Shown one piece after another: positions 1 through 44,454 of a stretch of 44,454 bases of DNA. The position numbers and the translations under genes are program-made. The DNA lies in IMG/VR virus record IMGVR_UViG_3300032249_000435, positions 1 to 44,454 of that record; one strand, given 5' to 3'. Numbering within the stretch: position 1 is the stretch's first letter; each line of letters opens with the position of its first letter. Source of the stretch: a virus. Below the pieces are notes generated by a model. It saw only the letters and a list, made by a program, of their open reading frames with translations, did no database searches and was not told the DNA's origin.

Positions 1-950
1 ATGGACACAACACCGTCTGCGTCACTTTTAACCGTAAAAACTAAATCACTTGGTCCATAGTCCAGTATGTGCTGTACTTGAGTCCATTTAGAGTAGATGC
101 TTCCATACTGTATATACACAGAGATAGAACCATCAACAACAGGTGTATTGGATAATTCAAAAACCATGTTGGGAGATTGGTTAGAGATTCCAAGTTGTTG
201 ACCGTAGATTGAATCAGCTGTTGAATCAATTACATTTATATAACGTCCTTCTTCAGCCGAAACCGTAGCAGTAGAAGACGCTGGGACTACTGCATCAGCT
301 AACGTTGAGAAATAAATTTGTTTTACAACATCACCAGTACTAATGCTGCCACTCACTACTGTTCCAGCTGGCATAGTTATAGCTGGATAAACCATAGTAG
401 AAGCGCCAGTTCCGCTTGCTGTTCCGCTAACCCCCGTTACAGAAACAGTGAATTGAGTTAAAGAGACAGAGGTAATAGTGGCGCTAGTAACGTTAAACGA
501 AGATGTGCCAAATCCAGTAACAGTTACAATTCCATTAACTACGTAAGAGTTGCTTCCGTAATAGGTTATAGTAGTTCCGTTACCTACTGCTGAAGTTAAA
601 GTTCCAGATGCTGAAGAGTTATTGTTATTAAAAAAGGTTACATCAATCAAAGCATTGCGGTATCCAGCAGGTATATAACCATAAGTTTGTGCAATATTTA
701 AAAGGCTGTTTCTTTGGGTTGCTGTTGCTAATGAGAACTCGTTTGCTGTCCTATCAACGTAGTAAGAAAGCAAATCTCCCATGTAAGCAAAGGCTTCTAC
801 CAATGCAAGACCAAAATCAGCAGGGTCTGAAGCATTCCATTCTGGAATACGTTCTTGGATTCTGGCTATTAATTGCTCACGAATGGAGTAGTAGTCACGT
901 CCAGTGTAGTCAACTGAAACAGGTATGTTAGATACTGGTGCAATACTCAT
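1..950 (-). CDS. Baseplate J-like (wedge) protein, truncated by window edge
   Basis: The gene starts at ATG 948-950, overlapping the stop of the gp25-like gene (ATGA), and runs off the left edge, so only about 316 N-terminal residues are visible. The N-terminus (VDYTGRDYYSIREQL, then IPEWNASDPADFG, LLSYYVDRTANE and LNIAQTYGYIPAGYRNA) is the pattern of baseplate J/gp6-type wedge proteins, which join the tail hub to the fibres. Residues about 115-185 look like an inserted beta-rich module, after which the usual J sequence resumes (PAGTVVSGSIS, GDVVKQIYF). The position after a gp25-like gene fits. The family is fairly sure; the C-terminal half is not visible. Confidence 0.82.
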   Translation of the reverse strand, partial: MSIAPVSNIPVSVDYTGRDYYSIREQLIARIQERIPEWNASDPADFGLALVEAFAYMGDLLSYYVDRTANEFSLATATQRNSLLNIAQTYGYIPAGYRNALIDVTFFNNNNSSASGTLTSAVGNGTTITYYGSNSYVVNGIVTVTGFGTSSFNVTSATITSVSLTQFTVSVTGVSGTASGTGASTMVYPAITMPAGTVVSGSISTGDVVKQIYFSTLADAVVPASSTATVSAEEGRYINVIDSTADSIYGQQLGISNQSPNMVFELSNTPVVDGSISVYIQYGSIYSKWTQVQHILDYGPSDLVFTVKSDADGVVS

Positions 951-1351
951 TGTAACTCCTCGTATATTGGGGTAGTTCCTTGGATAGATACGTATCCAAT
1001 TGATGTTTTTACTACTTCTTGATTAGGTAACGAATACACAACTGTTATTTTTAAATCATTTGTATAGCTGTTTTGCTCTATATCTACGCTTGATAACGAC
1101 AGAATCTGAAGCTGTTTGCTAAAAGCACGTCTAACTTCGTCTTCAATTTCACTAACAGCATTCTCAATAGAATTAAACAGTGAAAAAGGTATTAGTGTTC
1201 CAAAAGTAGGCCGCATAACTCGTTCACGAATGGATGTCCCTAAAACAGACCTAACTTTATCAGCCCAAATTTTGGTTTGGTCTGTAGTTGTACTAATTTT
1301 TCCAAACGAGTCAATAGAGAAAGGAAGTGATATAGCTTTTTCAGTTGCCAT
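947..1351 (-). CDS. Baseplate wedge protein, gp25-like
   Basis: A 134-residue protein when started at the ATG 1349-1351, whose A is shared with the stop of the hub gene (TAATG). A start five codons upstream is open but would lie inside the hub gene. The central sequence RVMRPTFGTLIPFSLF followed by a helix rich in E/D is the signature of the T4 gp25/phage P2 W family, which forms the inner wedge of contractile baseplates and starts sheath assembly. Its place between hub and J-like genes matches other myoviruses. Length is normal for the family. Confidence 0.88.
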   Translation of the reverse strand: MATEKAISLPFSIDSFGKISTTTDQTKIWADKVRSVLGTSIRERVMRPTFGTLIPFSLFNSIENAVSEIEDEVRRAFSKQLQILSLSSVDIEQNSYTNDLKITVVYSLPNQEVVKTSIGYVSIQGTTPIYEELQ

Positions 1352-2604
1352 TAAACTGCTACCCACCTTCTTGGAACAACGTTATACCCTGTTAAACTTT
1401 GGTTTGTCATAGGTTCTGGATTACTTAGTTTATATGTTGTAACCGTGTTTGCACCTGATGTAATGGCTGCAGTTAGGTCAACTGTTGGAACCATTCCAGC
1501 ATTTGACGGCCTAACTGCTGACGGTTTGTTTGCTCCTGAGCCATCCACTACGCAGTTAAACTCCACTTTGTATTTGCCATCTGCATTAACCGTGTGTACA
1601 ACGTCAGAGATAACCCAATACCCATCACTTTTTTCTCCAGTGCCACGTACCTCTATTGTTCTCCAAGGAGCAATTCTTGGGTCACCTTGCCCAAACCCAT
1701 ACCCAGGAGTAGATAATCTGCCTAGTTGAGCTTTTGCATCTGCCAAACTTTGAGAGGTTAAACCATCAGTAACAACAACACTAGTGTCAATATCGTAGAA
1801 CAAAGGGTCTTTCTTTTTTAACCTTAAAGATTTACCTACAGAGTTTGGGTTAGAAGTAGTTTTGTATAGTTTACCTGTTACAGGGTCCACTCCACCTAGC
1901 ACTTTTGTAGAGTTTGAGTTGCCTTGAAACTCTCCTAAGTCTCCTTGAACTGATTCAAAGTGGTCTAATGTTTGAGATGCAAACTGATTCATTGGAGCAA
2001 CCGTTTGGTCTAAGAATGCCATGACTGGCATGATTGTTAAAAACTTATTTATCATTACATCAATAGGGTGAAAGTGTAGCTCTACCCCGTACGTTTGACA
2101 TGCATAGCCCATTCGTTTTGCTAACTCTTGTATTTTTTCCCACTGTGAATGCCCTGAAAACGATATCTGAGGAAACCTAACCTCGGATTGTGTCACTACA
2201 GGTTTTAGTTTATTTAACACAGCAATTTCAGAAACAACTTCGCTTGCTGTTACGTTTTTCCATATCTTATGAACTTTTTCTTTAAGAGGAAAAGAAGTCC
2301 CAGAACAAGTAATTGTTAATGGTTTCTGGATTGCTGATGAGGTTGGGTAGTCTAAGTCAGTTACATACCCAAGAAATGTTCCTGAAGCAGTGTCATTAGA
2401 CCATTTAACTTCCACAGTAACTCCTGAAGAGAAAGCTTTTAAATAGTTTATGTTTAAAGAGCTATAAAAAATTTGAGCAGTGTCATGGTGACCCATTTTT
2501 TGTGTAAGAGTAAAAGAATATGGTTGTTGGTCAAATCCTGGAAAGTCAGGAAAAATTACTTCAAATGCATTGCCGTATCTATTTTGGATTTCTGGGTCAC
2601 GCAT
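1351..2604 (-). CDS. Baseplate hub protein (gp27/gpD-like)
   Basis: A protein of 417 residues if started at ATG 2602-2604 (MRDPEIQNRYG), which overlaps the stop of the LysM gene as ATGCGTGA. A longer frame begins at 2649 but would overlap that gene by 53 bases, so the shorter start is preferred. The N-terminal part (NAFEVIFPDFPGF, FTLTQKMG, VEVKWSN, FLGYVTDLDYP) resembles the tail-hub fold of the gp27/gpD family, which forms the ring under the tube. A middle segment reads FSGHSQWEKIQELAKRMGY, typical of these hub proteins. The C-terminal 60 residues are low in pattern. The role comes from context plus weak motif resemblance. Confidence 0.7.
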   Translation of the reverse strand: MRDPEIQNRYGNAFEVIFPDFPGFDQQPYSFTLTQKMGHHDTAQIFYSSLNINYLKAFSSGVTVEVKWSNDTASGTFLGYVTDLDYPTSSAIQKPLTITCSGTSFPLKEKVHKIWKNVTASEVVSEIAVLNKLKPVVTQSEVRFPQISFSGHSQWEKIQELAKRMGYACQTYGVELHFHPIDVMINKFLTIMPVMAFLDQTVAPMNQFASQTLDHFESVQGDLGEFQGNSNSTKVLGGVDPVTGKLYKTTSNPNSVGKSLRLKKKDPLFYDIDTSVVVTDGLTSQSLADAKAQLGRLSTPGYGFGQGDPRIAPWRTIEVRGTGEKSDGYWVISDVVHTVNADGKYKVEFNCVVDGSGANKPSAVRPSNAGMVPTVDLTAAITSGANTVTTYKLSNPEPMTNQSLTGYNVVPRRWVAV

Positions 2605-2872
2605 TTGGTATCCGTATCTGTGTACCAGGAGCAATAACGGTTGGGTCAATAATTTCTGGGTTAATGTCTAAAATTTTATACCACAAGTTTGAGTTGTACA
2701 GAAATTTATTAGCTACATTATCTAAGCGGTCGTTCTCAACCCACTCATAGATAAAATATTTTGCAGTATAAGAAGGCCAAGTCCTAAAAGCAGTCAAATT
2801 AAACTGGGACGTTCTTGCGTCCATAGCTTTAAATACGGTTGCATCTGCATAACGGCTATCTAAAAATATCAT
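2597..2872 (-). CDS. LysM-domain baseplate/tail protein
   Basis: A 91-residue protein. The second half reads as a LysM-like module: YEWVENDRLDNVANKFL (residues 42-58), then LWYKILDINPEI, then PGTQIRIP at the C-terminus. Short LysM proteins sit between the tape measure and hub genes in many contractile-tailed phages (compare T4 gp53 and P2 gpX) and are thought to fasten the hub or baseplate. It starts 5 bases after the upstream gene stop. The end overlaps the likely start of the hub gene. Confidence 0.8.
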   Translation of the reverse strand: MIFLDSRYADATVFKAMDARTSQFNLTAFRTWPSYTAKYFIYEWVENDRLDNVANKFLYNSNLWYKILDINPEIIDPTVIAPGTQIRIPNA

Positions 2873-2877
2873 GTTAT

Positions 2878-4329
2878 TTAACCTATCTTCTTAATGTCGG
2901 CTTCTTTGTTTTTAGACTCAGGTGCAAAATAAGTACTGTCAAATGCGTCTACAGAGTCGTAGTAACGAGTGCAAAGTACACTCACTGTTGTAAGGGTTGG
3001 AACCATTCGTTCGTTAAACATTATGTGTTTTACATCTAAAGACGAAACACGGATTAAATAACGAAGTCCCGCCCCTAAGTGAAGCTCCATGGGTATTGGT
3101 TGTAACCAACCTTTGTCAGCAGTTAACCCGTTTAACCCAGACTCGTACTGGGCCCATGGTCCACCCATTGCTCTAAACAAGTACTCTAAGTCGTACATTG
3201 TTCCTCTTTTGTAAATGCTTTGCTGGTCTTCAATGGACACTGTAGATGGGTACGGATTTGAAGATGCATCAGGGACGGTGAATAAAGTAACTAAATCGCG
3301 ACCTTCAGGAATATTAGGAATAAGACTGGTATTAACAGAGGTTATTAAACCTTGTTTGTTTAAATAGTTCATGTCATCTATACGGTTTAAAAGTAAACTA
3401 AAGCTAATAGTTCCTTTCATAAGTCCTACAGCTACACCTGTCATTCCGTTTGAGTTGCTTTGAGCATACTCTGGAGAAAATGCATCTACAATTCCCCAAG
3501 CCATAGACACATCAGTTGGATTGTAAAGAAACCTAAACCCACAAGGTTGTTCAGATTTTCTCATTCCATTAGTTTTTTTAGGAGCTTGTAAATATTGGCT
3601 TGCCGCAAACACCTTGCTTACTTGAATTGTTCCCCTAGACGGAACTGCATCTTTCCAAGCATTTCTAGCATTTTGAAAAGTTGGTGAGGACATGCTTTTT
3701 GCATCAATAACCGACCTTGCTTGTGGTCCAAATGGATTTAGATAAGCAGTCTTAATCATTGGTGCATTGTATTGATAGGTTATTTCTTCAGCATTAGGTT
3801 GTGGAGGAGGAACTAATCCACTGGTATTAGTAGACGTGTTATTATTATTATTGTTTGATAAAACTTTAGGGATAATATGCCCAGGACTTAAATGCGTTAA
3901 TTTATAAATGTCACTTTTAATTGCTGAAATTTGTTCAGAAGCTTTTTTATATTGGTCTGCAAGTGTTTTCTTTAGTGCAACACGCACATCAATGAGTTTT
4001 GACCAATCCGATATTTGTTTTGCTTCAGTAGCATTTGGGGTTTTTGGCCCATAAGGTGCTAAATAAGGTGTAGACGATTTGCATAAATTAATTATTCGCG
4101 TTTGGAAGTCTTTGATTGCATTATCATAAGCTGTTATATCTGTTTTAGCTTTTTTTTGAGTAGATTCTAAATTTTTTAGTCTTTTTTTAAGGGTAGAAAG
4201 TTTTGCTGCTTCTTCTTCTTTAACTTTTGCGGCAGCAAGTACTGCATTGGCAGACTTTGCAGCGTCACCTACAATAGCTAGGTCTTTTCTCTCTTGAGCA
4301 GTTATACCTGGCTTCCATCTTCCTGCCAT
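2878..4329 (-). CDS. Baseplate/tube-initiator-like structural protein with coiled-coil N-terminus
   Basis: A 483-residue protein directly following the tape measure; its ATG overlaps the tape measure stop (TAATG at 4329). Residues about 30-160 are Lys/Glu/Ala-rich helix, probably coiled coil (VKEEEAAKLSTLKKRLKNL). An Asn-run linker (NNNNNN near 160) and a Pro-rich stretch follow. The C-terminal 270 residues are beta-rich, with FRFLYNPTDVSMAWG and ELHLGAGLRYLIRVSSLDV, which resembles tube-like or baseplate proteins of contractile systems. By position it would connect tube end and hub. The exact counterpart in T4 or P2 was not identified. Confidence 0.6.
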   Translation of the reverse strand: MAGRWKPGITAQERKDLAIVGDAAKSANAVLAAAKVKEEEAAKLSTLKKRLKNLESTQKKAKTDITAYDNAIKDFQTRIINLCKSSTPYLAPYGPKTPNATEAKQISDWSKLIDVRVALKKTLADQYKKASEQISAIKSDIYKLTHLSPGHIIPKVLSNNNNNNTSTNTSGLVPPPQPNAEEITYQYNAPMIKTAYLNPFGPQARSVIDAKSMSSPTFQNARNAWKDAVPSRGTIQVSKVFAASQYLQAPKKTNGMRKSEQPCGFRFLYNPTDVSMAWGIVDAFSPEYAQSNSNGMTGVAVGLMKGTISFSLLLNRIDDMNYLNKQGLITSVNTSLIPNIPEGRDLVTLFTVPDASSNPYPSTVSIEDQQSIYKRGTMYDLEYLFRAMGGPWAQYESGLNGLTADKGWLQPIPMELHLGAGLRYLIRVSSLDVKHIMFNERMVPTLTTVSVLCTRYYDSVDAFDSTYFAPESKNKEADIKKIG

Positions 4330-7070
4330 TAACGTCGTCCCATCTCATGGAGTTTGTTGTCTTTTTCAAGATACTTCTTTATTGTTTTAGCAAAAGCTTC
4401 AGCTTCTTGTTGATTAGCTTGTTGAATCTGCAAAGTTACATAGACATTATTTGTTCCACCCTGTAAAGAGGTTGGAACCCCAGGTGACGTAGAAGACATG
4501 CCAGTACCAGGAGTTGCAGAGTTAACACTTGTGTTAAAGCCATCTGTTGGACCACCCTGGAACTTATAAGGATTTTTTCCTGTTTTACCAGTCATCCATG
4601 CAGAGTTATTTATTGCAGCTAAGATGTCGTTTGTTGGCGCACCTGCCTTTAAGGCGTCAACAATTGCTGTATAGCCACGGTCACCAGCCTTGTTACCAGT
4701 TAACGTCCCAATAGTTCCCGTGTAGCCTTCTTCCCAAGACTTGTAACGTTTTACGCCTACACCATTCATAGACTCGTTGTTACTTACATCTAGTGTGGTA
4801 TTTAGAGGGTTATAGTTTGCAGAGTTTTTCCAGTGCCCACCTTCATGGCGCATCCAGGTTGTTAAAGCGTTTATAGAAGAGTCTTGAACTGGTGCACCTA
4901 GTTTTTTAAGAAGTCCAGTAGCCCATTCTTTTTCGCTACCTGTGCCAAGGATTACCTTTGAGCCCCCAGTACTCCCAGCACTGCCAGTACCGCCACCGCT
5001 AGACCCGCTTGTTGAGTTTCCATTACCGCCAGCAGTGTACAGTTTAGGGTCAGTAGGTACTTTTCCTTTACGTAATTCAAAGTGCAAGTGAGGTCCACGA
5101 ACACGGCCTGTTGCGCCAGACTTTCCAAGTAAAGTTCCTACCTGTACTTCTTGACCTGTCTGAACTACTTTTTGGTTTAAGTGACCATAAATAGATGAGT
5201 ACCCATCGCCATGGTCAATCTCTACTGAAATACCTAAGTCTCTGCTTGCATTGCGTGAGATTACTTTTCCAGCAAAACGAGAATGTACAGGTGTACCAAT
5301 TTCCATTGGGATGTCTTCGCCTGTGTGGTAGTTGACTGCACCTGTCATAGTTGTCATTGAAGGGTCTTTTGCTCCAAACCCTGCTCCCTTGGTTACTGAG
5401 GCAGAGGTTGAGGACATTGATGCTCCAGGAACTGGCATTGCCATTGGCGTTGAACTAGCACCGCTCATAGAGGAGGGATTAACGGCTCCTTGCGAGAACC
5501 CACCCACGGATGCTGAGAAACCATCGTTTGGCCCACCAAATAGAAAACCTAACCCCGCACCTACAGCAGTTGCTGCACCAAAAGCAATTTGTCCACCAAT
5601 AGGAATTGCATTGAACATAGCTGCTCCTGCTGCAGCGGTTCCGCCCCATTTCATAGCGTTTTCTGCACGGCTTCTAAGGCTTCCGTGTTCTGCGCCACCC
5701 TTTAATGCTTGTCCGCCTAAAGCTGCGGCAGTACCTACTACGCCGCCTTTAGCTACTGTTGATAATGCTCTACCAGCCGTCGGTCCAGCTTTACCCCCAA
5801 GTGTTTGTAAAGCTTTTAATGTCAAAGCACTTTGAGCAATTGTTGCACCGCCAGCAACTATAGAGCCCAAACCTCCAGAAAGTCCACCACCAGATTTAGT
5901 TCCTGTAAAGGTTTGCATTGCACCCTTCATTGCAAGGATAAGCTCAGGGGTGTTTTCTAATGCCGCGTTTAGTTTTACTAAAGCATCTGCAGCAGTGTTT
6001 GCTCCTACAAGTAATCCCTTTTCAGACTTTTGAGCAAGCCTTTCTTCAGAGTCTCTAATCTTGTAATCAAAGTTTATTGGGTTGCCACTAGTATCAAACT
6101 TAGTAAGTTCACCGCTTTTACCTGCAGCAACATTTCCCATAGATGCTTTCATCAAGCGGGCGGTTTCACCCGTAATTCCCATGGTTGATAGTTGGTAGTC
6201 AAGGTTCATACCCATTGAATCTTTTGCAAATTGTTCTGCACCAATTTTTGTTACATCTTGTCCTGGGTAGAACACACGCTGCATAATGTCTTTTGCCATT
6301 GCTCCAGGGGTACGTAAGTTACCCTTGTCGTCGTATTGACGAATACCGTACTGGTAGAGCTGAGCTCCCATACTTCCTGTAGACAAAGCACCAATTGCAT
6401 TTGCGGCAGTTGCGTTATCCATATTCAATGCTTTTGCAGCAGCACTAACTTGCCCAAGACCCATACGCATGTTTGCACTGCCAGGCATAAAGCTATAGTT
6501 AGTAAGAGTCCCAAAAGCTTCGGCAGTACCCATAGGGCCTGTAATTCCGCCCCGCATAGCTGCCATTGTGCTTAATTGGTTTTGAGTTCGGTTAGTTCCA
6601 CCAAACATAGCTGAAGAGCTGTAGAAGGAACCAGCTCGTGTTGCAACCGCTCCAGTATCTGGGAGCATACCTGCTACTCCACCAATTCCTCCGACGACTG
6701 CTTGAGCAACGCCTTGAGCAATACCAAATCTTGCTGCTCTCATTCCAGCACCTAAGTACTGGGTTTGAAGTGCTGAAGCAGTGTAGTTATTTACTTGGCT
6801 TTGAGAGGAAGGTTGAGATGCAGGAACTGTATTTTCATTGCCAAACCTTGGTTTGGTTGTTGGGATGTTAGTAGCTTTTGAAAATAATGGTGTGCCAGTT
6901 CCGTTACCAAACTGACCACCATTATGTATTGCAGCATTGACATCTCCAAATGCGGTTGGTCCAATGCCTTTTATTTTTCTTAAAATGTCATAGACACCAG
7001 AAAGTTCTTTTTTAAGAGAGGAAACGTTTGAGGTAAGGCTCTTTACATTGCCCATAAAGTTAAACGCCAT
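4329..7070 (-). CDS. Tail tape measure protein with M23 peptidase and lysozyme-like domains
   Basis: A 913-residue protein spanning the tail lumen and setting tail length. The N-terminal 570 residues are Gly/Ala-rich with hydrophobic stretches (about 115-135 and 480-512), typical of tape measures. Residues 580-676 form an M23 (lysostaphin-type) endopeptidase: H582 and D586 in HTGED, then H620, H630 and the HLH triplet at 661-663, so the metal ligands appear intact. Residues 706-835 look like a second wall-degrading domain, with RHEGG (E743), YNPLNTT and YKSWEEG. The C-terminal 50 residues are helical and charged. The ribosome site is AAAGGATG before ATG 7068-7070. It follows the chaperone gene, as in other myoviruses. 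Confidence 0.9.
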   Translation of the reverse strand: MAFNFMGNVKSLTSNVSSLKKELSGVYDILRKIKGIGPTAFGDVNAAIHNGGQFGNGTGTPLFSKATNIPTTKPRFGNENTVPASQPSSQSQVNNYTASALQTQYLGAGMRAARFGIAQGVAQAVVGGIGGVAGMLPDTGAVATRAGSFYSSSAMFGGTNRTQNQLSTMAAMRGGITGPMGTAEAFGTLTNYSFMPGSANMRMGLGQVSAAAKALNMDNATAANAIGALSTGSMGAQLYQYGIRQYDDKGNLRTPGAMAKDIMQRVFYPGQDVTKIGAEQFAKDSMGMNLDYQLSTMGITGETARLMKASMGNVAAGKSGELTKFDTSGNPINFDYKIRDSEERLAQKSEKGLLVGANTAADALVKLNAALENTPELILAMKGAMQTFTGTKSGGGLSGGLGSIVAGGATIAQSALTLKALQTLGGKAGPTAGRALSTVAKGGVVGTAAALGGQALKGGAEHGSLRSRAENAMKWGGTAAAGAAMFNAIPIGGQIAFGAATAVGAGLGFLFGGPNDGFSASVGGFSQGAVNPSSMSGASSTPMAMPVPGASMSSTSASVTKGAGFGAKDPSMTTMTGAVNYHTGEDIPMEIGTPVHSRFAGKVISRNASRDLGISVEIDHGDGYSSIYGHLNQKVVQTGQEVQVGTLLGKSGATGRVRGPHLHFELRKGKVPTDPKLYTAGGNGNSTSGSSGGGTGSAGSTGGSKVILGTGSEKEWATGLLKKLGAPVQDSSINALTTWMRHEGGHWKNSANYNPLNTTLDVSNNESMNGVGVKRYKSWEEGYTGTIGTLTGNKAGDRGYTAIVDALKAGAPTNDILAAINNSAWMTGKTGKNPYKFQGGPTDGFNTSVNSATPGTGMSSTSPGVPTSLQGGTNNVYVTLQIQQANQQEAEAFAKTIKKYLEKDNKLHEMGRR

Positions 7071-7230
7071 TACTCATCCTTTCTATCTTTGCCTTGGCTA
7101 GTTGTAGCCAATTGCGCCTTTCTCTTACTGACATATCTTTTATGTCAGATAGTGTCCATCCGTTATGCAGTTCAGTTATCGCTGCCCACTCTGAAAAAAG
7201 TTCCAGGTAGGAGGTATAACTACAGGCGAA
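7060..7230 (-). CDS. Probable +1 frameshift extension of the tail assembly chaperone
   Basis: This frame has no credible start codon but is open through the end of the chaperone gene and then for 55 residues to a stop at 7060-7062, inside the tape measure start. It encodes a compact helical sequence (YLELFSEWAAITEL, GWTLSDIKDMSVRERRNWL) of the type seen in frameshifted C-terminal parts of tail chaperones. Joining needs +1 (or -2) slippage near the chaperone end. The codon TTT at 7229-7231 followed by C lets tRNA-Phe re-pair on TTC, which would give a protein of about 323 residues. The frameshift is inferred; the open frame and its protein-like composition are seen directly. Confidence 0.62.
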   Translation of the reverse strand, partial: FACSYTSYLELFSEWAAITELHNGWTLSDIKDMSVRERRNWLQLAKAKIERMSNGV

Positions 7231-8032
7231 ACAAGGTTGCCAAATTAATGGAAACCGTTACCTCACCTTCGCAATCAGGGCAAGTAACTGTGATATCAGT
7301 AAACTGAGGTCCAGGAACTCTTGCACTAATCTCGTTTACAATCTTTTTTCTATCTACTAACCCTAAGTTTTGAACTTGGATAGCGCTATAGACTGGGTCG
7401 TTATCAATCTTCATTATAGTGTTTTCAAGTAGAACAGTGGTTTGTTCTGCTTCAGTTTTATCTGCACTGTTAATCAACGCTTTTTGAGTAAACCCAGAAG
7501 GAAGGCGAACGGTAAATAGGTTCTTCTTTCCCTGTACTGTAAATACACGGTCGTTAACTGGGTCTGAAAGAAGTTTAAACTTTACGTCTTCATCAAGGTC
7601 TACTGTTACTATCTTGTAGTCTGCGCATTTGTCACAGTACGATGGAATGTCAATCTCTTTACCAAAAGTAGTTTTGATAATTCCAAGAAGAAGAGCGTCA
7701 AGGTCTCCAGCAAGTAGCTTGTCTAGCACCTCATCTGTAGCTTCAACATTACCAATTTTTACTGTTCCACGTTGCAGAATAGTCAAAAGAGCTTTTCCAA
7801 CGCTAGATGTTTTAGCAATAGCTTCTTCATCTCTACCGTTTAACTCTTTTACTTCTGCTACACGGAGAACCTCCCCAGCGGGTGTTATGTACCCGCCAGG
7901 AAGGTCAACCATGTTTTCCAAAGGAGATTTGATTTCTGGATTGAAATCATTTGTAGGTGCGTCATTAATCACCTGATTTAGAATGTTGTTAGCCATTGCG
8001 GGATTAGCCGCTGCATTAATTGTGTTCGTCAT
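7220..8032 (-). CDS. Tail assembly chaperone / hub assembly-like protein
   Basis: A 270-residue protein between the tail tube and tape measure genes, the usual place of the chaperone that coats the tape measure during assembly. It holds two CxxC pairs, C133-C136 (YCDKCADYK) and C251-C254 (TCPDCEG), which could form one zinc site. Similar Cys pairs occur in T4 gp26/gp51-type baseplate assembly proteins. The central part is helical (LLTILQRG, LLAGDLDALLLGIIK). The start has the ribosome site AAAGGAT. The end overlaps an open +1 frame that probably extends a minority of molecules by 55 residues. Confidence 0.7.
   Translation of the reverse strand: MTNTINAAANPAMANNILNQVINDAPTNDFNPEIKSPLENMVDLPGGYITPAGEVLRVAEVKELNGRDEEAIAKTSSVGKALLTILQRGTVKIGNVEATDEVLDKLLAGDLDALLLGIIKTTFGKEIDIPSYCDKCADYKIVTVDLDEDVKFKLLSDPVNDRVFTVQGKKNLFTVRLPSGFTQKALINSADKTEAEQTTVLLENTIMKIDNDPVYSAIQVQNLGLVDRKKIVNEISARVPGPQFTDITVTCPDCEGEVTVSINLATLFRL
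7226..7234 (-). promoter_or_regulatory. Candidate +1 recoding site (TTG TTT CGC)
   Basis: Four codons before the chaperone stop the message reads TTG TTT CGC CTG TAG. A +1 slip of tRNA-Phe from TTT to TTC enters the downstream frame at GCC. UUU C is a known type of +1-prone site, helped here by the nearby stop. No -1 heptamer of the lambda GT type was seen, and the -1 frame closes soon after. The exact slip codon is an inference. Confidence 0.45.
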
Positions 8033-8058
8033 TTTTATCCTTTGTTAGAGTAGTTTAT

Positions 8059-8709
8059 TTATGCCTGACGTGCTGCTGTGCCGTAAGTTACTGAAGCCTG
8101 TCCGTCTGCTTTTAATGAGGTTCCCAAGTTAACATCAAAGCCTTCATGTACAAGAGTCATCTGCTCTACGAGTAGAGCATTGTCACCTGCATTAAGGTCT
8201 GAGTAAGCAATTGATGTAGGCCAGCAGTTGTACACTTTAAAGCGCATAGCTGTGTGGTCTGTTGGAGCAGCTGCTTGTCCAGTTACTTCTTCGCCAACTC
8301 CAGGAATTGGGTGAGATAGAACTTGAATTTCCAAGTCCATACGGAAGTTCTCTAGTGCAGTACGAGTTCCACCACCTTGCACAGTAGCGAATAGGTTACG
8401 CATCCAACCCCAAGTGTCATTAGCACCTAGCATTACGCCGCGTTGTAGTGTGATAGGAGCAAACGTTGTTTGTCCTGGGATTTGGTGAACAGTGGTGTTA
8501 TATCCACCTTCACGGTAAGGAATAGAGTCTGTTGTAACAGCCATTCCTGATACTGAGGTAAAGCCCATGGTAGCACTAGCGGCTGCAAGTTTAGTTGTTG
8601 CAGCACTTGAGGTTGACTCTGTGCCAGCAAGTGCGTTGAACGTAACCAAAAACCTAAAGTTACGTAATGGGTCTGTCTTCAGGTTTGAGCGATTGTTAAC
8701 TATAGCCAT
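8059..8709 (-). CDS. Tail tube protein (gp19-like)
   Basis: A 216-residue protein immediately after the sheath gene, where myovirus tube genes lie. The N-terminus DPLRNFRFLVTF, followed by GFTSVSGMAV, IPYREGGYN, and then TLQRGVM and WGWMRNLF, is the standard pattern of T4 gp19-type tube proteins, which stack as hexameric rings inside the sheath. The C-terminal NALLVEQMTLVHEGFDV also fits. A clear AAGGAG site precedes the start. Length is normal for the family. Confidence 0.93.
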   Translation of the reverse strand: MAIVNNRSNLKTDPLRNFRFLVTFNALAGTESTSSAATTKLAAASATMGFTSVSGMAVTTDSIPYREGGYNTTVHQIPGQTTFAPITLQRGVMLGANDTWGWMRNLFATVQGGGTRTALENFRMDLEIQVLSHPIPGVGEEVTGQAAAPTDHTAMRFKVYNCWPTSIAYSDLNAGDNALLVEQMTLVHEGFDVNLGTSLKADGQASVTYGTAARQA

Positions 8710-8728
8710 AGTTAGTTATCTCCTTCGG

Positions 8729-10273
8729 TTAGTTCAGCGTTTTTTGGCTGAGGTCAATGACGATAAACTCTGCAGGATACTGCAAAGCTACGCCAACTTG
8801 GATATGTACTTCACCATTTGCAATGGATAAAGCTGGGTTGTTTTCAGCATCGCACTTAATGTAGTAAGACTCTGAAGCAGTTTGTCCGCTAAGTCCACCT
8901 TGGTTGCGATACTCATTTAAGAAGGACTCTAATGTAGCGTTTATATTTGACCACAACTTTGTGTCGTTGTTTTCAAACAATGCAAACTCTGTCAAAGTCT
9001 TTAGACGTGCTTTGATATAAATCAAAGAACGACGCATGTTTACATACTTATTAGCTGTTCCATCTTGAAGAAGTGTACGAGCACCCATAGGGCAGATTCC
9101 TGCACCAGGGATTTGACGTAGTGGGTTAACTGGAGCCACAGAACCTGTTCCTGCAGTAGGCAATCCGTCGTTCATGCGGTCTAACTCTGCTGCAGTAAAG
9201 TTGCGCTCTAAAGCTACAACTCCAGCAACAGGAGTGCGAAGGCCTGCAGGTGCTTTAAACACGCCTGTAGTTGCATCAACTGCAAGGTAACGACCAGCCA
9301 TAGCTCCTGATGGACCAACCAAACGAAGCGCACCATTTCCACGACCAACTGGGTCTGAAATGTATGTATGTGGGTAGTACACGGCTGTAGTTCCTTTGCC
9401 ACCAAAACCTTGTGCAGCAGTGATTGCATTGTCTACAGTAAGTCCTACGTTTGTTTCAGCAACATAGAATCCGTTATTTGCATCAGCCCAAGAAGCGGCA
9501 TCAGTAATAACTGTAGCTGTAGAAGTAGGAATAGTTGCGTAGATGTTTGGCGTGAACATAACCAATGGTCGGTTAATAGAGCTAAACTCATTCCAAACAC
9601 TTACAGTTGTAGAAGCATACGATGTGTAATCCGCAGCAAGAACTGCAGTTCCATCATTACCGCCTGTTAGTGGATATGGAGAGGTCATCACTGGAGTTCC
9701 AGAAGCAAAGTTGCTTAGTGTGATATAAGAAGAGACTGTGTTTACCACAGTAGCTGCGTAATCAGATGAAGTAGAAGAAGCTGGGTTAAAAATGATGTTC
9801 TCATAACGCTCAAGCAAAATATCATTACCAACGTTTGAGCCAGTTCCTGCAACAGTTTCTTTGTAAACAGTTAGTGTGTAGGTGCTTGCAACAGAGCCTG
9901 CTTCAACTGTAATTCGTAGATTGTTTCCGTCACTTCCACGGTTTTTAGCAGTAGCTGTAACAACAGTAGCTGCAGCAGAAGTTGTAACGTTAACAGTTGC
10001 TGTAGCTGCTCCTGTGTTAAGGATGCGCTTTACGTAAAGTTCACGACCGCCATTGTTAAAAAATTGAGCTACACCAAATGTTGCTGGATAAGATGTGTTG
10101 TACCCACCAAAATACTTGGTGAATTCATACCATGAGTTAACAAGAGTTACTGTTTCAGGACCTTGTGCAAATGGGGCAGCAACAGCGCCAGCAGCGTTAG
10201 CTGTAGCTCCGTTGGTTAGTGGTGCGGGTAGTAGGCGTTCTGTAATATAAACACCTGGACGGCTATAAGCCAT
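8729..10273 (-). CDS. Contractile tail sheath protein
   Basis: A 514-residue protein. The start MAYSRPGVYITE and the C-terminal region (INATLESFLNEYRNQGGL, YIKCDAENNP, YPAEFIVIDLSQ) are hallmarks of the phage tail sheath family, which contracts to drive the tube through the envelope. Residues about 90-250 are Thr/Ala/Ser-rich and form a more variable surface domain (VTTSAAATVVTATAKNRGSDG). The conserved NFTAAELDRMNDG and ALRLVGPSGAMAGRYLA blocks are present. The ribosome site is AGGAG. It shows that the virion is a myovirus. Confidence 0.97.
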   Translation of the reverse strand: MAYSRPGVYITERLLPAPLTNGATANAAGAVAAPFAQGPETVTLVNSWYEFTKYFGGYNTSYPATFGVAQFFNNGGRELYVKRILNTGAATATVNVTTSAAATVVTATAKNRGSDGNNLRITVEAGSVASTYTLTVYKETVAGTGSNVGNDILLERYENIIFNPASSTSSDYAATVVNTVSSYITLSNFASGTPVMTSPYPLTGGNDGTAVLAADYTSYASTTVSVWNEFSSINRPLVMFTPNIYATIPTSTATVITDAASWADANNGFYVAETNVGLTVDNAITAAQGFGGKGTTAVYYPHTYISDPVGRGNGALRLVGPSGAMAGRYLAVDATTGVFKAPAGLRTPVAGVVALERNFTAAELDRMNDGLPTAGTGSVAPVNPLRQIPGAGICPMGARTLLQDGTANKYVNMRRSLIYIKARLKTLTEFALFENNDTKLWSNINATLESFLNEYRNQGGLSGQTASESYYIKCDAENNPALSIANGEVHIQVGVALQYPAEFIVIDLSQKTLN

Positions 10274-10312
10274 TGTTTTCTCCTAACTAGTTGGGTAGGG
10301 GTTCCTTATTGT

Positions 10313-10978
10313 TTACGGATTAGTCCATGAATCAATGGCAATAAACGGGTAAGAAGTTTGTCCTTGAACAAACTCTCCAGCTGTGCCAGTACCAATAACT
10401 TGCAACGTTTTGTACACTTGAGTATAGGTCTGTGATGTAATCTCAGATGAGACTCTCACAGTAAAAGCATTTACAAATAAACGCTTTCCTTGTTCTGTAA
10501 CGTCTCGCTTTGAAACGTCCAGAAGGTCCAAACGACGGACTGTTCCGTCATCTGGCTCCAATACAGCGAACCGCATTGGAATCTTTTTGCTTAGCATTTG
10601 ACCTAAAAGTTGACGGTCATGTCTAGGTTGACGTGCATAAGTAGTGACTTGATAATCAATATTTACTGGAATAGGCCAATGTATATACCAACTCTGTGTT
10701 TCCTCATCATAAACCCCGCCACCTGATGGGTCTGTAGAGGGGTCTGGTAAATAGGACGGCTTTGTTAACCCACGGTGTGCACGTGCAGGGTCTTCTGAAA
10801 TATCAATCATGTCAATTGTTATGTATGGGTATGACTGTTCACGGATTTCCTGGTCAGGTTGCCCAAAGTAAACTTTAACGCTACGAGAGGTAGAGTCAGT
10901 AGTTGACTTTTGGTCAACTACGGTCATACCCAGAAGAAGGTTACGTAAAGCTTCGTCTTCTGACAGAAGAAAGGTCAT
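10313..10978 (-). CDS. Tail terminator/completion-like protein
   Basis: A 221-residue protein directly upstream of the sheath gene; its ATG overlaps the stop of the preceding neck gene (ATGA). It has VKVYFGQPDQEIREQSYPYI near residue 35, a WPIPVNIDYQVTTYARQPRHD block near 110, and a C-terminal beta segment (GQTSYPFIAIDSW). Proteins with this layout, located before the sheath, cap the tail top or join tail to head. The assignment rests on position and general resemblance; no catalytic motif is expected. Confidence 0.6.
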   Translation of the reverse strand: MTFLLSEDEALRNLLLGMTVVDQKSTTDSTSRSVKVYFGQPDQEIREQSYPYITIDMIDISEDPARAHRGLTKPSYLPDPSTDPSGGGVYDEETQSWYIHWPIPVNIDYQVTTYARQPRHDRQLLGQMLSKKIPMRFAVLEPDDGTVRRLDLLDVSKRDVTEQGKRLFVNAFTVRVSSEITSQTYTQVYKTLQVIGTGTAGEFVQGQTSYPFIAIDSWTNP

Positions 10979-11292
10979 AGCTCGCCTCCCATGTGGTGCA
11001 TCATTCGTCCAACGAGGAACTCTTCAGCTTCAGAAGTGTTATTGGAAAAGCGTCTCATAGCTGCAGTCGGACGACTATCTTGTGTTCCATACTCCAAGTC
11101 ATTAATTTGCTTGGTGTGCTTTGGGTGAGCGGCAATTTTAAATTCGCCCTCATGGTAATGGACCTTCATACCCTTAACAATATGGTCAGGCCATCCAGCT
11201 GCGCTGGCTTCATTGCGAAGATGCATAGAAAGATACTGTGCAGTTTCGTGACTGCTCTTGTCTAGCGATGTATGAGCGTGGGTGTCAGCCAT
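10975..11292 (-). CDS. Small neck/virion morphogenesis protein, unassigned
   Basis: A 105-residue protein, first gene of the tail operon, with ribosome site GAAGGTAC. It is rich in His (HAHTSLDKSSHE, MKVHYHEGEFKIAAHPKH, MMHHMGG), has no membrane segment, and ends in a short helix (EAEEFLVGRMMHHMGGEL). Position just before the tail-terminator-like gene suggests a head-to-tail joining or minor head role, as with HK97 gp10-like proteins, whose spacing YGTQDSRPTAAMRRF recalls. The function is not proven. Confidence 0.5.
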   Translation of the reverse strand: MADTHAHTSLDKSSHETAQYLSMHLRNEASAAGWPDHIVKGMKVHYHEGEFKIAAHPKHTKQINDLEYGTQDSRPTAAMRRFSNNTSEAEEFLVGRMMHHMGGEL

Positions 11293-11396
11293 TGTGTACC
11301 TTCTTTTGGGTAAGGCAAAACAACATGGATAAACCCCTTATACAACGCAAGCAGTTGGGACTGCACAGGCCCGCAGCGGATTACTGATAAACCTAT
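11293..11396 (-). promoter_or_regulatory. Intergenic leader of the tail operon; possible promoter
   Basis: This gap lies between the terminator closing the mini-gene cassette and the first tail gene, so a promoter for the tail operon is expected here. On the minus strand a TATAAG element (near 11337-11342) follows GTTG, and a small hairpin GCAGTCCCAACTGC lies just upstream. No convincing -35 box is visible at 17 bases. No gene was seen in this stretch. Confidence 0.3.
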
Positions 11397-11426
11397 GATA
11401 AAGAAGAAAGGCCCCTTTCGGGGCCT
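11397..11426 (-). terminator. Rho-independent terminator after the mini-gene cassette
   Basis: The minus strand reads AGGCCCC-GAAA-GGGGCCT followed by TTCTTCTTT: a perfect 7-base-pair GC-rich stem with a GNRA tetraloop and a U-rich tail. It lies 7 bases after the stop of the Lys-rich gene. It separates the cassette and upstream genes from the tail operon. Confidence 0.9.
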
Positions 11427-11432
11427 AACTAC

Positions 11433-11684
11433 TTACTTCTTTTTAGACTTCTTCTCTCGCTTGTCCTCAGCCTTTTCGCCCTTCTTGCCTTCCTTCTTTT
11501 CGTGCGCTTTTTCTTTTGCCTTAATTTTCTTTACGTTAGCGACATCCATCTTGCGGTCGTCTTCTTGAGACTTAGGCTTGCGATGCTTCTTGTCCATCTT
11601 TTCAAACTGAGCTTTTTCTTCCTTGTCCAGACCCTTAGTTGTCTTAGCATCTTGCTTCTTGTCATTAGTCTTGTTGTACTTCAT
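11433..11684 (-). CDS. Highly charged Lys-rich mini-protein (83 aa)
   Basis: Last gene of the mini-gene chain. It is almost entirely Lys, Glu, Asp, Gln and Ala (KEKAHEKKEGKKGEKAEDKR), with no Cys and a KKSKKK end, so it is probably a disordered or helical basic protein able to bind nucleic acid or an acidic partner. It starts at an ATG sharing its A with the stop of the preceding gene (TAATG) and is followed by a terminator. The family was not recognised. A DNA-condensing or capsid-packaged role is a guess from composition. Confidence 0.72.
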   Translation of the reverse strand: MKYNKTNDKKQDAKTTKGLDKEEKAQFEKMDKKHRKPKSQEDDRKMDVANVKKIKAKEKAHEKKEGKKGEKAEDKREKKSKKK

Positions 11685-11791
11685 TACTTAGACTTCTTTC
11701 CTGAACGAGCAGCTTTGCAAGTATTGCAAGAGCATTTGCAGCCTTTCATGGCCTTAGTCTTGGTGCACTTGCACCCGCATGAGGCGCACAT
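11684..11791 (-). CDS. Metallothionein-like cysteine-rich peptide (35 aa)
   Basis: A 35-residue frame holding eight cysteines at 2, 5, 7, 9, 18, 20, 22 and 25 (CASCGCKC and CKCSCNTC) among Lys residues, the spacing of metallothionein-type metal clusters. Both ends are coupled: its ATG uses the A of the previous stop and its stop shares an A with the next ATG. Its N-terminus MCASCGC matches MCATCGC of the preceding gene, so the two share origin at that end. Metal binding is inferred from Cys pattern only. Confidence 0.7.
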   Translation of the reverse strand: MCASCGCKCTKTKAMKGCKCSCNTCKAARSGKKSK

Positions 11792-11955
11792 TACTTCTTC
11801 TTCTTTCGTAGGGCAGCAAAGTCTGAGCCTTCTAGCTTGCCGTCTTTGTCTACATCAAGCTTCTTTTGCTTAGGTGACATGCCCTTTGTAGCCGCTTTTT
11901 TAGCTGTCTTTTTAGCAGTCTTCTTCTTACCCATACATCCGCAAGTAGCGCACAT
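11791..11955 (-). CDS. Mini-protein with Cys-rich N-terminus and EF-hand-like loop (54 aa)
   Basis: The frame begins MCATCGCMGKKK, continues with Lys/Ala repeats (AKKTAKKAATK) and ends with a sequence that fits a calcium-binding EF-hand loop: D34, D36, D38, G39, L41, E42 and D45 in DVDKDGKLEGSD, followed by F and a basic tail KKKK. The last coordinating residue is D rather than the usual E, as in dockerin-like loops. It is coupled to both neighbours by TAATG. Calcium binding is inferred. Confidence 0.7.
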   Translation of the reverse strand: MCATCGCMGKKKTAKKTAKKAATKGMSPKQKKLDVDKDGKLEGSDFAALRKKKK

Positions 11956-12101
11956 TATTTTTTCTCTGCTTTCTTCTTAGTAGTTGGTTTAGCAATCTTC
12001 TTTTTTCCAGAACCTTCTGGAACACAATTAGGTACTTTTTTGCCGTTCTTCATCTTCATACCCACTTGGACGTATCCGTCCCAACAAGGTCCTTTAGCCA
12101 T
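11955..12101 (-). CDS. CWDGY...VPNCVP mini-protein (48 aa)
   Basis: Residues 5-28 carry the pattern PCWDGYVQVGMK, then KNGKKVPNCVP, followed by a Lys-rich tail (KKKIAKPTTKKKAEKK). From memory this motif with two Cys recurs in structural or protease-linked proteins of aquatic phages, where it is often a tail of a larger protein; here it stands alone. Its ATG lies within the last codons of the preceding gene (8-base overlap) and its stop overlaps the next ATG. The function of the motif is not known to me. Confidence 0.72.
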   Translation of the reverse strand: MAKGPCWDGYVQVGMKMKNGKKVPNCVPEGSGKKKIAKPTTKKKAEKK

Positions 12102-12348
12102 TTGTTTTATGCCAATCTTTAGTCGCTTTAACGCCTTGCTTAATTGTCTTAGACCCAGCCTTTTTTGTCAGGTTAATTTTGTCGTACTTACCTTTGTCAC
12201 GGTTGGTATGGTCAACAATGACCTCACCTTTTTTGTTTTTAGAAATCTTATGCGTTTCCCGTGCAGGCTTTCCTGGGACTTTGATAGCCAGAGTTACTGG
12301 CTTTTCAACTTTAGCTTGGGTCTTTTTTGCCGCAGCCACAGTTGCCAC
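12094..12348 (-). CDS. Lys-rich protein, possibly frameshifted from Cys-rich leader frame
   Basis: The open frame gives up to 84 residues, with a fold-like stretch KPVTLAIKVPGKPARETHKI, then GEVIVDHTNRDKGKY and a basic end. The only start is GTG at 12346-12348, without a good ribosome site. The natural coupled start (TAATG at 12365-12367) opens a different frame that encodes MTPECKCGNCGCGKK and then stops. Dropping one A from the run of six A at 12322-12327 would fuse the two into one protein with the same Cys-then-Lys layout as its neighbours. So this is either a +1 recoded gene, a base-count error, or a GTG-started gene. Confidence 0.6.
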   Translation of the reverse strand: MATVAAAKKTQAKVEKPVTLAIKVPGKPARETHKISKNKKGEVIVDHTNRDKGKYDKINLTKKAGSKTIKQGVKATKDWHKTNG

Positions 12349-12367
12349 ACTTACATTCTGGTGTCAT
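12311..12367 (-). CDS. Cys-rich 18-aa frame, likely N-terminus of the neighbouring Lys-rich protein
   Basis: The ATG 12365-12367 shares its A with the stop of the DUF6496-like gene. It encodes MTPECKCGNCGCGKKDPS, with four Cys in CxCxxCxC order, then a stop. The Cys pattern and the Lys after it resemble MCASCGC and MCATCGC of two other genes in the chain, which suggests this is a real N-terminus that should continue into the frame ending at 12094. As written it is only 18 residues. Confidence 0.5.
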   Translation of the reverse strand: MTPECKCGNCGCGKKDPS

Positions 12368-12543
12368 TATTTTTTCTTCTTCTTTGCTTTTCCAGCCTCA
12401 GACAAAGCAATAGCAATTGCTTGCTTAGGGTTCTTGACGATAGGGCCAGTTTTTGAGCCAGAATGAAGTTTGCCTGCTTTGGCTTCTTTCATTACCTTTT
12501 CTACCTTGCCGTTGCCTTTTTTAGGTGTCGGTGCTTTTGGCAT
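12367..12543 (-). CDS. DUF6496-like mini-protein (58 aa)
   Basis: The 58-residue frame has VEKVMKEAKAGKLHSGSKTG, then PIVKNPKQAIAIALSEAGKA and a Lys tail. The pattern VM.E...GKLHSGSK.GP.V....QAIAIALSEA matches the DUF6496 family of short proteins found in bacteria and phages, with unknown function. It starts at an ATG coupled to the acidic gene (TAATG at 12543) and ends coupled to the next frame. Family match is good by eye. Confidence 0.82.
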   Translation of the reverse strand: MPKAPTPKKGNGKVEKVMKEAKAGKLHSGSKTGPIVKNPKQAIAIALSEAGKAKKKKK

Positions 12544-12668
12544 TACTCTTCTCCTTCTTCATCGTCGTCTTCAAAATCAAACTCTTCATCAAACAAATCT
12601 TCATCTAGCTCAGGCTCAAAATCTTCAAAGTCAACATCATCAATGATGTCATCTTCAAACTCTGACAT
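12543..12668 (-). CDS. Highly acidic mini-protein (41 aa)
   Basis: First gene of the mini-gene chain. Of 41 residues, more than half are Asp or Glu (DEEFDFEDDDEEGEE), with Phe spaced through it. A strong AAAGGAG site lies before the ATG at 12666-12668, so ribosomes probably load here and pass down the coupled chain. Its net negative charge contrasts with the very basic products that follow, which suggests a possible partner or DNA-mimic role (inference). No family recognised. Confidence 0.72.
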   Translation of the reverse strand: MSEFEDDIIDDVDFEDFEPELDEDLFDEEFDFEDDDEEGEE

Positions 12669-12692
12669 GTCTATCTCCTTTAGTTCTAGTCG

Positions 12693-13190
12693 TTATGATG
12701 CTTTAGCTTGGTAAATAAAGTTGATGTGGAACAGGTCATCTGTAGCAAGAATAAAGGGGGTGGTTGCCGCAAACGTTTGGTCTTGTGTTGCTTGGTTTAT
12801 AAACCAAAGACTGCAAACATTACTGTTTGGTTCTAAGTGCCCCTTAAGACTGTAGAACTTACTTAGACTTGTGTCGTGGATAGTTCCACCCCAAGCATTT
12901 GCGTGAAGTGCTGACTGCTTTGGAAGAGTAACTGAGTAAGCACCAGTGCCAAAGTGAGTAACGTTTGTCATAGGAACGGTAATTTGCACAACAACCATCT
13001 GACCATAATCAAAGTATGTTCCTGTAGCAAGGTTAGAAGACTGTACTAAACCAGTTCCAGACCACACAGGTGTGTAAGAGATTGGTGCTGGAGCAGTGGT
13101 AGTTGAAACTCTTGCGTCTAGATAATCAAGTGCAGCATTTAGCTTTACATCCCAGTTAAGCTCTCCATCAACAGGTTTAATTAGCGGCAC
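12693..13190 (-). CDS. Hypothetical beta-rich virion protein (165 aa)
   Basis: The frame starts at GTG 13188-13190, preceded by GGAAGG, a few bases after the stop of the connector-like gene. After a short helical N-terminus (LNWDVKLNAALDYLDARV) the sequence is beta-rich and small-residue rich (PVWSGTGLVQSSNLATGTYF, SVTLPKQSALHANAWGGTI). It resembles a trimeric fibre-tip or decoration domain, like the C-terminal domains of some phage head or tail fibres. No family is recognised. Confidence 0.65.
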   Translation of the reverse strand: MPLIKPVDGELNWDVKLNAALDYLDARVSTTTAPAPISYTPVWSGTGLVQSSNLATGTYFDYGQMVVVQITVPMTNVTHFGTGAYSVTLPKQSALHANAWGGTIHDTSLSKFYSLKGHLEPNSNVCSLWFINQATQDQTFAATTPFILATDDLFHINFIYQAKAS

Positions 13191-13195
13191 AATAA

Positions 13196-13804
13196 TTACC
13201 TTCCATATCCATAGCTACCATAGCTTCCAGCACCATATCCCAGTCCTCCATCAAGCCTACCCACAACACTTGATGAAGCATAAGTTTGAAACTGTGGGTC
13301 ATTGACAAGCTCTTCGGAGTTAACCTGGTTGCAGTCAATAGTGACTACAGAATAGCGCTCTTTATAGCGTCCACGTGGCATAACTCGTGTAGGAACAAAG
13401 ACTTTTTCTTGAAATGAAACCCTGTCTTTAATATGGGTTGTTGGGTCTGTAACTAATGCTGGAAGGAGTAGGTTTATGTCAGCAACTGATACAACAAGGC
13501 GCAAAGTATCTGTAACGTAGAAGCCTCGTTCATTCATGATGTTTGTAGAACGCATTTGTTGAGCCATAATAACTGGCAGTTCAAAAGGCGTATTCCAACG
13601 ACGTCCTTCACCAGGGGTGCTACTTGATACGTCGTAAATATCGTCAACAACTAAAGCAGGGTTTGCATCTAAGTATGCTTGGTCCCAAACCCACCAAGAT
13701 ACGGTAGTACCAACAGGGTCACGAAGTTCATCAACGATGCCTTCATCCATTGACTTACTTTCGTAGTCAATTTTAAACCTGCCCTGTACTTTAGTTCCAC
13801 GCAT
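13196..13804 (-). CDS. Possible head-tail connector/neck protein (202 aa)
   Basis: The protein starts MRGTKVQGRFKIDYESK and has WWVWDQAYLDANP, a middle of beta strands (YVTDTLRLVVSVADINLLLP), and a Gly/Tyr-rich tail (GYGAGSYGSYGYGR) likely to be disordered. Similar proteins occur in myoviruses as neck or head-closure proteins, but the identification is weak. The gene lies in a group of small structural genes between fibres and tail operon. Confidence 0.5.
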   Translation of the reverse strand: MRGTKVQGRFKIDYESKSMDEGIVDELRDPVGTTVSWWVWDQAYLDANPALVVDDIYDVSSSTPGEGRRWNTPFELPVIMAQQMRSTNIMNERGFYVTDTLRLVVSVADINLLLPALVTDPTTHIKDRVSFQEKVFVPTRVMPRGRYKERYSVVTIDCNQVNSEELVNDPQFQTYASSSVVGRLDGGLGYGAGSYGSYGYGR

Positions 13805-13846
13805 GGGCTTAGTATCCTTTATTAAGAGTTATAAAACAGGATTAAA

Positions 13847-14089
13847 TTAATCCAGAATTACTCTAGAAAAAGTGCCATCAGCTTCGTTGTAGAACATACC
13901 AACCATACTAGAACCACCGTTATTTACCCAAACGTCTGTTACGTCAACAATTATTGGGTTGCTAAGCATAATTGCAGCTAGTCTGTCTTCAGTATGAATT
14001 ATATCTTCTACTTTACCGTCAATAATAAATGCCACTTTATAAGGCGGCATTTTTATTCCAGGACCATTGTTTACAGGTGTATCAGACAT
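13847..14089 (-). CDS. Hypothetical protein (80 aa)
   Basis: The core reads YKVAFIIDGKVEDIIHTEDR, then LAAIMLSNPIIVDVT. This compact alpha/beta pattern (Y.VAFIIDG.V......ERLAAI.LSNPIIV.VT) is common in small phage proteins of unknown role. It starts with a GGAG ribosome site 4 bases after the preceding CxxC gene. It lies in the small-gene group. Confidence 0.7.
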   Translation of the reverse strand: MSDTPVNNGPGIKMPPYKVAFIIDGKVEDIIHTEDRLAAIMLSNPIIVDVTDVWVNNGGSSMVGMFYNEADGTFSRVILD

Positions 14090-14093
14090 CTTT

Positions 14094-14339
14094 TTATTCT
14101 CCTTCTTGTTGAGTTATATTTATTTTTACTTGTTCCCACTTATGCAAGGGACAAGATGCATTTGGCAACTTTGTTTTTTGAGACATAAAACAACCGCACT
14201 CTTTACAGTTTCCTGTAGGTAGAAGCTGTGGGCACTCCTTACATATAGCAAAACGTTCTTGTGCAATAATTGTTTCAACTCTACCGATGCTCTTGTTAAA
14301 CAAATCCCAAGGTCTTGCTGGTCGGTTTTTGTGCTCCAT
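14094..14339 (-). CDS. Cys-rich zinc-ribbon protein, DUF6171-like (81 aa)
   Basis: Conserved N-terminal RPWDLFN is followed by CKECP, NCKECGCFM and CPLHKW, giving Cys pairs that make two zinc-binding loops. The pattern resembles the DUF6171 family found in phages, often near structural genes. The gene is preceded by AAGGAG and starts at the ATG at 14337-14339. Function unknown; a binding or folding aid is possible. Confidence 0.75.
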   Translation of the reverse strand: MEHKNRPARPWDLFNKSIGRVETIIAQERFAICKECPQLLPTGNCKECGCFMSQKTKLPNASCPLHKWEQVKINITQQEGE

Positions 14340-14351
14340 TATTCTCCTTAA

Positions 14352-16937
14352 TTATTGTGCGCTAAAGTCATCAATTGTGTTATTAGTATATGCAGCCCCT
14401 GGTATAGCGATGATTCCATTAGAAGTTCCTCCAGCTGTTTGAGTAGTGGAAATAGTACCAGTACTGCCTGTAAAGTTTGGTCCAGAGTAACCTGTAGCAA
14501 CTATGCTATTACCTGAAGTAACTACTTGTATTGAATTCACTTGTGCCATTCCAACATCTGACACTACAGCTTGAGTGACAGTTCCAGAAACGCTCTTAGA
14601 CAACCGCAAGTAGTAGTTGTACTCAGTAACAGTACAGTAATCAGGGCAAACTCCCCCAGCAGGAGTGTTGTCTGTACACGTCCAATCGTAAATCCCTGAC
14701 CCTCCACAAACACTAGCGTTTGAGTAGTCATACAACGCTCCACAGTTTCCTACAAAAGAGCTATTAAAACATCCACCTTGACCAAATGTAGGACCACTAA
14801 CACAGGTTCCATTAGCTTGGAAACAGAAACAGTTGTAGGAACCGCAGATGGCGGTATATGTATATGAAGAATTATGAGCAGTTGCAGCCCACCAAGTGTT
14901 TGAAGCACTTACCCAAAAAGCCACCCCCTGACCTTGACCAACAGTTCCTGCTTTAATAGTGGCGTTTGCATTTCCAAAAGGAACAGTCGCTAACGCGTAG
15001 CCATTATTGTATGTGTTTACAATGGCAGCACTTCCATTAGCATTCCAAATCCCTGATTGAGCAACCCAAGCAACCCCTGAAGAAGATGTACCTAAACTTC
15101 CTGACGTTGTTCTGTTAAAGTTGTCTGATATAGCAGGAAGAGGAGTTACAGATGAAGAAGTGGTTGTTCCGCTACCTTGTCCAACGCTATTTCGTGCTTT
15201 TAAAGTAAATGTGTAAGTAGTAGCTGCAGCAAATGTTCCTGTAACTGTAACAGTTCCTCCAGCAGCTGTTGGGGTTCCAGAGTAGGTTAGGTTAATTGCA
15301 GGAGTAGAAACAATGTCTCCTGTACTTGTTCCGCTTCCTGTCCAAGCAATAAGTGCTGACCCGTTTTGAGAAATTGCACCATAAGTTAATGTAACGGAAG
15401 TAGTACTTGTCACAGCTGCACTTAAGCTTGCAGGTGCACTTGGAGCTGTTGCCGCAAATGGAGTAATAGTTTGAGAGGTAGCTGTTGCAGTTCCAATAGG
15501 GTTAGTAATACTAAAAGGTACTGTGTACTGAGTTCCTTGTGCGTAAGACGCTGTGTAGGTTAAAGCTCCAGAAACATTTCCTACAGGAGTGGTACCACCA
15601 ACTGTTGTAGATATTGTTGGTGAAATAGTTGAAGCATAAGAAGTTACTGCTAATCCACCGTTGTTATACGAGTAAGTTCCTGTGATGTTTGTATTACCAC
15701 TGCTTGTAAGCGCAAATGTTGGAGTACTTGGGGCGGTAGCAGCAGTACGAGAGTTACTTGCAGCTGAAACTTGACCATCTCCATTGGCATTTACTGCTCT
15801 AAGAATAACAGTGTAAGAAGTACCAGATGTGAAGGCTGGGGTTCCAGAGGTGCTTTGAGTAGTTAACGTGATTGGGCTGGTAGTACCTGGTGCAGTAGCA
15901 TAAGTTGTTCCACCGTCTGTAGAGTACTTGTACGATGTTATTGCAGACCCACCTGTGCTTGTTGGCGTAGTAAACGTTAAAGTAAACTGTGGGTTAGAGC
16001 CGTAAGCAATCCCTGTTACGTTTGACAAAGTACCGATGGTAGGAGCAGTTGGTATAGCTGCAATAAACCCACTAACACCAGTTGATGCAGTAGATGTGCC
16101 ACGTGCATTAGTTGCTGTAACGGTATAGGTGTATGTATTTGTTCCAGACTCAGTTACAACTATAGGCGATGTGGCTCCTGTGTTTGAAGCCCCACTTGAA
16201 GAAGTTACTGTGTATCCAGTAATAGTTGAACCACCTGTCGCATTGGCTGAAAAAGCAACACTTGACTGTGGAGCATTTGCTGGTTGTCCAGCAACATTCG
16301 TTACGGAGTTAATTGTTGGAGCTTGAGGTACAGAGGAAGGTGTTATTGAAGAGCTTGCAGAAGATGCCAAACTTGTTCCATTGGAGTTAGTTGCAGTAAC
16401 GGTATATGTTCTAGCAGTACCAACAGTGTCCGAAACAGTGACTGGAGAAGATGCTCCAGAACCAGTGTTCGTGCTTGAAGAAGTAGCCGTGTAACTAGAT
16501 ATTGTTTTTCCACCAGTTGCGTTGCCTGTAAACACCACAGCAATGTTTGCCGAGCCTGTATACGCTTGACTATCAGCAAGTGTTGGTGTCCCAATAGTTG
16601 GAGCCTGTGGAACAGTTGTAGCAGTAATGCTATTAGATGCAGCAGAGGCAGAGCCTGTACCTACAAAGTTTGTTGCTGTTACTGTAAATGTGTATGCAGT
16701 ATTAGACTGAAGTCCAGTAACGGTTAAAGGCGAAGAAGCACCTGTAGCGGTAAATCCACCAGGACTAGATGTAGCTGTGAACGAGGTTGCTTCAAATCCA
16801 ACTGCGCTAGGAGTAAAAGAGACTGTTGCTGCGCCATTGTTATAGGCTCTAGATGTACCAACGTCTGTAGATGTACCAATCGTTGGAGCGTTAGGTGTTT
16901 GCCTACGGCTAGACGCTGGTATTCCAAAAATGGACAT
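14352..16937 (-). CDS. FN3-repeat fibre/adhesin with C-terminal Cys-rich domain (861 aa)
   Basis: Residues 14-600 hold about six fibronectin type III-like repeats of 90-100 residues (AYTFTVTATNFVGTGSAS, TYTVTATNSNG, TYTVTATNARG, SYTVILRAVNANG). Repeat 3 onward shows PTAPTIG or APSAPASL starts. Residues 602-861 begin SDNFNRTTSGSLG and WVAQSGIWNANG, a LamG-like or glycan-binding lectin fold. Inserted at about 698-768 is a segment with ten Cys (positions 698, 703, 705, 712, 723, 732, 744, 754, 764 and 768). It is probably an exposed fibre or host-binding protein. Its start is coupled to an upstream TAA. Confidence 0.78.
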   Translation of the reverse strand: MSIFGIPASSRRQTPNAPTIGTSTDVGTSRAYNNGAATVSFTPSAVGFEATSFTATSSPGGFTATGASSPLTVTGLQSNTAYTFTVTATNFVGTGSASAASNSITATTVPQAPTIGTPTLADSQAYTGSANIAVVFTGNATGGKTISSYTATSSSTNTGSGASSPVTVSDTVGTARTYTVTATNSNGTSLASSASSSITPSSVPQAPTINSVTNVAGQPANAPQSSVAFSANATGGSTITGYTVTSSSGASNTGATSPIVVTESGTNTYTYTVTATNARGTSTASTGVSGFIAAIPTAPTIGTLSNVTGIAYGSNPQFTLTFTTPTSTGGSAITSYKYSTDGGTTYATAPGTTSPITLTTQSTSGTPAFTSGTSYTVILRAVNANGDGQVSAASNSRTAATAPSTPTFALTSSGNTNITGTYSYNNGGLAVTSYASTISPTISTTVGGTTPVGNVSGALTYTASYAQGTQYTVPFSITNPIGTATATSQTITPFAATAPSAPASLSAAVTSTTSVTLTYGAISQNGSALIAWTGSGTSTGDIVSTPAINLTYSGTPTAAGGTVTVTGTFAAATTYTFTLKARNSVGQGSGTTTSSSVTPLPAISDNFNRTTSGSLGTSSSGVAWVAQSGIWNANGSAAIVNTYNNGYALATVPFGNANATIKAGTVGQGQGVAFWVSASNTWWAATAHNSSYTYTAICGSYNCFCFQANGTCVSGPTFGQGGCFNSSFVGNCGALYDYSNASVCGGSGIYDWTCTDNTPAGGVCPDYCTVTEYNYYLRLSKSVSGTVTQAVVSDVGMAQVNSIQVVTSGNSIVATGYSGPNFTGSTGTISTTQTAGGTSNGIIAIPGAAYTNNTIDDFSAQ

Positions 16938-17006
16938 TAATGTATTCCTATCCCACAGTAAGAGGCAGACTCTCTCATTGTCTCAAAAATACTGCGGGTT
17001 GTGGTG

Positions 17007-17675
17007 CTAACGAACCCAAACCATTCCTACATCTGCTGTAGGACGTAAGTTAGACTCTTTCCAACCACCAGACTCCCACTCATCTTTATGTGATGTAATC
17101 CAGTCACATAGATGGAAGTCTTTTATTGGAAACCATTCTGTTGGCTCTTCTAAATAATTAACAATGAACTGGGGCGCTACTTCCGTATACCCTAACTCCT
17201 CTAAGTATTCTAACTGGGAGCAGTGCTCTCCGCTGGTAACATCCGTCCACTCAAAGGTTAACATTCCATACTTTTGAGTCATGCCTTTAAATACAGACCA
17301 TTCGGCGCCCTCAACATCTATTTTCATTAAATCAGGTACGCCATATATCTTAACTAAAGTATCTACTGTTATAGTGTTTGCTGAAATAGTTCTAAAGCCT
17401 TTACCAGCATAAGGCATATCATCAGAGGTAAGCCAGTCTTTATTTAGAGTAGATAGCCCATCTTCTTCAGCCTCATAGAAGGTTACGCGTTCATTATTTG
17501 AATCAGAGACGGCTACCTTTAAAGGTATTACATTAGGATTATAAATAAAAGCAGATGCTAACTGTTTAAAGATTATAGGCGCAGGCTCTAAGGCAACAAC
17601 CGTATATCCTTTACTAAGGCCAGCTACTGTGGCATCTCCGCGGTTTGCGCCAATATCAAATAGAAGCAATTCCAA
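17007..17675 (-). CDS. FkbM-family SAM-dependent methyltransferase
   Basis: Near the N-terminus (residues 5-14) lies LFDIGANRGD, the SAM-binding glycine motif, followed by VVALEPAP. LMKIDVEGAEWSVFKG near 117-132 is the FkbM signature. At 222 residues the domain is near complete. The start is TTG at 17673-17675, or TTG six bases later with better spacing from GAAAGG, inside the preceding gene. FkbM enzymes methylate sugar or small-molecule hydroxyls, and here it sits after a GH130-like and a helical-repeat protein. Confidence 0.85.
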   Translation of the reverse strand: MELLLFDIGANRGDATVAGLSKGYTVVALEPAPIIFKQLASAFIYNPNVIPLKVAVSDSNNERVTFYEAEEDGLSTLNKDWLTSDDMPYAGKGFRTISANTITVDTLVKIYGVPDLMKIDVEGAEWSVFKGMTQKYGMLTFEWTDVTSGEHCSQLEYLEELGYTEVAPQFIVNYLEEPTEWFPIKDFHLCDWITSHKDEWESGGWKESNLRPTADVGMVWVR

Positions 17676-18219
17676 TCCTTTCCATATTAGAGCGCACTGC
17701 GTTCTTATACTCTTCTGGCATACTCTCTTTAGATAGCTTTAGTAAAAGCTCTGCGCTTTCATCTTTGCGACCAATCCACCAAGCGCTTACAGCCTTTTCA
17801 AACTCAAGCACATACTCTCCGTGGTAGCCAACGTCAGCAGGAAGCGGCTCCCATGCAGGAACAGACAGACCCACCTCAGCCCAGGTATAGCACTCTTGCC
17901 AAGCACCCTGGCGCTCATAGAACTGTGACATAAGGAAGTAAGCCTCTGGGCGCTCTGGAATATGCGCTATCGCTTGCAAAATACAATTACTAACAGTATT
18001 AACCCTATCGTTCTGGTCTGCAAAACAACTAGCCATACGAAGTAAAGAGGTGTATACAATAGTCGGATGAGTATCTACCCCGTACTCTGCGGCTCGGAGG
18101 TAAAAAGAAACAGCAGATGCTGTTTGATTAATACTCTGGTATTCAACAGCGCATTTAAAGTTTAACTCAGGATTAAATGGGTCTGTAGAAAGCTCAATAA
18201 CTAACTCTTCAATTTTCAT
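17656..18219 (-). CDS. TPR-like helical-repeat protein (187 aa)
   Basis: The protein is mostly alpha-helical with repeat-like blocks: NPELNFKCAVEYQSINQTAS, then FYLRAAEYG, then RPEAYFLMSQFYERQGAW. These are spaced like tetratricopeptide repeats, as found beside or fused to glycosyltransferases. The ATG lies 11 bases inside the GH130-like gene and the end overlaps the methyltransferase by 20 bases, so the three are translated together. A scaffold or partner role for the two enzymes is inferred. Confidence 0.65.
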   Translation of the reverse strand: MKIEELVIELSTDPFNPELNFKCAVEYQSINQTASAVSFYLRAAEYGVDTHPTIVYTSLLRMASCFADQNDRVNTVSNCILQAIAHIPERPEAYFLMSQFYERQGAWQECYTWAEVGLSVPAWEPLPADVGYHGEYVLEFEKAVSAWWIGRKDESAELLLKLSKESMPEEYKNAVRSNMERIGIASI

Positions 18220-19207
18220 AAGAAAGCGCCTCTACAATTAAGTCTTCTACAACCAATTTGGGTGTACGTAAAATAAATGCTGCATTATCTTGGAAGCCAA
18301 AAGAAATAAGTAAATCACCATTGTGAACAGCAGCTCCAGCACAGAACTCAATCCGTGCATCTAAGAAGGAGAACTCTTTACTTAGTCCTACTAGGTTTAG
18401 TTGGTCATCCCACACGCATAAGCGATGGCGATAAATTCCATCCTTCTGTCCCAGATAGTTTTTAAATAAATCAACCTCATGGGTAATACTGATGTACATA
18501 TTGCCCCACCGAACTACCTGTGAGCTACCTCGTTGGTCTTTAATAGGCTGTAGACCTTGACGAACAAAGACTTGCTCACACTTTGGTTCTGTAGGGTCTG
18601 CTTTAACAACCTCTACAGGAGAGGTCCACTTAACAAAGTGATATGGTTTATCTAATACAGGTACCCAGTTCTTTTCGCAATAAGAGCTGTCATCTCCTGG
18701 AGCAGGAATTCGGGTTCTATTTATTTCAGAAATAGCCCACGTATCTTTATCTATAGTAACTTCACTATATTCCATACGGCCTTGACCGTTAGTAGTTGTA
18801 TCTCTACGAACCCCAACTAAGTAGTACTTGTTATCCCACTGCATTAGACGAGCATCTTCTAGCCCAACAAACTCCCAGATAGGCTCATGAAGTTTGAGCA
18901 TTTCTACTTTTGCGTAGTCAGTCATCTCTAGCTCAGAGTTCAATCTACATAGGTAGTTCTCAGTCACAAGGCGCTGATCTTTTTCTGGATGCAGATAAGA
19001 CAGAGGTCCCCAACGAGCTGGGAACTTCTGAGTATTTTCAGAGTGATATAGGGTGTAATTTACGTGGCGCAAATTAACTAAGATGTCCCCATCACTATCT
19101 ATAAAGATAGACGGGTTCATCAATCCTGTACCAGAAGTTAGTCCCTCTTCAATAACAATAGGGGCCAGCTTTCCACCATGTTCTACCGATTTTTGTACCA
19201 GATTCAT
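18209..19207 (-). CDS. GH130/GH43-like beta-propeller glycan enzyme (332 aa)
   Basis: The sequence has MNPSIFIDSDGDILVNLR near 30, IWEFVGLEDARLM at 110-122 and EKNWVPV at 178-184, plus a C-terminal FCAGAAVHNGDLLISFGFQD. GLEDAR with following hydrophobics and the propeller-like strand repeats resemble the GH130 mannoside phosphorylase family, where ED(P/A)R carries the catalytic acid. Arg here replaces the more usual PR form, so activity is unsure. The ribosome site is AAAAGG. It could trim or transfer sugars on the virion or host surface. Confidence 0.68.
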   Translation of the reverse strand: MNLVQKSVEHGGKLAPIVIEEGLTSGTGLMNPSIFIDSDGDILVNLRHVNYTLYHSENTQKFPARWGPLSYLHPEKDQRLVTENYLCRLNSELEMTDYAKVEMLKLHEPIWEFVGLEDARLMQWDNKYYLVGVRRDTTTNGQGRMEYSEVTIDKDTWAISEINRTRIPAPGDDSSYCEKNWVPVLDKPYHFVKWTSPVEVVKADPTEPKCEQVFVRQGLQPIKDQRGSSQVVRWGNMYISITHEVDLFKNYLGQKDGIYRHRLCVWDDQLNLVGLSKEFSFLDARIEFCAGAAVHNGDLLISFGFQDNAAFILRTPKLVVEDLIVEALSYEN

Positions 19208-19224
19208 TTGTGCCTTTTCAGTTG

Positions 19225-19428
19225 TTATTCTAGTGGAATTGATTCATCTGCTTCTGTAGGAATTTCTTGGGGTTGTGATAAGTCTTCTAACTTAGTCTCT
19301 GCCATTAACACATACTGACCTTGACCACATTGAACGCAAGTTGGGTAAACCATTGGGTCTTCCTCATTGCGAGTTTCCATGTAGCTTTTATTGCAGCAGT
19401 TAGATTCGTATTCATATCGTGTTGCCAT
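19225..19428 (-). CDS. Small zinc-ribbon protein (67 aa)
   Basis: The 67-residue protein has CC near residues 11-12 and CVQCG near 31-35, giving two Cys pairs for a zinc site, followed by an acidic, Pro-rich tail. It begins MATRYEYES after AAGGAG. It lies between the glycine-rich block and the glycan cassette. Function unknown. Confidence 0.7.
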   Translation of the reverse strand: MATRYEYESNCCNKSYMETRNEEDPMVYPTCVQCGQGQYVLMAETKLEDLSQPQEIPTEADESIPLE

Positions 19429-19460
19429 TTTTTATCTCCTTAGTTGTGTAAATATATCAT

Positions 19461-20354
19461 TTAATAATAAATTAGTATAGCCCCATTACCGCCAGAACCA
19501 GCGGTTCCAGACGTAGTTGCTACCATTCCTACAGCACCACCTGCTCCTCCACCACCTCCACCTAAACCACCGTTGCCGCCAGTAAGAAAGGTTGCGCTTA
19601 AACCATTTCCTAAATATCCTGCGCCACCACCACCTGCGCCAGACCTTTGAGGGTTAAATACTCCAGTTGAACCCGCACCGCCAGTAAAGAAATCACTATT
19701 TCCTCCTCTACCACCTGTTATTGGGAATGGGTTATTTAATGTATTTGAGCCGTTTGCAGAACCACCACCACCACCCACTAGGCCTGAACCACCTGCCCCT
19801 CCTGTTTGTTGACCACCATCTCCAGCTCGGCCCCCACCTCCGCCTGAAACACCATCCCCACCCGCCTGACCTGTTCCTGAAGCAGCACCGCCGCCGCCAC
19901 CCCCATAACCATAACTACCTGCACCTGCAGCGGGTGCTCCTGTGTAAGAGACTGTAGAGTTAGTACTGCCAGCAGTTGTTGCGCCGCCCCCGCCCCCACC
20001 TACGGTATTATCATTACCTCCACCACCTCCTCCACCTGCAAATACCATTCCATAAATTGTTGCGCCACCCGCAGACCCATTAGCAAGATTTGCTGTACCA
20101 ATACCGCCTGCTCCAACAGTTGCGGTTCCTCCTACAAAAGTCCAGCCAGCAGAGAATCCACCTGCACCGCCACCGCTAGCCCCATAAAGCCCACCGCCAC
20201 CTGAACCACCGCCACCAATTGCAATTACATAAACACGCTGAATACCTGTAGGTATTGTTACAGGAAATGTTCCAGGGCTGGTAAACACTTGTTGTAGTTT
20301 TAACCCATACGGGCTATCAGTAAATGATGAATTGCTATATATAGATGCGCTCAT
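19461..20354 (-). CDS. Glycine-rich virion protein, family A, copy 2 (297 aa)
   Basis: The N-terminal 50 residues (IYSNSSFTDSPYGLKLQQVF, then TFPVTIPTGIQRVYVIAIGG) form a beta-like anchor. The rest is long runs of Gly with Ala/Ser/Thr and isolated hydrophobics, ending in ILIYY. Its start closely matches the gene at 21211-22284. Gly-rich phage proteins of this kind are tail or fibre tips able to form polyglycine II-like bundles, as in the S16 gp38 adhesins. That role is inferred. The start has an AAGGAG site. Confidence 0.7.
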   Translation of the reverse strand: MSASIYSNSSFTDSPYGLKLQQVFTSPGTFPVTIPTGIQRVYVIAIGGGGSGGGGLYGASGGGAGGFSAGWTFVGGTATVGAGGIGTANLANGSAGGATIYGMVFAGGGGGGGNDNTVGGGGGGATTAGSTNSTVSYTGAPAAGAGSYGYGGGGGGAASGTGQAGGDGVSGGGGGRAGDGGQQTGGAGGSGLVGGGGGSANGSNTLNNPFPITGGRGGNSDFFTGGAGSTGVFNPQRSGAGGGGAGYLGNGLSATFLTGGNGGLGGGGGGAGGAVGMVATTSGTAGSGGNGAILIYY

Positions 20355-20366
20355 TATTTGTTCTCC

Positions 20367-21200
20367 TTAGTAGAAAAGATAAAGTATTCCATTGCCGCCA
20401 TTTCCATTAACTCCAGTAGATAGGCAACCAGCGCCGCCACCACCTAAACCACCATTTTGATTTGTAGCGCTATTAACAATACCTGCGCCACCGCCTCCAT
20501 TTGCTCCAGAAGCGCCTGTTGTCACGGCACCTGTAAGAATGTTTAATCCATTACCGCCAGTTCCACTTCCTGCGCCACCGCCACCGCCATAGCCACCGCC
20601 ACCACCTGTTAAACCTGAACCACCGTCACCGCCAAAAATTCCAGAGGTAGTTGAAAATACACCACCTCCACCTGAAATACCGTTACCGCCATTGCGAGTT
20701 GCTCCGCCCCCGCCACCACCGCCTGCACCCGTGCTACCAACTGCACCACCTGGCATACCCCAATAATTAGTTGCACCATTAGCAAGAGCACCACCGCCAC
20801 CGCCTAGAAATCCAACACCCGAACCACCAAAACCACCGCCACCAGCAATAATGTGACCGTATCTAGTGAAACCACCTGATGTTCCACTACCACCACCAGT
20901 ACCGCCTGCACCCACTACACAAGTTGGACTTGCTATAGTCCAACCCCAAGCAACACCACCACCGCCGCCTGAACCTAGAACTGAGCCATTTGCACCGCCA
21001 CCGCCACCTACGCAAATTGCGTACACCCAAGTAATACCTGTGGGGATTACAACTAGACCGCTAAGTGTAATAACTTGTTGAACTTGTAAACCATAAGGAA
21101 GAATAGTAGAGGTAAACCCAGCAGGCGTGACTGTATTAGCAGAGGCATGCCAAGTATTAACTTGAGTCCCTGCTTTATTTTTGCGGAATATATGTGTCAT
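20367..21200 (-). CDS. Glycine-rich virion protein, family B, copy 2 (277 aa)
   Basis: The N-terminus reads QVNTWHASANTVTPAGFTS, ILPYGLQVQQV and PTGITWVYAICVGGGGG, and is followed by Gly-rich segments to the end (ILYLFY). The same N-terminal blocks occur in the gene at 22293-23141. The AAGGAG site and 12-base gap show it is in the same operon as its neighbours. Probably a fibre or adhesin component; function not proven. Confidence 0.7.
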   Translation of the reverse strand: MTHIFRKNKAGTQVNTWHASANTVTPAGFTSTILPYGLQVQQVITLSGLVVIPTGITWVYAICVGGGGGANGSVLGSGGGGGVAWGWTIASPTCVVGAGGTGGGSGTSGGFTRYGHIIAGGGGFGGSGVGFLGGGGGALANGATNYWGMPGGAVGSTGAGGGGGGGATRNGGNGISGGGGVFSTTSGIFGGDGGSGLTGGGGGYGGGGGAGSGTGGNGLNILTGAVTTGASGANGGGGAGIVNSATNQNGGLGGGGAGCLSTGVNGNGGNGILYLFY

Positions 21201-21210
21201 TTATTTCTCC

Positions 21211-22284
21211 TTAGTAATAAATTAAAACTGCGCCGTTTCCACCCGATCCACCAGATGCAGACAGTCTTCCAGTAGCACCAACAGAATTTCCACCCCCGCC
21301 ACCACCTGCACCTCCATTTCCCCCACTTGCTCCTGATCCATTTCCACCAGGGCCAAAAAACCCACCACCGCCTCCTCCGCCACCGCCTGTAGTTTGTCTA
21401 TATGTTCCGCCTGATGTATAAGTTCCAGTTGAAGCATTTGCCACAGTGAACTGAGTTAATGATGCACTTGTAATTGCTACGTTTCCAAGGTTTGCTGTTG
21501 TAAATCCTAAAATTCCAGTTGTACTAATAAACTGCCCAGCAGTAAGCGTGTTTTCTGCTGTATAAGTAATTGTTGTTCCATCAGCTACTACGTTTGTAAT
21601 ACTTCCTGTTAGTGCTGTATTACTTCCACCAGTACCTCCTGCAAAATAATCACCATCGCCACCTAACCCACCAACAAAAGTAGTAGCGGTAAAATTGCTT
21701 CCTCCAGGAGTATTATTAGATGCAGCACCACCACTACCAATTAAACCTCTACCGCCTTGGTAAGGACCAAATGGACCGCCACCATTGTTACTGCTGCCTG
21801 CTCCACTAGCTGAAACACCTGCGCCACCTGCAGAGTTTGCACCAACAGCAGGTACTGCATAGCCTGGGTTTGTGCTTGGTGCACCTGTATAGGAGACACC
21901 ACCTGGAGTAACTGCACCGCCACCTGCTCCACTACCTCCGCCATTAGTACCACCACCACCACCTGAAGCAAAAACCATTCCATAAACTGTAGAGCCTCCA
22001 ATAGAGCCTGCACTGTTACTGCCACCTACTCCACCAGCACCTACAGTGCAAGTATTGGAAACATAAGTCCAACCAGCAGAGAATCCACCTGCACCGCCAC
22101 CACCACCCCAAAAGTTGATGGCGTGAGAACCACCACCGCCACCACCAATGCAAACTGCATAAACTCTTTGAATACCAGCAGGAATTACAACTGGAAATGT
22201 TCCAGGGGTAGAAAATACTTGTTGCAGCTTTAACCCCAAAGGGGTATCACTGTAAGATGAATTGTCATAGATAGTTAAACTCAT
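21211..22284 (-). CDS. Glycine-rich virion protein, family A, copy 1, with inserted beta module (357 aa)
   Basis: The start IYDNSSYSDTPLGLKLQQVF matches the family A copy at 19461-20354, and so does the end (AVLIYY). Residues about 227-297 are different: a non-glycine, beta-rich module with GTTITY and ASLTQFTVANAS, closely similar to an insertion in the baseplate J-like protein. The rest is Gly-rich, with Gly runs on both sides of the module. This shows a module added to one copy only. The ribosome site is AAGGAG. Confidence 0.72.
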   Translation of the reverse strand: MSLTIYDNSSYSDTPLGLKLQQVFSTPGTFPVVIPAGIQRVYAVCIGGGGGGSHAINFWGGGGGAGGFSAGWTYVSNTCTVGAGGVGGSNSAGSIGGSTVYGMVFASGGGGGTNGGGSGAGGGAVTPGGVSYTGAPSTNPGYAVPAVGANSAGGAGVSASGAGSSNNGGGPFGPYQGGRGLIGSGGAASNNTPGGSNFTATTFVGGLGGDGDYFAGGTGGSNTALTGSITNVVADGTTITYTAENTLTAGQFISTTGILGFTTANLGNVAITSASLTQFTVANASTGTYTSGGTYRQTTGGGGGGGGGFFGPGGNGSGASGGNGGAGGGGGGNSVGATGRLSASGGSGGNGAVLIYY

Positions 22285-22292
22285 TGTTCTCC

Positions 22293-23141
22293 TTAGTAGA
22301 AAATGTAAAGAATTCCATTGCCGCCAAGACCCTGAGTAGAACCATTATTTGGTCCACCGCCACCGCCACCGCCAAGACCACCATTACCACCAGCGCCACC
22401 TATTGCGTTTCCGCCATTGCCTGCAATACCCGCACCTGCACCACCGCCACCACCGCCACCTGAACCACCAGTTGTTATTGCGCCAGTTAAAATGTTTAGA
22501 CCGTTGCCGCCAGCACCATTGGGTGCTCCCCCACCAGCGCCAACTAAACCTGAACCTCCAGCACCGCCTACTGCACCTGGTGGAGCACCATAAATTGCTT
22601 GACCTGGTCCACCTGAAATTCCGTCTCCACCTTTAACTGATAAAAAACCACCGCTAACATAACTATTGCCGCCACCTGCGCTACCAATGTTGTTTCCACC
22701 AGCACCACCTGGCATTCCATAATAATTTGCTCCTGCTGTACCAAAGTTACTAGCGCCTAAAAGTCCAGTATTACCACCACCAGCAATAATGTGACCATAT
22801 CGGGTAAAACCACCAGGTGAATTATTGTTTCCACTCCCACCTGCACCAACTATGCAAGTTGATTGTGCAAGTGTCCAACCCCACGCAACTCCACCTGCTG
22901 CACCTGCATAACCACCAGAACCACCATATGCCGCTGACCCACCACCACCAACGCATATTGCATAAACCCAAGTAATACCAGCAGGAATTGTCACAGATGT
23001 TGTTCCAGCATTGATTGTGTGGCGAAGGGTTAAGCCGTGTGGAAGTATGAAAGATGTTTGAGCGGTAGGTGTTACAGTGTCATTTTGAGTCCAACTATTT
23101 ACTTGCGAGCCAGACTCGCCTCTGCGAATCGGGTTAGCCAT
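22293..23141 (-). CDS. Glycine-rich virion protein, family B, copy 1 (282 aa)
   Basis: The start (GSQVNSWTQNDTVTP, SFILPHGLTLRHTI, PAGITWVYAICVGGGG) is nearly the same as the family B copy at 20367-21200, followed by Gly-rich repeats and an end (ILYIFY) of the same kind. Its ATG shares its A with the stop of the preceding gene (TAATG). It opens the B-A-B-A series in transcription order. Confidence 0.7.
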   Translation of the reverse strand: MANPIRRGESGSQVNSWTQNDTVTPTAQTSFILPHGLTLRHTINAGTTSVTIPAGITWVYAICVGGGGSAAYGGSGGYAGAAGGVAWGWTLAQSTCIVGAGGSGNNNSPGGFTRYGHIIAGGGNTGLLGASNFGTAGANYYGMPGGAGGNNIGSAGGGNSYVSGGFLSVKGGDGISGGPGQAIYGAPPGAVGGAGGSGLVGAGGGAPNGAGGNGLNILTGAITTGGSGGGGGGGAGAGIAGNGGNAIGGAGGNGGLGGGGGGGPNNGSTQGLGGNGILYIFY

Positions 23142-23491
23142 TAGATAATCCTGTTGACGTAACCTGAAACGTTTACTACTGATGCAGAGCTAGCATAAGC
23201 ATAAATAAGTAAAGGCGCCCCTGTTGAGGCTAAAATAAGGCCTGGAAGTACAAGGGTAAGGCCAGAGTTAGCAGGGATGCTTTGTTGAATTTGGTTGATT
23301 AATCCTGTTCCACCAAACTGAATAGTTAAAGTAACTGCAGAAGTTGATGTATTTGTTGCATAAAGCCATACCTCATCAATAGCAGAGGTACCTGTTGTAT
23401 GGATAATTGTTCCTACTGTACTAGTTGCAGCAACTGCAATAGGGACTCCTGTCGGTGCTGCTGATAATCCTACTTTGCTATAAGTCGCCAT
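23141..23491 (-). CDS. Hypothetical small beta-rich virion protein (116 aa)
   Basis: A protein with alternating hydrophobic and Thr/Ser residues (LYATNTSTSAVTLTIQFGGT, SIPANSGLTLVLPGLILAST), predicted mostly beta strand, and no Cys or membrane helix. The start overlaps the end of the preceding 58-residue gene by 14 bases, and its stop is coupled to the next gene by TAATG. The fold resembles small trimeric tail decoration domains; the family is not recognised. Confidence 0.65.
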   Translation of the reverse strand: MATYSKVGLSAAPTGVPIAVAATSTVGTIIHTTGTSAIDEVWLYATNTSTSAVTLTIQFGGTGLINQIQQSIPANSGLTLVLPGLILASTGAPLLIYAYASSASVVNVSGYVNRII

Positions 23492-23654
23492 CTATTGCTT
23501 CCTCTATCTTGTATGTAATTTCATCTAAGTTAGGTCCAAACTCTTTTGTTCCTAATTCAACTGCTAAAACATTAGCCTCTTCTACACTGTTTGCCTCTAC
23601 CTTTGTGACAAAACCTAAGTTTCCGTACGTAACGTGTACTGAGTATCTAGTCAT
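23478..23654 (-). CDS. Small acidic hypothetical protein (58 aa)
   Basis: A 58-residue frame, easy to miss by length cut-offs, with start MTRYSVHVTYGNLGFVTK and acidic helix EANSVEEANVLAVELG, ending IEEAIDGDL. A ribosome site AGGAAA lies 13 bases before the ATG. Composition (beta strands, then helix, then acidic tail) resembles a small folded phage protein. Codon use matches neighbours. Function unknown. Confidence 0.65.
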   Translation of the reverse strand: MTRYSVHVTYGNLGFVTKVEANSVEEANVLAVELGTKEFGPNLDEITYKIEEAIDGDL

Positions 23655-23670
23655 ATATTACACCATTTTC

Positions 23671-23976
23671 CTATGAAAATACCTGTTGAGAAAGTATACC
23701 CTGATCTGAGTCATACGTTGCTACGACAATACCAGCTGGGCCTTGAATACCTTGGGCGGCAAATGTTCCGTTAAGGCCTTGAGTTCCTACAGTGCCCTGA
23801 AGCCCAGTAGTACCTTGGATACCCTGACCAGCAAATGAACCGCTTAAACCTTGGGTTCCTTGGAGACCTTGAGCGGTACCTAGGGATTGCCAAATAGAAC
23901 CATTCCAAAACCATGTGCGACCAGCAGATGTATATTGTTGGTTTAGGGAAGGGCTTGATGGAAAACTAATAGGCAT
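23671..23976 (-). CDS. Short collagen-like fibre protein (101 aa)
   Basis: The start MPISFPSSPSLNQQYTSAGR, WFWNGSIWQSLG is the anchor domain seen also at the start of the collagen-like genes ending at 28725 and 30381. Residues 35-90 are Gly-X-Gln triplets (GLQGTQGLSG, GIQGTTGLQG). The protein stops at 101 residues, so it lacks the longer collagen stem and C-terminal domain of its relatives and may be a reduced or decaying copy. Confidence 0.75.
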   Translation of the reverse strand: MPISFPSSPSLNQQYTSAGRTWFWNGSIWQSLGTAQGLQGTQGLSGSFAGQGIQGTTGLQGTVGTQGLNGTFAAQGIQGPAGIVVATYDSDQGILSQQVFS

Positions 23977-24004
23977 TTACATTACCCCTATTCTTAATAG
24001 TAAT

Positions 24005-24727
24005 TTATACCCCATAACGAGTCCTTAAAGAGTTAAAGTTTTGTTCAACTTCTGATGCAGAAATAGACCTATTATAATATTTTAAAGCGTAAAGATTACC
24101 CGTCCAATAAGTATATGAAGATGAACCAATTTTACTTCCATTTAAACTTACGTTAGTTCTTGTACTTGTTCGCCCAGTTCTTGTAAGAACACCATTTATA
24201 TATAATGAAGGCTGTTTGTTAGTGTACACAATTACAATTTGTGTTAATGAAGTTATTGTTAATGGTGCAACTAAAATAGGAGGCATATAACTTCCAGCGT
24301 GCTCAATAGATACAACCCCATTAGTTCCAACCGCTAATCCAAAACCAGCATCAGGTCCCTGTTGAGCATTAATAATGTTGCCTCCAGCTACGATACCATC
24401 GGTACCACTATTGCTTTCAGGCGAAGAGACGTTTATAGTTGTTAATGGAAGACACCAAACTTCTGCTGAAAAGTTGTTAACTACTAAAGGATAGTTAGAT
24501 GAAAGAGTAACTTCAGTATTTGCCCCATTAAATGTAAAATAACCATTACCAGTACTGGTATATGTGGGTGGAACGGTTAATACTCCATTATTAGCATTAC
24601 CGCTTAAATCATACCAAATTGATCCTCCTGGATACGATATCCCAGCATCTAAATAAACTAATAAACCATTTGTTACACCTGGAATTTTATCGCCTGTAAG
24701 GCCTGCAAAAGAAGATAATAATGCCAC
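24005..24727 (-). CDS. LamG/concanavalin-like protein, copy 3 (240 aa)
   Basis: The best start is GTG at 24725-24727, sharing its G with the stop of the collagen-like gene (TAGTG). It begins VALLSSFAGLTGDK, with an AG.SYPG.....D.SGN block near 35 and the ending LKYYNRSISASEVEQNFNSL. That layout is the LamG-like jellyroll lectin of fibre tips, and two other copies occur in the region. A frame start at 24775 is possible but would overlap the upstream gene by 49 bases. Confidence 0.78.
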   Translation of the reverse strand: MALLSSFAGLTGDKIPGVTNGLLVYLDAGISYPGGSIWYDLSGNANNGVLTVPPTYTSTGNGYFTFNGANTEVTLSSNYPLVVNNFSAEVWCLPLTTINVSSPESNSGTDGIVAGGNIINAQQGPDAGFGLAVGTNGVVSIEHAGSYMPPILVAPLTITSLTQIVIVYTNKQPSLYINGVLTRTGRTSTRTNVSLNGSKIGSSSYTYWTGNLYALKYYNRSISASEVEQNFNSLRTRYGV

Positions 24728-25383
24728 TATCCTACTCCTGGTCCAGAAACAGTAAATACTCCAGTATCTACGCAAAGTATAGTTGCAAGACCATACTGAG
24801 CTAATACTCTAGTTCCTGTAGATGTAGTAGTAGGTAATCGCAAAGTAACGCTTGTTCCTTGAGTAATGTTTTGTGAAGAGGTTGAGTTATTAAAAATAAC
24901 TACATTATCACCAGGATTAAAAACGCTTGATGGAACTGTAACACCACCCGTTAAAATTGAAATAACTTTTCCATTATCGCTAGCTTGCAATATATAAGAA
25001 GAAGTTTGACTTACTACTGGAAAACTTATTTGCCCTAAAGAACCTTGAACTCCTTGTGAGCCAACAGGGCCTTGAATACCTTGGGCAGCAAAAGAACCAG
25101 GTATACCTTGAATACCCTGTGCTCCTAGAATACCTTGAAGACCAGTAGTTCCTTGCGCCCCATTTAAATTAGAGTATGGCTCAAACCACTCTGTCCCACT
25201 CCATACCGCCATACGACCAGAGTTTAAATCAAACCAAACATCTCCAGAAACTGGTGATGATGGAAGACTTGAATTTAAAGCAGCACTGTATCTTAATCCT
25301 TGAATACCTACAGTACCTTGGGCACCAGCTAATACGGGTATCCAAGCAGAGCTTCCTGAATCGTAATATTTAAGTTGTGGCAT
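24727..25383 (-). CDS. Collagen-like fibre protein (218 aa)
   Basis: The N-terminus is different from other copies (MPQLKYYDSGSSAWIPVLAG). Two collagen-like blocks (GLQGILGAQGIQG, GSQGVQGSLG) flank a domain (SLPSSPVSGDVWFDLNSGR). The C-terminal 80 residues (SSYILQASDNGKVISILTGG, then VTVPSSVFNPGDNVVIFNNS) are a beta domain shared with the genes at 30381 and 32870. The gene is coupled to the LamG-like gene after it. Confidence 0.8.
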   Translation of the reverse strand: MPQLKYYDSGSSAWIPVLAGAQGTVGIQGLRYSAALNSSLPSSPVSGDVWFDLNSGRMAVWSGTEWFEPYSNLNGAQGTTGLQGILGAQGIQGIPGSFAAQGIQGPVGSQGVQGSLGQISFPVVSQTSSYILQASDNGKVISILTGGVTVPSSVFNPGDNVVIFNNSTSSQNITQGTSVTLRLPTTTSTGTRVLAQYGLATILCVDTGVFTVSGPGVG

Positions 25384-25398
25384 TTTGCACCTTACCTA

Positions 25399-28275
25399 TT
25401 ACCAAACTAGAGCTCTAGTTAACTGAGTTCCAGTTTCCTGTAGTATGTATAAGAATTTGTTTCCAGAAGCATCTTTAATTACTTCCATAAGGTTTCCAGT
25501 TGATGGGGTACCACTAAGCATTGTGGTTGTACCAATACCTTGTAACTGTTGTGTGTTTATATTATAAGCAAACACACGAACAACAGCACCTGATGCAGTA
25601 CGAGTTAGGTAGATAGTATCTGCGCCATCGTATGCGTGTACAGAGCCTGTAGTCCAAAGTTCAGAAAGACCACGAATATGAGGAGCAATAATCCATTTGC
25701 CAGTAGAAATATCATAGATATCAATCTGTCCCGTTGTTGCGCCACCACGAACCGAGTAGAAGTAACGACCTGTCTTTGTGGTGTCGGTTGCTCCCCAGTT
25801 CCAGAGGAGTGAGGTTCCTGCACCACGAGCTGGTATACCAAGAATACAGTAGGCAGCTAAGTTTGCTGTAGGTGTTGACGCCAATGCCGAAGTTAACGTA
25901 ATAGTATTTGCCGTATTAGAGGTAATCTGTACTTGATAACCTAAGTTAGCATTACTAGTAAATTGAATACGCTTTCCAGCATACAGGTTAACAGGCCAAG
26001 CGTGTGCAGTATCGGTAAATAAAGAAGTAGAGGTACCTGTTGTTACAAGACCCCATGAGTCTGCAATCTCATACTTTGTTGTTGCATCTGGAGTAAAAGT
26101 TTGGGTAGCAAAGGTTAATGTGGTTGCATCGTTTGCAGTAATAGCAATACGGCTAGAGCCATAACCAGTACCCGCCTCAACCTTGAAGAAGTACCCAACC
26201 CATTGTCCTGGAATCCAGGATTTGGTTGAATCAACTAAAGTAGTTGTAGAGCCACTAGTGGCCCATCCGTTGTTTCCTCTACCAAAGGTTTTGCTTTGGT
26301 CATCTGTACCAAATAACTTTGCATCAGAAATCCAATACTTAGAGGTACCGTTAACTGCTGCAGTAATTGTGCTTGCTAAAGTTAGTGTGGTTGCGGTATT
26401 AGCAGTAATCCAAGAAACCTGAGTTGTTGGGTTAATACCAGATACTGCAATTGTAACAATACGACCAACATGTTCGTTTGTAGTCCAAGCTTTGCTTGGG
26501 TCTACAAGCGTTGTTGTTCCTTGAGATGCAGCAGCTGTTGGAGAGGCTGTGCTTGAAGGGGCGGAGATGCTAAACGCGTTAATTGCGTATGGCCCAATTA
26601 TTGCAAACGTTGCGTTAAAGGAGGTGTCTGTTGCACAACCAGCAATAGTTACAGAGTCACCAGGCTTAAAGAAATGGTTAGAAGCGGTTGCTACGTTAGC
26701 TGTTGGGCCAACAGCGGTAATGCTAATTGTTGCAGAGGTGCCTGTACCACCAGTAGTTGCAGAGGTTGACACTGTGTAACCAGTTGTGCTTCCTGAGTGA
26801 ATTAAAGAAACTGATGTAATCGCTCCGTTAGATGCAACGTTTGTAACAATGACCTGAGCACCAGCTCCACCAGTTGATAAGGTTAGGATATCACCGATTG
26901 TGTAACCAGTTCCTGCAGCTACTGGGGATGAGGCAACAGTAACAACTCCTGCTGCAATTCTTGTAATAGATGTAACACCTACAGGAGTCCAGTTGCTAAG
27001 TCTTGCAGTTATATTAGCAGCAACTCCTCGGTCAAATGTCTCTGCGTTAGACCAGACATCGGTAACGGAGTCATATTGAAGAATACCTGCACCTTTAAAA
27101 GCGGTTGTTGATGGAATAATTGCCCATAATTTATCTAAGTTTGGTGTTACTTCGTACGTTGATGTGTTATCTGGAGCTGTATCCCACACAGGTGTTACGT
27201 AAAAAGTAGTTGGGGTATGAGCAACAATACGGCGCTTTTGACCAATACCTGTACCACCAGTAATAGTTACAGTGTGGTTTGCATAACGGTCTGCTGTTAG
27301 TGCAAGACCTGAATCTGCTAATGTTCTAGTAGTTGCTGATACGGTACCAACTTTTGTAACGTATGGGGCGGAAATTCGCCCAGTACGTTCTAGCGCCACA
27401 TCTGCTGAAAGCGCATCTGCCATAAAACCCTGTGGAGTTGTTTTCTGCGTCCACAAATCATTTGCAACATCGTAGTAGTAGAAGTTAAAGAATGGCGCAG
27501 CCGCAGCAGATGTAATTAAATAAACTCCACCAGTTCTTGTAGTAAAAAAAGAGGTATCATCTGGGGTGGTTGTCCAGTTTGTATTAACACTAAATGTTTG
27601 AGAAGAGATAGTATAATGAGCCTGAGAGCCTGCAGTAGTTACTGGAACAGCATACGGAGCTGCTGTTACAAAGGCCTGTTGACCCCAAGGGTCATGTGGC
27701 AAAAGGTTGTTATCTGAAACGTATAAAGTAGTTGCATCATTGTATACAACTCTGCGGTACTGCGTTGCACCTGTACCAAATGTAATACCTACTGTATAAC
27801 CAGCCCATTGGTTGAATCTCCACTTTTTTGTAGAGTCAGAAATGTTTGTTGTAGCTGTTCCAGTAATAACACCTGATTCAAGGACGTTATCGCTAACCCA
27901 AGTAAGTGTTCGTTCCTGTCCCTGACCTGTTCCATATTCAATGCTCATAGTTTCGCCAGATAAACTTTGAAGGCGAAGGCCACCAATAGTTACTGTAGAA
28001 GAGGTTGCTGAAATAACACGTCCGTGAAATCCACGGCGCCCTGTAATTTTGATGTCAACTACTGTGTTTCCAGCAGCAGGGGAAAGAGCAAGCTGTTGCC
28101 AAGTGTCTTTGTAAGTATCATAACGATATAGAGTCTGAGTTGTGTGATAGTAGATAAAACGGTCAGTTCCATCTTCCAAAGTAGTCATCGCTGATAAAGC
28201 TGAAGATGCTGCTGGAGCTTGGTTTAGTAGTTCCCAAAAAGGTAAATCTAACGTGTTTACTAATGTATTTGCCAT
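25399..28275 (-). CDS. Large repeat-containing tail or fibre protein (958 aa)
   Basis: The N-terminus (MANTLVNTLDLPFWELLN) opens a protein with about five 60-residue repeats of type D..K.W....W.GY......GTG...R.I..N.ATTL, e.g. TTLVDSTKSWIPGQWVGYFF. Between repeats are a GTGYTIGDILTL module near 26720-26970 and a SNHFFKPGDSVTIAG module near 26530-26715, also common in aquatic phage fibres. Kelch-like Tyr-Arg-Tyr-Asp patterns (LYRYDTYKDTWQQL, FNFYYYDVANDLWTQ) suggest a beta-propeller. Function is not proven; it sits among fibre genes. Confidence 0.65.
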   Translation of the reverse strand: MANTLVNTLDLPFWELLNQAPAASSALSAMTTLEDGTDRFIYYHTTQTLYRYDTYKDTWQQLALSPAAGNTVVDIKITGRRGFHGRVISATSSTVTIGGLRLQSLSGETMSIEYGTGQGQERTLTWVSDNVLESGVITGTATTNISDSTKKWRFNQWAGYTVGITFGTGATQYRRVVYNDATTLYVSDNNLLPHDPWGQQAFVTAAPYAVPVTTAGSQAHYTISSQTFSVNTNWTTTPDDTSFFTTRTGGVYLITSAAAAPFFNFYYYDVANDLWTQKTTPQGFMADALSADVALERTGRISAPYVTKVGTVSATTRTLADSGLALTADRYANHTVTITGGTGIGQKRRIVAHTPTTFYVTPVWDTAPDNTSTYEVTPNLDKLWAIIPSTTAFKGAGILQYDSVTDVWSNAETFDRGVAANITARLSNWTPVGVTSITRIAAGVVTVASSPVAAGTGYTIGDILTLSTGGAGAQVIVTNVASNGAITSVSLIHSGSTTGYTVSTSATTGGTGTSATISITAVGPTANVATASNHFFKPGDSVTIAGCATDTSFNATFAIIGPYAINAFSISAPSSTASPTAAASQGTTTLVDPSKAWTTNEHVGRIVTIAVSGINPTTQVSWITANTATTLTLASTITAAVNGTSKYWISDAKLFGTDDQSKTFGRGNNGWATSGSTTTLVDSTKSWIPGQWVGYFFKVEAGTGYGSSRIAITANDATTLTFATQTFTPDATTKYEIADSWGLVTTGTSTSLFTDTAHAWPVNLYAGKRIQFTSNANLGYQVQITSNTANTITLTSALASTPTANLAAYCILGIPARGAGTSLLWNWGATDTTKTGRYFYSVRGGATTGQIDIYDISTGKWIIAPHIRGLSELWTTGSVHAYDGADTIYLTRTASGAVVRVFAYNINTQQLQGIGTTTMLSGTPSTGNLMEVIKDASGNKFLYILQETGTQLTRALVW

Positions 28276-28680
28276 TTAGCTTACTCTTCCTCTTATTGAT
28301 GAATTATACCCTTGGCGACTGATATCGTGAACTTGAGCAAAGGCGTTCACCGCTCCAATTTGCGTTTGGTTTGTTAAAGTTCCAAGAGTGGTTAATGTTC
28401 CCGCGCTTATATTAGATACTGTACCGACTGTATTAATAGTTCCTGCAGAAATAGATGAAACTGTACCTACTGTAGTTACAGTACCAATCGTTCCACCAGT
28501 AATATTGTTTATATCAACGTTAAGTCTATTAGTAGCGTTTGTAACTACCCCAAGTGGTTTTAATAATTGGGCAATTCTTTGCAACGGTTGCATAATCTGC
28601 TGAAATGCAGAAAGGCGCGTATTAGTTTGCTGTACAGTGGCGTCTAAAGCTAAATCACCAAGAGCATTTTGTAATGGCAT
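28276..28680 (-). CDS. Small repeat protein with amphipathic N-terminus (134 aa)
   Basis: The N-terminal 60 residues are helical and Gln-rich (MQPLQRIAQLLKPLG), followed by four short direct repeats of about ten residues (GTVTTVGTVSSISAG, TINTVGTVSNISAGT, TLTTLGTLTNQ), which suggest a beta-solenoid or fibre stem. Its stop directly precedes the ATG of the 958-residue gene. It may be a linker or adapter for that protein; this is inference. The family was not recognised. Confidence 0.65.
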   Translation of the reverse strand: MPLQNALGDLALDATVQQTNTRLSAFQQIMQPLQRIAQLLKPLGVVTNATNRLNVDINNITGGTIGTVTTVGTVSSISAGTINTVGTVSNISAGTLTTLGTLTNQTQIGAVNAFAQVHDISRQGYNSSIRGRVS

Positions 28681-28724
28681 TTATCTATTCTCCAATGTAT
28701 AACGTGTATATAAGAATATCATTA

Positions 28725-29660
28725 CTATACTCCATCGTGAATCCATAAGGTGTATGAGCTTGCCCCTAGTTTCTGCCACCAAACATATGGAGTGCCTCCT
28801 GGTATGCCCGTAGGTGCTGAAGACTGTACATAAGTAGCAACTCCAAGCTGTGTTCCTTGGCTACCTATTGTTCCCTGTATGCCTTGAGGTCCAGTAGTTC
28901 CTTGAATGCCTGTTTGAGCAGATGCAGTGGTATCCATCCATAAAACACTTTGAGAAGCTGGTGCAGTAGCGCTAGTAATTATTCCTTGTGGGCCAAATAA
29001 TCCTTGGATACCTTGGATACCTTGAGTTCCTTGGACGCCTTGAGTTCCACCGCCGCTTCCTCCGCCACCAGCAGGTCCTTGAACTCCCTGTATCCCAGTA
29101 CCAGTTAAACCTTGTAAACCAGTAGTGCCTTGTAAACCAGTAGTGCCTTGTGCACCATCGGCACCAATATAACCTGCAGTTCCTTGAGTACCGTTGGCTC
29201 CTGAAGTTCCTTGAGTACCAGTAATGCCCTGGGTTCCAGCAGTTCCTTGAGAACCAGTTGCTCCTTGGGTGCCTGTAATACCCTGCGTTCCGTTAGTTCC
29301 ATTAGTACCTGACGTTCCTTGGGCACCAACAGTACCCTGAGTTCCCGTATTGCCTTGAATGCCCGTGGTTCCAGTCGTACCTTGACTACCAATTGTTCCT
29401 TGAGTTCCAAGCAAACCTTGCGTACCAGTAGTACCTTGAGCTCCTGTGGTTCCTTGTGCAGTACCAGCTGTTCCCTGAAGACCAAGTAATCCTTGAGTTC
29501 CTTGAGTTCCTTGAGTACCCGTTGTACCTTGAGAACCAGATACACCCTGTACTGTTCCAACAGATTGCCAAGAAGAGCCGTTCCAAAGCCAGGTGCGGCC
29601 TGCAAAACTATATGTAGTTACATTTGCAACTAATCCAGTAGTAGGAAAACTAATAGGCAT
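28725..29660 (-). CDS. Collagen-like fibre protein without LamG-tip domain (311 aa)
   Basis: The protein begins MPISFPTTGLVANVTTYSF and GRTWLWNGSSWQSVG, the anchor shared with other copies. A long collagen-like repeat (GTQGTQGLLG, GTTGTQG, with x = T/Q/I/L) covers roughly residues 40-230. A short C-terminal domain (APTGIPGGTPYVWWQK) closes it, different from the C-terminal domain of the 30381 and 32870 copies. The upstream LamG-like gene ends with TGATG at its start. Probably a trimeric fibre stem. Confidence 0.82.
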   Translation of the reverse strand: MPISFPTTGLVANVTTYSFAGRTWLWNGSSWQSVGTVQGVSGSQGTTGTQGTQGTQGLLGLQGTAGTAQGTTGAQGTTGTQGLLGTQGTIGSQGTTGTTGIQGNTGTQGTVGAQGTSGTNGTNGTQGITGTQGATGSQGTAGTQGITGTQGTSGANGTQGTAGYIGADGAQGTTGLQGTTGLQGLTGTGIQGVQGPAGGGGSGGGTQGVQGTQGIQGIQGLFGPQGIITSATAPASQSVLWMDTTASAQTGIQGTTGPQGIQGTIGSQGTQLGVATYVQSSAPTGIPGGTPYVWWQKLGASSYTLWIHDGV

Positions 29661-30379
29661 CAGACACCAAACCTTCCTCGTTGAGCATTAAAATTCTGTA
29701 AAATCTCAGCATCAGTAAGGACCTTATTATAAATCTGAATTGGACCAATACTTCCAGTAAAGTAACCATCACTATGCAAGGGCCAACCAGTTCCTTTATA
29801 GGCAGCAACTCTCCACCATCCAGTAGTTGGGTTAGCTGTTCCTATATTACTATACGTTACTACAAGACTACCATTTACATAAAGACTTAAATTTGTACCA
29901 TTATAATGTGAGGATGCGTATCTCCATACATTATCTGTTACTGAATACCCAGTTTGTGCATATCTAACACTTGCACCATCAAATATTCCAGCAACTAAAG
30001 TATTGTCTGTTCCAACCCACATCTTTCTACTTGAAAAGTTTGTTGACCCTGTTCCAGTCTGTGTATTTTCAAACTCAAATAAAATGCGTCCTGCATTTGA
30101 AGTAGTTTTAAACCATAAACAAGTTGTATAAACGTTTGGGTTTGTAAAGCTATTTGTAGTGCTTATATATTGATTTGTTCCATTAAATGAGAAATTAGTA
30201 GTATTAAAAGTAGGTGAGTTTTGTAAAGTTCCAGTATTAGAATTTCCGCTTAAATCAGTATAGGTGGTTCCACTACCAGAATAGGACTGTGAAAGGGATG
30301 GGTCATAGTATGTAATTAGGCTTGAGTCTCTAACTATAGAGCCAACACCATATCCAGCAGTAGCGGTTGCAAGTACCAT
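29660..30379 (-). CDS. LamG/concanavalin-like protein, copy 2 (239 aa)
   Basis: A 239-residue protein directly after a collagen-like gene; its ATG follows the stop by one base (TAATATGG). The body reads DPSLSQSYSGSGTTYTDLSG and FSFNGTNQYIST, with FTGSIGPIQIYNKVLTDAE and a LQNFNAQRGRFGV end, all LamG/jellyroll features. It is likely a glycan-binding tip for the collagen stem encoded just upstream. Two relatives are at 24005 and 32140. Confidence 0.83.
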   Translation of the reverse strand: MVLATATAGYGVGSIVRDSSLITYYDPSLSQSYSGSGTTYTDLSGNSNTGTLQNSPTFNTTNFSFNGTNQYISTTNSFTNPNVYTTCLWFKTTSNAGRILFEFENTQTGTGSTNFSSRKMWVGTDNTLVAGIFDGASVRYAQTGYSVTDNVWRYASSHYNGTNLSLYVNGSLVVTYSNIGTANPTTGWWRVAAYKGTGWPLHSDGYFTGSIGPIQIYNKVLTDAEILQNFNAQRGRFGV

Positions 30380-30380
30380 A

Positions 30381-32111
30381 TTAGCTCAACCCCGCCCCAG
30401 ATATAGTAAAGACGTGCGCTCCAGCAGTAGCGTCAACACAGATAATAGTGGCAATACCGTATTGGGATAAAGTTCTGTTTCCTGTAGAAGCAGTTCCAGA
30501 TAATCTAAGAGTTGTACTTGTGCCTTGAGTAATTGTTTGGCTGCTTGATGAGTTGTTGTAGATAACAATATTATTTCCAGTGCTAAAGATGTTTACTGGA
30601 ACGGTTACTCCACCTGTTGTTATAGCAACAAGTTTTCCGTTATCTGTTGCAGCAAGAGTATATGAAGATGTTTGAGCGTTTAACGGAACAGTTGCTGGAC
30701 CAAATGTACCTTGCACTCCTTGAGTTCCTTGAAGACCCATTAAATTGTCGTACGGCTCAAACCATCCAGTAGCGTCATAGATATATGTGCGACCATCATC
30801 TGTGTCTACCCAAGCATCTCCAACTACGGGGGACGAAGGCGCTGTTGCTGAAAGTGTGTAACGTCCTTGAACACCTTGAAGACCCGTCAAACCTTGAATG
30901 CCTTGTGTACCTTGAGTACCATTTGTACCTTGGGAACCATTTGTACCTGATGTTCCAGTATTTCCTTGGAGACCCGTGATTCCTTGTAACCCTGTAAGAC
31001 CTTGAGTTCCAGTAGTACCCTGTAACCCATTAGTGCCTTGGCTACCAGTTAATCCTTGGGTACCGCTTAACCCTTGAGAACCTGTTGTTCCTTGTAGACC
31101 AGTAATTCCTTGGGTACCTATGCCCGTGGTTCCTTGGGTTCCCGTTACGCCTTGGGTACCCGTTGTTCCTTGAACGCCAACGCTTTGAGTAATAAGAGCA
31201 AGTTGGTGGGTATTATTAAAGTTTGTTGTGCCTGTTCCGCTTGATGCTAGAAGTGTTACAGGAAAAGTAAAATAACTGTGAGTAACAGATGAAGGTGTGC
31301 CATTTACTTGCCATTCTTGATAATTGGTAGAGTTATTTCTATCTTGAATGAAGAAAATATCATTATCTTTAATGTTTGCTAATAGAAAATCAATGTCCTC
31401 ATTTCGGTCATTTATGTGAGATACATAAATGTTTGTTGAGTTAATTTGAGTTGAGTTGCTCCACATAATTTGACCATTATTAGGTGGTGGTGTTTGTGAA
31501 TTAGCCCTTGCTACATAATCAAAAATAGATGATGATGTACCGCTTGCACCAGTATTACCTTGCACCCCTTGTGTTCCAAGTGCACCTTGAGTTCCCGTAG
31601 TACCTTGTACGCCCTGAATTCCTTGAGTACCTTGGGTACCAGTTGTTCCTTGTGAACCTAATGTTCCCTGTGTACCAGTGTTACCTTGTAGACCAGTTAA
31701 TCCTTGAAAACCTGTAGTACCTTGACTACCAGTTAATCCTTGAGTTCCAGTAGTGCCCTGGATTCCTGTAGTACCTTGAGTTCCCTGTAAACCTGTAGTA
31801 CCTTGGTTTCCTTGGAACCCAACAGTTCCTTGGCGCCCTTGTGCTCCTTGGGTACCTGTGGTTCCCTGTGAACCAGTTGTACCCTGCGTACCAGTAGTAC
31901 CTTGAATTCCCGTGGTTCCCTGAATACCCTGAATACCAATAGTGCCTTGTATCCCTTGAGTGCCTTGAGTGCCTTGAGAGCCTGTAGTTCCTTGGGCTGG
32001 GGATATGATAACGGCTTTCCAGGAATACCCTGTCCACACCCATGTTTTAGCGCCAGATGTATAGGTGGTTACGTTTGCTACTAATCCCGTAGAGGGAAAA
32101 TCAATAGGCAT
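30381..32111 (-). CDS. Large collagen-like fibre protein (576 aa)
   Basis: Residues 1-38 hold the shared anchor (MPIDFPSTGLVANVTTYTSG). Two collagen-like blocks (about 39-205 and 320-415, GTQGTQGIQG, GTTGSQG) flank a non-repeat domain with DRNEDIDFLLANIKDNDIFF. A second small domain (SATAPSSPVVGDAWVDTDDG) and a C-terminal beta domain (SSYTLAATDNGKLVAITTGG, QTITQGTSTTLRLSG) follow. The layout is a trimeric fibre: anchor, stem, insert, stem, head. A LamG-like gene is coupled to it. Confidence 0.83.
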   Translation of the reverse strand: MPIDFPSTGLVANVTTYTSGAKTWVWTGYSWKAVIISPAQGTTGSQGTQGTQGIQGTIGIQGIQGTTGIQGTTGTQGTTGSQGTTGTQGAQGRQGTVGFQGNQGTTGLQGTQGTTGIQGTTGTQGLTGSQGTTGFQGLTGLQGNTGTQGTLGSQGTTGTQGTQGIQGVQGTTGTQGALGTQGVQGNTGASGTSSSIFDYVARANSQTPPPNNGQIMWSNSTQINSTNIYVSHINDRNEDIDFLLANIKDNDIFFIQDRNNSTNYQEWQVNGTPSSVTHSYFTFPVTLLASSGTGTTNFNNTHQLALITQSVGVQGTTGTQGVTGTQGTTGIGTQGITGLQGTTGSQGLSGTQGLTGSQGTNGLQGTTGTQGLTGLQGITGLQGNTGTSGTNGSQGTNGTQGTQGIQGLTGLQGVQGRYTLSATAPSSPVVGDAWVDTDDGRTYIYDATGWFEPYDNLMGLQGTQGVQGTFGPATVPLNAQTSSYTLAATDNGKLVAITTGGVTVPVNIFSTGNNIVIYNNSSSSQTITQGTSTTLRLSGTASTGNRTLSQYGIATIICVDATAGAHVFTISGAGLS

Positions 32112-32139
32112 TTACATCACCTCTATCTCTAAAATTGTT

Positions 32140-32868
32140 TTATATTCCATAACGACTTCTTAAAGCGTTAAAGTTTTGTGAAACTTCACCAGCAGTTAAC
32201 TGTTTGTTATATACATTAAAGTTTGATATAGAGCCGTTAAACCAGGTGTTGCCAATTGCAGGCCAAGTAGCTGTCGTACCAACTCCAATATAATAATAGT
32301 AAGTTGGGGCGTAAGACGTTTGAGTTTTTGAAATAGTACTATATAAAGACCCATTAAGGTAACTTAAATGGTTTGTTCCAGACACAGTTACTACGACATT
32401 GTTCCATGCCCCGTTCCACACAGCAGTGGGACTCGTAGATATATTAGTAGTAGCTCCTCCCCAAAAACAACTGGTTTTTAAATTTCCAGATGAGTCTACG
32501 TATATAGCTGGAACAAATCCTGTAGCAACTGCTGGAGTGTTTGTATTTTGTTGCCCTAAAATTATACCGCTTGTAGATGTTTTAAACCAAATAGAGATTG
32601 AAAAGGGATTTGACACCCAGTTTATTAAATTAATAGGTAATAAAACATAGTCATTAGTACCATCAAAAACAATAGTCCCTCTGTTAGCTGTGCTGTAAGT
32701 TGGGCCATTAGTAAGGGTACCCGCATTTCCAGTACCACTTATATCAGTCCAAGTAGTACCAGAACCTGAATATGAGCTAGGGTTTCCAGCATCTAAATTA
32801 ACAATTAAGCCGTCTGTTACAATCTGTTCTGTGGAGGTAATTCCCGATAAAGAAGACATGATAGCCAT
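32140..32868 (-). CDS. LamG/concanavalin-like protein, copy 1 (242 aa)
   Basis: The best start is ATG 32866-32868, one base after the stop of the collagen-like gene at 32870 (TAATATGG); a longer frame to 32994 overlaps that gene by 125 bases and is disfavoured. The body has NLDAGNPSSYSGSGTTWTDI and VFDGTNDYVLL, then FNVYNKQLTAGEVSQNFNAL at the end, the same LamG layout as the other two copies. It may bind glycans at the tip of the stem protein. Confidence 0.83.
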   Translation of the reverse strand: MAIMSSLSGITSTEQIVTDGLIVNLDAGNPSSYSGSGTTWTDISGTGNAGTLTNGPTYSTANRGTIVFDGTNDYVLLPINLINWVSNPFSISIWFKTSTSGIILGQQNTNTPAVATGFVPAIYVDSSGNLKTSCFWGGATTNISTSPTAVWNGAWNNVVVTVSGTNHLSYLNGSLYSTISKTQTSYAPTYYYYIGVGTTATWPAIGNTWFNGSISNFNVYNKQLTAGEVSQNFNALRSRYGI

Positions 32869-32869
32869 A

Positions 32870-33970
32870 TTAGTAAACCCCCGCCCCAGATATGGTAAAG
32901 ACCCCAGCTGCAACGCAAAGTACGGTTGCCACCCCATACTGAGATAGCGTTCTATTACCTGTGTTTGCTGTGGCTGCCTGACGCAAAGTAACACTGGTAC
33001 CCTGTGTAATAGTTTGTGCAGAAGTTGAATTGTTAAAAATAACTATGCTATCTCCAGCGCTAAATATGCTTACAGGGACAGTTACTCCACCAGTTGTGAT
33101 TGATACAACTTTCCCGTTGTCGCTAGCTTGCAATGTGTACGATGAGGTTTGAGTTACTACTGGGAAGTTTATTTGTCCCCCAGTACCTTGCAGTCCTTGA
33201 ATTCCTTGAGCTCCAATATACCCAATTGAATCTAACTCAACCCATTGCGAAGAGTTACCATCGTTAAGGTATTGATACTTAACCCCATCTGTTGAGTCTA
33301 TCCAAATGTCACCAATAGCTGGGGAAGCAGGAGCAGAATCAGCGTAAGTAAACCCTATCTTTAAACCTTGAATACCCTGCGTACCTTGTAGTCCAAGTAA
33401 TCCTTGGGTTCCTTGTAAACCAGTAGTACCCTGAACACCTTGTGTTCCTTGAATTGAAAGTCCTTGTGTACCTTGAGTTCCTAGTGCTCCTTGAATTCCA
33501 AGTAAACCCTGGGCACCTTGAGTTCCCGTGGTTCCTTGGTTTCCTTGAATACCTTGTAACCCTTGAGTACCTTGAATACCGTTAGTGCCTTGATTACCCT
33601 GTATTCCTTGTGTGCCTTGCATACCCGTAGTACCTTGTATGCCTGTTGTACCTTGGGTTCCTTGAGAGCCTTGGATACCTTGAAGGCCTTGGATACCTTG
33701 AGTACCTTGTACACCTTGTAGCTGTGCGTAACCAAATCCTTGAGTACCCTGAATACCATCTGCACCTAGATAACCTGCGTTACCTTGTAGGCCTTGTGTT
33801 CCTTGTAGTCCACGAGCTCCACCTTGACCAGGACCAACAACGACAGTTGATTGAGTGCTTTGAGTTGCAGAGGTTATTACCTGAACTACGACAGGGGCAG
33901 TTGCCTGCACCGAAATCATTTGAATACTGCAGGTGCAGTTATAAGTTACATTTCCACAACCACAGGTCAT
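32870..33970 (-). CDS. Collagen-like fibre protein with Cys-rich N-terminus (366 aa)
   Basis: The N-terminus is unique: MTCGCGNVTYNCTCSIQ, with four Cys, in place of the usual anchor. Collagen-like triplets (GTQGIQGLQG) cover about 50-212. A small domain (SAPASPAIGDIWIDSTDG) separates a short second stretch. The C-terminal 95 residues (SSYTLQASDNGKVVSITTGG, GDSIVIFNNSTSAQTIT) match the other copies' head domains. The gene starts with ATGA overlapping the stop of the connector-like gene. Confidence 0.83.
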   Translation of the reverse strand: MTCGCGNVTYNCTCSIQMISVQATAPVVVQVITSATQSTQSTVVVGPGQGGARGLQGTQGLQGNAGYLGADGIQGTQGFGYAQLQGVQGTQGIQGLQGIQGSQGTQGTTGIQGTTGMQGTQGIQGNQGTNGIQGTQGLQGIQGNQGTTGTQGAQGLLGIQGALGTQGTQGLSIQGTQGVQGTTGLQGTQGLLGLQGTQGIQGLKIGFTYADSAPASPAIGDIWIDSTDGVKYQYLNDGNSSQWVELDSIGYIGAQGIQGLQGTGGQINFPVVTQTSSYTLQASDNGKVVSITTGGVTVPVSIFSAGDSIVIFNNSTSAQTITQGTSVTLRQAATANTGNRTLSQYGVATVLCVAAGVFTISGAGVY

Positions 33971-35010
33971 GTAGTGGCCTGACGTGTTACAAAGATAGCG
34001 CCACGCATATATGTCTTTTGGTAACTAGGGTCACCATCAGCAGTTGCTTGGATATCCCAGTAACAGCGCTCAGGAAGGCCGTTTGTTTCTGTAGAAGAAA
34101 GCGAAAGCGTTAATTTATCAGTAGCAGTCTCTGTAATTGTGAACGAAGCAATACTTACTGCACTTCCAAAGACCATAGTTATCTCAGACTTCCAATTATA
34201 GTCTGCAACAGTGAATGGGAAATCCAAAGTTACTTCAAACGAATCGCCTTGATACATAGTTAGGTCATAGCTAGGGACATCGGACGGTGACACGGCAGAC
34301 CCATAACTTGGGATAGAAAGCAAAGCACGTCTAGGCATAGCACGGTCATCAGCTTCTAGTGGTAAGTAGATTGGTACGTAACGATTTGTGGTCTTTGATG
34401 TACGTCGCAAAGTAAACACGTCAATCTTGTAAAGACCCACTCCAAGCATAGAACAGAGTTCTTTATACTGTTCTTTGCGAGATTGAACCATTTCCATTAA
34501 CTGGCGATAGCGCTCAGAGCGAGGAATGTTTACTCCGTCTGGGGCTTGAATATTAATATCAAAAGAAGCATCTGTAGCTAGAGTGTAAAGGGCAAGAGTA
34601 GATGCATAAATAACAACTGGGTACTCTTCTATTCCTGGAAGACTTGCATAGGTATACCCACGACCGTAAGCGTCAGCATGATTAGCAATGTGCTGACCAA
34701 AAGCTGTGTCAACAAATTGGCAGATTTCACTATCTACAAAGTATCTGTAGTAAGTTCCTGAGAATACCAAGGTTGCATTTGCTGCTGGTACAGTGTCAAA
34801 AGTTACGTACCCAGTAAGTTCTTCTACCTCTAAAAGTGTAGAGACATCTATCCCGTTTTTTAAGACAGTTATTGTTGTGCCATTTATTGGAGAGTACGGC
34901 AATAAATACCGATTAGTAATACCGTCTGCAACAGTTTGGTAGACAAAGGATTTACCTGTGTCACCAATTTCTAAGCGTAGACGGTCTGCAAGGCTGGATA
35001 ATGTTGCCAT
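33967..35010 (-). CDS. Head-tail connector or fibre-linked virion protein (347 aa)
   Basis: The N-terminal 200 residues are mixed alpha/beta (LADRLRLEIGDTGKSFVYQT, FVDTAFGQHIANHADAYGRG), resembling adaptor-type proteins near the capsid gene. The C-terminal 120 residues (YDLTMYQGDSFEVTLDFPFT, DKLTLSLSSTE) form a beta domain like those of fibre or baseplate upper proteins. The gene is preceded by GGAGG and lies just beyond the terminator. A role in joining neck and fibres fits but is not proven. Confidence 0.55.
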   Translation of the reverse strand: MATLSSLADRLRLEIGDTGKSFVYQTVADGITNRYLLPYSPINGTTITVLKNGIDVSTLLEVEELTGYVTFDTVPAANATLVFSGTYYRYFVDSEICQFVDTAFGQHIANHADAYGRGYTYASLPGIEEYPVVIYASTLALYTLATDASFDINIQAPDGVNIPRSERYRQLMEMVQSRKEQYKELCSMLGVGLYKIDVFTLRRTSKTTNRYVPIYLPLEADDRAMPRRALLSIPSYGSAVSPSDVPSYDLTMYQGDSFEVTLDFPFTVADYNWKSEITMVFGSAVSIASFTITETATDKLTLSLSSTETNGLPERCYWDIQATADGDPSYQKTYMRGAIFVTRQATT

Positions 35011-35058
35011 GTAACCTCCAAAAACTCTTTGGTGTAATCATCTCAAAGATACACCGAT

Positions 35059-35113
35059 AAAAAAGGTCCAACCCCCAACTGGGAGGAGGGCGGGAACCAG
35101 TTGAGGGTCGGAC
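35059..35113 (-). terminator. Strong rho-independent terminator after the head operon
   Basis: The minus strand has a 17-base-pair stem (two non-Watson-Crick pairs) between 97-113 and 66-82 of the 35,000 block, a 14-base loop, and then CC followed by six T. This is the strongest terminator in the window. It lies after the small gene following the capsid gene and should limit head transcripts from running into the fibre genes. Confidence 0.93.
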
Positions 35114-35127
35114 TACTTTTTGACGGC

Positions 35128-35499
35128 TTAGTTAGGCCGCCAAATATATCCGAGCTCTTCTAGGTAATTAGCAAGATGACCAGAGACGCGGTACTTCACA
35201 CCAGCTTTAAAGCTGTAGTGGTTTCCTACTCCGTATGTCATCTCATCAATATCTGTAATTGTGCGAATAATGACTGAGTCATTCGCTGTTGTAACTCCGA
35301 TGTTCTCAATCTCGTCTAGGACAAGTGGAGCATCTGGTTTCTTTGGGTCAAAGACGTTTTTTTCTAAACTCTCTGCTTCAATCTGTGACGCAATTGAGAT
35401 TTCATCTTTGCGGTCTTGTAATGCTTTTGCGTTTTTCTTTGCTGCAGTTTCTGCTGCACGTCCTGTTGCATCTAACGGACTTGTTGGTGTGTTTGCCAC
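35128..35499 (-). CDS. Small capsid-adjacent protein (123 aa)
   Basis: The gene starts with GTG at 35497-35499 after AGGAG. The N-terminal half is helical and charged (AAETAAKKNAKALQDRKDEI); the second half is a small folded domain (TDIDEMTYGVGNHYSF, YRVSGHLANYLEELGYIW). The C-terminal block resembles short phage proteins of the type placed after capsid genes, in head completion or tail attachment. It is followed by the terminator. The family is not certain. Confidence 0.6.
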   Translation of the reverse strand: MANTPTSPLDATGRAAETAAKKNAKALQDRKDEISIASQIEAESLEKNVFDPKKPDAPLVLDEIENIGVTTANDSVIIRTITDIDEMTYGVGNHYSFKAGVKYRVSGHLANYLEELGYIWRPN

Positions 35500-35537
35500 G
35501 GTGTATTTCTCCTATGTTAGTTTTTAGTTAATGATGG

Positions 35538-35568
35538 CTGGGGGCCCAGGAAGGAGTAGGGCCCCCAG
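35538..35568 (-). other. Intergenic hairpin after capsid gene
   Basis: A perfect 10-base-pair stem (CTGGGGGCCC / GGGCCCCCAG) with an 11-base loop lies between the capsid gene stop and the next gene. There is no run of T after it on the minus strand, so it is more likely an RNA-processing, RNA-stability or pause element than a terminator. Three similar hairpins occur upstream in the same operon. Confidence 0.8.
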
Positions 35569-35586
35569 ACATCGGTAAAGCGAGTC

Positions 35587-36717
35587 TTAGTTTGTGTAAA
35601 CCTTGACGATAGCCTGGTCAGTGATAACACCTAGACCCCAGATTGCGTACCATGCAAGAGCGTGCTCACGACCGAAGTCAAGAACGCCACCGTCACGTAG
35701 TTCAACTGGAAGGCTGATTGCGTGACCAAATGCGTTGTCACCAATCATGATTGATTCGTAAACATCTGCTGAGTTTCCTGTAGCTGATGTTAGGTAACCC
35801 TTTTCTGCTGTGTAATCAGCAGACACTGGGTTTCCACCGTTACCTGGAGAGGTGTTAGATAGAACTGGAACAACTCCCTGGTCTGCTGGAGTACCAACAA
35901 GTGATGAAGTTGTGTATGTTCCGCCAGCAGCAAGCTTGCGAACCTGTGTTGTTTCAATGAAAACTACGTCGTACAAACGACCGATTTCACCGAGCATGAA
36001 GTTACCTGGAGCAGCGTACTTTGTGACTTCAATGAACTCTGGGTTAGAGCGAAGGTCACGAGACTGCTTTGGGTGTACGAACTGTACGTATGTCTCACCT
36101 AAGCGAGGGATGTTCTTACCAGCAAGGGTAAGAGCTGCATCCTTGATAGCACCTGTTGTTAGCTTGTGGTTTCCATCAAGCTGTGAGATTGCTGTAGCAG
36201 CTGTGCCTTCATCGTAGTTAGTGAAAGCGCCACCTGTGATGGCTGAGCGGTCATAACCAAATACTGCAGAAGTTGCTGCAGAAAGTGTGTTACGTGCTTG
36301 TACATCTAGGTACTGTGCCATGTGACGACCTAGAAGACGTGAGGCTGAAGCCATTACGTCATCAAATGATGCGTTCAAAAGTAGTTCAGAAACTGCTACT
36401 GCGTAGCCGTGTTCTGCAACTGTGATTGCAATCTGCTCTGCTGTGAGAGCGTTGGTTGTCATACGAACACCTTCAGTAAGAGGTGATGGGTCTACTGCGA
36501 AGTTCTTGTAACGAAGGAAGTTCACACGAAGACCAGGTGCTACACCTAGTTCAGTCTTCTTAACTGCGAACTGTTCAAAACGAAGAATTGGCATTGCCTG
36601 GAACAAAATTTCTTTTGACCAGATTGTTTGAATTGCTTGGTTCAAAGATGAGTTTGAACCAGAGTAAGCTGTTGGAGCACTCGCTAGTTGCGAGGAGCCT
36701 GTAATTGCACTTGCCAT
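35587..36717 (-). CDS. Major capsid protein, HK97-fold, N4-gp56-like (376 aa)
   Basis: The middle reads LTAEQIAITVAEHGYAVAVS, ELLLNASFDDVMASASRLLG and RHMAQYLDVQARNTLSAA, the E-loop/P-domain pattern of N4-gp56-type capsid proteins. The N-terminus is short (MASAITGSSQLASAP) and the C-terminus ends in YAIWGLGVITDQAIVKVYTN. Placed directly after the scaffold gene, with AAAGGAC before ATG 36715-36717. No obvious protease site or leader is visible. It forms the icosahedral shell. Confidence is high for capsid, moderate for the family name. Confidence 0.88.
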   Translation of the reverse strand: MASAITGSSQLASAPTAYSGSNSSLNQAIQTIWSKEILFQAMPILRFEQFAVKKTELGVAPGLRVNFLRYKNFAVDPSPLTEGVRMTTNALTAEQIAITVAEHGYAVAVSELLLNASFDDVMASASRLLGRHMAQYLDVQARNTLSAATSAVFGYDRSAITGGAFTNYDEGTAATAISQLDGNHKLTTGAIKDAALTLAGKNIPRLGETYVQFVHPKQSRDLRSNPEFIEVTKYAAPGNFMLGEIGRLYDVVFIETTQVRKLAAGGTYTTSSLVGTPADQGVVPVLSNTSPGNGGNPVSADYTAEKGYLTSATGNSADVYESIMIGDNAFGHAISLPVELRDGGVLDFGREHALAWYAIWGLGVITDQAIVKVYTN

Positions 36718-36754
36718 TTAGGTCAAGTCCTTTCAGTAGTTGGTTGGTGGGGGA

Positions 36755-37504
36755 TTAACCGAACAGTCCCTGACCACGGTTGCTGGCTGCAGTGCCAAGA
36801 AGCTTGGCTCTTTGTTTCGCATAATCTGCCAATGACATATCCCTGATTGAATCAGGCGTGTACGAATTGTTTTCCGAATTGTTATCCAGGGGTCCTGATG
36901 CAGGCGCTGTAACTCGTGCGCCTACCATTTGTTGCTTTGCAGATTGCATTGCTGCCTGAGCAGATTGCAAAATACTTTGTGACTTCTCACGCAATAGCGT
37001 GATACTAGCCTCAACCTCGTCTTGCGTATTACCGTTAACAAGGTCAATGAGTTCAGGAACAATGTTGTCACGTTCCTGCTCTACACGAGTTGCACGGTAA
37101 TTTGTAAGGTAGTTGAGTTCTTGTTCCTTATGCAGAAGAGCAAAAGCTTTTTCTCTTTCAAGACGTTCGTTCTCTAACTGAGACTGAAATTCTTGCTCCT
37201 TCTTAGCGAGGAGTTCCTTGGCAGAAAGTTCTTCTTCTTCCCTGGACTTTTTAGCTTTTTCTTCTAGCTCACGTACAGACTGCTCGTGAGCAGCTTTACG
37301 TGCGACTTCGTCTTCTTGCGCTTTCTTCAAAGCATCAAGTTCCTTAGCCATCTTTTCCATTTGAGGATACAGCTTAGACTTCTCCTGCGCACGAGCCTTT
37401 GCAAGGTCATCTGCAGTAAAAACCTGGTCCACTGGTTCACTCACTTCTTGAGCTACAACTGCTGCTGCAGTTGCTGCTTCAAATACTTCTTGATTATCGG
37501 CCAT
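36755..37504 (-). CDS. Capsid scaffolding protein (249 aa)
   Basis: Almost all of the protein is a charged helix rich in Glu, Lys, Ala and Gln (AKARAQEKSKLYPQMEKMAK, LLAKKEQEFQSQLENERLER), consistent with coiled coil, and the last 60 residues are low-complexity with a short C-terminal motif (LADYAKQRAKLLG). Placement between portal and capsid genes and lack of other domains fit a scaffolding protein that is removed after shell assembly. It carries no visible protease domain. Confidence 0.85.
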   Translation of the reverse strand: MADNQEVFEAATAAAVVAQEVSEPVDQVFTADDLAKARAQEKSKLYPQMEKMAKELDALKKAQEDEVARKAAHEQSVRELEEKAKKSREEEELSAKELLAKKEQEFQSQLENERLEREKAFALLHKEQELNYLTNYRATRVEQERDNIVPELIDLVNGNTQDEVEASITLLREKSQSILQSAQAAMQSAKQQMVGARVTAPASGPLDNNSENNSYTPDSIRDMSLADYAKQRAKLLGTAASNRGQGLFG

Positions 37505-37625
37505 TATTAATCACCTGTTTTTCTTGTGTCGTTGTCCGTATGCCTTGCGGCGTATCACGTTGGGGTTTAACAAGACAATTTCATACCATTTAGGATAAAA
37601 AATCTCGTTATATTGCTATTTATTT
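37505..37625 (-). promoter_or_regulatory. Gap before the scaffold gene; possible late promoter
   Basis: This 121-base gap is long for the operon and holds no gene. Just after the portal stop the minus strand reads AATAAATA at 37617-37624, one base from the T4-type late box TATAAATA. A small hairpin with a GCAA loop (GCCGCAAGGC) lies nearer the scaffold gene. Use as a promoter is speculative; no clear -35 box is present. Confidence 0.3.
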
Positions 37626-39362
37626 TTAACTCTTGTCTACTGTTCTCCTCTGAGGAATTTTAGTTCCGTAGGCTTCAGTGACAAGTCTTTCTCTGATTGC
37701 AGCTTCTTGGCTCTTTTCAATGCCCATCATTTGCTGCTGAGTTGGGTCCTTAAGAGCATCATCAGTTTGAGGGCCCTCAATGCCGTCTCCCATGATGTCG
37801 CCATCACCGAGTTCGGTAGGTTGCATAGGGATAGCAGAGTTTCCATCAGGTCCTGGCATCATGCCAGTCATATCCATAATTGCTTTCTGGATTTGAATCT
37901 TCACAAGTTGTAAGGCGCCGTCTGCTCCAGCATCAGAGATTAGCTCTTGACGAATCTCTTGTAGCTTTTCTTCTGGGAATTCCTCGCCAAGGGTACGCAA
38001 AGCACCTTCTTTAGACTCAAGACCCATACCAATCTTAGTTTGAATCTCATTCAAGATAATTAGTTTATCTAGTGGAAGAGGTTGAGGGAACTGAACATAG
38101 TTCTGAAAAGTAATTGGGTCTGTAAAATCAAGCTGTGTTAACTGACCTTCTTTGATTGGGCCGTCTTCATCGGGGTTGTACATAAACTGCGTTGGTTCTT
38201 TTAGAGCAAGAGTGCGAAGAGCAAGCTCATTAATCTTCTCAATACCGATACCGTACTGAGCAACCTTCTGTGAGTAACGGTTCATCAATGGCTGATACTG
38301 AATAGAAAGTGCAACACCAGAGGTATTAGAAATAGGTTGAACTTGACCCAGTGCGGTTTCTGGGATGTTCATTAGTTCGTGCATTGAACGCTTTAGAAGT
38401 TCTAGGTACTTCAAGGCTCCGTCAATACCTTGTGCACCGCCTTCTAGGTTGAAGACCTGAGCATCTTTTGGAAGACCGCCCCAAACCTTCTTTGCGCCCT
38501 TTTCTAAGTTAGAAGCTTTAGCACCAACAATAACTGTCACAGGAGAAGCGTGATAGTTAATGATGTCTGCTACGTCAGTTGATATTTCGTTGTAGGCGCG
38601 GTTTATTGTGATGATGTCGTGTGCGTCTGGGAGACCCCAAGGTGAACCAGAAACTGGAACGTTTGGTATGTGTACAACAGGAACTAATCCAAGTGGATTA
38701 GGACGAGAGTCAATTAACTCGTCGTTGATGTACTCTTCAATTGTGTCGTCTGTAAGAATTTCAGTGTAAGTAAATACTTGACGTGTTCCTTCAAGTGATG
38801 TTCCCCAGAAACGATACTTCTGCTTAAAACGCAGTAGACGAGTACGGTCATGTGGGTGGAACTCAGGAAAAGCAAAGGAAGAGTTAAGAGGAAGAAGACG
38901 AACTTTACCTGGATGGTTTCCTCCTGCAGAGTCTACCCAAGGTTCTTCATAAGCAATCTTTACAAAACAGTCTCCAGTAATTCCGCCTTGTTGCCCCATC
39001 TCAAGTAGAACACGCATCTTATCGTTGTCTACTTCCCAGATTCGTTCTAGGCGGTCTGGAATAATTGCTTCCGTTGCTTTTGGTGAACGGAAGTGAACAC
39101 CTTTACCAAATACAAAACGTGCTAAAAAGTCATTGAATGCACGGTAGTAATTTACCGCAATCTGCATTTCTCCAGACTCACGGCGATAGCCCCAGTGGTG
39201 ACCCAGGTACATCGCCCAGTTTAGTGAGTATCGGTTTAAACGTGGGCCGTGTACTTCAAACTCTTCGTCAGCTAACTCTACTAATCCGAGGGGAGAAATA
39301 GAGATGGTTAAATCGCTGGATGCGGCTCTATACGATGGTGGAGAAAAATCAAGATATGACAT
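37626..39362 (-). CDS. Portal protein (578 aa)
   Basis: The protein has the layout of phage portals: YLGHHWGYRRESGEMQIAVN near 52, LEMGQQGGITGDCFVKIAYE near 120, a wing/crown segment (NIPETALGQVQPISNTSGVA at about 340-360) and a long C-terminal helix region with Met/Gln (QKAIMDMTGMMPGPDGN). Its size is normal for a 12-fold portal ring. The ATG shares its A with the stop of the preceding gene (TAATG). It leads directly to scaffold and capsid genes, as expected. Confidence 0.92.
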   Translation of the reverse strand: MSYLDFSPPSYRAASSDLTISISPLGLVELADEEFEVHGPRLNRYSLNWAMYLGHHWGYRRESGEMQIAVNYYRAFNDFLARFVFGKGVHFRSPKATEAIIPDRLERIWEVDNDKMRVLLEMGQQGGITGDCFVKIAYEEPWVDSAGGNHPGKVRLLPLNSSFAFPEFHPHDRTRLLRFKQKYRFWGTSLEGTRQVFTYTEILTDDTIEEYINDELIDSRPNPLGLVPVVHIPNVPVSGSPWGLPDAHDIITINRAYNEISTDVADIINYHASPVTVIVGAKASNLEKGAKKVWGGLPKDAQVFNLEGGAQGIDGALKYLELLKRSMHELMNIPETALGQVQPISNTSGVALSIQYQPLMNRYSQKVAQYGIGIEKINELALRTLALKEPTQFMYNPDEDGPIKEGQLTQLDFTDPITFQNYVQFPQPLPLDKLIILNEIQTKIGMGLESKEGALRTLGEEFPEEKLQEIRQELISDAGADGALQLVKIQIQKAIMDMTGMMPGPDGNSAIPMQPTELGDGDIMGDGIEGPQTDDALKDPTQQQMMGIEKSQEAAIRERLVTEAYGTKIPQRRTVDKS

Positions 39363-39628
39363 TACTTATCTTTCTTCTTATCTTTCTTAGAGTCTTTTTT
39401 CTTATCAGCAACTGTAGCATTTTTTTTCTTAACATCGCTAGCGTGCTTTTTCTTGCGCATTTCTAATTTGCGAGTTTGTTCATTTGTTTCAATAAATTTT
39501 CCGCCTGATTGGATGTAGCGTTCATGAACCCAGTGACTTGCTCCAGGGTTAGGGTAGTTAGAGTACTTAGCCTTTGCCTGAGCAACAATCATTAAATAAA
39601 GTTTTTCATTTGCTGGTTTACTTGCCAT
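39362..39628 (-). CDS. Small Lys-tailed protein, DUF5872-like (88 aa)
   Basis: The best start is ATG 39626-39628, after a near-perfect AGGAGGAG site, giving 88 residues; an upstream ATG would run 33 bases further through the ribosome site. The folded part reads YLMIVAQAKAKYSNYP, SHWVHERYIQSGGKF, which recalls the small DUF5872-type proteins found with phage and virus structural genes. A long Lys-rich tail follows (KKKHASDVKKKNATVADKKK). It ends coupled to the portal gene. Function unknown. Confidence 0.65.
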   Translation of the reverse strand: MASKPANEKLYLMIVAQAKAKYSNYPNPGASHWVHERYIQSGGKFIETNEQTRKLEMRKKKHASDVKKKNATVADKKKDSKKDKKKDK

Positions 39629-39653
39629 TACATCTCCTCCTGATAACCCGATA

Positions 39654-39675
39654 GCCCCCACATTACTGTGGGGGC
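39654..39675 (-). other. Intergenic hairpin upstream of the DUF5872-like gene
   Basis: A perfect 9-base-pair stem (GCCCCCACA / TGTGGGGGC) with a 4-base loop lies between two genes of the head operon. No T run follows on the minus strand. It is similar in kind to the hairpins near 35550 and 41790, so it may be an RNA-processing or stability element. Confidence 0.8.
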
Positions 39676-39694
39676 ATACCGATGTCTGTTTAAA

Positions 39695-40090
39695 TTAGTC
39701 GTTTACGACTGTTGCAGATTGACGCTGTGAGCGTCCACCTGAGCGAACAACTGTCTCAATTACTTGAGCTGAGTAGTCGTTCATTGTTCCGTGTGCAAAC
39801 TCGCCAAGGAATGTTGGTGCTTCTACCCATGAGGCAGAACCAACGTGTGCTCGCTCTGCAAGAGTTTCTGCAGCTGGCTTCTCAAAGACGTTTGCGTTGT
39901 GGTTAGGACGACCTGGTGCAGGAACGTATCCCTGCATCATGCCCTTCTGAAAATCATTTGGTACATCTGTGTCTGTTGCAATACCTTCTTCAAAACGAAG
40001 TGGTCCGCGACGTGTTGCATTGCCTGCTTCCTTTAGCTCGTACACATGTGGTGCACGCTCTGGAAACTGTGGTGCTGGGGAAATTCCCAT
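39695..40090 (-). CDS. Hypothetical protein of the head module (131 aa)
   Basis: The protein is rich in Pro, Ala, Gly and Glu (PAPQFPERAPHVYELKEAG, PNDFQKGMMQGYVPAPGRPN), followed by a Ser/Thr-rich C-terminus (GGRSQRQSATVVND), with no recognisable domain and probably little fixed fold. It has the ribosome site AAGGAG before the ATG at 40088-40090. Position between terminase and portal suggests a head-related role. No family was recognised. Confidence 0.65.
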   Translation of the reverse strand: MGISPAPQFPERAPHVYELKEAGNATRRGPLRFEEGIATDTDVPNDFQKGMMQGYVPAPGRPNHNANVFEKPAAETLAERAHVGSASWVEAPTFLGEFAHGTMNDYSAQVIETVVRSGGRSQRQSATVVND

Positions 40091-40165
40091 AGTAAGACTC
40101 CTTAAGGTTGTAGATGGAAGGCCATTCCAGGTAATAGTTTCTCGCTTTTTAAAGGACTTGTGTGG

Positions 40166-41761
40166 TTAACCGAAGAAAGGATTTGAAGAAGCAACAACTT
40201 CTGGCATTACTAAATCTTGAGTTAAAGAACAGGCAATAGACAAAGAGTCCACAAAGTCATCATGGGCATAGTTTTCATCGGGAGCTGCAACCATGAAGTT
40301 AGGTCCTTTAAACTGAACTTCCGCATCAGTCATCTGCTGATAAAAGCGTTTCCAGGTACGAAGCCTTCTTGTTTTGGCATGAGCAGGCCAGGAAATCATT
40401 TCTCGTTGAATCAGTGCCTGTAGATGTTTCCATCGTCTGGATTGCTCACTAGGACTTGATGTTACGGGCATAACCTCAGCTCTTGGTAGAAGTAACTTTA
40501 ACCGTTGCGCTACTGCATCTCCTACACCATTTGCATCTACGCCAACTGCAAGTACGTCATAGTTTTCTAAGAAGTTAACAATTTGAAAGTACTGTTCTTC
40601 CCAGTCATCACCTTGTAGCTCTAGCCAGTTAAGGATACGGTGGTCAAAGTAGCCGAACTCATCTGGTCTATCCCAGTCAACCCAAACAACTGTGACAACA
40701 GTTGAGTCAGTTTTACGTGCAGGGTCAATGCCAACAACACAAGGAGTCTTATGCCAAGACTTAACTAACTCTTGAGAAGTGTCTCCTAACTCATCCATCT
40801 TAGAAGACGTAATGAACATACCGCGTTCTAGTAACCACTTACAGTTGTAGGACATTTGAAACTCGTCAGAGTCTTCGCCAATACGTAACATTTCTTTTTT
40901 GATTGAGCGTTCGTAGTTCTTGTTGTACTTGATAACTTCTTTCCAGTCCCATTGGTAATGGTTCTGTCTATTACCGCGAGTAGTCTGTCGTCTGCGGTTT
41001 AACTGAATAGCTTTATAAAAGTTGTTCTTACTTGTTGTTGGAGTACCTGTCTTAACCATTGTTCCTGCGTAGTATGCAAGCATCGGAGCAATAGACTTAG
41101 ATACAACAAAGTCGTCTGCTTCTTGACACTCATCAATAACGATAAGATGGAAAGACTTAGACTCAATCTTTGCACGCGGGTTAGCTGTCATCATTGTGAT
41201 ACTTGAACCAGAATTAGTAAGTTTAATTTGACGAGTTACGCCACCAACACGTGCAGCTTTATCATCAATCTCAACATCGTTTAAGATTTCTAATGCACGT
41301 TCAGAGGTAAGACGAGTTACTGCACGACCAAACAGTGTTTCTGCCTGTCCTTCTGTTGGAGCAAATAGCCCAACCCACACACCGTCTTTGAACTTACCAA
41401 GAAGTTCTGGATATAGTTTTGCTAACCGAGGTAACAAAATCATTAATGTAACAACAGTGTCAGCAACTGTTTCTGATTTACCTGACTGACGTGCAGCAAG
41501 TGCAGTTATCTCTTCAGCGTCATTGATAATAACTGATTCCATAATGCGACGTGCTAAAGGTTTTTGGTATGGATGTAAGTCATGACCTACTAGAACTTTT
41601 AAAAAGTCCATCATCTTGTCAATTAACTTGTCTACAAATTGTTGAGAGAGCTCATCAAGCTCTTCTTCTTTTTCAAGCTCTATCTGTTCAGGGTCTTCTT
41701 CCTGCAAATAAAACTCAGGATTAATTTCCTCAAACTTCTCGTCATCAAAATCAATAGGCAT
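40166..41761 (-). CDS. terL: Terminase large subunit (ATPase/nuclease)
   Basis: The 531-residue motor that packages DNA. The ATPase domain has the Walker A-like AARQSGKSE at 89-97 and Walker B LIVIDE at 206-211. The RNase H-like nuclease domain shows GIDPARKTDS (D346), VGVDANGVGD (D409) and DDFVDSLS (D501/D505), so all acidic metal ligands appear present. The N-terminal 50 residues are very acidic (EEDPEQIELEKEEELDELSQ). The ribosome site is GAGG before ATG 41759-41761. No small terminase was identified next to it. Confidence 0.96.
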   Translation of the reverse strand: MPIDFDDEKFEEINPEFYLQEEDPEQIELEKEEELDELSQQFVDKLIDKMMDFLKVLVGHDLHPYQKPLARRIMESVIINDAEEITALAARQSGKSETVADTVVTLMILLPRLAKLYPELLGKFKDGVWVGLFAPTEGQAETLFGRAVTRLTSERALEILNDVEIDDKAARVGGVTRQIKLTNSGSSITMMTANPRAKIESKSFHLIVIDECQEADDFVVSKSIAPMLAYYAGTMVKTGTPTTSKNNFYKAIQLNRRRQTTRGNRQNHYQWDWKEVIKYNKNYERSIKKEMLRIGEDSDEFQMSYNCKWLLERGMFITSSKMDELGDTSQELVKSWHKTPCVVGIDPARKTDSTVVTVVWVDWDRPDEFGYFDHRILNWLELQGDDWEEQYFQIVNFLENYDVLAVGVDANGVGDAVAQRLKLLLPRAEVMPVTSSPSEQSRRWKHLQALIQREMISWPAHAKTRRLRTWKRFYQQMTDAEVQFKGPNFMVAAPDENYAHDDFVDSLSIACSLTQDLVMPEVVASSNPFFG

Positions 41762-41782
41762 TATTTCCTCATTAATTGACTA

Positions 41783-41802
41783 GACCCACATTGCTGTGGG
41801 CC
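41783..41802 (-). other. Intergenic hairpin upstream of terminase
   Basis: A 7-base-pair stem (GGCCCAC / GTGGGTC, one G-U pair) with a 6-base loop lies in the 87-base gap before the terminase gene. No T run follows on the minus strand. It resembles other hairpins in the operon and may slow or process the RNA. Confidence 0.65.
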
Positions 41803-41848
41803 ATCGCCAGACCAGGAGAGAGGTGAAGCAGGCAAATAGTAGCACACG

Positions 41849-42076
41849 TTACGCACGTTTCTTCAGTTCCTTAGCAATTGCATGGAACACTTCAGTTCCC
41901 ATCACAACTTCATCAAGAAGGTCTTTGTTGTGACTCTTCTGCCATTCTGTAATAAGTTTGCCAATCGTGTACATGGACTGCTCCATCCACAGAATCAAGT
42001 CTGGCGTTGATATCTTTGAGACTCGCTTCTCTATCCGAGTCTGGGGCTGTCCATCCTGCTTCTTCCGTAAAATCAT
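41849..42076 (-). CDS. Small helical protein overlapping its neighbour (75 aa)
   Basis: The frame begins MILRKKQDGQPQTRIEKR, then has helices TPDLILWMEQSMYTIGKL and VVMGTEVFHAIAKELKKRA. It looks like a well-formed small helical phage protein. A GGAAG site lies 9 bases before the ATG. However, 164 bases overlap the end of the next gene in a different frame, so one of the two is either short, or the overlap is true. Function unknown; lying just upstream of terL, it could be tested as a small terminase or DNA-binding partner. Confidence 0.6.
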   Translation of the reverse strand: MILRKKQDGQPQTRIEKRVSKISTPDLILWMEQSMYTIGKLITEWQKSHNKDLLDEVVMGTEVFHAIAKELKKRA

Positions 42077-42320
42077 CGTATGTTACTTCCCGTGTGTTGA
42101 GTGCCGATTTAAGTGCGTCTTCTTCAGTTTTAAAGCCAGTCCACTTGCCGAAGGCTAGTGCTTTGTACTTAGGTAATCTTACTAAAAGAGGTTCAGAAGT
42201 TCTAAACGGTTCTTCTATTTCTTGCGTCCATCCACGAACAACAAACTTTTTTCCCCAAATAACAGGCAAGTCAATTAGTTGTACGAAGTGTTTTGGTCCG
42301 ATGTTGTGTACCTTTGGCAT
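41913..42320 (-). CDS. Hypothetical protein, C-terminus overlaps next gene (135 aa)
   Basis: The first 90 residues read as a compact fold (KHFVQLIDLPVIWGKKFVVR, LVRLPKYKALAFGKWTGF). The start has an AGAGGAAG site at the end of the KTSC gene. The last 45 residues (EASLKDINARLDSVDGA, VHVHDWQTYYRMAEE) share DNA with the 75-residue gene in another frame. No domain was recognised. Confidence 0.65.
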   Translation of the reverse strand: MPKVHNIGPKHFVQLIDLPVIWGKKFVVRGWTQEIEEPFRTSEPLLVRLPKYKALAFGKWTGFKTEEDALKSALNTREVTYDDFTEEAGWTAPDSDREASLKDINARLDSVDGAVHVHDWQTYYRMAEESQQRPS

Positions 42321-43094
42321 TTATCTTCCTCTTGGGTTTTTTCCACCTGTAGATGGATTCTTACCACGTTTGCTTTGAGCAATTGTTTTGTAAGTAGTTT
42401 TAGTTTGACCAGATGCTTTGCCTTTTTGATGAATCTGAGCACCACGACTATAGCGGTAGAAAGCTTGCTGTGCTTGTTTAGACAGGCTTGAAACATCTGC
42501 TGGACCACGAGGCTTGAAGTCAAGCATACTAGCAATAATAGCGCCCTTAGAACGATTTGCTTTAAATGCTGCCCATTCACCGCCTGTAACTTCATAGTAA
42601 TTATAGAAAGTTCCATCACGGAAAATAACTGTGAGTTTTTCTTCATACTCATCGTAACCAGCAGCAACTGTTCTTGGTCGTTGAGGGTTAGTAGTAGACG
42701 TTGGAACTAAAGTAATATCAGCTGGAGAGGTATCTTCCATCTCATCTGGTTGAAATCCAGGTATTTTCCAATTAGCAGGATTATCTAATTGGTCTACATT
42801 CATGTTTTGATTAAAGTCAATAATTTCGTATGTGCTACGACCAGGAGCAAGTCCATCTGCTGTTTGATAGACTTCACCAGCCCAGTTACCATAATTTGTA
42901 GGATTGTAATAGTCCATTGACTGACTATCATCAAACATGATGTCAGAAATTTTGTTAAAGGAAGCTTTAGAAGAAGCAGTTACTGCACCTTGAAAATCAT
43001 CGCCGAAAATATCTCGGCCTATTGCATTCATCATTTCCTGAGCAGACGGAGCAGCCCTCCTAGAAGAGCTGCTTCCGCCTGTAGGACGTACCAT
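42321..43094 (-). CDS. KTSC-domain protein (257 aa)
   Basis: Residues about 141-192 match the KTSC domain: AAGYDEYEEKLTVIFRDG, FYNYYEVTGGEWAAF, RSKGAIIASML. KTSC is a small fold (named for its Lys-Thr-Ser-Cys motif) found in many phage proteins and of unknown role. The N-terminal 130 residues are Asp/Asn-rich and include ISDIMFDDSQSMDYYNP. The C-terminal tail is basic (AQSKRGKNPSTGGKNPRGR). It lies two genes before terL. Function unknown. Confidence 0.72.
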   Translation of the reverse strand: MVRPTGGSSSSRRAAPSAQEMMNAIGRDIFGDDFQGAVTASSKASFNKISDIMFDDSQSMDYYNPTNYGNWAGEVYQTADGLAPGRSTYEIIDFNQNMNVDQLDNPANWKIPGFQPDEMEDTSPADITLVPTSTTNPQRPRTVAAGYDEYEEKLTVIFRDGTFYNYYEVTGGEWAAFKANRSKGAIIASMLDFKPRGPADVSSLSKQAQQAFYRYSRGAQIHQKGKASGQTKTTYKTIAQSKRGKNPSTGGKNPRGR

Positions 43095-43107
43095 ATAAAC
43101 TACTTAC

Positions 43108-43758
43108 TTATGCCCAAGGAGTAATGGTTACTGCTGCACCGACTGCAGTTGTTGCAGCGCCGCCAGCAATTGACTGAGACTTGATAGTTCCAGTTGCACC
43201 CTTAAGTTGTGTACCAGGTGTGATTGCACCTGAATCCGCGACTGTCCAACCTGAACCTGCAATAACAAGTGTGGTTCCTGAACCATTTGTTACAGACCAA
43301 GTTCCAACAAGTGCTGTTGGGATACCTGTACCAGCTGTGATTGTAACCTTTGTGCCGATAGGCCATGTAGAAGTTCCACCAGCAACGGTTACAGTTGCAG
43401 CAGTAGTTGTTGTTACGTTAATACGTGTTGGTTGTGTAGCAGTATTAGTTGCACCTGCTGCAGTTGTAACTGTAAGACCGTTGTCCTTAAGAACATCGTC
43501 TGCATCTGCTGTGAGGAAACCAAGGACGTTGCTAACTTTTACGTAGTCAGTTGGGCCTGCTACGTCAGAGCCTGCTGTGTTTGGTGTGTACTGTGGGTAT
43601 CCATTCCAACCTGATTCAAGGTTGATGTGGTCACCCTTAGTTAAATCTAAGCGTGTTGTGCGAGCATCGTTTGGTTGTGGAGCGAAGTTACCCCATACAA
43701 AATCAATTGCGATTTCTCCTGCGGAGTCTAATTGAGCTCCTGCGTTATTTACTGCCAT
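43108..43758 (-). CDS. Beta-rich protein, possibly virion decoration (216 aa)
   Basis: The best start is ATG 43756-43758 (MAVNNAGAQL); an upstream ATG at 43797 lies beside a hairpin and lacks a ribosome site. The N-terminal 60 residues (GEIAIDFVWGNFAPQPNDAR, GYPQYTPNTAGSD) form a distinct conserved-looking module, and the rest is Thr/Val/Ala/Gly-rich beta sequence (TVTVAGGTSTWPIGTKVTIT, GTTLVIAGSGWTV). It may be a capsid or fibre decoration protein. No family is certain. Confidence 0.6.
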   Translation of the reverse strand: MAVNNAGAQLDSAGEIAIDFVWGNFAPQPNDARTTRLDLTKGDHINLESGWNGYPQYTPNTAGSDVAGPTDYVKVSNVLGFLTADADDVLKDNGLTVTTAAGATNTATQPTRINVTTTTAATVTVAGGTSTWPIGTKVTITAGTGIPTALVGTWSVTNGSGTTLVIAGSGWTVADSGAITPGTQLKGATGTIKSQSIAGGAATTAVGAAVTITPWA

Positions 43759-43789
43759 GATGTCTACTTTCTCTAGAGAGGTTTGTAAT

Positions 43790-43810
43790 TTCCCCATGCG
43801 CTTAGGGGAA
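43790..43810 (-). other. Short hairpin upstream of the beta-rich gene
   Basis: A 6-base-pair stem (TTCCCC / GGGGAA) with a 9-base loop lies in the leader of the 43108 gene and covers an alternative upstream ATG. No T run follows. It could influence start choice or RNA stability. Confidence 0.5.
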
Positions 43811-43852
43811 CCTTAAAGATAGTATCCAAGACTATTGACGTGATGTCAGCGT

Positions 43853-44083
43853 TTATTCCTCACAGATGTGTTCGTCAAGGTCTTCTATGATTAAGATAGA
43901 TTCACAATCACGGCATTTAAAAAACCTTATGTCATCTAGACCTACGTGCAAAGAATCAGCAGCACGTGCTTCAATGGACATTTCTGGTTCGGCTAAAACT
44001 TCTGGAGGAAAAGGTCCTCTAGGGGCGTGTACTACTGATGGTATTGCGTGACCCTGTACCGCAAATTTGCGAATGACAGGCAT
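43853..44083 (-). CDS. Small zinc-finger-like protein (76 aa)
   Basis: The C-terminal 24 residues contain FKCRDCESILIIEDLDEHIC, with Cys at two sites followed by His and Cys, a C2HC-like zinc site. The N-terminal half is Pro/Gly-rich (VQGHAIPSVVHAPRGPF). Its ATG shares its A with the stop of the preceding gene (TAATG). Function unknown. Confidence 0.72.
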   Translation of the reverse strand: MPVIRKFAVQGHAIPSVVHAPRGPFPPEVLAEPEMSIEARAADSLHVGLDDIRFFKCRDCESILIIEDLDEHICEE

Positions 44084-44364
44084 TATTCTTCAGGTGTTGT
44101 TGGTTCTTCTTCAACTACAGGCTCTTCAACAACTGGAACCTCTTCAACTACAGCCTTTGAAGACTTCTTTGATGACTTTGGTGCCAATGCTTCAAAAGCA
44201 TCTGATTTCTCTTGAACAGCTTCAGAAGTTAATTTTAAAGTTCCAGCATTTTTTCGGTCGTTTAAAAACTTAGGTAAATGAAGACCGCAATACAGAATTG
44301 TGTGAGCTTCTGAAATTTCATAAATATAGGTAGCTGATTCGCTACAGTTAGCGCAAGTTGTCAT
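44083..44364 (-). CDS. Zinc-binding N-terminus with acidic tail (93 aa)
   Basis: The first 30 residues have CANCSESATYIYEISEAHT and YCGLHLP, giving CxxC plus C.LH, a zinc-binding pattern. The middle is Lys-rich (KSSKKSSKA) and the C-terminus is Glu/Val/Pro repeats (VEEVPVVEEPVVEEEP). A strong AAGGAG site precedes ATG 44362-44364. The coupled gene after it also has a zinc-like site. No family was recognised. Confidence 0.7.
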   Translation of the reverse strand: MTTCANCSESATYIYEISEAHTILYCGLHLPKFLNDRKNAGTLKLTSEAVQEKSDAFEALAPKSSKKSSKAVVEEVPVVEEPVVEEEPTTPEE

Positions 44365-44378
44365 TGTCTACTCCTTAG

Positions 44379-44454
44379 TTAGCAATCCCACTTACGAAGT
44401 GAGAGAGCCTTTCTTGTTGGTCTTCCCTTTTCGTCCTTCATAGGACCAGGCATA
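44379..44454 (-). CDS. C-terminal end of an unknown gene, cut by the window edge
   Basis: Just before the ribosome site of the next gene is an open frame ending at 44379-44381. The last residues are MKDEKGRPTRKALSLRKWDC, basic with a terminal Cys. The frame stays open to the edge. It may be the end of a longer gene, or a small peptide starting at ATG 44451-44453. Nothing more can be said. Confidence 0.45.
   Translation of the reverse strand, partial: MPGPMKDEKGRPTRKALSLRKWDC

Follow-up and report, generated by a model that had tools for sequence, protein, structure and literature searches.

A recurring island of overlapping microprotein genes between the fibre-adaptor and tail genes of a freshwater contractile-tail phage

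The window analyzed here, a stretch of 44,454 nucleotides constituting IMG/VR virus record IMGVR_UViG_3300032249_000435, comes from a freshwater contractile-tail phage that is distantly related to Streptomyces phages BRock and Alone3. Its structural genes occupy the minus strand, in the order terminase, portal, capsid, connector, long fibre and collagen-like genes, connector-type 202-aa protein, fibre adaptor, the island described below, gp10-like protein, tail terminator, sheath, and tube. Upstream, the island is flanked by the gene for the connector-type 202-aa protein (13196 to 13804, minus strand), a homologue of Alone3 gp85, and by that for a fibre- or tailspike-like protein with an N-terminal adaptor (12693 to 13190, minus strand), the N terminus of which resembles Alone3 gp86 (62% over 24 aa). 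Downstream lie the gene for a 105-aa protein (10975 to 11292, minus strand), marked out by position and conservation, which we take to be gp10-like and for which a Pfam search gave no match, and the tail terminator gene (10313 to 10978, minus strand), a homologue of GiJojo gp79 and Alone3 gp89. Streptomyces phages BRock, Alone3, LuckySocke, GiJojo, and pSt2308 have homologous capsid, connector, sheath, tube, and tail terminator genes in identical order (63% for the window capsid and 33% for its tail terminator, versus homologues in such phages as Alone3). However, in these phages the tail-fibre genes adjoin the tail terminator gene directly, and the island families were absent from the GiJojo stretch and the actinobacterial genome loci of the same backbone that were searched. 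Elsewhere in the window, beside the portal gene, a 99-aa protein (39362 to 39661, minus strand) ends in a Lys-rich tail (KKKDSKKDKKKDK) and had no Pfam match.

The first-pass annotation had listed eight short frames here, and we confirmed all of them (41, 58, 18, 84, 48, 54, 35, and 83 aa) from 12668 down to 11433; all are on the minus strand, a point on which that annotation was silent. Nearly all joints had been said to overlap, and six of the seven indeed share 1 or 8 bases. Five of these (41/58, 58/18, 48/54, 54/35, and 35/83) are TAATG joints with a single shared base, and the 84/48 joint shares eight bases (ATGGCTAA). The 18/84 joint, on the other hand, overlaps by 38 nt if the 84-aa frame starts from the GTG at 12348 and by 29 nt if it starts from the GTG at 12339. 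The frames had also been placed between two terminators or gaps. Downstream, there is an intrinsic terminator (AGGCCCC-GAAA-GGGGCCT with a T-rich tail; 11409 to 11426, minus strand) with a 7-bp stem and a 4-base loop, and its hairpin is retained in relatives with altered stem sequences. Upstream, no terminator was found and merely a 24-nt gap separates the island from the fibre-adaptor gene, which makes the island the probable 3′ terminus of the preceding (fibre) transcription unit.

Following the island terminator, and serving as the island's downstream boundary, is a conserved leader with two covarying hairpins (11319 to 11402, minus strand; 27 unique sequences), present as a single copy in the window. 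Covariation in stem 1 includes the pairs CCCG/CGGG, GTTC/GAAC, TACC/GGTA, and ATATC/GATAT, among others, while stem 2 is formed by GCAGT/ACTGC or GTAGT/ACTAC and is followed by CTTGCGYT-N4-AAGGGG. The leader has no match in Rfam, and an Rfam search of the island itself returned nothing credible. A possible 13-residue leader peptide (MLFCLTQKKVHNG; 11285 to 11326, minus strand), accompanied by the ribosome-site-like sequence AAGGGG, shares 8 nt with the beginning of the gp10-like gene; in most relatives, the short frame at this site opens with ATGCT or ATGTT.

Relatives were collected with the tail terminator and the DUF6496 peptide as queries, which yielded 64 usable rows, representing the window and about 62 other viral contigs (one contig is included twice, as L003 and L131). 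In these contigs, the island recurs at one site and on the same strand, following the connector and fibre-adaptor genes and preceding the gp10-like and tail terminator genes, and relatives of every window family were found at the matching site, in agreement with the earlier suggestion of a cassette. Clustering with global alignment defined about 15 recurring families, which follow the order acidic, DUF6496, F06, VDH (the 84-aa family), DUF6321, CWDGY, F10, F11, Cys families, and Lys-rich; agreement with this order in pairwise comparisons, near-duplicates included, is 98.6%. Gene content varies, with 29 different strings among 41 nonidentical complete islands, and island size ranges from 4 to 11 genes and from 955 to 2938 nt. 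Across islands, 141 of 294 nonredundant joints share 1 nt and 33 of 294 share 8 nt, both of which are mildly favored by the chaining of open reading frames. In a tblastn search of a phage collection with the low-complexity filter on, the 84-, 54-, and 35-aa genes were not found in any isolated phage.

Short frames in purine-rich DNA might have arisen by chance or be decaying, and the Lys/Glu low complexity and very small size of the present ones are in line with such an origin. However, dN/dS is between 0.06 and 0.16 within all seven larger window families, codon position 3 carries 0.62 to 0.72 of their substitutions, and starts, stops, and order are kept. As sequence pairs share ancestry, the dN/dS and third-position values are a description rather than a test on independent samples. 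Judged by these substitution patterns, purifying selection acts on the seven larger families; with conserved order and selection both in evidence, we rejected the chance-frame reading for the seven longer frames and consider it highly improbable overall. Thus, the outcome that would have spoken against the first-pass annotation, frames with neither relatives nor coding signal, is clearly not what was found.

The proteins differ strongly in charge, with one acidic protein at −26 and six basic ones at +10 to +15. The acidic 41-aa protein is encoded by the first island gene (12543 to 12668, minus strand; dN/dS, 0.16), and a related acidic protein opens nearly all islands. It is followed by a 58-aa protein (12367 to 12543, minus strand; net charge, +14; dN/dS, 0.10) that had been called DUF6496-like, rightly so: it matches PF20106 with an E value of 3e-8 and 34.3 bits, above the Pfam gathering threshold of 24. 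Some islands of relatives additionally include a gene for DUF6321 (PF19846). Both DUF6496 and DUF6321 are uncharacterized families, neither being named in the literature searched; in the island, they are members of an ordered, co-encoded microprotein cassette. The 48-aa CWDGY...GMKMKNGKKVPNCVP protein (11955 to 12101, minus strand; net charge, +11; dN/dS, 0.06) has invariant C-W-x-G-Y and VPNCVP residues in 16 of 16 aligned sequences, and its model shows, with low confidence, at best a β-hairpin and a disordered tail. Finally, the last island gene encodes an 83-aa Lys/Glu-rich protein with 36% Lys (11433 to 11684, minus strand; dN/dS, 0.10), relatives of which are present in 53 of 64 islands.

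The 18-aa frame MTPECKCGNCGCGKKDPS (12311 to 12367, minus strand), with the pattern CxCxxCxC, starts with ATG at a TAATG junction. Its core, CKCGNCGCGKK, is encoded in 42 stretches of viral contigs, each time in a short open reading frame with a nearby ATG and stop, and 38 of 40 newly fetched loci show the phage backbone of the window. Its position varies, being before the VDH gene in one group and before the Lys-rich gene in another. Since the search pattern fixes residues, pattern-matched sequences were excluded as evidence of synonymous change. By its recurrence as an intact frame, the 18-aa frame appears to be a conserved microgene. Its neighbor, the 84-aa basic protein of the VDH...KINLTKKAG family (12094 to 12348, minus strand), could be started from the GTG at either position given above or be reached from the 18-aa frame through a +1 shift. 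The family is found in 39 of 41 nonidentical islands, with a dN/dS of 0.11, and is predicted to be folded: the model has β strands and C-terminal helices (pLDDT, 78.6 overall and about 90 around residues 61 to 80). Fold searches gave no credible match; the best VIA Z score was 3.6, and Foldseek gave no E value below 0.001.

The lack of an ATG start in the 84-aa frame raises the question of whether the two frames constitute a single gene, connected through a +1 (or −2) shift on the run of six to eight adenines, with the product MTPECKCGNCGCGKK-TQAKVEKPVTL..., which would have the same Cys-then-Lys layout as its neighbors. Among nine sequence variants, substitutions immediately ahead of the overlap leave the residues of the 18-aa frame unchanged (TGY and AAR), and those beyond the adenine run leave the residues of the 84-aa frame unchanged, as in L083, where AAG to AAA alters the 18-aa frame, a pattern consistent with such a shift. 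However, islands of other phages carry the 18-aa peptide by itself at a different position, and in several relatives the 84-aa family member begins with an in-frame ATG, its N terminus being about as long as that of the product from the GTG at 12339. We regard the shift as rather unlikely.

The Cys-then-Lys layout noted earlier is indeed common to several families. At least one protein with MCxxCxC at the absolute N terminus, nearly always as MCxxCGC, is encoded in 62 of 64 islands. Among 376 unique island frames, CxxCxC starts at residue 2 in 60 (59 of these 60 unique N-terminal MCxxCxC proteins having CxxCGC there); the one other start position is residue 7, in the 18-aa family. In the window, this head (MCATCGC) opens the 54-aa protein (11791 to 11955, minus strand; dN/dS, 0.12), followed by a Lys linker and an EF-hand-like segment, SPKQKK...DFAALRKKKK. 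Escherichia coli HypB binds nickel through an N-terminal MCxxCGC motif. The NCBIfam profile HypB_prefix_1 (NF053667) matched the 54-aa protein below the cutoff (E value, 0.0011) and aligned from residue 1, in profile and protein alike, in 8 of 10 MCxxCxC proteins (E values, 0.0005 to 0.2), with a best score of 21.5 bits against a curated cutoff of 30; such scores indicate a shared layout, not HypB membership. Unlike HypB, the MCxxCGC island proteins contain no G3E GTPase domain, measure only about 28 to 75 aa, and have Lys-rich tails. A pattern scan gave at least 100 unique MCxxCGC proteins; among the matches listed, none is 80 residues or longer, and 85 of 111 loci have the phage backbone of the window. 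Nonbasic tails mark a further MCxxCGC microprotein family (MCLECGCNQPxxSHG...), seen at L417, L422, L438, L457, L465, and other loci, in which the window phage backbone was not detected.

The 35-aa peptide (11684 to 11791, minus strand; dN/dS, 0.09) resembles a miniature metallothionein, with the mirror-like pattern CxxCxCxC-x8-CxCxCxxC; all eight Cys residues are invariant in nine aligned sequences, and the mirror layout is present in 16 of 27 unique relatives. The metallothionein-like label of the first-pass annotation is apt as far as the very small size and the eight conserved Cys residues in CxC and CxxC spacing go, features shared with bacterial and eukaryotic metallothioneins, but the peptide matches no known family (Pfam and PDB sequences) and departs from metallothioneins in its mirror-like layout and 26% Lys; metal binding is a prediction. 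No relative was found in the cellular genome contigs scanned, and the literature searched contained no paper on a phage metallothionein. With the N-terminal MCxxCGC placed as in the HypB nickel site and the eight-Cys mirror, the metal-handling idea put forward earlier is plausible, and metal binding by the Cys-bearing proteins appears to be a good lead.

The EF-hand-like description of the 54-aa protein fits the window copy (DVDKDGKLEGSD), which has DxDxDGxLxxxD as in EF-hand and dockerin loops (E values of 0.0025 for Dockerin_1 and 0.0096 for EF-hand_1, both below the cutoff), but not the family: the calcium ligands are retained in only 8 of 34 unique relatives and missing from the other 26. 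Calcium binding was accordingly ruled out as a shared, conserved function. The EF-like module is shuffled, occurring alone or fused to MCxxCGC heads, an MCKxCGCGC head, or the N-terminal half of DUF6496; natural fusions with this DUF6496 half and with the MCKxCGCGC head were seen in L113, L125, and L141. In other phages, DUF6496 and DUF6321, sometimes with F10 and F11, co-occur (32 loci with at least two island families), and the nearest large genes tested beside DUF6496 or DUF6321 in unrelated phages include those for portal, major head protein, and terminase. The CWDGY motif is found inside large proteins of other phages, with DUF6321 in 10 of 93 and with the EF-like module in 2 of 93. This fusion pattern suggests that neighboring island modules can work together. 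One large CWDGY protein has a virion structural N-terminal domain, others have a cytidyltransferase domain, and some adjoin ribonucleotide reductase genes, with cytidyltransferase genes also among the neighbors of CWDGY proteins; given such mixed neighbors, a virion-only context for the motif was rejected.

The explanation that we favor, tentatively and with somewhat less than even confidence, sees in the island an accessory cassette, expressed late and with coupled translation, of basic microproteins that bind nucleic acid or the virion, with soft-metal sites on the Cys-bearing ones. The gene anatomy, the selection, and the stable order with its gains and losses are shown; late timing and coupling are inferred from where the genes lie and how they join. 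Ribosomes would step from gene to gene at the TAATG or ATGGCTAA joints, producing one acidic microprotein along with several that are strongly basic. The most probable target of the basic ones would be nucleic acid or the virion during assembly, a role that charge and context make plausible. Proteins with N-terminal MCxxCGC, CxCxxCxC, or eight Cys residues would hold a soft metal, for example Ni, Zn, or Cu, that could stabilize them or allow cross-linking, and the acidic first product may, speculatively, keep the basic ones soluble or partner them. This explanation draws on the same-strand position between fibre-adaptor and tail genes, the agreement in order, the shared-base joints, purifying selection, the net charges, N-terminal MCxxCxC, the HypB-prefix alignments, the portal, head, and terminase neighbors, and the CWDGY-DUF6321 fusions. 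The virion or nucleic-acid role proposed earlier is supported only indirectly, by the late structural operon, the strong positive charge, and the occurrence of the families beside portal, capsid, and terminase genes in unrelated phages. Against the favored explanation stand the mixed CWDGY neighbors, the HypB-prefix scores below cutoff, and the absence of a fold match for the well-folded 84-aa member. In the chlorella virus PBCV-1, which is unrelated and offers an analogy of possible role only, several basic virion proteins have been proposed to neutralize packaged DNA (PMC3281028); the same paper states that there is no evidence for basic proteins doing much to neutralize phage DNA, which also counts against our explanation (PMC3281028).

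Two other accounts give the peptides a different main task. The MCxxCGC, CxCxxCxC, and eight-Cys peptides might serve primarily to capture or supply Ni, Zn, or Cu at a late stage of infection, in metallothionein-like or HypB-like fashion, the Lys-rich tails serving only solubility or contact with RNA or ribosomes. Fixed Cys positions beside variable tails, the strict N-terminal placement as in HypB, and the MCxxCGC microproteins of other phages with unrelated, nonbasic tails are in favor of this account, but the DUF6496, VDH, Lys-rich 83-aa, and acidic families are conserved without Cys, and no gene for a metal enzyme or transporter was noticed beside the island; we consider it rather unlikely. 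Less likely still is a host take-over set, in which small peptides would target the RNA polymerase, ribosomes, or nucleoid of the host. The gain and loss of tiny genes at one locus, apparent from the varied content strings, resembles accessory gene islands; however, the locus lies within the late structural operon with its order conserved in distant relatives, which argues mildly against take-over, and a consensus scan gave no clear separate early promoter, only chance-level matches.

New points emerging from this work are the N-terminal MCxxCxC, the eight-Cys mirror, the loss of EF ligands, the CWDGY/DUF6321 fusions, and the covarying leader. The island also illustrates how conserved phage genes of 15 to 90 codons, one of them of 18, can escape gene-calling size cutoffs, and the HypB-like N-terminal metal site provides a concrete, testable lead for proteins otherwise without an assigned function. 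A bolder notion, which we hold to be doubtful, is that they represent an undescribed class of phage microproteins, in which a HypB-type N-terminal nickel or soft-metal MCxxCGC site on a Lys-rich tail is built into or packaged in the virion together with basic partner peptides and one acidic one. If true, the DNA or particle of these tailed phages would carry basic proteins loaded with metal. Should any of the island peptides be virion proteins, they would be relevant to the question of whether basic proteins are ever employed by tailed phages on their DNA.
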